From: Arabidopsis thaliana
Taxonomy: Eukaryota; Streptophyta; Magnoliopsida; Brassicales; Brassicaceae
Reading direction: 5' to 3'
Assembly (NCBI RefSeq): GCF_000001735.4
Contig: NC_003074.8
Coordinates: 17,243,261 to 17,307,260 of the forward strand
Length of the DNA stretch: 64,000 nt
Below the pieces are notes generated by a model. That model saw only the letters and a list, made by a program, of their open reading frames with translations. It made no database searches and was not told where the DNA came from. Below are positions 1 through 64,000 of this stretch, one piece after another (the first letter of the stretch is position 1; every line of letters starts with the position of its first letter). A program made the translations under genes and the position numbers.

Positions 1-732
1 ATCACCTGCAACAATACAAAGACAAAAAGCTACAACATCAACCTAGGTATTAACCAGAAACCGAGTCTCTAAGATTTCAAGACTATCAATCGCCTAAAGA
101 CAAATGTTACACATCAACCTATGAACCCATAAGAACCATAATTAATGGTGTTTGAATACAAGCAGAGAAACCAATGCATTTTCATAAGAAAAGATCAAGA
201 AGAACTTGCTTCCTATCACGTGACCATACAAGCTCTATTACCATTAGCATTCTAATGACTAAACTAGATTCTCTTACGCAAATTCCAAGACTCCATGAAC
301 AGGGTAAGCCCAACAAAGACATCTATTATTAAGTGACATCAATTGGTAAAAAGATACATTGCTCCTTTAGCTTAACATTATTCAACCTCATGAGGTCCAA
401 TTTAATGATCTAAGCTCATCTCCTCACAGAAAAATGCAAACTTTTTTCATTACACAATCATGAAAATTGAAGAATCTCAGATCCCAAACAGGAAAAAAAC
501 TGATAAATCGAGAGAGAAGTAAAATACCGCAGATCTTAACAGGGGCAGCGAGCTCAAGAAGACAAGGCTGTTGAAGAAATATCTCTCTAGAGACAAAGCA
601 AAGCTGTCGGATCTCAGAATCGTTGAGCATAGCTTGTTTGGTCCCAGCTTTAGGGTTTCGGTAATCAAGTAAACGACGAATGATGTCGTCGAGAACAGCA
701 GGGTCCATGCTTCCCTGCCCTTGTTGCGCCAT
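1..732 (-). CDS. TOPP5: Type 1 Ser/Thr protein phosphatase catalytic subunit, 5' part
   Basis: PP1 catalytic subunit, a metal-dependent Ser/Thr phosphatase of nucleus and cytosol. Only the start of the gene is in the window. Exon 1 is 528-732 (68 codons plus one base) and intron 1 is 6-527. Exon 2 begins at base 5: the minus strand reads GTTGCAG then GTGAT, which completes the Gly codon and gives Asp, so the junction reads KICGD, the start of the PP1 metal-binding GDxHG motif. Exon 1 encodes the N-terminal helices typical of PP1, with [18 protein letters not shown] and [12 protein letters not shown]. The Met start at 730-732 is the only one in frame. The catalytic core lies outside the window. 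The PP1 family call is certain; the paralogue (TOPP5) rests on neighbourhood and memory. Confidence 0.9.
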
Positions 733-1034
733 TCACTCACTTACCCACCTCCCAAGTTTCAATCTTTCGGATAGGATTCGATCGCCAAGATAAGAAAAAT
801 AAAAAATCAAATTTTCAAAATCTGAACCAAAAAAAGTTGTCGCCTTTTTTAATGATTTGTCTTCCAGATTTGATGATTTGTTTTCTATTTACAAGTAATT
901 TCTTTGATGGGTGCTTTTGCAGAAGATGATTTGGCAATCTCTGGTTCTTCTTTTCTCCATTGGGCAGAGAGAACTAAAAAAGCTTCTCTTCTTTTCTTTT
1001 TTTTCGTTTTAGATAAATGACACATTTTCATTTT

Positions 1035-1038
<4 letters not shown>

Positions 1039-1080
<42 letters not shown>
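1039..1080. repeat. (AT)21 microsatellite
   Basis: An uninterrupted run of 21 AT dinucleotides lies about 310 bases upstream of the TOPP5 start codon. Such runs are usually length-polymorphic between accessions. Confidence 0.95.
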
Positions 1081-1083
<3 letters not shown>

Positions 1084-1819
1084 CGTATCGACGTCGATTT
1101 CTGCTGTTATTATTAGGTCAAACAAAAAAATATTAAATATTCACAAACTTCATAAATATATTCACAAAAAAAGGTTTATATAGAATTCATGGTTAATTTG
1201 TATAGATTTTCTTTATAATATTAGTGGATCCCATAGGGACAATGCCATGGTCGACTTGTAAAGTTTAATGAAAAAAATCTATAAAAGAAAATCTCATTAA
1301 ACATTAATTACTAAATTTCTTGTTGATGTTATAAACTTTTTTTAAAAAAGAGTTATTGTAAAAAGTACATCAATCGAAAACTATAAGCTGCCAAGTGTGC
1401 AATTTTTAAGTGTTTTTGAAATAATACAATTTGATAGTATTAACTGAATTTATTTTTCTAAAGAATGTAATCGATTTTTATTAAATTTTGGAAGAAATTT
1501 AAAATAAAAATGACTAAAAAAGTAAGATTGTTATAAGAAATTTTTTGCTTAATAATTAATTTGATGTTAGAAAAAAACTATAATTAGTTTAATCTTCAAG
1601 TTGGTAACAAGTGTAAAAATTTAGAAACATAACATATTAGAAAATATTTTCATTTAATATTACAAAAATTAGAATATATATCCATATAATTGACTACATT
1701 TAGAGTTTTTTTTTGGACAAATTAATTTTTTCATTTTTTTTTTAAAAGTTGAAGACAAAGCACAATTTTTTTTTTGTTAAAGGGTTTGAAGACAAAGCAC
1801 ATTGGTTTGGCCGAGAACT

Positions 1820-1827
1820 ATATATAA
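1820..1827 (+). promoter_or_regulatory. TATA box of the broken B3 gene
   Basis: ATATATAA lies 105 bases upstream of the ATG at 1932, the usual plant spacing for a TATA box plus a short 5' leader. It suggests that the B3 relic still has a promoter-like sequence. Inference from position and motif only. Confidence 0.45.
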
Positions 1828-1931
1828 ACATATGTGTAGAGCTCCAGTCTTCAAACATTTTATTTTCTACAAACATTTTTTAAAATTTCTAAATTTGTTA
1901 AGAGTTTAGTAAAATAGTGATTTGGCTTGAT

Positions 1932-2240
1932 ATGGATCAAAATAAAATGTTAGAGAAAGTTCTTACAAACACCGATCTTTCCCACATGGGTAGGTTATAT
2001 TAACCAAAATTGCAGATAGAGAAGATACTACGCACTATAGAAAATTTTGTAATGCCTCCAAGTGGTCTTCAAGTGGAAGTTTTAGAGAATAACAAGAGTT
2101 ACTGGGTAACAATAAAAATAGACCATGATAAATATTTTATGTGCTCAGGGTGGAATAATATAGAAGCAAGAAGGCTCAAAACAGGCGATAAAATTATATT
2201 GTATTTACAAGATAACAAATTCATTTTTACTATGCATTGA
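1932..2240 (+). pseudogene. B3 DNA-binding domain gene broken by one stop codon
   Basis: From the ATG at 1932 the frame runs to the stop at 2238-2240 (103 codons), with a single internal TAA at 2001-2003 (codon 24). It opens with KVLTNTDLSHMGRLY, then the stop, then PKLQIEKIL. This matches the start of plant B3 domains of the DUF313/REM type (VLTNSDV..LGRL..PK). The second half keeps the B3 signature: SYWVTIKI, a W-rich stretch (CSGWNN) and LKTGDKIILYL, like the family's L..GD..... strand. The domain stands almost alone, with no other domain. A 26-base 'intron' around the stop would be too short for plants, so a nonsense mutation fits best. An intact B3 gene (At3g46770, from memory) is nearby on this chromosome. 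Sequencing error or a recent null allele are alternatives. Confidence 0.65.
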
Positions 2241-3438
2241 TTCTTTATTGTTTATTTCTTAAAAATGTTATCTCTCATTATTCTATTTTAATATACCTAT
2301 TCTAATATTTTGTCTTAATGATAATATTTTGGATGGGTTTATGTATTTTATAACTACAAAAATAGCTTATCAATTTAAATGAGATCTAAATTCTAAATTA
2401 TGGGTATGTGAGTATATGTGAGTATAAAGTTTGGACTATGCATTGATCAAAAGCTTTTAATCGAAGGATATGGAAGTTATCGATTAGAAAGATGAGGTTT
2501 TACTATCTTCCTTATTGTTTCTCTGAATGGTTTCTCGGCGCATAAATATATATAATGGATCACCAAGAATTTTCATGTTATTTTGCTCATTAGAAATCAC
2601 CAAGAATTTTCATGTATAGCATTTCCGAACTTAGAATTTTCTAATATGAAACAATTTAGAACTAAAAGGCCTTTTGGGTTGTGTCCAAAAAGAAAAACCT
2701 CACACGTTGACAATGTAAAATTCCATGATTTATTATAAACTCTTTCATGCATGCAATTGGTTAGTTTTTGCAAGTTGGGCTACAATGACGTTTTTGTTAT
2801 CGGTTTCTCAATCACTCCTTTTCTGTCTCCATGTATCGTCGTCACTTTCCTCTATTTTACTTGAAAATAATACCATTAATTCAAAACATCTTTTAATTTG
2901 GTCGGTTCAAAACAAAATAAAAAACCATAGCCATTATTTGATAGTAACTGCAGTTCAATTGCATTTTTATTTGTGATAATAGATGGAGCAAAATTAGTTT
3001 GTCAACAATTTTTTCTTTCGTAATACTAAAATTTATTTTCTTTGGTAGAAGCTTGTCAGTGTGTAACATGAAGAGAGGATTTTGGAACCGGATACAATAC
3101 ATTGATAAGAGAGGAATCAATGATTTGATTAAACAAAGCCAAGACGAACCGGACTAAACCGGAGATAGAAAAAATACTTTATAAACCAGAAATCAATAGA
3201 AACACACCAAGGGAAGAAGAAGGGAAAGCAAGCAAGCACCAGAAGATTCTAAGTATACTACTAACAAGCTTTAAACTGAACACAAACCCCAAACCGAAGA
3301 GAATAAAAACAGAGTATTCTACATAGTCTTGCATAGTTACGTTTCATCAGCCAAAACTTGAAAAGAAGAGAAGCCAGTGAAAACAAAAGTTTGAATCTCT
3401 GAACAAGGAGCAACCGAAATAAACAGTTTACCTTTAGT
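2241..3438. other. Intergenic between the B3 relic and RABA2C
   Basis: AT-rich, with only short chance reading frames. The last ~300 bases before 3439 should be the RABA2C 3' untranslated region, since that gene is on the minus strand and ends at 3439. Nothing else seen. Confidence 0.6.
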
Positions 3439-5102
3439 TTAAGAAGAGCAACATGCTCGTTTCGCGCCTCCAGATGTGTCATCGACGTTAATCGTAGTTC
3501 CTTGCCCAGGGATTGCAGAATTAGCTGCTGCTGCTTCTTGTGCAGCCAGTGCCTTTTTGCTTATGATATGGTAGATCTCACCTAAGATGGTCTGAAACGC
3601 TTTCTCGACGTTTGTTGCTTCAAGAGCAGATGTCTCCAGGAAAGAGAGACCTTCCTTCTCAGCCAAACTTTGACCATCTTCCTCAGCAACGGATCTCAAG
3701 TGGTTCAGATCGGATTTGTTCCCAGCCATCATGATCACAATGTTGGAATCTGCATGGTCTCTCAGTTCGCGCAGCCACCTTAAAACATTGTCAAAGGTCT
3801 GTCTCTTAGTAATGTCGTAGACAAGAAGTGCACCCACTGCGCCTCTGTAATACGCGCTTGTGATCGCCCTGTACCTCTCCTGACCTGCAGTGTCCCAGAT
3901 CTGGGCCTTAATGGTCTTTCCTTCAACCTGTGTATGCATGAGAGATTCACCGTAACAACCAGTTAGATCTTAGGTATTGAAGCATTCCCAGGTTTATGAA
4001 TAAGAATGCTAATTCAACAATCAAAAGTAAAGAACATATATCTTCTCAGTTGTTAAAACCAGGTTAGTAACATTATTAACAATCAACATTTTAAATGCAT
4101 CTTTCCGCATTCAACTACATAAGTGTATCATAGAATTCCTCTTGTCAAAAAATTTATCGGTTGACTTTACGAAAGTATAAAGGTGGACAAGGTCAAGCAT
4201 GACAAATGATCAGGAAATAGAATGAATTATTGAGACAAGCTGTGAGAATCTTCTTATTTTTTTTAATTGGCCTTCACGACCATCCATTTATAGTCTTAAA
4301 ATGAGAAAAGCATCTGTCATAACTCATAGCCAGCACAACTAAGATTTTTTCTCTTGAACAAAAGATTCAGTAGCTGAGAAAAAATCCGCCGTCTACTCTC
4401 TCAAAACACTGTATTCTTCAATCTTAAGAAACCAACGCAACCAAAAACCTTAAGACCTATCACTTAATTGCTATCCAAATCAAAGAAACTAACGAAGAAG
4501 CAACTTTAAACGAAACAAAACAGACTAAAAGCTCTAGAGCCATCACTTGAAATTAACCATCGAATACCTGAATTCTACACTACACTAATGAGGTCATGAA
4601 GCTACAAGCAAAACCAAATTACATAATTGAAATATACACTACACTAATGTGGTCATGAAGCTACAAGCAAAACCAAAATACATAACTGAAGACGGTAAAT
4701 CTATGTATAGCAGTGAAAGTAAAAACCTTCACGGATTATAGCTAAAGATAAATCAAAACAGAGACAAGCTAATAAGAAGAAAAAACCTATCCCAAAATCC
4801 CATCTTTAAGCCTCTTAACATTATATACCAAACCTAAATTACTATCTCTTCGTATTACTCTGATTCTAACAGCAAATATTCTGAATTTCACTCCTAAAGT
4901 ACTTAAAGAGAGAAACAGAGAAAAATTCGAATCTCACCTGAGTAGTTCTGGTGGCGAATTCAACACCAATAGTGGATTTAGATTCCAAGCAAAACTCATT
5001 CCTGGTGAATCTCGACAAGATATTCGATTTCCCAACACCAGAATCACCAATCAACACAATCTTAAACAAATAATCATATTCCTGATCTACTCTATGCGTC
5101 AT
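3439..5102 (-). CDS. RABA2C: Rab GTPase of the RAB-A2 (Rab11-like) group
   Basis: Small GTPase of trans-Golgi/early-endosome traffic, in plants linked to cell-plate formation and secretion. Two exons, 4938-5102 (55 codons) and 3439-3927 (162 codons plus stop), give 217 aa, the usual length. The intron is 3928-4937. Visible motifs: P-loop GDSGVGKS (19-26), switch I STIGVEF with effector Thr44, WDTAGQE (66-72, carrying the catalytic Gln), NKSD (125-128), ETSAL (153-157), and a C-terminal double-cysteine CCSS for geranylgeranylation. Start: the Met of [14 protein letters not shown] is the conserved RAB-A start; upstream frame residues are leader. The 1-kb intron carries a 59-bp tandem duplication. 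All nucleotide-binding residues are intact, so the gene looks functional. Confidence 0.95.
4576..4690. repeat. 59-bp tandem duplication inside the RABA2C intron
   Basis: Two head-to-tail copies, starting at 4576 and 4635, share TACACTACACTAATG, GGTCATGAAGCTACAAGC and CATAA.TGAA with only a few differences. The repeat lies wholly in intron 1. Confidence 0.85.
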
Positions 5103-5135
5103 TTTCTCCTTCTCTCTTCGATCTCGCAATAAAAC

Positions 5136-5257
5136 CTACAAATTCGAAAGAAAAAAAAGACAGAAACTTTATTACTTTTCTCCAAAATCAAACCCAGATC
5201 CAACGAAATTAAGACGAACCCACAAGTAATTCAGAAGACGAAAAACGATTCGTGTAC
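5136..5257 (-). other. Probable 5' UTR intron of RABA2C
   Basis: On the minus strand a donor (AAG|GTACACG, exon ending at 5258) and an acceptor (TTTGTAG|GTTTT, exon resuming at 5135) flank a T-rich 122-base stretch about 33 bases upstream of the start codon. 5' leader introns are common in plant Rab genes. Inference from splice-site sequences only. Confidence 0.5.
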
Positions 5258-6204
5258 CTTAATGGCGGATGAATCGAGAAAAATATCGAATTTTTTGAGA
5301 TCTATAAAGAAAGAAACTTTGAGTAAGAAGCTTTAAATGTTTGTTCTCACTCACAATCAATGGAGGAAAATGGAATTTTTCTTGTTTAATTTGATGGGCT
5401 TCGTCTTCTTCTTCGTGAGAAAGAGGAGAGGAGCAATAAAGTGAATATACGGTGTATCTATACGTATCTCTGTGTCAGGGAATAGAAACGACGTCGCGTT
5501 TGAGAAAAAGACAAAGACTTCAGTTATCGTGCTGATGTGGCAACTAATGATTCGTTAGCAGGCTGGCAAAAAGTAAGAGCATGTTCCAAGGGGTATTATT
5601 GGAAATGTAGTTTTGAGCTTTATAATTGCGTTAAAGAGCAATGATTGTATTTGTGAGTGTGGTAATGATAATAAGCAACGTCAATTTGAAAATGTCGAAT
5701 TAACAACTTTAATAGAAGAAGAAAATAATGAAATGAGGATGTGATGAATTGACCACTACATTCCCAACTTCCCATAATATTTGTAAGAATATAGTTCTGA
5801 TCCATATAATATAATTAAACAATGTGGTGGTTCTGGTGGCGATGGCCGATGGGCAAATGAAGATGGTAGTGGATCATGTGGCGGCTTTAGAAGGCAACAT
5901 GCTACAAGTCTAGTGGAAAATACGTCGGAGATTGCGATGGTAATAGGCTAATAGCTATAGAGGACGAGACTAGTCTTTTGGTGCGACACATATAGAATGT
6001 TACATTCTAATCTGATGAAGATGAGGACCATTAAGTCATTAACGCTAAATTATTAATCCCTGAAACGTCATACTTTTTTTCAACCTAACGTAATAACTTC
6101 ATTTTGTTATAAATTTGATTTTGTGCCCTCTAATAAACCAAGTTTTTTTTTTGTTTTTTTTTATCGCAAAAACATCAAATAATTAAATTTGTTCGAAAAA
6201 GTTA
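5258..6204. other. RABA2C promoter side and unassigned DNA
   Basis: 5258-5560 is probably RABA2C leader and promoter, with ACGACGTCGC near 5488. From about 5820 to 6000 the DNA is clearly richer in G and C than its surroundings (GGTGGTTCTGGTGGCGATGG), but it has no sustained reading frame and I cannot assign it. The rest is AT-rich and empty. Confidence 0.4.
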
Positions 6205-6800
6205 GTTTCGTGGGCCAACTACTCCGAAACGAGAGGGTTTATATGGGAAAAAAGTACACCTCGTACTCTTGCACTCTTTGCGAGGCAGACAACACGGACA
6301 TTCATAGTGCGTGGAATATGAGATAAAGAAAACCGACCAAAACTAGCTTTAAATCTAGCAAAATCTTTTCCACCGGCCAATCTTTACTTTCATCAAGGAT
6401 CTTAAGTAAGCTTAAGCAATCGGTTTCAAAATGTATAGATTGGATACTTTGTTGTAAAGTGCACTCCATTGTCCAAAGAAGAGCTCCGAGTTCTGCGTAG
6501 AGGGCATTGCGATAACAATTCTGGCTACTTTGACCAAACAGCTTGGTCGTTGAGCTAGTCAACATGAACCCCAAACTAACATTCTGGTTAATACCAGTCC
6601 ACGAAGCGTCAATTTGGCACATAGCTTCTCCTCTTTGAACGTGCGCATACTCACAAGCTTCAACTACTTCAGGTTCTTCCTCCGCATCAATGTCATGTTC
6701 TAGTTCTTGGGCAACTCTCCAACTTTTCGACTCAGAAATTACATGCGCTAGAATATATGGTGTTATGTACTCCCGTAACGTATTTTCAAAAAGTATATAT
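6205..6800 (-). mobile_element. LINE-type RNase H remnant (Ta11-like C-terminal end)
   Basis: The minus strand encodes a decayed RNase H-like domain of the kind found at the end of plant LINE polyproteins and in their stand-alone derivatives. Running from about 6800: a linker (SESKSWRVAQELE), then the catalytic regions CQIDASW (Asp), AELGALLWTM (Glu) and FETDCLSLL (Asp). Near 6320 the frame shifts, and the conserved tail FSLSHIPRTMN...LAKSARVRG continues in another frame. A Val stands where the family usually has the last catalytic Asp, and a stop follows at the conserved Trp-Leu-Ala position. No reverse transcriptase, poly-A tail or target duplication is seen nearby. An old 5'-truncated or eroded insertion is likely. 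Confidence 0.7.
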
Positions 6801-7750
6801 TTGACCTATTTAAACATTTATTACTTTAGGTTATGAATAATCCTGACGCAATTCTTGCTGATTAGTCTTGACGCAATTGTACGTTGCTATTGATTTTAAA
6901 CGAATACAGCACAAAAGAAGGCAATCGCGTGGACGAAAGAGGAGCCGATACATACAATTGCATACATCTATTTGTATACTATATTTGCTTTCTATTGGAT
7001 AATTCACCCTAACTATTAAGAGTACATTTAGTCACAATATCTAAATTAAATCTATAAATGTGAATATGCACATAGAGTTTTCACAAGTGGTCATATTTTA
7101 AGGATAATATTTGATACAGTTCTTAATTTCTTTGGTACATTTTTTGTTACCTCTCTAGAAAGGTTAATTAATTAGATACATCGCCTGCAAAAGTACTTTT
7201 AAGAAAAAATATTCGCGTGGAGAATATTTCGTTCGTTCATGTAAGGTCAAATGATGAACCTCTTACCCATGATTAGGCTGCCATAATTAATAAACCGAAT
7301 TCAGAATATACATTCCTTACTTCCCATCATTCTGAATTGCCCAAATTATACTCATTTCTAGTCATAATAAAAAAAAAATTAACTTCTAGTGGTTAGTCAA
7401 TCTTTTCTTTTGTCAAGAGAATAAATATCAAGTCAAAGAAAATTCTTTCTATTTAATATTTTTCTCTATATTCATGAACAAACAATACAAGTAAAAGAAA
7501 AATAAAAGATGATGCAAGGATTAGTAGAACAAGAAACGGTAGCAAATTAAACGGTGCATTCAAAAACCTATTAATATGGAAAGTACATTATACTGTCATT
7601 AATATATAAGAATAATTTGAGAAACAAATCTTAAAGGAGTTTGATGAGGACTTTGATTACGTTCTATGTACATACAGTATCTCTCCCTATAATAATCCTT
7701 TCATTCTCACAATCTTGTAAAATTTGATTATAACCAAATCAATCAAAAAA
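6801..7750. other. Promoter region of the first subtilase
   Basis: From about 7105 onward this DNA is alignable with about 12405-13077, upstream of the second subtilase, with shared stretches such as TTTGATACAGTTCTTA and GAGAATATTTCGTTC. The upstream region was therefore copied with the gene. A TATA-like CTATAATAAT lies near 7690. Nothing coding seen. Confidence 0.6.
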
Positions 7751-10700
7751 ATGACAAAACCTGCTGTCTCCTATTGTCTCCTCTCATGTATCTTTGCCTT
7801 GCTTGTTGTGAGTTTCGCTTCAGCAGACAAAGATGATCAAGACAAACAGGTAATTGCACAAATCCTTCTTCGTTATTTGATTATTATAATCATATCATGG
7901 TTCTAATTATATTACTAATGACTAACCATAACTATGATGATGATACTTGTAGGAGTATATAGTATACATGGGTGCACTTCCTGCTCGTGTTGACTACATG
8001 CCTATGTCCCATCACACTAGTATTCTTCAAGATGTCACCGGAGAGAGGTGCACTGAATTTATTCAATTTTATTGTTTAGTGTTAATGTGATTATTTGTAT
8101 ATGGTTTCATGTCTATCGATCAAAGTCTAACAAATGTATTTCTTATTTGTAGTTCGATCGAGGATCGTTTGGTTAGGAATTATAAAAGGAGTTTCAACGG
8201 ATTCGCAGCCCGGCTAACCAAATCCGAAAGAGAGATACTAGCAAGTAAGTGAACATAAATGGATTACGACCCGAAAGTTTTCAAAAATAATAATCAAAAC
8301 TCAAATTAGTTTTCTTCTCTATGAAAAAACTTTATTAACTCAATGTGTTGCTATTTCTTAATATCTAATTTCTTAGGTATGGACGAAGTTGTGTCTGTGT
8401 TTCCTAACAAGAAACTGAAGCTCCAAACAACAACGTCATGGAATTTCATGGGCCTCAAGGAAAGCAAACGTACAAAGCGAAATACTATCATAGAGAGTGA
8501 TACAATCATCGGTGTCATCGACAGTGGAATCTATCCGGAATCTGATAGTTTTAGTGGCAAAGGCTTTGGTCCTCCTCCTAAAAAATGGAAAGGTGTTTGC
8601 AAAGGCGGCAAAAACTTCACTTGGAACAAGTATAAAACTCTTAAATTTGATCATACAATTAAATTGTGTAAGGATTTTTCAATTGCTTAGTTATAATGAA
8701 TGTGGATGATTTGTTTGTTTTATAGCAAGCTTATTGGAGCACGGTACTACACCCCCAAACTAGAGGGGTTTCCTGAGTCAGCGAGGGACTACATGGGACA
8801 TGGATCGCACACAGCATCCACGGCTGCTGGAAATGCTGTGAAGCATGTGAGCTTTTACGGCCTCGGCAATGGAACCGCAAGAGGTGGCGTTCCAGCTGCA
8901 AGAATAGCGGTTTATAAAGTATGTGACCCTGGCGTCGATGGGTGCACAACTGACGGAATTCTAGCGGCATTTGATGATGCCATAGCGGATAAGGTGGACA
9001 TCATTACCATATCCATTGGTGGTGATAATAGTTCGCCTTTTGAGGAGGACCCTATCGCGATCGGGGCTTTCCATGCCATGGCCAAGGGAATCCTCATAGT
9101 GAATTCCGCAGGAAACAGTGGTCCAGAACCTAGCACGGTCGCGAGTATTGCGCCGTGGATGTTCACTGTTGCTGCTAGTAATACTAACCGTGCGTTTGTC
9201 ACTAAAGTTGTTCTCGGAAACGGCAAGACAGTTGTGGTAAAGTACCAAGGGACAAATCTTTGTTCCTCTCTTACGACAACATATTATCATACATATCTTG
9301 TCCTCTTTTAACATTACTGCTTGTTGCTAAACAGGGAAGATCGGTAAATTCGTTCGATCTTAACGGAAAGAAGTACCCTCTAGTATACGGGAAATCAGCT
9401 TCAAGTAGTTGTGGTGCTGCTTCCGCCGGGTAACTTCCATCACAAGAAACATTATTTTGCATCTATTATGCTCTTCACATGAGGGTTTAAACGGTGATTT
9501 TCGTTTTCAGGTTTTGCTCACCAGGGTGCCTAGATAGTAAACGTGTGAAAGGAAAGATTGTTTTATGTGATTCCCCGCAAAATCCCGATGAAGCTCAAGC
9601 TATGGGAGCCATTGCATCTATTGTTAGGAGCCACCGTACAGACGTGGCAAGTATCTTCTCTTTTCCAGTCTCTGTTCTATTGGAAGACGACTATAACACT
9701 GTTCTCTCGTATATGAACTCCACCAAGTAATATCCATAACTCTGTCTTATTATATTTCTTACAAATACTCCATCCTAAAGCTCAAACTTTTGTTTGCTTT
9801 GGCCAGGAATCCCAAAGCGGCTGTTCTGAAAAGTGAGACAATCTTTAACCAGAGAGCTCCCGTCGTGGCTTCCTACTTTTCTCGTGGCCCAAACACAATC
9901 ATTCCTGACATATTGAAGGTATATATAGAAAAGGAGAAAAATTAAATTACTCTGTAAATTTGACTGAAAGTGAATATGTATTGCAGCCGGATATAACGGC
10001 ACCAGGATCAGAGATCGTAGCTGCTTATTCTCCTGATGCCCCACCAAGCATATCAGATACAAGACGTGTAAAGTACTCCGTTGATACCGGAACTTCAATG
10101 TCTTGTCCGCATGTTGCTGGTGTAGCTGCCTACTTAAAATCGTTTCACCCACGCTGGTCTCCCTCCATGATCCAATCAGCCATCATGACTACCGGTATGC
10201 AAAATCATATCCACTCTGTTTTCTGAATATTCTCATCATTTTTTTTACTCACAACATAACTTTCTTGTATTGCAAGAAAACTTATAATACTCTGTTTTTT
10301 GGTGTTTTTTGTAGCTTGGCCAATGAATGCATCTACTTCTCCATTTAACGAGTTGGCCGAGTTTGCTTACGGAGCTGGCCATGTCGATCCCATAACTGCA
10401 ATTCATCCTGGACTAGTCTATGAAGCTAATAAATCCGACCACATCGCCTTTCTCTGCGGCTTGAACTACACTGCAAAGAACTTAAGACTCATCTCCGGTG
10501 ATAGCAGCAGTTGCACAAAAGAACAGACTAAATCGCTACCCCGAAACTTAAACTATCCTTCGATGACTGCTCAAGTATCGGCGGCAAAACCATTCAAAGT
10601 GATTTTCCGTAGAACAGTCACTAACGTCGGTAGGCCTAACGCTACATACAAAGCAAAGGTAGTCGGTTCTAAACTCAAAGTCAAGGTTGTTCCGGCAGTC

Positions 10701-10853
10701 TTGTCTTTAAAGTCATTGTACGAGAAGAAGTCCTTCACGGTAACAGCTTCCGGCGCCGGTCCCAAAGCTGAAAATCTTGTCTCCGCACAGCTGATCTGGT
10801 CTGATGGTGTCCACTTTGTGAGAAGCCCCATTGTTGTTTATGCTACGAACTGA
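7751..10853 (+). CDS. Subtilisin-like serine protease, SBT4 group, copy 1
   Basis: Secreted subtilase (family S8A) of the extracellular space. Ten exons: 7751-7849, 7953-8047, 8153-8244, 8377-8629, 8726-9236, 9335-9429, 9511-9726, 9807-9918, 9987-10194 and 10315-10853. They join in frame to 739 aa. Signal peptide: residues 1-25 ([18 protein letters not shown]). The inhibitor_I9 propeptide spans about 34-112. Catalytic triad: Asp144 (IIGVIDSGI), His205 (GHGSHTAST) and Ser528 ([11 protein letters not shown]); oxyanion Asn310 (SAGNSGP). A PA-like insert lies between His and Ser, and a fibronectin III-like C-terminus contains [15 protein letters not shown]. The residues before the catalytic Ser read DTGTSMS rather than the usual ISGTSMS. 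It heads a tandem array; I read it as AT3G46840. All sites look intact. Confidence 0.93.
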
Positions 10854-21401: not shown

Positions 21402-22032
21402 TTTTTGTGTTTCAATATGATAATCATTGACCCCCAAAAGATGAAGACATCCCCATTTGAGTGCTCTTTAAATATACATGACCAAATCCATTCGAGTATT
21501 TGGAATATTATCTGGTCATTTTATTAATGTATTATACCATTATGTTATCATCCACTTGACGAGACAAGAAGAACATTTTTAGTTTGGGATCAATGATATT
21601 TGACCATTCTTTATTAATGTGACATTACTGGTGAAATCTATGAAAATGATGGTAAGATCTTCCGCCAAAATCTTCTTTTTGAAAAAACTGTTAAGACAAC
21701 AGTGGATTGAAAAAGCTCAAGTACAATTGTGTTTGGCTCTTTGTGATCAAGAAAGGTTGGAATCCTATATTTTCTCTCTGAATATATTTCTTTCGTATGT
21801 AAAATTGCATCTAACATAGTAAAATCCAAAAAACCAAACCGAATTAACTAAATCAAAATAGTGGTGGGGACTAAATTTAAAAGCAGTTTTTTTGTTCTTT
21901 TGACTTCTCACATTATCATATTGTAGCATTTTCTATTTGTCTATATATACACTCATGATCTTCTACATTTTTCATCATCTTCTCTTTTCATTTCCTTCTA
22001 AGTGATTAGTTAATAACACATTTCTCTTAGTA
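21402..22032. other. Spacer with the promoter of the small Ser-rich gene
   Basis: AT-rich. A clear TATA box, CTATATATAC, lies at 21941-21950, about 85 bases before the ATG at 22033, and is followed by a CT-rich leader. The open frame at 21619-21819 and its antisense partner show no recognisable protein and are probably chance. Confidence 0.6.
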
Positions 22033-22939
22033 ATGGAGGGTAAAGGAAGAGTTGGATCATCATCGTCTTCTTCCTTCACAGCTCAACTCTTTGGCCCCAA
22101 GGAACCTTCCTCCTCTGCCAACTTCAACTCCATTTTCCCTCCTTCCAAGGTTCGATTATTTCTCTATAGTTTCTTCTGTTACTTTTTATGATGGATTCTT
22201 GAAATTCATTCTTCCTTTCTCATTTTTTTCGTGTTTTCAGGGAACAGCAAGAAACATCCTAAGCTCCAAACATGGGTCCCTAGGTCAGTGGAAAAGTCTT
22301 AATTAAGCCTCAGAAAACTTGTCTCCCTTCTTGAATCAATATGGTTCCTTTCACTTTATATTAAGCCAGGTTTTACTAGAAAAACGTTTTGATTCATCTC
22401 AAAAAACCTTCTATCTCATGCCAAGAACGGCTCAAAAATTCTTCATCTAAGATTCACCGTTCTTTAGTCAAGATTACTATCCAAATCCGGGTGGTCTAAT
22501 GGATACATTATCTCCTTGGTTTTCGTGGTTTCTTCACAGAACAACGTAAAGAAGCTGGAACCTGCAATCTAAGCTCATCTCTTTACTACGGTGGTCAAGA
22601 TGTTTACTCTCACCCCACACACAACCATACTTACCCTACAGTGAGTTAACATAACTATCATTTTATCATCCACCCCTTCATGTTACTTTGATTGTTGATT
22701 TTTTCATAGAAGAGACAAAATCTTTTGACTTTACAAAACGTTGAATCATTCAGATTAACAAGGATCAGAACAGAGATAACAACGATGCCAATTCGTCTGA
22801 CGCCTCTAGAGGAAACTGGTGGCAAGGTACTATACATACCCTAACCAAATGATGTTTGTTACAATATTCACGTCTTTGTTTGTTTTGCTTATAACATATG
22901 CCTAATCTTGATATTTTCGCAGGTTCACTATATTACTAG
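22033..22939 (+). CDS. Small Ser-rich plant protein of unknown function (SIS-like family)
   Basis: Five short exons, 22033-22149, 22241-22283, 22540-22640, 22754-22826 and 22923-22939, join in frame to 116 aa. The protein has an acidic-poor, Ser-rich start (GRVGSSSSSSFTAQLFGPK), then FNSIFPPSKGTARNILSSKHG, EQRKEAGTCNLSSSLYYGGQ, a His/Tyr patch and the C-terminus ASRGNWWQGSLYY. The blocks FTAxLFG, IFPPS, LSSSxYYGGQ and NWWQGSLYY recur in a land-plant family that, from memory, includes the salt-induced protein SIS (At5g02020). No domain, signal peptide or membrane segment is visible; it is probably cytosolic or nuclear and disordered. Molecular function is unknown. The five-base-plus-stop last exon fits the conserved terminus. 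I read it as AT3G46880. Confidence 0.82.
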
Positions 22940-23155
22940 AAGCTTCTCTAAGTGCGTCTCTGTAGAAGAATATCAAGTTGAAACAGAACAATATTTGATT
23001 GTTTGAACATTTTGTTTGTTCTTAAAAAAACTGTTTCAATGATGTATACTTGACTGTCTAATGTTAAACCAAAGATTAGATCTCTGGCTACAGAACTAAT
23101 CGAATCTGAAACCTCAAATCCATCAGACAAGAGATTGTAGAAACCCAAAAAAGGG

Positions 23156-23770
23156 TTAATAGATAAATGCGTAGAGCACAAGGAACACATAGATAATAAG
23201 TGCAGAAGGAACAAGTACAACAAGAGGAACAATAGCTGCAAGTGCATGAAAGCTTCTCTTACATTCCAAAGGTCCAAGTTTAATCTGAACAAGATCCACT
23301 AACGCCATTGTCAAGAACCCACATCCCAAAACCGACGCAACACACGAAGCAACAATCCCAACCCTTAAAGCTGCCAAGTTCACACGCCCCTCTCCCGCGT
23401 TCAACACACGCGCCTCCTCCTCTAAACAGTTCCCGTTTGTTGTTGTTGTTGTTGTCCTAATTGCTTGCTTGAGAGACATAGCGATGAGACTGGAGAAGAG
23501 GAATAAACTGAAGGAGTAAACATGGCTTGATACTAGCCTCTCCGCTAATGCGGGACCTTTTGCAGAGATACATCGGCGGAGATGGTGGTTCTCGGAGGCT
23601 GATGAGGAAACCGGGAAAGTGATGTTTCCACTTGTGGTTAGGCCGAGGAAAAGAGCAAGCGAGAAGAGTGAATTAACGTTCACGATGCCGTCTATAGCCG
23701 TGACGTGGATTAGTGTAGTTGGGAGGAGTCGTCGCCGGAGAAATTCCACGGCGCCATTGGAGATTGCCAT
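23156..23770 (-). CDS. Four-pass membrane protein, plant-specific (MEE60-like)
   Basis: Intronless gene of 204 aa. Start: the first true Met of the frame at 23768-23770 (MAISNGAVEFLRRRL). Hydrophobic segments, in order, are about 23-44 (AIDGIVNVNSLFSLALFLGL), 82-98 (VYSFSLFLFSSLIAMSL), 135-163 (LRVGIVASCVASVLGCGFLT) and 172-203 (ALAAIVPLVVLVPSALIIYVF), so four membrane passes. The loop between passes 2 and 3 has a Thr run and acidic residues. The family is plant-specific; one member is named for maternal-effect embryo arrest (MEE60), but no biochemical role is known to me. It converges with the Ser-rich gene (217 bases between stops). I read it as AT3G46890. Confidence 0.8.
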   Translation of the reverse strand: MAISNGAVEFLRRRLLPTTLIHVTAIDGIVNVNSLFSLALFLGLTTSGNITFPVSSSASENHHLRRCISAKGPALAERLVSSHVYSFSLFLFSSLIAMSLKQAIRTTTTTTNGNCLEEEARVLNAGEGRVNLAALRVGIVASCVASVLGCGFLTMALVDLVQIKLGPLECKRSFHALAAIVPLVVLVPSALIIYVFLVLYAFIY

Positions 23771-24191
23771 CAAATCTGAATCGTTATAGCTCCTAGACAA
23801 CAATTTTGATTGAGAGAGATAGAAATTTAGTAATTCATATTTAGAGAAAGTTTAGCTTTTAGTTGTCAGTTTTCCGGAGACTGTGGGAAAATGTGAGTAG
23901 CGTAGAAGCTAAGTATTGCGTGACGTCTCCGAGGAAGAAAACGACGGACAGGTAATGATAGGAAACGTGAACCGCAAGGTATCGAACCTTTTTTCTTTTT
24001 TGGGCTTTTGTATCGATACGTCGTCGTAGAGGTCATATTTTTTTTTGTCTTTTACCCAACAACACTAATTAGAGAATTTTATATAATCTCTATGATTAGC
24101 TTTTCTATAATTTTGTAAAATCTTCATATAATCTTGTAAAATCTGTCTAAATATAATTACAAACTTTGTCATTAATTATTTTTATCTCTTA

Positions 24192-25194
24192 GAGGGTGAT
24201 TGACATCGCACTGTCAAGACTTTAAAAGCATTTGACAGTCCTTACAGCATTTTTTCATACAATCAGACTGTTATTTGTTTTTGCTCTTATACAGTCTTAA
24301 AAGTCAGATTTTTTTTTACTCTCTGTAACTTCATTTTTATCTAAAGCCATGTAATTGAGACTTTAAGTGGTGTTAAAGCTTTTGCAACAATTATTATTAG
24401 AACATATCTCTAAAATATTGGATAATATTTTCTCATCTTCTATAAATACTATTTTCACCAAAATGATATTATTATTTTAGGCTTTCTTTATAAAAAACGT
24501 AAGTATTGATTGTCAAAAAGTGTACTCTCCCAAAATATTCCACTACGATTTTGTTAATACGTAAGTTTTCAAATTTTCCTAATTCATCTTCTTAATTTGT
24601 GTGTTCATATACTATTGTCTTCTTTGTGTTTGAGTGTTTTGGTTTTGTATATTTTTTTTTTATGATTAAAATTCTAGTGATTATCAATTTTTTTTCTTAT
24701 TACTATCTATACATATATGCTTAGTTTATGGGGAATTCCCAAAAGAGTAAGGAAAAAGGTCAATACAAACTGTGTCGTGAGGTTTTGAGGCTTGTGATAA
24801 TCTATGGTCATTCTTCACGATGGTTTATCATTGGTCTTTGTTTATATACAAAGTTATGATTCACAATCGCTCACTTTTTATGATATTTTCATGATTTTGT
24901 TTTGTGAATAAAAGTGTATAAAATTATAAACCAATAATACAATAATTTAAATCATTAACAATCATAGATTCTTTTGTTTTTAGTTGAATATCACAAAAAA
25001 ATTGATGACTTTATTAAATTATGAATCCAATAACTTCAGATTTATTAAGACTTTAGATTACTTTTTACAAATCAAAATTTAATAACACTAAACTTTAATA
25101 GAATCTTATAAAATCTTAATTGAATAACAAAAGATTTTTCATAACATTTCAAACCACTAAAAATCTATATAAATAACAAACCAATAACACCTCC
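24192..25194. mobile_element. Candidate non-autonomous DNA element, Harbinger-like ends
   Basis: The left end reads GAGGGTGATTGAC and the right end CAATAACACCTCC, imperfect inverted ends of the GGxGGTGxTATTGG type that I associate with PIF/Harbinger-like elements. TTA precedes the left end and follows the right end, as expected for a 3-base target duplication. The interior is 80% AT or so by eye, without a transposase frame. Ends are degenerate, so boundaries and family are tentative. Confidence 0.4.
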
Positions 25195-25471
25195 TTAATT
25201 TTGGTTTTGAAACCTAAGTTACTAAATCCTTAATTACATTTGTATAAATTCTTTTCAAATTATTAGATTTATTCTAAATTAAAATTAGATATTCTGTGTA
25301 AATTATTTATTATACCAACGCAAAGAAGATTAGACGAAGAGGCATGGAGTTGTAATGTTGTATCATGCAAATAAGGTAAATACTATATATATATTTAGGG
25401 GATTATATAGTTGTCTTTCTTTTGAACATCTATTTAAGGGGATTTTCTAAATTCTAATATAACGAATGTTT

Positions 25472-25526
25472 GTACTACACAAAAAAATTTAACAAGTCAA
25501 AAGATGATGTACTTGTACTACAGTAC
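25472..25526 (+). promoter_or_regulatory. GTAC copper-response cluster upstream of COPT2
   Basis: Four GTAC cores lie within 55 bases, at 25472-25475, 25509-25512, 25515-25518 and 25523-25526, i.e. 101-155 bases before the COPT2 start codon. GTAC is the core bound by SPL7, the plant copper-deficiency activator, and COPT2 is known to be induced by copper deficiency. Sites are seen directly; occupancy is inferred. Confidence 0.75.
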
Positions 25527-25626
25527 AACACATACATTTAAGAAATCACAATAAATACGAACCGATTCTCTCTTAAAAATTTTGTCTACAAGAAAATCAA
25601 TCATAAACCCTATTAACATTAGTATC

Positions 25627-26103
25627 ATGGATCATGATCACATGCATGACATGCCACCACCATCACCATCATCATCATCGATGTCGAATCATACAACACC
25701 ACACATGATGATGATGCACATGACCTTCTTTTGGGGTAAGAACACGGAGGTTCTCTTCTCCGGATGGCCCGGGACAAGCTCCGGCATGTACGCTCTCTGT
25801 CTCATTGTTATATTCCTCCTCGCCGTAATTGCCGAGTGGCTCGCTCATTCACCGATCCTACGTGTCAGTGGCTCAACCAATCGAGCCGCCGGGCTCGCTC
25901 AAACCGCTGTGTACACACTCAAGACTGGCCTTTCGTATTTGGTGATGCTCGCTGTTATGTCCTTTAACGCAGGTGTTTTCATCGTCGCTATCGCCGGCTA
26001 TGGCGTTGGTTTCTTTCTCTTTGGGAGCACTACTTTCAAGAAACCCTCCGATGACCAGAAAACCGCCGAGCTTCTTCCGCCGTCTTCAGGCTGCGTTTGT
26101 TGA
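25627..26103 (+). CDS. COPT2: High-affinity copper transporter of the CTR/COPT family
   Basis: Plasma-membrane Cu(I) importer working as a trimer; takes up reduced copper under deficiency. Intronless, 158 aa, the known COPT2 length. The N-terminus is His/Met-rich for copper capture (DHDHMHDM and HMMMMHM, residues 2-9 and 26-32). TM1 is about 54-71 (YALCLIVIFLLAVIAEW). TM2 is about 101-113 with the family MxxxM at 107-111 (MLAVM). TM3 is about 116-133 with GxxxG at 124-128 (GYGVG). The tail ends in Cys-x-Cys (156-158). All pore residues are intact. Start: first Met of the frame, MDHDHMHD. Upstream lies a GTAC cluster for copper-deficiency control. I read it as AT3G46900. Confidence 0.96.
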   Translation: MDHDHMHDMPPPSPSSSSMSNHTTPHMMMMHMTFFWGKNTEVLFSGWPGTSSGMYALCLIVIFLLAVIAEWLAHSPILRVSGSTNRAAGLAQTAVYTLKTGLSYLVMLAVMSFNAGVFIVAIAGYGVGFFLFGSTTFKKPSDDQKTAELLPPSSGCVC

Positions 26104-26859
26104 ACAATTGAAATTACTCTTTGTTTTTTTTTTTATCAACAAAATTACTCGTTGTGTTATAAAGAACTTTTCTTTTGTGTGTGGTTTGGTTTTAAATTTT
26201 GATATTTCGTTTTGGTTTAACTCGATTAATAGTGGAAGCTAAATATTTTCAATTGATTTTCTTAGGTTACAAAAATTCACTAAATTAATTCCACAATTTC
26301 TTGAATATTTTGTGACTTTTGGATTTTTTTTATGAAATCACAAAATTAATTCCACAATTTCATTTGAATTTTGAAGAATATGGCTATCTTTTTCTTGCAT
26401 TATTATAGATAAGTGTATTTGACAAATTTTGAACCACAAACTTATGATAACAAATGCTGTCCATAGAAGGTTCTTGTAACCATCCACAAGTATTTTCATT
26501 GTAAATACATATATGGAGAAAAGAAGAACTAAATTATTGATTTTCATCGTATGATATATGCATGTCTACTCAATATATCTAAGACAAAATAAACTGATCA
26601 TTTAACTTTAATTCAGTCACCTATTTGATTCACGGTCGGATTGGATTTCGATCGGTTTAGATTATCAAACACTATTTCTTTGTGTTTGAAATCTAATGAA
26701 CCTTATTTTCTTTTCTTTCAGGGTTGAATTATTCGACTCTTAGTTTGCTTTTACTTCTGATGTCATACAAACAAATTCAAAAAACAGAAAGTAGCACGAA
26801 GAATAAGAGCCGCCCAAAACAAAAGATGTTCACGGACTAGGTGAACCAATTATATGAAT
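26104..26859. other. COPT2 3' flank and AT-rich spacer
   Basis: No gene seen. 26431-26460 (GAACCACAAACTTATGATAA, then CAAATGCTGT) recurs with two mismatches at 27951-27980, beyond the MITE, a small direct repeat that is not otherwise explained. Confidence 0.5.
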
Positions 26860-27522
26860 TAGGGTTGGGCAAAATATTCGTTCGATCCGCTTCGATTCGG
26901 TATTTGATTTGATTTGATTCGAAAAATCCGAATATCCGTAAGATTTTGGACCAAAGTAAATAGGAAAATGTAGTATTCGTAAAAACCGAATCAAATAACG
27001 AATATTGTTTTTTAAAAAATCGAATATCCGCTTCGATCCGTATCTTTTTATATATATTAGAAAATATAGTTATATCTATATATAGATATCATAAATAGTT
27101 TATGTATTGTTGTCATTTTATGTTTTTATGTTAAAATATTTGTTTGTTCATTTTTTTAATGTTATGTTTTGATCAATGGCATCAAAAACTATCGGGTTTT
27201 AGTTTTTGGAATTAGTTTGATAACATTTTGTTGACCGATGATACCAACAACGGTTGTGTTTGGTATTTAAAACTTATTTTGAAAGCATGTTTAATAAAAA
27301 CTTTGAATATCTGATATGGTTATATAGTATACAGTTTTTTTTAATATTTAAATGTATCAAAGCGGATATCTGCAAATATCACAAAAAATTCTGGATATTC
27401 GAAATTCCGGATATCCGGAAATTTTCGAAGCAAAGCAAATCACAAAATCAAGTATTCGTTTAAAACAAATCGAATAACAAATATCACAATTTTTCCGGAT
27501 ATCCGCTTCGTGCCCAGACCTA
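26860..27522. mobile_element. hAT-type MITE with 8-bp target duplication
   Basis: A 663-bp element with ends TAGGGTTGGGCA and TGCCCAGACCTA (10 of 12 complementary), flanked on both sides by ATATGAAT (26852-26859 and 27523-27530). An 8-bp duplication marks the hAT superfamily. The interior is studded with TTCGATTCGG, GGATATCCG and CGAATATCCG motifs in both orientations, and it can fold back on itself. No transposase frame. The intact target duplication argues for a relatively recent insertion. The element at 55359-55798 has related ends. Confidence 0.9.
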
Positions 27523-28439
27523 ATATGAATGACTGGTCCATGCATTATCGAATTACATTATACATGTATGTGCTCTCTTTTTAATAGAAGTGATATTGCA
27601 AAAACTTATATTAGTTCCAAGCTTTCTATATAGAAATTACGAAATACAATTAAAAAGATAGACACCGTCGTTGACAATAGAATTAATAAATTAAGATATC
27701 TTGAGCTTAGCAATAATTTATTAACGGTCAACCAATAAACAAGTACTAGTATAGTACGTACCAAGAGAACGGCAAGGTTCACGCCTTTTCTTTTCTTTGG
27801 AAAGTAAATGATTTGAGAGGACTAGTTGATTTCTTTTAGAGGCTAAAATGGTTATATAAACTTATTAAACCGTTCTCTAAATATTCTATAGTTCTACTAT
27901 GCTAACCAAGGTTCCAAAAAACAGTTTAGGCCGCCTGCCTAGGCGCTCATGAACCACAAAGTTATGATAACAAATGATGTATATAAACTATCGTCGAACG
28001 ATTTCTTGAACATTGATTCTAGGAAACCGCACAAAAGGATTCGAATTCAACATGTGATCTTCATCTAACCGGTAGAGTTGGTTTAGTTTTGTTCGGATAC
28101 ATTTAATCCGGTTTAGCTGATCGTCAATAAGAAGAACAACCAACATAACTACAGAAGGCATGTGTTACGCCTTGAGAGAACCATTAAAGTGACTTGCGCA
28201 GCAAGAAATTGTCTATTTTCAGTCATTAAGAATAACCTTCACAGATCAACTCACAATCTACAACTTATCATTTGTTTCTTTAACATTGAAATGAACAGAA
28301 GAAGAAACCATTGTACTATTTTCTCATGACTATATACATGCCATTTTTGGAACCTCTCTTCAATATTAATTATGTTATTTTCAGGAGAACCAAGAAGTAC
28401 TGGTCGACGATGGAATCTTTGAATCATGGTGCTTCTAAA

Positions 28440-28479
<40 letters not shown>

Positions 28480-29961
28480 TAAATAAATATCAATCTATAA
28501 TTAAAGAAAAACAGTAAATTAAATTAGTAAAAGAAGCTCTCATAATGAGCCGAAACATTCACACTATATACTTTAAGGATTTCTCAAGCTCGGGGTAATA
28601 CAATTCTTGACTTAGTTTTAAAATAAATCATAAATTTGTAAAAGGACTTGGGACTTTTTTATATACGTTAGAAAACTATTATTTTGTAATACTGTGAAAG
28701 TAGGAGCAATAAAAGGTAACAAAAAAAAACAATTATGAATATATAGTAAGATAAAATACCTTTAATGCAATATATTTCTTTTAATTATCACTAGGGCTCA
28801 ATTTAAATAAATCATTTTGTAAAAAAAATTTGGTTTCCAAAGATTTGTTAACCTAACTTGTTCAATTTAAGTACAAAGTATACTGAAAATATGTTTCCTC
28901 TGTATCTTATGGATCGATGCCTCTGATTCCACTTAGTTTGACAATCGGCTATCATGAATCCACAACCCATTAATCGCTTAATCACAGAAGATCATGATGA
29001 AGATAAAGATCCAGCGAATATATGCATGTTAATCAAAAATATTTATCTTATTTTATATACTTATGTATTTTTTCAAAAGTAATAAATGATCGTGAATGTA
29101 GGTATTTAACTTTTGATGCATATTAAATAGTTTAAATATTCAAATTTCACGCATACTGTTCTTTTTTCTAAAAATTTGTTCTTTTTATGAGTATTTTTAG
29201 ACAACCACTTAACTTCATATTATATGTAATTTTTGTTTTTTTTTCATACTATATTGTTTTTATAGGTTAAAGAATTTAATATTCATTTCAAAATTTTTAA
29301 ATCATGGCGTATACGAAAAAATATATATTTATATTATATAGATGATGTGATGAATTTATATGTTTTACGAGGCAAACGCCTTATGCGCAAGGCGAATTCA
29401 GAGACCATTTGCGTCTAATATCGCCTCTTGCTATATCAAAGACAATTCAGAGACCATTCAGAGATCCATTGCGCTTGTCTACTATATCAAATCATTGTAT
29501 AGTGACTTCTTGTCACTGTTTCTATGCATAACATTCATTACTTTGAGTGAATATTAAATGGTGATAATGACGAGCTCCATGTGAATCCCGACATGGTTGG
29601 AACAAAAGATGGTGGATGAGAAGAGAGATTGACTTAAGGAAGAGTTGCATGATGTCCACGTCAACATCGAGCCTATAAAGAGGATAAAGAACACAACCAC
29701 AATAATACTACAAAATGTGAGTCTTTTTTTTCAGAAACTGTAGGACAATGCTACTTAGGACAATCTATTATGCATATGAAAGCTGGAACATTTTCAAGAC
29801 TGTCATATTTTCTACCGTGAGTGGAGCAGTTGGCATGATAATGTCAATTCCACCAGTTATCTACAAATTCTTACATAAGCTGGAGCGGTACATGAGGAAA
29901 AATATAAGAGGAAAAGGATGCCCCGACGAGCGGATTCCACGAGTGTATGTTGAGTTATCAA
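27523..29961. other. Gene-poor AT-rich DNA
   Basis: No gene supported. Near 27926 the sequence TTTAGGCCGCCTGCCTAGGC looks like one end of a hAT element without a visible partner. An AT microsatellite lies at 28443-28478. At 29360-29480 a short stretch repeats GAATTCAGAGACCATT-like words. The 83-codon frame at 29748-29999 has no recognisable domain, and its end is formed by the MITE inserted at 29962, so it is not an intact gene. Confidence 0.5.
28443..28478. repeat. (AT)18 microsatellite
   Basis: An uninterrupted run of 18 AT dinucleotides in gene-poor DNA. Confidence 0.95.
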
Positions 29962-30406
29962 CAGTGGCAGATGCACAATATTGGCAAGGGAGAGGGTGAG
30001 ATGACCCCCATAAATCTTTGAATTTTTGTTTATAATCTTATGTTCCATTTGATTATTGTGGTAAATTGGTTGCTTTCTCATAAATTGACCTCATGTCTAG
30101 TGCTCAAATCTATTCTTTGCACCTATGGAAACCATATTATATTGTTTCAATCATTTCTTTTGCATTATATTTTTAGAAAATATTATTGAACTATGACAAA
30201 ATATGTTAAAATGGAATGATAAATATACTGTATATTATGAATAAAGAACAATAATGATTATCTCTTATTTTCTTTATTTTTAAAGACAATGAATTTTAAT
30301 TTTTTAAGGATTTTTTTTTTTGAAATTAAATATTATATTTAAATATTTTATTAATTATTAAAATAAAATATGATCCCTATAACAATTTTTTGTAGCTCAG
30401 CCACTG
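29962..30406. mobile_element. hAT-type MITE, CAGTGGC ends
   Basis: A 445-bp element beginning CAGTGGCAGATGCAC and ending TGTAGCTCAGCCACTG. The ends are inverted repeats (CAGTGGCAGA / CAGTGGCTGA). GTTATCAA (29954-29961) precedes and GTTATTAA (30407-30414) follows, 7 of 8 identical, as expected for an aged 8-bp hAT duplication. The inside is AT-rich with GACCCCCATAAA near the left and GATCCCTATAAC near the right end. No coding capacity. Confidence 0.87.
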
Positions 30407-30414
30407 GTTATTAA

Positions 30415-30624
30415 GCTTCTTTAGTGAAACACCTAATGACTGAAGATGATTCGTCCTTCTCGAAGAAAAAGGGGAAGTATCAAGATGCTAGAGATCTTGG
30501 CGTTTTTCTTGGGTTCGGATCGGCACTCGCTGATCCACACCCATGAGTAGCTCAAAGATTGACGGCGATTTATCCTCAAGTAAACAGAAAAACGATGAAG
30601 ATCGGAGACCTTTCTCTTCCTGTG
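30415..30624. other. Short spacer before the cullin relic
   Basis: A stretch of mixed base composition (GAAAAAGGGGAAGTATC, TTCTTGGGTTCGGATCGGC) that may be the eroded upstream region or leader of the cullin-like copy. No gene recognised. Confidence 0.35.
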
Positions 30625-31440
30625 ATTATCTCCGTGAAGACTACTCCTATAAACATATATATTGACTCTTTCAAATTTTGGTGGGTATGCTGTGTTCGTC
30701 ATAGCTATGACTATCCTATTTTGTTTTTCATGTTTTTTGACATCATTTAGTTAAACGAGACCCTAAAATTTATTTGGATGATGCTTGGAAAAAGCTATAA
30801 GAACCATCTTCCTCGATGAGCCACAAAATTTTAACTGCAATGAGCTTATCAGCGTATGTTCTTGTATCTACAATTGCTTATTCTTCTTTCTTCCTGAATG
30901 TTTAATTTTCTTGACTCTTCTTGCATCATCCAGGCTGTTCAGAAAGCATGGTGTTCATGAAAGTCATCAGGAGAAGCTCTTTACAAACTGATCTTGGAGG
31001 AGTGTGAGATATATATCTCTGCAGCCATACGATCTTTATAGAATCGCAATGTCATGATGATCCCTCTGTTTTCCTGCCATTCATGGAGAATTGTTGGCGC
31101 AAGTTGCAGTTTCTCTGTGACATTGGTGGCCAAGGTCAGACAGTTGGTAAAATCATTGTGGGACTTGGGTGAGGAGCTTTTCCCCAAGAATCTCTGACAA
31201 AGATTTGCTACGATTTTCCCAAGCAATCTATTAGGTAAGGAGCTTTTCCCCAAGCATCTCTGAAGAAATCTATTGACAAGATTTGCCTCTCTTGTTTCCT
31301 AGAAGACGCTTTGTTGGAGAAAACGGCCAAACAATGTTTTAAGGATCTTGATTTGCCTAGGGAGGAATAGAAACAGAGTCTCTTGACCTTGAGCATATTG
31401 AAAAGATTCGATTCGGCTAGGGCGTTTATATTATGTCTGA
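30625..31440 (+). pseudogene. Decayed copy of the CUL4-like gene
   Basis: Aligns with the cullin-like gene at 35376-36915. GTGAAGACTACTCCT at 30632 corresponds to that gene's start (its ATG is GTG here). At about 30735-30850 follows exon 2 (IRTIFLDEPQNFNCNELIS). Exon 3 begins at about 30931 after CATCCAG, with ALQKAWCS-like remains, [11 protein letters not shown], then a shift and stop, and a shrunken [10 protein letters not shown] stretch. Exon 4 is gone; the last exon resumes at about 31260 (KSIDKICLSC, LEKTAKQCFKDLDLP). Many frame breaks and deletions. With the following kinase tail it forms one duplicated block. No function expected. Confidence 0.85.
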
Positions 31441-31672
31441 CCTTTTCTTATGATTGTTAGAAACGACTTAATTATGTACTCTACATGGAAGTTCTAGTTG
31501 CTATATTAAAAAAAAAATTGCAGAAATTCTAAGGCGATGTGTGTTTGTATGTTGACGTAGCAAAAATATGCAAGACGTAGTAGATGTTTTATACACTAGC
31601 ATAACCTATTTGTATGTAACATCTTGTATGGTTATAGATTTGAACATGGTTCAATTCATATGAAACAGTTGG

Positions 31673-32080
31673 TCTTAAGATTGTGGTACATATGTTGAGC
31701 CTTGTTCTTTGGAAGGAAGCCTTGTAGCTATGGTCCGTAGTTCGTCCACGATCTCAGTGAAGCTTGGCCTCTCTGATGGTTCTGCAGACCAGCATCTCTC
31801 CATCAGCAATTTCCAGTCCATGTCACAGAAGTCGGGAATTTGTGGCGGTAGCGTATTACTAACTATACCACCTGATTTCACTTTTTGGTTAGAATCGAAA
31901 ACAAAGGATACACGCCTGCACACAAGAATTATGGATCAAGGGTTTCACCTATATGATCGCTCCATAGTGCAAGTCGGCGTAAGGTTCTTCACCGGTGAAA
32001 AGTTCCCTGTAGCATCCAGAATTCCAGATAAAGGTATCAGATAGAGGGGATAATAACATAATAGAGACAAATAACCAAGC
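31673..32080 (-). pseudogene. Duplicated 3' end of the PB1/Raf-like kinase
   Basis: On the minus strand 31675-31870 repeats the last exon of the kinase at 37170-37366 with high identity ([53 protein letters not shown]). A shortened copy of the preceding exon lies at about 31935-32030 and intron sequence runs to about 32080. The kinase body is absent. It came with the decayed cullin copy as one block and keeps the same convergent arrangement. Confidence 0.88.
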
Positions 32081-35000
32081 TGATTATGATTTTTATACTA
32101 ATCACCATCTTTACAGAATTTCTCAAATTCCATCTTTGATTCTCTTTTTACCTATATTCAACTTTATAAATTAGAAAAATATTACAGCATAACAGATGGA
32201 TTTTAAAATTGAATTATTTATTCATAAACAACTTAAAAATGTTCATAACAAAGCTATATCGTTTTTTAATTTCTTGAGTTCCCCAACTTCTTTTGGTGTG
32301 TTAGTTTAGTAAACTACGTAAATACCATTTTTACTTTATTCTATGTTTTTACTGTGATTATAAATGTTATACATATTGTTTAAATCTATATATATACATA
32401 TAAAAAGTACGACAAACAAAAGTACATTATATATAACATATTTATTTAAATAAATTTTTGAAGTCTGAACATATTAACTTAAACTAGATTTTAACCCGCG
32501 GTATACCGCGGGACGATTTATTTTTAAAAATAATATATATTAAAACTTGCAAATTTTATTTTTACAAAATATTTATATTTTACAGTTTATAATTGTTATT
32601 AAGTAACGCTATACCACGAATTCCTGAGACAATTGTTAAGAAACTGAAGTTTTGACCCCTATTAAAAAAGCATATTAATAATATTTTAAAATTTTATAAA
32701 TATTGATTCAAATACATCCACCATATAACCCAATTCCAAAATAAAACACGTTATGTAATTTTTTTACCCGTCCAGTGATTTTTTTTTAAAGTAGTAATTT
32801 TTAAAATTTAAGAATTATTTTTTATATATAAAAGTTTTGCAAATTGTATCATTCTCTAATACATTTATATTTTATAGTTTAATTTTATATATAGTAACAT
32901 TATACATACCACATAACATTTTTGGTTTTATATAATTTTTTCTAAATTAGGATGATTTGATATGTTTAATATTAGTGGTCTTAAAAAATAATAAATTAAA
33001 GATTTAACCCATATTGAAACGGTGGATTAATTATATTTTACTTTTTTATTAATGTTGATTCAAAACCCTGTCCCTCCAAATCCGTCTTGCCAAAAAGTCA
33101 TTTATTTTATTAATATTAATTTTATTAATGATATGACTCTGAATTATAATCTAAACATTTTAACTAATAACATAGGAGTGCACCATATTTACTTAATAGG
33201 GGAATGTACCATATGACCCGAATGCATTTTTATCCAAATCCACCAAAAAAGTCTTGCAAAAATACTATAGAGATAAGAAACGATAGTCGGTTTTGATAGA
33301 TATAAGATTAGCAAATATATTAGTTAGCTTAAATTAGTTAAAGAATACAAATTAAAAAAGTATATTACAATTTATTCAAATATAGTATCAAAACTTATAT
33401 AACACAGAGATTTGATAAATTTTTAATTGTTGAATACTTTTTTTTGTGCTAATTTTTATGTGATTAAGATTTAATTGATTTCATATATAAAATATTAAAT
33501 TGACTTATTTGTTTATAATTTGATAACAGATAGATATTTGAATATTCAGTATATTTTGCTTCAGTTTAGGAAATCTTTGATGACCCGTCTTTAGATCCAA
33601 TAAGCTCTATAATCTAGAGATTAATCTGCAGTATACCGCAGGTAGGCTTATATTTTAGTTAAACTAAAAACTTTTATTGTAAAGATGATTTAAAAATATA
33701 TGATATTATTTTATTTGATTTTAAATGTATAGTAAACTGTGAGTTGTATATGTTTTGTTGATATTATCTATATTGTTTAGTGTTTAAGATTATACACTTG
33801 TAGTTTGATTGTTAATTTAAGAGTTTTACATGTAGTACACCATCTTATATTAATATCGATCTAAACCCGTCAATTCTATAATTTTCCAGCTTGTATTAAA
33901 AATTGAATCACATCTAATATGTTATTAACTATTGTAGTATATAAAATTATAAATTTTCAATATAATATGTATGAAATTAAATATAAATATTTTAAATTTA
34001 TGTCCCGTTACTCAGTAGAAAGTTTTCTTAAATCTATTTTTCACCCGTTATAATATTATTTCATGTATTGAACAGTTTATATTCGTTTTTAAAAATTCAA
34101 ATTATGGCATATGCAAAAAAACTCTAATTATTTTTTTATAATGATGATATTATTTTTCCGTAAAAATAGAATCCTATAAACATGAGAAGTGAACTATAAT
34201 AATTAATAAAAAATTAATATGATAATTTAGATACCAAATATAATTTGTTGATTTTAATTGGTTACTTTTTTGGAAATTAATAATGTATTTCGTTTTTTTA
34301 ATTAAATTAAATTAATTAAAATTTAGATATCAAATCTTATATGTTGATTTTAATTGGCTATTATTTTTGGAAATTAATAATGTATTTCGTTTTTTAATTA
34401 ATTTCATTAATTAAATTAGTATTTGACTTTTTAATCCTTAAAGAGATAAATTAATTTACTCTTTAAAATTTTATTTCTAATGGCATACCTATATAATTAC
34501 TTACAAAAATTAAGGTTACATTTAAAATGTACTTCCCAAATAATATAGTAGGATATTTTCTACTTTTTCTTTATTTTTAGTTTCTCGTCGTGCGAATTGT
34601 CACGCACTAAAGCACATTACATTGTTACTACCTGAACTGAAATTATCGGACTCAGGTGGGACTTGTCATTAGTTTATCGTTTAAGCCCAAAATAGTGCAT
34701 TCTCTTTATATTTAGTCTCTATTGTTCAAAGCCTACCAATAATTTAAAAGTAAAGTATTTTTAGTCCAACAATATTTGCATCAAGTACTTTTATTCCAAC
34801 AAAAACAATCTCCCATTTCGCTCGCCGCTACTACATGAATCGCTTTTTATTTTCGTCTAGTTTCACTTCTGTTCAAAAGGTTAATCTATTTGAGAATCTC
34901 AAGATATCTACGCTTATTTTCAACTCCTATTCCTCAAATTAGTCATTCTCAAAGATATCTCATGATTATTGTCTGAATGAATAATTGTAGGAGTTAAATC

Positions 35001-35375
35001 TTGATAGAATTAAAAAACTATTAAAAAAATCCAGAATTTTGTAATTTGTGGGATTAATATAAAGTATATTGAACATCTAAATAAAAAAAATATATGAGGA
35101 TTTGTTTTGGAAAAGTTTCCAAAAATAAAATGGAAAGCCAAATAAATTACCATTTAATGAAGCAAAAATGTCTGCCAAGATTTTTTGTTTAGTTTAGATG
35201 GCGTGAGATGAGAATTTTTTTTTTGATAAAGAAAAATGTTTCGGGTAACGTGAGATGAGAATTGATATCTGATTTCCCTTATTTGTTCTATACTTTTGCG
35301 ACTTTTTAACTTGGAAACGGCCGTGTTGCACGATTGGGTGAAATTCCTGTCTCTTAGGGTTTCGTTTGTATCTCC
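32081..35375. other. AT-rich DNA, Helitron and cullin upstream region
   Basis: Holds the composite Helitron at 32484-34553 (separate entry). 32081-32483 shows nothing. 34554-35375 is the upstream region of the cullin-like gene; the open frame at 35154-35507 on the minus strand is antisense to its leader and has no recognisable domain. Confidence 0.6.
32484..34553 (-). mobile_element. Non-autonomous Helitron, composite
   Basis: On the minus strand the element starts TCCTACTATATTATTTGGG after an A and ends with the palindrome CCCGCGGTATACCGCGGG, then TTAAAATCTAG before a T. That is the Helitron signature: A|TC 5' end, 3' hairpin and CTRR|T end, no terminal inverted repeats, no target duplication. 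Length 2070 bp, no Rep/helicase frame. Inside, at 33614, a second 3' end occurs (CTAG, then palindrome CCTGCAG/CTGCAGTATACCGCAGG-like), so 33614-34553 is by itself a complete-looking 940-bp element. A close relative lies at 55891-58017. Confidence 0.85.
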
Positions 35376-36392
35376 ATGAAGACTACTCCTGGTTTGAGGA
35401 TTTTCAAGCCCATCATCCCTCACACACGTACGTATCATCTCTTCCAAACTTTTTATTTTGTATTCGTAGCTATCTGTCCTAATTTTTTTTTTTTTTTTTG
35501 ACGTCATTTAGCTAAACCGGACTCTAGAATTTATGTGGAAGATGCTTGGACAATGCTAAAGCCAGCCATAAGAGCCATCTTCCTCGACGAGCCACAAGAT
35601 TTTGCATGCAGTGGGCTTTTCAATGTATCTACACTTACTTATTCTTCTTTCTTTCTCAATGTTTTTCTTGCATCTTTCTCAACGTTTTTCTTGATTGGTC
35701 TTAGGCTGTTAATAAATCATGGTGTGAAAAGTCTTCAGGAGAAGCCCTTTACAAGCTGATCTTGGAGGAGTGTGAGATATACATCTCTGCAGCCATACAG
35801 TCTTTAGAATCGCAATGCGATACGGATCCCTCTCTTTTCCTCTCACTCTTGGAGAAGTGTTGGCTAGACTTTCGCCGCAAGTTACAGTTTCTCTGTAGCA
35901 TTGCCGGTGGTGAAGGTCAGACCGTCGGTCCACACTCAGTGTGGGACTTGGGTAGTGAGCTTTCTCCCAAGCATCTCTTCTCAGCCCAGAAAGTTCGTGA
36001 CAAGCTTCTTTCCATCATTCTACAACTCATTAGAGATCAAAGGTAAATTTCTGTTACATTAGGCTGGATAAATATAATGTTTTGTATACAATAGGTGTTG
36101 ATAGATTTGGATTTACTGATAACTCTTTCGCCTTTTCATTGTTACCACCAGATCATTCATGTCTGTTGACATGACTCAGCTAAAGAATACCACCAGACCA
36201 GTCATGTCTGTTCACATGACTCAGCTAAACAATCTTAGGGGTTTGTTTTATGGACAGTCTCTCTACAAGTCGCCCTTCTTCAAGAAACCCTTTATCGACT
36301 GCGCTGTTGAGTTTTACTCAGCAGAAGCAATGCAGTTCAAGGAGCAGTCAGACATTCCACTGTATTTGAAACGTGTCGAGTATGTGGCGTGA
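35376..36392 (+). CDS. Truncated CUL4-like cullin
   Basis: Relative of CUL4, the scaffold of CRL4 ubiquitin ligases, but only the N-terminal adaptor-binding part. Exons 35376-35427, 35512-35624, 35705-36042 and 36152-36392 give 247 aa. Recognisable CUL4 blocks: [12 protein letters not shown] (28-39), [65 protein letters not shown], and [24 protein letters not shown]. The frame ends at VEYVA, where CUL4 continues VExxLHEE; the next bases encode WREEKKNC in another frame, so a short indel has truncated the protein. No neddylation or RBX1-binding part exists. It begins exon 4 with a 15-residue tandem duplication. It may be expressed as an adaptor-binding fragment or be a pseudogene. I read it as AT3G46910. 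Confidence 0.72.
36146..36234 (+). repeat. 45-bp tandem duplication across a splice acceptor
   Basis: Two copies starting at 36146 and 36191, each CCACCAGA..AxTCATGTCTGTT followed by ACATGACTCAGCTAAA.AAT. Each carries its own CACCAG acceptor, so both can serve as the start of exon 4. Using the first gives [12 protein letters not shown] then [10 protein letters not shown]; using the second removes 15 residues in frame. Confidence 0.85.
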
Positions 36393-36915
36393 GGAGAAGA
36401 AAAATTGCAGACACGGACTCTACTTCTTTAAAGAGTTTGAGGAATCGTTGATGGAAGCTGTTGAGAGAATACTTCTCAAGGATCATGTTTCTGTCATTCT
36501 TGAAAAGGTAGCTCTCTTTTCCCTTTGATATCTTTGATTTCTTGTGAACAATAGCTTTCTAAGCACTTGTGTGTTTGTAGGGTTTTGTCAAGTTTATGGA
36601 TGAGAGAAGCCATGATGACCTTAGTAGGATGTACTATATGTTCTCTGAGGCTGACTTACTTGGGCATTTGAACGACGCTTTGAACTCTTACATCCGGCAA
36701 ACCGGGCAGAAGATCTTAAAGGAAGACTCATTATCTTTGGAGGAGTTGAAGAACTCTGTTGACAAGATTTGCCTTACTTGTTTCTCAGAAGATGCTTCGT
36801 TGGAGAAGACAGCCAAACAATGTTTTAAGGATCTTGGTTTGGCTTGGGAGGAAACAAAAACAGAGTCTCTTGACCTTGACAATGATTGGAAAGATTCCAC
36901 AATTTGGCTAGGGTG
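36393..36915 (+). pseudogene. Out-of-frame continuation of the cullin-like gene
   Basis: Cullin sequence continues past the truncating shift: 36387-36507 encodes [18 protein letters not shown] and EAVERILLKDHVSVILEK, a donor follows, and after an acceptor at 36579-36580 (TTTGTAG) the last exon reads GFVKFMDERSHDDLSRMYYMF, LLGHLNDALNSYIRQTGQKIL, then LKNSVDKICLTCFSEDASLE to a stop at 36913-36915. The first two blocks match CUL4. The final ~55 residues are not cullin in any way I recognise. This part is shared with the decayed copy at 31260-31430, so it predates the duplication. Confidence 0.75.
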
Positions 36916-37169
36916 ATTATATTATTATGTCTGACCTCTTGTTATGATTGTTATAAAAGACTTCATCGTGTACTCGTCATGGAAGTTGTGGTTGCTATAA
37001 AACAAATAAAATTGCGGAGATTCTGAGGCGATGTGTGTTTATATGTTGACGCAGCGAAAAAAATGCAAGAAGTAGTAGATGATTTATAGACTAGCATTAC
37101 CTATTTGCATGTAACATCTTGTATGGTTATAGATTTGAACATGGTTCAATTCATATGAAACAGTTAGTC

Positions 37170-40100
37170 TTAAGATTGTGGTCCCTGTGTTGAGCCTTGT
37201 TCTTTGGAAGGAAGCTTTGTAGCCATGGTCCGTAGTTCGTTCACGATCTCAGTGAAGCTTGGCCTCTCTGATGGTTCTGCAGACCAACATCTCTCCATCA
37301 GCAATTTCCAGTCCATGTCACAAAAGTCGGGAATCTGCGGCCGTAGCGTATTACTAACTATACCACCTGATTTCAATTTTTGGTTAGAATAGAAAATAAA
37401 GCATACAAGCCCGCACACAAGAATTATGGATCAAGGGTTTCACCTATGATCGCTCCATAGTGCAAGTCGGCGTAAGGTTCTTCACCGGTGAAAAGTTCCC
37501 AGAGGACAATTCCGAATGAAAACACATCGACCTGTAGCATCCAGATTAAGGTATCAGATAGAGGGGATAATAACATAATAGAGACAAATAACCAAGCTGA
37601 TAAGAGCAGCTTAGTTTAGAAACCTTCTCAGAAACAAGGCTACTGGTTCCATTTAGAAGCTCGGGTGCCATCCATGGAAGTGTTCCCCGAACACCACCTG
37701 ATATTAATGTCTGACATTTCACCTTTGAGAGACCCAAATCCCCAACCTGAAATAATCAAAAATGTCTATTAAGAACTTTAAATGAGAGGTAAACAAATTT
37801 GCATTACAATTTCATAATGTACAATTCCTCCTCTAACACCAAAGAGCACCACTCTATTCAAAACTAATGCTAAACCTTATGTATGTCCATATTTCTCTAC
37901 AGAAAAAATCTAGACATTTATCTCAAAATGCTTACAATCCTCAATACCATGACTTGATTCTCTACCGTTGTCCCTTATGATCATGAATCCCACATTCCCA
38001 TGTTAGAGTTGGATGCAGACAGATAAAAATAAACAAAAACTATTACTTAGGAAAAACAGACAGAAAAATAAAACTCAAGAGTAAGTTGACCTTGCAAATT
38101 GGGCGATGAGGATCCCTGAGATTGACGAGCAGGTTGTCACTTTTAAGATCAAAGTGTACTATCTTCTTTCCATGCAAATACTCCATCCCAAAAGCAATGT
38201 CCATAGCGATCAGTTGACGCTTGCACCTATCAAAATTCCTGTAAAATAAACCATAACAATCAAATGGCGTTATTCTAAGCATGAATCTGAAGTGTCAACG
38301 TAGCACTGAGGAATGTATAAAAAATACGATACCTAACATTCTTCTGCAACGCATTTCGTAAAGAACCATTGACCATATACTCTGTAACTGTTGCCACAGA
38401 ACCTCCAGGTGAATCCAGCACAACCCCATAAAAAGCAACGACGTTAGGATGGTGCAAGCCAGCTAGGTTCTGTGCCTCATTCCAAAAGTCATCGATCTGA
38501 TAATTTTTGCATATAAGATAGATGTCATTATGAACTATTCAACATATGTCTAAATATTTTTTTAGGTTATGCATCATCAGCTGTACAGAGACAAACCATT
38601 CGTTCTTGCTCAGATGGTTTGCCAGCAAAACATCGATCATTGATCCTTTTGATTGCAACATCAGTGCCTCGCCATTTCCCATGATAAACTGTGCCAAATG
38701 TGCCAGATCCTAGTTCTCGCAATTCCTCAAGGTCGCTGTCCTTTATAATCTAATACGCAAAACATATGATTATACTCATAAGATAATGATCATAAGTGAA
38801 TCAAGAACAAGATGTCAAACCTGCAACTGATCCAGCGAATCAGAACCAGAATATCCGAAATTCAGTCTTTCTAGAAGTTGGTTCCTGATATCCTGAGAAA
38901 CAATAACAATAATTCTGAGGCAATATGAAATCTAAAGAAATAATGACAAGAATAGTGAACAGTATGCTAAGGACCTTGAAGTGTGTAGACTGCTGTTTCA
39001 TTTCATCATTACGTGAAACTTCTCCTTTCGAATTAAAAGCATACTCATCCACCTTAATTGGAGGTTCATGATATGAAGGTGTGCTTGACTGTAACACAGA
39101 AGCGGCGACTCCTTCAGCAACATTCTGAAGTTCTTGTTTGATGTGCTCCTCCTCGGAGCCTTTCAGAGAGAACCAAAGACCAATCAACAGATCATTCTCA
39201 AGGATAACTACCAAAAAAAGTAGTAATGGAGTCATGTATAACATGTAAGTCAATCTCACCTTTCGAAGAATTAAGTAGATCAGGTTTGACATCCTCGTTT
39301 GAGTTAGTTTGCAAATTCCATGGGTCCTGGTTACTAAAAAGTGATTTTGATGATTCTTTGTGGTCTGCACCACCAACACTAGATGACAAGGATGATGGTA
39401 AATTAGCAGCATCAGGATTTGATGATAAGGATGATGGTAAGTTTGCAGCATCAAATGTAGATTCAACAACGTCATAAGCGGGATTGCTGGACTGCGCTTC
39501 CGCTGAATCGAACTGCTGACCTCCAACCAATGATTGTAGATACAAACCAGGATTGCCTAATAAGGGAGACTGTGTTGGCACACATGATTCCTTAGGCTGA
39601 GATTCATGGCCTGGAAGAACTACTCTTGTTAGCCTCTTAGCTGAATCAGTGTGATCTATGTTTGGACTTACTGGAGACTGACCAGAGGTGTCATGTAAGA
39701 ACATATTCTTCCTTGCCATTTGTTGAGAACTGGTACCCATAATATCTTCTTTCCCAATTTTGTCAACTGGTGAGATGAAATTCTGACAATTGCTATATAT
39801 TTCAGGAGCATGTATGTTAACATTATCCACCAATCCACTTAGTTCTCGGCATTGTGCATATGCTACTGAAGGGTCTACGGGATGTTGCTGCTGCCTAGTT
39901 ACTTGAACTTTTATCGGAACATCTCTTACTATCTCATTGACAAAAGGTTCAGTAGTCTCGACCTGAGCAGTGGCAAGATTGGCGTTATGTAAAGTATCTC
40001 TTTCTTGATGATTTGAATGATTGAGGAAGCTTTGTTGACCCGTAAACTTATCCGTTTGTTGGATTCTCATGATATCATCTGGACGAGAAGCATAGAAAGC

Positions 40101-41597
40101 TGAGCTCACATATGGCACATACATTGTAGAACCATCATTTCCCTCCCGCATAATCGGATCAGAATGCATATGAGGAAAAGATGTCTGGCACATATGACAA
40201 TCATTTACCCTTTGAAAACTTTCAGCCATAGTTACTTGTTGATAGAAACTTCCATCGGGGAGAACAACATGGTTAGATGGTGGAACTTGAGACCCGCCAT
40301 AACCATCAAATGGTATACCAGGAGAAATCGTACCTTGATATGCAGTGTTTCTTGGCTCTGTAGGAAGCGGTACTAACTTTTGAGCAGCATGATAGTTCCC
40401 CAACAGATTTTCTTGGGTTTGCATTACCGGGTTAATCAAAACTGGTGTGGAACTAATCTGAGAATTCAAGGGAGCCATTGACATGTGAGCAGCAGGAAGG
40501 AACTGGTGGGATGAGACACTTAAAGGACTATCTTGAAAAGGTTGTTGGGAGAACAAAGAAGTACTACTTGGCAAAAGCTGGATAGGTGAATGAACAATAT
40601 CTGGTTGTCTTAAAGCTTCTTGGCGAGATTCAACATAGGCCGGTGGATGATGTTCAGATGGTGTAGTATACCCCTGTTGTTGCTGCTGCATCTTACCAAC
40701 TATTGGTTTCTCTGAAACAGTCTCAAGCTGAAAAGAATGAGGCGGATCGGCGTGGACAGTCATTGGCACAACATAAGCAGAAGAGCGTGGATCAGGAGGA
40801 ACAAGTCTTGATACATTACTATGATAAGTCTGAGGTGAAAAATTACTCGAGGTCCAAGTAGTTGCGACAAAATCACTCTGACCAACGCCCAAGCTATCAA
40901 CAACATCCACGCCACTAAAATCAGAATTCGGATTAGAACTACCACTAGCTACACTTTCCTTACTCACAACAACACCATTCACAGCCTCTACATATCTCTG
41001 CCCAATATCAACTCCATCACCATACTCCAATATTCCGAAAGAATCATCCACCTCAGACGAAGAAGCATCAAACAAAAAAACTCTCAACTTCCCTGACCCA
41101 TCAGAAGATCTCTCTACCAACTTCTCAAACTCCTCCATCATATTATCAATATCTTCACTAGATGAAACAGAAACCAAAGCATCAAGATCCTCATCAGGAA
41201 GCTGATACTTAACAACAACAGGGTGACCATAAACCTGAATCATCTTTTGCTCAAATTCATCAAATCTCACATTCTTTTTAACACTAACGATCCTTGTTTG
41301 ACCACCAACGTAACGTAACATGCCATCACTTGGTCTAGGGATTATCTTTCCATTGTAGCTACATAAAAACTTCACCTTTTCCAATTCTTCATCATCCATA
41401 TCACTTCTTTTATTGCCTAAATTTGGATTGTTTCTATTCGTAGCATCAATACTTACCTGCTCACTCCCAAACCCAGAAATAATTCCATCAGAGACACGCT
41501 TATTACTCAAATCAGAGCTATAATCTAACCCAGAAGCTGAAAGATTGGCCGGATTAGAAACAAGATTCGAACTTGGGCTACTGGGTTCATGTGCCAT
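37170..41597 (-). CDS. PB1-domain Raf-like protein kinase (B-group MAPKKK-type)
   Basis: Cytosolic Ser/Thr kinase of the plant Raf-like family. Nine exons, 39260-41597, 38975-39159, 38821-38892, 38597-38749, 38333-38496, 38091-38238, 37624-37746, 37444-37531 and 37170-37366, join in frame to 1155 aa. PB1 domain at about 74-160 ([32 protein letters not shown]). A long Ser/Gln/Pro-rich disordered middle (170-840) follows. The kinase domain runs from about 873: P-loop GSGTFG (879-884), Lys899 in [13 protein letters not shown] (Asp1001), GDLGLSK (metal Asp1023; Leu replaces Phe of DFG), [14 protein letters not shown] and DLG are, to my knowledge, usual in this group. I read it as AT3G46920, likely RAF42. 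Its tail is duplicated at 31.7 kb. Confidence 0.93.
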
Positions 41598-42899
41598 TGT
41601 TTGGAGCAGGGAGAGGGATAGGGTTTATGATTACTCACCTGGTCAGTATCGTGGTCGTCGTATTCGAGGAAGAAACGAAGAATCCTATTTTGTAGAGAGA
41701 AGAAGAAAGGAGAGGCAAAGCGAGTCGTTGGAACTGATACAACGACGACGTTTCATTGGGAGTATCAAAACCTCAATTTGGATTTTCTCTGTAGTCTTTT
41801 TAGAATTTTTCTAAAAGGGAAACACGTGAGAGATGGGAAGAGGCACGTGGTCGAGCCTCATGCAAAAGAATGGTTGCGTTTGTTTTCCAAACTGCGAGAG
41901 AATCGTGTGTGTAAATGCTCCCAGTTCCAACACTCGACATGTTTTTTTTGTTTTAGGTTATTACTGATTATTCTTGAACTTTTAGCAAAATAATGAAACA
42001 ATTTTGACTTTTATAACACACAAAAAAAGCAATACAATTTCAAATAATAAATCGATTAAGAGATAAAAATTGTGATAATTTGGATATTTTAATTAGTTTG
42101 TGCAATATTCTTTTCTCGTTGATCTCTATAAATTAGAGAGGCAAATGCGACTGCTAGGAGTAGAACCTTACCATTGGACTACAAACGCTTTTGTGTTTAA
42201 GTTGACTATTAAATTTAGATATCTGATTGTTTAGGATAGTTTAAAACGCTACCGTTTTGGAATCTTTATACGCTACCGTGTTATTCTTCTTTGACCAAAA
42301 TTCTGGAGAATTTGTCTTCCCTTCGTATTTCTGGCAACTTTTTTAATACTAAAATTCTCTCTAAAGCCGTCAAAGACCAAAAAAAAAAAAAAAATACGAA
42401 CTCGAAATCTCTCTCGTCTTGTTGTTGCTTACCATTGAAGCTATCAATTTCTCCGTTTGATTTCTCTCTTCTCAAAACCTATTTCGACGGATTATTCCGA
42501 TTCCTGTTTCCCCGACCTTCACGCTTCGTACTTTTGTTTTTTGAAAAATTCGTGTTTCAGGTACGTTCTCGATTTCTATTTCGTTTTTTTCTGATTCATC
42601 AATGAAACAAAATCGTTTCTTAATATACTTGTTGTTCTTTGATTCGATTGATTTTTGTTAGGAAGAGCGCATGTGTAGAGTTGGTGGTGTAATTCAGAAA
42701 ACTTTCCGGAGATTTTTTGGTGATGTGTTGTTCGTAGGTAAATTTTGAAATTTTGGATTTAATGGTTGAGGAAGATAGATGGTGTTTCTTCAATGGATCT
42801 GTGAAGACGAGATTGTTGGAGATTGATACTTATCTTATTCGTCTTTATGGCTTTGCTTGATTAAGAAATTGTGTGATTGTTTTGGGGAGGGGTTTAAAC
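41598..42899. other. Divergent promoter region between two Raf-like kinases
   Basis: 41598-41780 is leader/promoter of the minus-strand kinase; a donor-like CAG|GTGAGT at about 41637 (minus) hints at an unannotated 5' splice form. 42270-42899 looks like promoter and a spliced leader of the plus-strand kinase (donor-like CAG|GTACGTTC near 42560, acceptor TTGTTAG near 42660). A tRNA-like scrap lies at 42147-42187. No other gene seen. Confidence 0.5.
42147..42187 (-). other. tRNA-like fragment with A-box and B-box
   Basis: The minus strand reads GCGTTTGTAGTCCAATGGTA followed by AGGTTCTACTCCTAGCAG and TCGC. TAGTCCAATGG resembles a pol III A-box and GGTTCTACTCC a B-box, only a few bases apart. 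GCG/CGC could close a short stem. No complete tRNA can be folded. It may be a deleted tRNA or a SINE head. Confidence 0.4.
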
Positions 42900-44772
42900 A
42901 TGGATGGAGAGGTTACTTCTTGGATTAGGAGAGCAAATTTCTCTCATACTGTTTGTTATCGTATGATTACGCCGAGTTTAGAATCTATGCCTTTTACTGT
43001 AAACCAAGAGAAGAGTTCTGGATTGAAAAGAATGACTTTGAGTTCACCATCTGATTTGAAATCACTTGTAGGAATTTGTCAGAGTACGCAGCAGCTGACT
43101 GGTTTGAGTTGTGGTAGTGTTGTTGGTACTGAAGTGCAGAGGAATCCAGTTACTAATAAGAAGAGATCTGTTTCTCCGTTGCCTCATATGGCTCTTTCTG
43201 ATGCTTTTATCGAAGCAAAGTCTGATATTAAGAGGTTTTCTACTCCACATCCTAGAAGAGTGGAACCAGAGAAGGGAATGAAGGCCAAGTCGTCGTCCCG
43301 CAAAGATTCTTCTGAGAAAAAATCAGTTAATCTACGGTCCCTGTCTCACTCGGGTCCTATTAGGGATCTTAGTACGCAGAAAGTTAAAGAGAGGGGAAAG
43401 AGCAAGATAGATAAGAAGTCTTCAAAGTCTGTTGACTATAGAGGTTCTAAAGTAAGTTCTGCAGGAGTGCTTGAAGAATGCCTCATTGATGTGTCTAAGT
43501 TGTCTTATGGGGATAGGTTTGCTCACGGGAAATATAGCCAGATTTATCATGGTGAATATGAAGGCAAAGCTGTTGCTCTGAAGATTATCACAGCGCCTGA
43601 GGATAGTGACGACATATTCTTGGGAGCTCGTTTAGAAAAAGAGTTTATCGTGGAAGCCACTCTTTTATCTCGACTAAGCCATCCAAATGTCGTTAAGGTG
43701 AGTTTATATCATGTTATATTATGTTGGTTAGGTTGTATCAAATATGAATGATGCCTTTGAAAATTAACATTACATCTTTCAACTCTGTTTGAAAATTATG
43801 ATTATGGTTTGTTTGACTTTTTTCCTCTGATTGATGTGTCCTGAAACAGTTTGTTGGAGTGAATACTGGAAACTGTATCATCACAGAGTATGTACCTCGA
43901 GGGTCTTTAAGATCATATCTGCACAAGCTCGAGCAGAAATCCCTTCCTTTGGAACAGCTAATCGATTTTGGTCTGGATATTGCTAAAGGAATGGAATATA
44001 TTCACTCAAGAGAGATAGTTCATCAGGATCTGAAGCCAGAAAACGTGTTGATCGACAATGACTTTCACTTGAAGATTGCTGACTTTGGCATAGCGTGCGA
44101 GGAGGAGTACTGTGATGTTTTGGGGGATAACATAGGAACTTATAGGTGGATGGCACCTGAAGTTTTAAAACGGATACCACATGGACGGAAGTGCGATGTT
44201 TATAGTTTTGGACTTCTTTTATGGGAAATGGTAGCTGGAGCACTTCCATATGAGGAGATGAAATTTGCTGAACAAATTGCCTACGCAGTTATATACAAGG
44301 TAAATCATTCTGCATCTCCTCCTTATTTCATGATTGTGATCTAGTTATATACAAGGTAAATCATTCTGCATCTCCTCCTTATTTCATGATTGTGATCTTG
44401 CATAGATCTGACTGAGTTAGATCATTATTGTTCAGTTGTTATTAAACATTTCATTGTTTCGATATTGGCCAGAAAATTAGGCCAGTTATACCGACGGATT
44501 GTCCAGCGGCCATGAAAGAGCTGATCGAGCGATGTTGGTCATCGCAAACAGACAAGAGACCGGAATTCTGGCAGATTGTCAAAGTGTTGGAACATTTCAA
44601 GAAGTCTCTAACAAGCGAAGGAAAACTTAATCTTTTACCTAGCCAGATCTGTCCAGAACTAAAGAAATGTCCTAAATTCTGGATTCATATATTCGGATCA
44701 TTCCACCACCACAGCAGCGGTGGCGGCAGCAGCAGCAACAACTCAGCCTTACCTAAGCCTAAATTCGCTTGA
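42900..44772 (+). CDS. RAF43: Raf-like protein kinase (C-group)
   Basis: Cytosolic Ser/Thr/Tyr kinase of the Raf-like family. Three exons, 42900-43697, 43850-44299 and 44473-44772, give 515 aa from the first ATG; Met22 or Met30 are possible alternative starts. The N-terminal ~190 residues are basic and Ser/Lys-rich. The kinase domain starts near 200: FAHGKYSQIYHG (loose P-loop, normal for the group), Lys228 in VALKI, HQDLKPEN (324-331; the usual Arg of HRD is Gln, so a non-RD kinase), DFG (344-346), GTYRWMAPEVL, and a C-terminal His/Ser/Gly-rich tail. The exon 2 donor is duplicated in a 56-bp tandem repeat (44287-44398): splicing from the second copy would read through an in-frame TAG at 44342-44344. 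I read it as AT3G46930, and recall the name RAF43. Confidence 0.92.
44287..44398 (+). repeat. Perfect 56-bp tandem duplication of a splice donor
   Basis: 44287-44342 and 44343-44398 are identical: AGTTATATACAAGGTAAATC at the start of each, TTTCATGATTGTGATCT at the end. Each copy holds the last 13 bases of exon 2 and the donor AAG|GTAAAT. Confidence 0.97.
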
Positions 44773-45106
44773 GACGTCTAGAGTCACTCATTTTTGTGCA
44801 TAGAGAAAAAGAGCCAGTGGTTTATGTTTTAGTTATAATCAACTGTCTCTATTTGCTTTGATTTATTTGCTCTCTCCATTAAAGAGACCTCTTCTTTCTG
44901 TTTTGGCTTGGTTTTTGTGTAAGTCATCTCTTCTTTCTTTTCTTGTAATTGATTCATTTTGTAGCCCAACAAAGAAAAAAAACAGTGAGAGTTTGTTTGA
45001 ATAGTCTAAAGATGAAGCAAAGAGATAGTACAATAATAATGCCCACAAACTGTTCGACGAAATTAAAAACCAAAACACATTCATAAACGAAGAAGATGAT
45101 TATCAC
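44773..45106. other. Convergent 3' flanks of RAF43 and DUT1
   Basis: 334 bases between two stop codons. Contains the 3' UTRs of both genes, with ATTAAA-type and AATAAT-type signals; nothing coding. Confidence 0.7.
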
Positions 45107-45730
45107 TTAGACACCAGTAGAACCAAAACCACCATCACCACGAACAGTCTCATCCAAATCATCAACCTCAACAACATCAGGAGTCACAATCTTCTCGATA
45201 ATCAACTGCGCGATTCGATCACCGAACTTAACCTCAAAATCAGCATCAGAATGATTAAACAAAATCACACCAACAGGTCCTCTATAATCAGCATCAATCA
45301 CACCAGCACCAACATCAATCGAATGTTTCCAAGCCAAACCAGATCTCGGCGCAATTCTCGCGTAAGTTCCTTCGGGAACAGCGATACTTAGATCCGTTGG
45401 GATAAGCGCTTTACCTCTCGCTGGAACTTTTGAATCCACCGCACTTGAGAGATCGTATCCAGCGGAGAGTGGTGAGCCGCGTGTTGGTATAACAGCTTTC
45501 TCGGAGAGTTTCTTCACTTTGAAGAATGGTGATGGTGATGAATCGCCATGGATTCCGTTTCGGTCGAGCTTTTGGAGTTTAGGTGATGGTTCGTTTACGC
45601 AAGCCATTGTTGAAATTGGGAATCGAAGTTTTGTTAAGAGTCTGTTTGTGGAGTTGCAGAGAAACCCTAATTTCAATTGAGGTCGAATTGTTGTTGTTGT
45701 GATGACGAAGAAGCGTCGTAGTTCCGCCAT
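45107..45730 (-). CDS. DUT1: dUTP pyrophosphatase (trimeric dUTPase)
   Basis: Hydrolyses dUTP to dUMP and pyrophosphate, keeping uracil out of DNA and supplying dTMP synthesis. Intronless. All five dUTPase motifs are present: [31 protein letters not shown] (catalytic Asp in DADY), GDRIAQLI and [10 protein letters not shown]. Two in-frame starts exist: Met at 45607 gives the commonly cited 166 aa ([10 protein letters not shown]...); the upstream Met at 45730 gives 207 aa and adds 41 residues rich in Arg, Leu, Ser and Thr without acids after residue 3 ([20 protein letters not shown]), like an organelle-targeting peptide. I list the long form; both may be made. It shares a 461-base divergent promoter with the mTERF gene. 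I read it as AT3G46940. Confidence 0.95.
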
Positions 45731-45803
45731 TAAATGGAGTGTGTGTGAGTGAGTGGCGCCAATATTTCCCTCCACCCTAAAAAAAACTTCTAAAATTCTA
45801 AGT

Positions 45804-46059
45804 TGGGCTTTTTAACTATTTCATGTAGTTCTCGGCCCATTAGACCCAAAATTTTATTATAGAAGAATAAATATGGACATTTAAATTCTTCACTGATACA
45901 ATTTGGCATTTTTTGATTCTTTGGGATTTGTATTGTCTTGTTTTCTCTGCTAATTTATGATTCTAAATTCTAAAAAATATTCATCCATTCTAAAACTCGC
46001 AAATTCTGAGCATATTTAAATGGGCTTAGCCAATTCATTTAATCGGCCCATTAGCCCAA
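45804..46059. promoter_or_regulatory. Site II (TGGGCC/T) cluster in a bidirectional promoter
   Basis: Five TGGGCY elements in both orientations lie between the divergent DUT1 and mTERF genes: 45804-45809 (TGGGCT), 45834-45839 (GGCCCA), 46021-46026 (TGGGCT), 46045-46050 (GGCCCA) and 46054-46059 (AGCCCA). Site II elements are bound by TCP factors and are typical of genes for cell proliferation and organelle biogenesis, which fits both neighbours. Confidence 0.7.
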
Positions 46060-46191
46060 TTCAAGTTCTTCCTCAATAGCAGAAGAAAATGGAATCTTTA
46101 TTGATCTTAGGGTTTATATGAATTTATGATTCTTCCTCTTAAACCCTAATTTCGTATTCTTACTCCTTCCTCGCCAATCTTCATCTTCCTC

Positions 46192-47544
46192 ATGTTTTCT
46201 CTAATTCTCCATGGAAGAAAGTCTGTGGAATTACAGAAATGGCGTAATTTAAGAGTTACAGTGAGCATTGTGCAAAATGCATTTCCTTTTACCACCAAAT
46301 CGTTCTCTTCTACAATAGCTAAAGATTCGAGTCCAAAGGGAAGTACTTTCACAGTCTCTTATCTCGTTGAATCATTGGGTTTGACTAAAAAACTTGCAGA
46401 AACAATCTCAAAGAAAGTCACCTTCGAAGACAAGGTAAATCCAGATTCTGTTCTGAATCTTCTTAGAAGTAATGGGTTTAAAGATTCTCAGATATCTAGG
46501 ATCATAAGGGCTTACCCACGATTGCTTGTAACAGATGCTGAGAAATCTCTTCGTCCAAAGCTTCAGTTTTTAAAGTCTAGAGGAGCTTCAAGCTCTGAGG
46601 TCATAGAGATTGTTTCGAATGTTCCAACAATCTTGGATAAGAAAGGTGAAGAATCTGTTAGTTTATACTATGATTTCGTTAAGGACATTATGCAAGATGG
46701 TAAAAGTTTGTGTATTTCTTGTCCAGAGGGAAAGAAAGGTAACAGAATTCGAAATATATCGGTTTTGAGAGAATTGGGAGTACCTCAGAAGTTGTTGTTT
46801 TCATTGCTTATATCTAGATATCAACCTGTTTGTGGTAAAGAGAAGTTTGAAGAAAGTTTAAAGAAAGTTGTTGATATGGGTTTTGATCCGGCTAAATCCA
46901 AGTTTGTGGAAGCTTTGCATGTAGTTTACGAAATGAGCGAGAAAACGATAGAAGAGAAAGTGAATGTGTATAAGAGGTTAGGCTTTAGTGAAGCCGAGAT
47001 ATGGGCGATTTTCAAGAAGTGGCCTTACTTTTTAAAATTCTCTGAGAAGAAGATAATTCTGATGTTTGAAACACTGAAGAAGTGTGGTTTGGTAGAGGAA
47101 GAGATTATTTCGGTGTTGAAGAGTCGTCCACAATGCATACGATCTTCTGAGCAGAAGATATTAGACTCTATTGAAATGTTCTTAGGCTTAGGATTCAGTA
47201 GAGATGATTTCAAGATGATGGTTAAGCGATATCCTTGTTGCACTGCATATTCTGGCGAGACGCTGAGGAAGAAGTTTGAGGTTTTGGTGAAGATGATGAA
47301 TTGGCCGCTAGAGGCTGTGGTCATGATCCCTACGGTACTTGGATACAGCTTGGAGAAGAGGATAGTGCCAAGGTCTAACGTGATCAAAGCTCTCATGTCG
47401 AAAGGATTGATCGGAAGTGAAAACCCTCCGATTTCATCTGTCTTGGTATGTACTGATCAGGAGTTCTTGAAAAGGTATGTGATGAAGCATGACAAGCTAG
47501 TGCCTAAGTTGATGGCTATCTTCAACAGAGGTCGTGTTTCATAG
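46192..47544 (+). CDS. Mitochondrial/plastid transcription termination factor (mTERF) family protein
   Basis: Nucleic-acid-binding helical repeat protein of organelles; plant members act in organelle transcription, RNA splicing or termination. Intronless, 450 aa. The N-terminal ~40 residues (MFSLILHGRKSVELQKWRNL, then FPFTTKSFSSTIAK) have Arg, Ser and Thr and few acids, fitting a mitochondrial presequence. About eight mTERF repeats follow from residue 80: NLLRSNGFKDSQISRIIRAYPRLL, FLKSRGASSSEVIEIVSNVP, LRELGVPQKLL, KKVVDMGFDPAKSKFVEAL, KRLGFSEAEIWAIFKKWPYFL, LKKCGLVEEEIISVLKSRP, FLGLGFSRDDFKMMVKRYP, and VLVKMMNWPLEAVVMIPTVLGYSLEKRIVPR, each with the Pro that ends the third helix. It belongs to the large tandemly expanded Brassicaceae clade. 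I read it as AT3G46950. Confidence 0.92.
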   Translation: MFSLILHGRKSVELQKWRNLRVTVSIVQNAFPFTTKSFSSTIAKDSSPKGSTFTVSYLVESLGLTKKLAETISKKVTFEDKVNPDSVLNLLRSNGFKDSQISRIIRAYPRLLVTDAEKSLRPKLQFLKSRGASSSEVIEIVSNVPTILDKKGEESVSLYYDFVKDIMQDGKSLCISCPEGKKGNRIRNISVLRELGVPQKLLFSLLISRYQPVCGKEKFEESLKKVVDMGFDPAKSKFVEALHVVYEMSEKTIEEKVNVYKRLGFSEAEIWAIFKKWPYFLKFSEKKIILMFETLKKCGLVEEEIISVLKSRPQCIRSSEQKILDSIEMFLGLGFSRDDFKMMVKRYPCCTAYSGETLRKKFEVLVKMMNWPLEAVVMIPTVLGYSLEKRIVPRSNVIKALMSKGLIGSENPPISSVLVCTDQEFLKRYVMKHDKLVPKLMAIFNRGRVS

Positions 47545-47743
47545 TTAATCTTTTAACGCGTGAATAGAACTGAGGAAGAGGAGTTTTTATTTACTAGTGT
47601 CTGTTAATGTCTAAACTGAAATCCATTTCTGTAATAGTCGTAACGAAAAATTTAACTACTATATTTGTGGACATGTTTAGTGATTTGAATTTCAAGTTAA
47701 GTGAGAAGCGTCTCTGGTCAAATGTATGAATTGTGATCAAATC
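47545..47743. other. Convergent 3' flanks of the mTERF and SKI2 genes
   Basis: 199 bases between two stop codons, holding both 3' UTRs. No other feature seen. Confidence 0.6.
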
Positions 47744-50700
47744 TTACACTCCGGTCACATACAGACTAGCCGCAAAGACGATGTCACGTTTTATGGCATT
47801 TGAAGCTGCATCCATTTTCTTGTGTAACGCCGAGTTCCCCATAATGGCAGCTGCGTTCTTGAATTCACGGCATGTCTCATCCAATCTCACAATGGTTCGA
47901 ACTATCAGACCTTCCGGGACATCTGTCAGTTCACATATCTCTGCAAATGGAGTCCCCTGCAAAAATCAAGCATATATGATCAAAAAGATGTCTGAATCGT
48001 GAAGTGTTAAGAAAGATTGCTCTCTGGTTACAACAAACCTTTGCCCACTCATAGACGACTTCGACCAGACCAAATTTGAGATTCTCCTGAGCATATTCTT
48101 CAGGGTCTATTTGTAAATTGTACTGAGCTTGAAGTTCACCAAGTCTGATTGCTGTATCATAGAGTCTATGCAAAAGAGGATCAATTATTAGATTGATCAG
48201 GTCAGATCAATTACTGTTAGTAATTATGAGAAGGGACAGAGAGTGATCGAAACAAACCTTTGTTTAGCCTTAGCCAGCTTAGGAGTTAGTGTAGGCGCTG
48301 AAGTGTTTTTCTGTTGGAAGACAAAGGCAGACATTATAGCCACTGCTTCTTCTGGTTCTAATTCTTCGAATTGATTCTCGAACAGACACACTGTGCAAAT
48401 CAATTCTTCCCCAGAATTCATCTCGCAAGCGACACGACCTTTGATTTGGACGACGAGGTCATCATCTATACACCCAATGTTCTTCAGAACATCGATCTGC
48501 AAAAAAGAGATTAGAGCTCTACATGTTACTCTAAATTATCATTCATAAAGAGTAAACAAAGATGCATGTGGACTTTCTCATTTGAACGTACCCGGCCCTG
48601 AAAGGCAGGCATTTGTAATAGGGCTTCATCAGACATTTGAAATTCAAGATCTTTGAGATCCGTCTTATGCTTCTTAATCTCCCTAGCTAACTTCATGTGC
48701 TCTTCCAATTTGACACAACCGTGGCACTTATTCATGGACATCTTTTGCAATAGGTTGGTCCATTTATAGTATGTCTCCACAAGCTCAGCATCTTTCAGCT
48801 TCAAATCTGAAATAGAACCATGAAATGAATATCAGAGGGAAATGAACTTAAAGCCGGAAAAACTAATACAGAGCTATAATTTAGTTAATTAACCTTTTAC
48901 TGGGTCTAGAGCAGGAGGAAATTTGTTTCCGTCTGATTTCAGATCCAGAAGCTGTTGAACCGTCTGAGAAAAAGCTGCCTTGTTCCCATCCTCGAGTAGG
49001 CGCACCTGATCAATCTTTATCTTGCTATCGCATATGCACAAAAATTCTTTGTTATCAAACCCTTTAACCTCGTAACCTACACCAGCAGCAACCCCATGGT
49101 ACGGGAGCTCTATCTTTATTACAACGGGACCTTTACGAGAGCTCGGCTTTGTATAAAATTCTTCTTCAAAACCACGTTTTGATTTAGGCGCAATAAAATA
49201 ACCTTGAGAAGGATCTGAACTTTTCTTGCCAATGCTGACCATATTTTTCTCCGGTGGCGGTATTTCAGATTTTATCACCAAAACAACATATTGTCTGTTA
49301 GTGTTGGAAGGTCCCTTCAGAACGATTCCGAGTAAATTGTCTATGCCCTGTAAAAATTACACGCATGAGCAACCAATTTATGAACCAGATAAAAGAGTGG
49401 TAGAGACAGGGTCTCACCATTCCAGATTTCATGACCACTACTCTTCCTTGTACAAGAAAACTCTGGGCATAAGGAGACTGCATGACCGCTTCCGACATCT
49501 TGTTGTTATATTCATTTGCTTCCATGTACATGTCATAGTAATCTTCAATTGCCGGTTCACCTTTAATACATCTGGATGAATAAATCAATAGATCAATTCT
49601 ACAGAGAAGTTGAATACAGAGGTGACACAAACGAGACAATAGAATAGGAGTTCTTTATAATTCTACTGAGACTACAAAAAGCTTGGCGATCCATCAGAGG
49701 ATAAAAATTCAGTAGATTTTCAGTCTTTCAAGTATCCGTAAGATGAGGCTTTGTCCTTACTCAATATGTTTAGTTGGTAGAGAACGTTTTATCATGAGAA
49801 GCTGTTGTTTCTCGGGTAGTTTCTTCTGGGCATGAAATTCAGCAAAACTTCTTTTCAGCATGTCCTCCACCTAACAATAACAACCATTTGAAAACTGGCG
49901 AGTCAGAAAAAGCCAAGAGAAAGGCTTGGTAGCAAAACGCATAACAGATCAACGGTCCGGACATTGAGATACCTTTAATTCTTCAACACGTAAAAGATGG
50001 AGGATCATTATGTAGGTTAGTCGAAACTGAGATTCTAGTCTTGTTGCGCTTCCAACAATTACACGCCTCAGATCACTCTCATCTGGAACTTCATCGCGAC
50101 ACATGACAACAACTGTGCCCGTTTTGTCAAGTCCTCTTCTGCCAGCACGTCCTGCCATTTGAGTGTACTCTCCAGGAAGCAATTGTCTAAATTCCTTGCC
50201 ATCAAACTTCCTCAAAGCATCAAAAACGACCTGTAGCGAATATCGTCGAGAAGTTATTTATATGAATAATATGCTTTTCAGAATACCCACACTTGTTCCC
50301 CCACATGATATGAAGATACTTATGTGTAAAGAATAACCCACTTAACATTGTAGCACCAGATTAACATTAATAATAAAAATCAAAATAGCCTCACCGTTCT
50401 AGCTGGAGCATTAACCCCCATGGCAAATGTCTCCGTTGAAAATAGCACCTGCAGGAAGATTAACAAAAATAGATCACCTGAAGCATTTCAGATTACGAAA
50501 ACATGGCAATTAGATTTCCTAAAAGCAGCAACCATAAGCATAGATAACTATTAACTCCAGCATTGTATTAATGGGGTAGGCTCATATAATAACACAAGTC
50601 CCTGAGTTTCTAAGCCTACCTTAATAACACCACGGCAAAAAAGCATTTCAACAACTTCCTTTACAATTGGAAGCAGCCCAGCATGATGAACACCAATTCC

Positions 50701-53051
50701 TCTATGAAGTAAGCTTTGGAGTCTGAGAACCTATAAAATGTGTTACCCCAACAGTTAATGAGTAGGAAATCAAGGTACTTCTCTATATTTAATATGTGAG
50801 AAGACAGGAAAGTCTTAAGATAACCAACCTGAGGTAAATTCCGATCAGACCCTTTCAATCTTGAAAACGCTTTATCGCAAAAGACACGGATTTCACTTTT
50901 CTCAGAGCTACTGGTGAGGTCGGTCCCAGTCAAGGCGTCGGCACACCTATCACAATAATTCTTCGAGAAACAGAAGACAACCACCTAACGGGAAAGGAAA
51001 TATTAAAAGTTAGACATAACGGACCAGAACGGACAAGACTAAAATTGAAAATATAAGAAACAGAACAGAAGCTACATCTAACATACAGGTAATAGGGACA
51101 TTTTTGAAAGCTTGTTGATAAGCAGTAACCAATTTGAAGCTGCTGATCGTCTAAATGCCCCATTGTTCTGACTGTTACCACTGTAAGAGGATTTTCCCAC
51201 ATCTTTTACACTTGAGTGTTTATTCTGCTTGCCACGAGAATGAGCTTCATGTTTCTGAGATTTGCTCCCATCTTGATGAGCTGAAGATCCCATTTGTTGT
51301 TTAGGTGCAACACTAACTGCATTTGAATTCTTCTTCTTTTGTGAATCTTTAGCATCCTTTATCCCTTTTGAAAGAAAAACTTCGTTCTCACAAACTTTGT
51401 AGAGTTCTCCAGAGTAAAAAAGACAATGCTCTAGGGGAACTGGTCTTTTTGTCGTGCTGATAACAAAACCCATAAAATTATGAAATTAGTAACTTCCATA
51501 TCAATCACTGAATTATATTAACAATTATTTAATCAAAATACATTAAATCTCACCCAGTAACACGTATCTCCTTTTGTTTTGTTCGGCCAATCCAATCAGC
51601 AAATTCAAATGTGTTTGGCACCTTAAGAAATTATAAATGTTATAAGTTCAGAGGCACATGGGTATAAAATAGAATGGAGAATAATGACTGAACCATGAAG
51701 CTATGCCTATATATATCTTCATAGATGCTAGAAACTGAACGGTTAGTTCATTTGGATCGTGACTAACAAAGACCCAAAGCAAAAAAATCACCTATTCTTT
51801 TCAAACTCATCTTATGAGAAAATTCATAGCCAAAGATTAGTTCCATGGCAAGCAAAACAACACCTCAAAAGAACTAAGATTTTCTACATGCATGCACATA
51901 ATAGCATTAAGAAGTACCGTTGCAGAAAGGAGGACAAAATTTATATGCCTTGGCAACATGATGATGACTTCTTCCCAAACAACCCCTCTCTCTACGTCAT
52001 TGACATAGTGAACTTCATCAAATATAACCTGCCAGTCATAGGAACGGTAACAAGGAAACGTGATTGAAGTTTCACACAGAACTACAAAGGCTGCTTAGAA
52101 ATGGAGCGATTTGAGAACAATATCAAACTTTGAAGAAGTAAAACATCAGAAAGCTCTTTTACCCATTCTATATCACGTATGATATCAGCACCACGATAAA
52201 GCATTGACCTTAATATTTCAGTTGTCATGATCAGACAAGATGCCTCTGGCCTTATGCTAACATCACCTGTGAGAAGTCCTACATCAAACTTCCCACAAAA
52301 ATCTCTGTATTTTTGGTTGCTGATGGTTTTAATTGGAGCAGTATAAACCGCTCGTGTACAGTGCTGAAAAAATGGGAAAAATTGATCAGCAAACAGGACA
52401 AAGAATCTAAAAATACGAATGTGATGGATGTTCATCAGAATTCTCTACCTTGGTGGCCAAAGCGAATGCATATTCTGCAACAACTGTCTTCCCCGCCGAT
52501 GTATGTGCTGCTACAAAAACAGACTCTCCCTTTTCTAAACAACAGATAGCCTGTAGGCATAAGACATTTATTTATTTACTAATAACTCACACATAAAAGA
52601 CAACCAGGCACGTTCCTCAAATGTCCGCAAATTTAAAAAGTTGAGGGAAATACCTCCTTCTGAAAGTTGTCCAATTCGAAAGGGAATTCAATCGCCATGT
52701 CAGGAACAAGCTCATAAAACCGGTCTGCAATGTCTTGGCTATCTCCTTTAGTGGCCCATCCCTAAAAAGAACACACCCCAAATCACGTTTATGAGAGGGA
52801 AATTCAAATCTCAAAATGTAGAATCCACGTTCTTACCTCTTTCCGTAGTTGTTTATCGCTGCTCCCAGTAACTGCCTCTTCAGACATTATTGCTGTTTTT
52901 GCTGATGACAAAATCTCATCCAGCACAGTGACGTCAGTCTCTAGTCCTTTGCTGACTTCATTGCTTATGCTCGCTTTAGCATCGGGTTCAGCTTCCGCCT
53001 TTGGAGACTCAGATCCAGCTGTATGATCTTCATAACAGTTTTGATTATCAG

Positions 53052-53086
<35 letters not shown>

Positions 53087-54807
53087 AATGTATGTGACGA
53101 TTATAGAAATTGAACACACCATCTCCCTCAAGTTCAGAGAAAGTATCTTCTTCCCATGCCTTCTTGAACAGATCGTCAAACTGAATAGACAACTTGCTCT
53201 GGACGTATTCACAATGCGAGGCCAGTAAAAAAGAGTTTATTACCACAATTAAATGTAAAATAATTTATGTACACCAGTGACATTGATCTACAGACCGAAT
53301 TTTCATCTGAAGCATTGCCATGTGAACTATGATCCTCATAAACGCTCCATGTTTGGGGATATGGCTAGAGAGTATAAAAGAAAAGAGGAAGAAACAATCA
53401 ACACTGAATCGTAAATAAATTTATGAAATTACAGAATTAGATAGTGATATCATAGGATAGCATACCATCAGATCTCCAAGATCTAAACTCTGCTTAAAAC
53501 TAGGAGGAACAGTTTGAGCAGGACCCCCATTGAGCAATTCCTGTACCCATTGGCCACTAGAGACACCCTCTGGAAGGACTCTCTCTGAAGACTGTGAATC
53601 CTCCAAGCCACCTGGACGGAAAGGGCGATTGTTGACACTTCCTCTCAGAAAATCCTTCGGAGGTCCTACCATTCGTGGAAAAAATCCAGAATCTTGATCC
53701 CCATACATTTGTTCTGACAAATCCACCTAACATAATATGACAATCCATTTCTCCAACTAGAGTCAGAAACAGAAAGCTAATAGCAGGTCATTTTTCTACC
53801 AAACATGTTCCAGATTCTAGGAGAATATCACTGTCTAAATGAACTAGTTTATTTAAGATAATTCACGATTTGAAAAGAAAGAAATGAGTTACCTCCACTG
53901 ATTTTGGCTCCCATGCTCCGTTCTCAGTATCCTCTTTTTGACGCCTGAATGGCAACTCCCAAGTCGGAACCACAACGGACCTTGGCAAAGAGGGTTGAAG
54001 GGGCATCTTCACCCTGGAAAACCAATCAAAATCCCACTGATTCTCAGCTTTTTCAGCAGAAAACTGATCCGGTTCCAGTCTCGGGATGAGATACTTCTCC
54101 TCAATATGTTTCTTTATTGATTCTTTTGTTTCCTTGGCAAATGCAGGAGGCTGAGAAACACGCATATACGCAACCATAAATAAGCATTTGCAAAACCATA
54201 AAACTTTATTAATAACCAAAACACATCAGTGCACAAATCTGAACATGTAAGAGCATCCACCACTGGATACATTTATATGTAAAAGTAATCTGGAGTGTCT
54301 CATGTCACTGATAACTACCATTGAACAAGATTTTCTACTGATATAAACCTCTCACCACATGAAATTTCAGAAAACGAGCAACCTTTGATTCCTTTCTTCA
54401 CCACATAATACCTGATAACAACTCTAAAAGTAACTCCTCCCTAATCAAGTAACCAGATAGTCCAATATTAACCCCATACGTTCCTAATTCCATTACGATT
54501 GTTGAGGGAAATACCAAGTATACTAAAATCACACTAAGACCTAGTAACTACAATACAGAAACGCACAGCTATTAACATTTCAAACGCAACAAATTGCATC
54601 ATAAATCAGTGCCTAAGCGAACACAGTTTTGAAGACGTAATCAAGTTCTTGCTGCTAAATCAGAAAACTCACGGATACAAAATCGGGAAGTGAGTTCAGT
54701 GCGTCGTCTCTCTCGGCCGTGTAAAAAGGCTCGACGCGGAGGTGACCACCATGACCGGAGAATCCGACCCGGAAGCCGAGCTCATTGCCTGCTTCGACTT
54801 TGTTCAT
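47744..54807 (-). CDS. SKI2: Ski2-type DExH RNA helicase of the cytosolic exosome
   Basis: ATP-dependent 3'-5' RNA helicase of the SKI complex, which feeds mRNA into the cytosolic exosome (with SKI3 and SKI8). About 23 exons; the first are 54673-54807 (start [16 protein letters not shown]), 53893-54150 and 53463-53729, and the last ends at 47744 ([10 protein letters not shown]). Helicase motifs: AHTSAGKT (Walker A, about 52485-52508), DEVHYVND (about 51996-52019), LLSATV, and [12 protein letters not shown] (motif VI, about 50129-50164). Between the RecA domains is a Lys/Ser-rich insert (51078-51470), and a DSHCT C-terminal domain ends the protein ([17 protein letters not shown]). An uninterrupted A32 run (T32 in the transcript) lies in an intron at 53052-53083. 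I read it as AT3G46960; expected length about 1350 aa. Not every exon junction was checked. Confidence 0.93.
53052..53083. repeat. A32 homopolymer in a SKI2 intron
   Basis: 32 consecutive A on the plus strand, thus T32 in the pre-mRNA, about 35 bases downstream of an acceptor-side region. Polypyrimidine in character; its length is likely variable. Confidence 0.9.
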
Positions 54808-55358
54808 AGTGCCTTTTCTCTATACCGTTATCTTCTTCGCATTCCCTTTTCTCGCCGTCTCTTGTTCCGAACTATTCTGACTTTATCAGCGATCGGTCTG
54901 TGAAAGGAAGGAACACAACAATTAGATTTCCCTCCGGTTGAGTTCAGCGGATTCGCAACGCCTTGTCGTTTTAAAACTACAAATCAGCAATGTGTTCTGT
55001 CTTATTATACTTTATGGGCTCAAATTTAGGCCCACTTGCCAACAAATAATTATTTTAATTAATATTATCTTTTCTATATAAAAATAATAATTAAATGATA
55101 GGGATTCATATCTCTTCGAATAAAATATTTAAGTTATAGAATTTCACTTTGTTTGAGTCGGCTTTATAAAATTTGATTCTACTTTCTTCAGTTTGGATAA
55201 TTAAGCATCAATCATTTTTTAGATAAATTATTATACTTGGCTTTTAGTTTAAACTTTTAAAAATTTTGGTATGGCTTTTAGAGTCACCTCTACATAAACT
55301 TCATAATCCCTTAATTAAGAAATATTTTGTAGCTTAGTAGTGTTGTACTAGCGTCATC
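54808..55358. other. SKI2 upstream region
   Basis: The first ~210 bases hold the leader and promoter of SKI2 (TATGGGCTCAAATTTAGGCCC near 55013 contains TGGGCT and GGCCC site II-like motifs). The rest is AT-rich and empty. Confidence 0.5.
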
Positions 55359-55798
55359 TAGGTCTGGGGTTTCCTGTACCCGTTCGGGTTTGGATCAGGT
55401 ATTTCGAATTTTTAGGTTTTCGGATTTAGAAATATACAATTCGTTCGGGTATTGTAAGATTTCGGATTTGGATTCGGAATACCCGAATTTCCAAAAATCA
55501 AATTTTTTTATAACCAAATCTATCCAAACTACTCGAAAATACACAAAATATCTAAATATTTTGAAAATGTTTTACTCAAATTTACTCAAAAGTAGATTAA
55601 ATACGTAAAAATAATTTAAATATCCAAAAAATTGCATATTTTGACAATTATATTATTACAAATGTAAATATTAATAATATATTATTATTATATAGTTAAA
55701 TTATGGATATGTTTGGATACCCGGTCGAACCTGTTCGGGTATTTTGAGATTTCGGATTCGGATTGGGTGCTCGGATTCGGATATTATGCCCAGCCCTA
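55359..55798. mobile_element. hAT-like MITE, related to the one at 26860
   Basis: A 440-bp fold-back-type element with ends TAGGTCTGGGG and GCCCAGCCCTA, close to the ends of the 26860-27522 element (TAGGGTTGGGC / GCCCAGACCTA). The interior is full of TTCGGATTCGGAT and CCCGAA words in both orientations. Directly flanking 8-mers do not match; AGCGTCAT just before the left end resembles AGTGTCAT a few bases past the right end. Family assignment is by the shared ends. Confidence 0.65.
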
Positions 55799-55890
55799 AT
55801 CGTTAGTGTCATTAAGACTTCCATAATGCATAATGCATTTAGTTCACAAAGAGAGAAAAAGAAAGTTCTGTAATCCCAAGTAAAAGCAAA

Positions 55891-58017
55891 CTAGATTTTA
55901 ACCCGCGGTATACCGCGGGATGATTTATTTTTTAAAAGTAATATATATTAAAACTTGCAAATTTTATTTTTATAAAATATTTCTATTTTTACAGTTTATA
56001 ATTATTATTAAGTATTTATATATATTAATTGTTATTAAAAATAATAAATTAAAGATTTAACCCGTATTGAAACGGTGGATTAATTATATTTTACTTTTTA
56101 TTAATGTTGATTCAAAAACCCGTCCTTCCAAATCCGTCTTGCCAAAAAGCCATTTATTTTATTAATATTAATTTTATTTATGATATGACTTTGAATTATA
56201 ATCTAAACATTTTAGCTAATAACATAGGAGTGCACCATATTTATTTAATAGGGGAATGTACCATATGACCCGAATGCACTTTTACCCAAATCCACCAAAA
56301 AAGTCTTGCAAAACTACTTTAGACCCGAATGTACCATATTTTTTTTGTGCGAATTTTTATGTGATTAAGATTTAATTGATTTTGTATATAAAATATTAAA
56401 TTGTTTTACGAACTTATTTGTTTATAATTTGGTAACAGATAGATATTTGAATATTCAGTATATTTTGCTTCAGTTTAGGAAATCTTTGATGACCCGTCTT
56501 TAAATCCAATAAGCCCTATAATTAAAAGATGAATATTGTCGTTAAATGATTTTGGTAATCTTAATGATGTCATTAAAAGATTTTGTTTTTGATTAAATTT
56601 TTCTAATGGCATTATCATGTAATTAATTACAAAAATTAAGGTTACATTTAAAATGTACTTCCCAAATAATATAGTAGGACGATATGCACTTTTATACAAA
56701 TCCACCAAAAAAGTCTTGCAAATATATTATAGAGATAAGAAACGATAGTCGGTTTTGATAGGTATAAGATTAGCAAATATATTAGTTCGCTTAAATTAGT
56801 TAAAGAATACAAATTGAAAAGGTATATTACACTTTATTCGAATATAGTATCAAAAGTTATATAGAGATTTGATAATTTTTTAATTGTTGAATACTTTTTT
56901 TTTGTGCTAATTTTATGTGATTAAGATTTAGTTGATTTCGTATATAAAATATTAAATTGTTTTACGAACTTATTTGTTTATAATTAGGTAACAGATAGAT
57001 ATTTGAATATTCAGTATATTTTGCTTCAGTTTAGGAAATCTTTGATGACTTGTCTTTAGATCCAATAAGCCCTGTAATCTAAATATTAACCTGCAGTATA
57101 CCGCAGGTAGGCTTATATTTTAGTTAAACTAAAAACTTTTATTGTAAAGATGATTTAAAAATATATGATATTATTTTATTTGATTTTAAATGTATAGTAA
57201 ACTGTGAGTTGTATATGTTTTGTTGATATTATCTATATTATTTAGTGTTTAAGATTATACACTTGTAGTTTGATTATTAATTTAAGAGTTTCACCTGTAG
57301 TATACCATCTTGTATTAATATCGATCTAAACCCGTCAATTCTAGGATTTTCCAGCTTGTATTAAAAATTAAATCACATCTACTATGTTATTAATTATTGT
57401 AGTATATAAGATTATAAATTTTCAATATAATATGTATGAAATTGAATATAAATATTTCAAATTATGACATGTTACTCAGTAGAAAGTTTTCTTAAATCTA
57501 TTTTTCACCCGTTATAATATTTTTTCATGTATTGAACAGTTTATATTCGTTTTTAAAAATTCAAATTATGGCATATGCGAAAAAACTCTAATTATTTTTC
57601 TATAATGATGATATTATTTTTCGGCAAAAATGGAATCATATAAAGATGAGAAGTGAACTATAATAATTAATAAAAAATTAATATGATAATTTAGATATCA
57701 AATCTAATTTGTTGATTTTAATTGGTTACTTTTTTGGGAATTAATAATGTATTTCGTTTATCTAATTAAATTAAATTAATAAAAATTTAGATATCAAATC
57801 TTATATGTTGATTTTGATTGGTTATTATTTTTGGAAATTAATAATGTATTTCGTTTTTAATTAAATTTAATTAATTAAATTAGTATTTGACTTTTTAATC
57901 CTCAAAGAGATAAATTAATTTACTCTTTAAATTTTTATTTCTAATGGCATACCTATGCAATTACTTACAAAAATTAAGGTTACATTTAAAATGTACTTCC
58001 CAAATAATATAGTAGGA
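55891..58017 (-). mobile_element. Composite non-autonomous Helitron, second copy
   Basis: Same termini as the 32484-34553 element: minus-strand A|TCCTACTATATTATTTGGG start at 58017 and palindrome CCCGCGGTATACCGCGGG plus CTAG|T end at 55891; 2127 bp, no coding frame. Two internal ends are visible. At 56679 a second 5' end (TCCTACTATATTATTTGGG on minus) makes 55891-56679 a complete-looking 789-bp element. At about 57079 a second 3' end (palindrome CCTGCAGTATACCGCAGG) makes 57079-58017 a 939-bp one. A ~250-base stretch (TTTGCTTCAGTTTAGGAAAT...) occurs twice, at about 56340-56520 and 56880-57070. High identity to the first copy suggests that both moved in the not distant past. Confidence 0.85.
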
Positions 58018-58364
58018 TATTCAAATGTGTAACACAAATTCACCTAATCAAACTGTGTAATAAGAAAATGAAAATCACAATACACAAAAAGAAAGTTTGA
58101 ATGAGCTGAGTGAATTTGATCGGGACAAAGAGAAATCACTAACCCAAATTCATTCATTCATATAGCATTTTACATAACGTTTTCTTTGAACAAAATCAAA
58201 ATATTGCATACATCAAAAACATATACATACGAAAAGGTTTATCATTTATTTTATTTTGGTTATATTCTTATGAGATCTATATGATATATATCGACTTTGG
58301 AGCTGCGTGGATGTGGAGATGCCTTTATAAAGGCAGGTAGCGTCTATGCGAACGGTATAAGGAC
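58018..58364. other. PHS2 3' flank
   Basis: Between the Helitron and the PHS2 stop codon. Mostly the PHS2 3' UTR; no other feature seen. Confidence 0.5.
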
Positions 58365-61300
58365 TTAGGGAACAGGACAAGCCTCAATGTTCCAAATCTC
58401 TTTGGCATACTGAGCTATTGTACGGTCACTGCTGAACTTTCCTGACCCGGCTGTGCTCAATATCGACATTTTCAGCCACCCCTTCCGGTCCCTGTCACAA
58501 CATATTATGACTCACATTAAAGAACTTGAGTATTCATTTCAGTTCAGTTTTTGTATAAACTAAAAAAGAAACTTATGAATGGATAAGTTGGGTTTAAGAG
58601 ATGGACTTACTTATAAGCTTCGTCAACTTTGGCCTGAGCGTCCATGTAGCTGGGGAAGTCATACCCAACCAGGAAGTAATCACCACGTCCAAAACCTGTG
58701 TTACCCTCAAGAGAATCAAGGAGTGGACCATAATCGTAGCTCCCAAACACTCCACTTTTGACAAACTGCTTTGCCTCTTCGAACCGAGGATCGGGTTTGA
58801 ACTAATCAGTTTTTACAGGCACAAAAACGTTTCATGTCAGATAAAGTCCAGAAGCATAGGTGATTCATTATAAGGCCTTTCATGGTATGGTGGCTCGCAT
58901 TTGTTCCACAGAGACAAAAATTTATGTAAGGGAGAAAAGGAGAGAGTGACATACCAGTCCGTCTTCTCGTTCTTTACGCAGTCGAGGGACCTGATCGGCC
59001 GTTGCACCAAAAAGAAAGAAATTTTCTTCGCCAACCTCCTCTCTTATCTCAACATTAGCCCCATCAAGGGTTCCTATAATAAGACAACCGTTGAGAGCGA
59101 ATTTCATATTGCTGGTACCACTTGCCTCCATGCCTGCTGTGCTGATGTGTTGAGATAGCTCACTTCCGGGTATTAGCATCTCCGCTACAGTGACATTGTA
59201 GTTTGGAACAAATACCACCTGGAGAAGCAAATGCGTTAGAACCAGTTAAAACTTCTTCAAGCTATGTTCGGAAAATAAAAGGAGAACAGTGATTTATTGC
59301 ATTTGCATCAGGCTTGGCTCAATAAGAAAGCTTCGCTCTCGGAAAGGAGGCTTGAGTAGCATAAGACTTCACGAAAAGAAACCTAGTTCATCTTGAGAGA
59401 TGCATACATGTGTAATATTGACAGTTTCTGATCAAAAACAATCTCAGGTGAGCAAGCATCACGCTTAGCCACCTCTAAGTTACCTTTAGGTATTCGTTGA
59501 CCTCTGGATCGCTGTTAACAACATCACCAACATCATTCACCAGCTTCACTATCCGTTTTGCATTTGTATAGGTGGCAAATGCTTTACCCCCAATCATGAC
59601 AGTACGAGGAACTGTTTTCTTCCTCTCCTCAGGCTTCATCTCCTGTAACATTCAGATGCACAAGAGAATGTCACACAAGAAATACATGCATTGCCGCCTA
59701 ATATTAGAATTGTGGTGGTTTAAGGCCCTTTTCCTTGGTTAAGGTATAAAAACTCAAGATAAAATTTAGCCGGAGGAAAGGAATACGCTGAAGTATCTAA
59801 ACTTTTTTACAGGTCTACCATAACATTTAACGCAAGGGGAAACATAGAAAAACTACTAGGAATCCACATGGATGGGTTAGCCAAGTATACCTTTAGTTTC
59901 TTGAATCTGTATACTACTCCAAGAATGTTCATCAGCTGCCTCTTGTATTCGTGGATACGCTTAACTTGTATGTCAAATAAGCTTGTTGGATCGATACTCA
60001 CACCAGTCACACGCTCTATATATTGAGCCAAACGTTTCTTATTGGCTGTCTTTGCAGAAGCCCATTCAGATTGGAGTTCTTCATTGTCCGCAAACTAGAA
60101 GAAGAAAAGATAACATCAGAATAACAAGATAAAAACCCATTGCAGATCTGGTTATCAGATAAATAAAAAATCAGACCTGGCGAAGACCGGTAAGTAGGTC
60201 AAGATCGGTAATCCATTTGTCAGTCTTTAACCACTTTGTGATTATATCACTGAGCTCAGGGCTGCAGAAACGTAACCACCTTCGAGGTGTGATGCCATTA
60301 GTCTTGTTTTGAAACTTGTTTGGCCATATAGAGACATAGTCTGCGAATAACTCAGCCTTCAAGATATCACTGTGTAACTGAGCAACGCCATTCACCTGCA
60401 AAAAGGCCCTCATAATGAGTACTTGAAACCAAGACTACATGGGAAGAAACAATATAACATAACTTTGACAGTGGGACCACTTACCGTATGCGAGGATACA
60501 ACACATAAGTTAGCCATTCTCACCACAGGCTTTTGTGGATTGTTATCTAAGATGCTCAAACTTGAAATCTTATCCTCCAGATCAACTCTTGTATCGCGAA
60601 TGGTTTGAACAAACTGCAGAATGGTATATATTTTATTATTGCACCATATGATAAAAACAAATCCTTAGAATGATCAGCAAAATACCCTCTTGTCAATCTC
60701 TTCTATTATTTCCATATGACGAGGAAGAAGCTTCCACATCAAAGATTGTGACCATTTCTCCAACGCTTCAGGAAGGACAGTGTGATTGGTGTAAGCAACG
60801 GTCCTGTAAACCATATAAATAAGTCCCAACAGAAAAGTGTGAAAACTTTGTTGGGAAATATTGAAAGGTTCATGCATAAATATTTTACTTTGATGTCACA
60901 TCCCAAGCCTCATCCCATCCAAGTCCATTGTCATCCATTAGCAATCGCATGAGCTCAGGTATTGCAAGAGTTGGGTGTGTGTCATTCATTTGAACAGCAA
61001 CTTTACTTGGAAACTCTGACCATTTCCGGCTGCCTTCAGTGGTGCTCCTCTCGTGAAATCTTGATATAATATCCTGCAATGGATTTCCATATTGTGAAGA
61101 GGAAATATAAAAAATTATGACTCAATCGAAGGTAAATTTACTTGTAGTAGTTTTTTTGGATTCTCTTTCTAATTAACATGCCAATTTGAAATTTTTCTTA
61201 TTTTTATTTTCCAGCTATTTAAATTTACAGTCCATGACATCCATCAGAGAGTCCTAAGTTAATCAATACATTATGGCTTAAGAAAAATGAAGAACATGAA

Positions 61301-62851
61301 AGGAACCTAAAACCAATTTGACAAACCTGAAGCGAAGCACTGCAGAGAAAGAACTGCTGTTTTAACCGTAATAACTTCCCATTCTCGGTAGCATCTCCTG
61401 GATATAAAACAGTGCAAATCTGCACATATATATAGCTACATTGTTAGAGAGAAACAAAAAGCCACAAAGCAAAAGAAGATGGAGCAGTAGGTAAAGATGA
61501 CGTGTCATAACCTGTTGAGCTCGAGAATGAAGCTGTGCAGCCAATTCATATTCTCCTTCGTTGAACTGAAAAAGATCAAGATCCTCAGCTCTAGCTTTTG
61601 CTTCCCAGAGACGGAGACTGATTGTGTTCTTTGTGCCATATCCCGGGATTGGCACGTCATAAGCAAGAGCTTGTACAACATCACCATCTACCCATTTCCT
61701 TCTGCAAAATAGTCAATTGATCCACTACAATGCTTAATAGCAAGGTCGATGAAAAGTCAGAGAACAACGTAGCAAAACTCACTAGTGTATATATGCACAG
61801 AAATTTCAAGTACAGACGTATGTTAAGTCATGTAAGTTCCAACAATAATACTTACGATCCATCCGGATTTACTTGCACCTTGCCGAAAAATCTGACAGGG
61901 AATACCACGTCGTGCCTCACAATTTCCCATGGGCTGAATTTCTGCAAATTCCCATTAATAGAGGATGAGTTACAGTTCTCAGAAAACCATAAGTTGAAAT
62001 CACCACACTGACAATCATCACCTCAAGCCAGTCCTCTGGAATCTCTTCTTGACCTTTCTTTGTGATTATTTGCTTAAACAACCCATGTCTGTACCTCAAA
62101 CCATAACCCCAAGCAGGCAGATTTAGGGTGGCCATCGAATCCAAGAAACACGAGGCAAGTCTCCCTAACCCACCATTTCCTAGAGCTGCATCTTTCTCCT
62201 ACAAGCAAACATGGAGAGATCAAAAAATAATTTATTTAGGTCCCAAGTCTTCAAAGAGAAAAATGGTAACTTAAAATGTACCTGCTCAGCTATCTCCTCA
62301 AGCTCATAACCCAGCGTACGCAGTGCATCAGCATATGGACCTTGAAGGTTCAAATTCCCAATGGCATTGGTCAAAGCACGACCTTGGAGATACTCCATTG
62401 ACAAGTAATAAGTTTGTTTTGGATCAACTTTGTTAAAATGAACATAAGTCTCATTCCACAGCTGCAACACAACCCAAATTTTATATCACTCTCACATAAA
62501 CACAAAGAACACATTCACACACACATATAGATTAGCTCCTACAACTGCAAATTGAGATGGATATAACCACGGAAAACCATAAATTTCTATACCAGCATAT
62601 CTTCATCAAACGGAACTTATGAAACAGTCCAGAAATTACTTGGTTACCTGAATGAGACGATCGCGAAGACTCTCTGCGGTAGCGTAGAGAGCTTGCTCAG
62701 GCCCGAACTTCAATGGAGAGAAATGTGGACTGTACTTGGCGTGGTAGACGATATTCCCAGCGATCTCCGTAGCATCATCGGCCTCCGGATTCGCCTTAGC
62801 CGAGATTTTCTCCGGTAAACTAGTCGCAGCTTTTCCATTGGCGTTTGCCAT
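58365..62851 (-). CDS. PHS2: Cytosolic alpha-glucan phosphorylase
   Basis: PLP-dependent enzyme that releases glucose-1-phosphate from cytosolic heteroglycan, downstream of maltose in starch breakdown. Fifteen exons: 62648-62851, 62282-62461, 62022-62198, 61856-61941, 61512-61701, 61327-61419, 60889-61073, 60686-60803, 60485-60613, 60177-60395, 59891-60094, 59484-59642, 58955-59218, 58611-58801 and 58365-58491. They join in frame to 841 aa, the known length. Visible: [17 protein letters not shown] (active-site glycine loop), [45 protein letters not shown], and the PLP site [14 protein letters not shown] with Lys687. There is no transit peptide and no ~80-residue insert of the plastid form PHS1, which supports the cytosolic isozyme. 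I read it as AT3G46970. Confidence 0.97.
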
Positions 62852-64000
62852 CGCTTATCTCCCTAAAACAACCACAGTATTCAAAAATTGCTTAAACACG
62901 AATAAAATCAAAATCATAGTGAAACTCGAATACAATTTCACCAAGGTAGTGCCGAAGATTATGGAGCAATTACCAAATTTCGAAGCCGGAATCTGGAAAG
63001 AGATGAGCCAACACTTCAGAGCTTAATAAGGGAGAAGATACTACGGAGAATCAGTATATACTAAAAAAGAAGCGTAAGATATTTTTCAGAAGGTGAATGA
63101 CAGAAACGTAATTTTCATTGTTTTATATTTGATTTTCTGTTTTTGTTTTGGCGATTTGATTTAGTGATTGAAAATGTGAGGATCACAAGAAAAGAGAGAG
63201 TGAAGTGAAGTTTTTGTGTGTCAGAGGAAGCTCCGAAGAACATTTTTGTATTTTTTGTTGAAAATATCTAACAAGCAGCCCCCACATCTATTTGTTTTTT
63301 AGTTAGCAACACCCTTAATATTATTTTCAATGTAAAAAGAACACCATTGTTTTCGTATTTTGGGACCATTGATCATTTTCTAAGAATTTAATTAGAAATA
63401 AATATTGGTAACCGCAATGTGGACATTCATCAAAAGAAAATAAGTAATTTGTAAGGAATTTAATTGAACTTTTGGCAACGAAAGGAATTAAAAAGGTAAC
63501 CAATTTGAGTAAAAAGCCAAACGTAGTGGCTCGCTTACGTATCAATACGGTAATGAGAGGACTAGAGTGGGAAATTATTACCAGGACTGAGGTGCACGAA
63601 CACGTGTGTATGCAAATCACGAGGTAGAGAAGTGCGAGAACCTCAAGGTCCCAAATCACGGATCTGCACCTGTAACTTCACTTTTCTCTGCTTCTGTGCC
63701 CGCCCTTAATCTGTTTTTCAGTCTAAAACTATTACAATATTTGATGAAAGTCTTCGTGTCTCTATACCATTGAACCGTATAACAAACAAATACTACGTCA
63801 ACATTGTTTTCATTATCTTCTCTAAGGCGATTCACGACATTGAACATAGATAACTTGCTACATTTTTTCATTTATTTATCAAGGAGAGAACCATCGAGAC
63901 GAAGAAATTCTAGTTTCTGTACAAAGCCGAGGTCTTGTTCCTGGTATTTACTTGGAGAGCAAAAGCTGATTCTATATAGAGTTGCAACTTCTTTACTAGC
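62852..64000. other. PHS2 leader, promoter and distal spacer
   Basis: A 5' UTR intron is likely: on the minus strand a donor TTTG|GTAATTGC at about 62975 and an acceptor TTTTAG at about 62864, close to the ATG. A G-box core CACGTG lies at 63601-63606 (part of GAACACGTGTG), about 750 bases upstream of the start. The open frames at 63327-63659 and 63656-63871 have no recognisable domain. No gene is supported up to the window end. Confidence 0.5.

Follow-up and report, generated by a model that had tools for sequence, protein, structure and literature searches.

Short tandem duplications that carry splice signals with them have been described before. In a potato RdRp gene, such a duplication spans an exon-intron boundary on the acceptor side, and the accessible text reports ten base differences between the copies and RNA reads that confirm a new intron (PMC4974935). 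Introns can also be gained by tandem duplication of a segment containing AGGT, in which both copies offer a possible splice site, and a table in the available part of that work lists 188 events under this mechanism, with Arabidopsis among the species (PMC3443670). At the level of DNA repair, small tandem duplications form by fill-in of complementary overhangs followed by end joining, and overhangs of 43 and 49 bp gave adjacent copies of tens of bp (PMC8355091, in the sections available). The introduction of the same paper notes that natural insertions in humans and plants had hinted at such an origin, and it reports that microhomology at the junction was far more frequent in duplications made by the theta pathway than in those from wild-type cells.

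A duplication of this known kind is present in the Arabidopsis thaliana gene RAF43, within the 64-kb stretch of DNA that we analysed (C3:17243261-17307260, hereafter the window), where it is probably an ordinary scar of DNA repair. Like the potato case, it is short and crosses an exon-intron boundary, but it lies on the donor side, its copies match perfectly and it leaves the intron count as it was. It shares with AGGT-type intron gain a unit that contains AG|GT and two copies that could each act as a splice site; in RAF43, however, the AGGT served as a donor before it was duplicated, and its copy falls inside an existing intron. The RAF43 duplication was not described in the literature searched (mostly non-subscription articles, with titles and abstract openings among the matches listed), and the accessible parts of PMC11718197 and PMC2809761 contain no closer case of a doubled donor.

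Tandem Repeats Finder places the array at 44287-44398, with a period of 56, 2.0 copies, 100% matches and 0% indels, and an independent repeat search returned identical coordinates for the pair. Each unit begins with the 13 bases of an exon end, AGTTATATACAAG, followed by the donor AAG|GTAAAT, so that the last exonic base is 44299 for the upstream donor and 44355 for the downstream donor and the two are identical from -13 to +43. The original prediction of a perfect 56-bp tandem duplication, with the exon end and this donor in each copy, is confirmed by these results. Its label "exon 2" agrees with our model, in which this is the second coding exon (Table 1), but not with the published count of four exons and three introns. 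Chance can be rejected as the source of the pair, as about 1e-27 exact adjacent 56-mers are expected in 64 kb if bases are independent. When the window and the retrieved loci were scanned for the unit without gaps, allowing up to 16 mismatches at places that share a two- or three-base anchor, there were eight hits, all of them the two copies seen through overlapping loci. A genome-wide DNA search with 44200-44480 (119,662,809 bases in 7 contigs, skipping simple repeats and very common words) recovered the locus itself and one paralog. As expected, an exact scan with a 26-base piece of the unit found no match in the prokaryote collection and none in the viral collection.

Table 1. Coordinates of the RAF43 features discussed in the text (positions in the window).
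Feature	Position	Strand	Remarks
First coding exon of RAF43	42900..43697	+	ATG at 42900; donor AAG|GTGAGT; open frame; forward primer
Second coding exon	43850..44299	+	Ends at the upstream donor; intron position common to two related genes
Copy 1 of the 56-bp unit	44287..44342	+	13 exon bases, then 43 intron bases from the donor GTAAAT
Intron from the upstream donor	44300..44472	+	173 nt
TAG across the copy junction	44342..44344	+	In frame after downstream-donor splicing; last base 11 nt before the exon end
Copy 2 of the 56-bp unit	44343..44398	+	All intronic if the upstream donor is used
Intron from the downstream donor	44356-44472	+	117 nt
Last coding exon	44473..44772	+	Stop TGA 44770-44772; reverse primer at 44751

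Published Raf43 primers map to both ends of the gene, the forward primer at 42900 and the reverse ORF primer at 44751, and on the strength of this match we identify the gene as RAF43, At3g46930. This mapping, together with the available text of PMC4519275, upholds the identity first proposed from the sequence. A kinase domain, a GTxxWMAPE signature and the mapped primers, the features looked for in RAF43 (a Raf-like MAPKKK of group C), are all present. Joining the three coding exons of Table 1 through the upstream donor gives a 515-aa product whose kinase domain occupies residues 204-455 (PF07714, E 2.8e-59), in agreement with the earlier expectation that this donor yields a full kinase. A search of solved structures returned many kinases. 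The Raf43 ORF was reported, after cloning and sequencing, to encode 475 aa from four exons and three introns, with a clone of 1450 bp (PMC4519275, in the parts available). Our model does not reproduce this length, and the 40 aa by which the published protein is shorter lie before the signature motif.

The first coding exon is open throughout and aligns over its full length with the 525-aa protein of a paralog. The gap of 40 aa between the two models would fit a 120-nt in-frame intron within this exon, for which spacing alone provides six GT-AG candidates; such an intron would point either to a misprediction or to an exitron. As a separate observation, residues 324-326 in the catalytic loop (44021-44029) read HQD in RAF43 and HRD in the paralog.

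The state of this boundary before the duplication can be approached through related genes; of 151 kinase matches in this genome, we examined the intron in the two closest. The nearest relative, on contig C5, shares 73% protein identity over query residues 77-219 and has a corresponding intron that begins at a single donor, AAG|GTAAAA. At the DNA level it is 78% identical to RAF43 over 144 aligned positions of the exon end and intron start, and its intron start continues past the end of the unit into bases resembling those that follow copy 2. A second alignment, of 56 positions at 79%, sets copy 2 and its following bases against this same C5 stretch. The next relative by score, on contig C1, has an 85-nt intron at the corresponding place, again with a single donor. 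The intron itself is not new, as its position is occupied in both of the related genes examined. Because both of these paralogs hold the unit in single copy with a single donor, we take the single copy as ancestral and the doubled donor as derived from it. The 117 nt between the downstream donor and the acceptor are the length expected for the gene before it acquired the extra copy. We also considered whether the start of this intron has been conserved for a function. The paralogous introns are locally more similar (score 41) than any of 1000 shuffles (maximum 27). The pair's other intron, however, also scores above nearly all shuffles (score 32, reached by 2 of 1000, maximum 38), so that both introns appear to retain ancestral similarity and we make no special claim for the duplicated one.

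We consider it likely that the duplication arose by chance during DNA repair and is nearly neutral, with the upstream donor kept and the second donor unused or of minor use. Nicking of the two strands at points some 56 bp apart would have produced a staggered break, and fill-in of both ends followed by joining would have copied the exon end, the donor and the intron start of RAF43. The spliceosome would then have continued with the upstream donor and removed copy 2 as additional intron, which would have grown from 117 to 173 nt; the second donor would be ignored or used at a low level, in the latter case giving a truncated reading frame of 430 aa, and the overall effect would be close to neutral. 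On neither side does a flanking base match the unit end, so the junction has no microhomology, in keeping with a staggered break that was filled in and then end-joined. A 2016 study by Schiml et al. is said, by its title, to concern tandem duplications at adjacent single-strand breaks in plant genomes. The microhomology typical of theta-pathway duplications in the available text of PMC8355091 is absent from the RAF43 junction, and where that work demonstrated the process in mouse cells with Cas9 nickase, the origin at RAF43 is read from the product.

The identity of the two copies sets only a loose limit on their age. With a mutation rate of 7e-9 per site per generation, on which these limits depend, zero differences over 112 sites correspond to a median age of 0.88 million generations and a 95% upper limit of 3.8 million; the 86 intron sites alone give a median of 1.2 million and an upper limit of 5.0 million. 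The split from A. lyrata dates to several million years ago, and the duplication could have any age within the species or could reach back through much of the interval after that split. The view that the event is very recent and perhaps limited to this accession therefore reads too much into the absence of mismatches, as an upper age of about 4-5 million generations does not imply restriction to one accession.

Given the identical sequence from -13 to +43, either donor could be used. In the published protein the signature motif lies at 322-330 of 475 aa, which leaves 145 residues after it (PMC4519275, in the parts available). The upstream-donor product, with GTYRWMAPE at 362-370 of 515, also has 145 residues after the motif, and the downstream-donor product has 60, so the published cloned ORF agrees with use of the upstream donor and the acceptor at 44473. 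A single cloned ORF gives no isoform ratio, and the template and accession of the clone are unstated in the accessible parts of PMC4519275. Between the 50 nt on the exon side and the 50 nt on the intron side, U content rises from 0.26 to 0.44 at the upstream donor and stays at 0.42 at the downstream donor, although the contrast in total AU is small (0.64 to 0.68 over 50 nt). Plants prefer a splice site at a rise in U. Predicted U1 pairing is the same for both duplicated donors (-6.8 kcal/mol), compared with -11.6 for the consensus, -10.2 for the first-intron donor, -6.8 for the paralog donor and -6.0 for the donor of the C1 relative, so both are predicted to be fairly weak, like the donors of the relatives. 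The U step and the published ORF together favour upstream use, with minor downstream use possible; most likely the upstream donor is still the one spliced, and the second donor would be unused or minor.

Splicing from the downstream donor would retain 56 nt and run into the in-frame TAG at the copy junction, ending a 430-aa product with a new 14-residue tail, VNHSASPPYFMIVI. This stop lies after GTYRWMAPE, as anticipated in the proposal that it follows the activation segment, and the PF07714 match is shortened, reaching residue 411 (profile position 216 of 258) where that of the full product reaches 455. The further proposal that the stop marks the transcript for decay is not supported by the usual rule. 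In plants, introns in the 3'UTR induce NMD when they lie at least 50 nt downstream of the stop, and the first 3'UTR intron of SMG7 was called too close to it (PMC3711448, in the parts available). As the TAG ends 11 nt upstream of the last exon junction, we reject intron-based NMD, and the long-3'UTR route alone is left. Long 3'UTRs also trigger plant NMD, with the reporter G-95 not a target and G-600 a target (PMC3711448). The premature stop and the poly(A) site would be separated by no less than 311 nt, to which the normal 3'UTR beyond 44772 is added, a length that probably falls between these two reporters and makes NMD by this route possible.

These properties bear on the alternatives to a near-neutral repair scar. 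One is that both donors compete and that the early-stop transcript from the downstream donor lowers RAF43 output, as a dial set by unproductive splicing. The identity of the donors and their flanks, the in-frame TAG that follows the downstream choice and a 3'UTR long enough that NMD could act through its length are in keeping with this reading, which we nonetheless regard as unlikely, since the stop is too near the last junction for intron-based NMD, the published ORF agrees with upstream splicing, and the main text of PMC4519275, in its accessible portion, has no word beginning with "splic". Alternatively, the downstream donor might give a stable 430-aa kinase that lacks the C-terminal part of its kinase domain and possibly acts as a decoy. 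Its stop escapes the intron-based rule and its PF07714 match is kept for most of the profile, but the match is cut short by the stop. Kinases that lose the end of the C-lobe are usually unstable, and we consider a stable decoy very improbable. Also a long shot is a combined form in which the gene is a natural, perfectly matched test bed for two donors in the reference strain: the identical donors compete, the downstream transcript escapes intron-based NMD, and in accessions with the duplication the truncated kinase adjusts stress signalling by RAF43.

An assembly or cloning artefact of the reference would also account for the perfect identity, and the duplication is seen here in a single assembly. 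However, the Sanger reads from which the reference was presumably built are longer than a 112-bp array, which makes false doubling unlikely. Finally, 44300-44355 begins with GT and ends with AG, as it would if an AGGT duplication had started a new intron that is removed before the regenerated donor is used in a recursive splice. At 56 nt this segment is shorter than the usual plant intron, no clear acceptor tract precedes its terminal AAG, and the final mRNA would equal that from direct use of the upstream donor; we reject this candidate, whose probability is close to nil. Returning to the preferred reading of a repair duplication spliced from the upstream donor, an unused second donor would be a harmless repair scar. 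If both donors were used, the lack of any difference between -13 and +43 would make RAF43 a clean natural test of donor choice in plants when the competing sites are identical.

To place the duplication in context, we counted perfect tandem units of 20-500 bp in 264 kb, comprising the window and 20 regions of 10 kb from contig C1, after dropping units with internal repeats or strong trinucleotide bias. Two such units were found, the 56-bp unit of RAF43, which is the only one in the window, and a 39-bp unit in region L024. Relaxed counts over the same 264 kb gave 4 units at up to 5% mismatch and 14 at up to 15%. In this small and non-random sample (the C1 regions span 0.2-23.2 Mb on a grid without centromere regions, with none at 12.2-17.2 Mb), perfect units are uncommon but not exceptional. 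One unit in the 200 kb outside the window corresponds to a rough rate of about 5 perfect units per Mb. With about 120,000 introns in the genome and units assumed to be 45 bp long, a few tens of units could span a donor by chance genome-wide, within a range from less than 1 to more than 100. The 39-bp pair, at L024:3159-3236, is followed by a partial third copy.

The window holds other, diverged repeats. A dispersed AT-rich repeat occurs at 33043-34553 and 56095-58017, about 23 kb apart; several stretches of the two are 83-95% alike, each main copy holds a 96-bp tandem pair, and part of a third copy lies near 56397. Two direct duplications are also present: 7731-10594 and 13055-15929, spaced about 5.3 kb apart, are 84-95% alike in separate stretches, and 31261-31861 and 36747-37356, at a spacing of about 5.5 kb, are 88-94% alike in two stretches.
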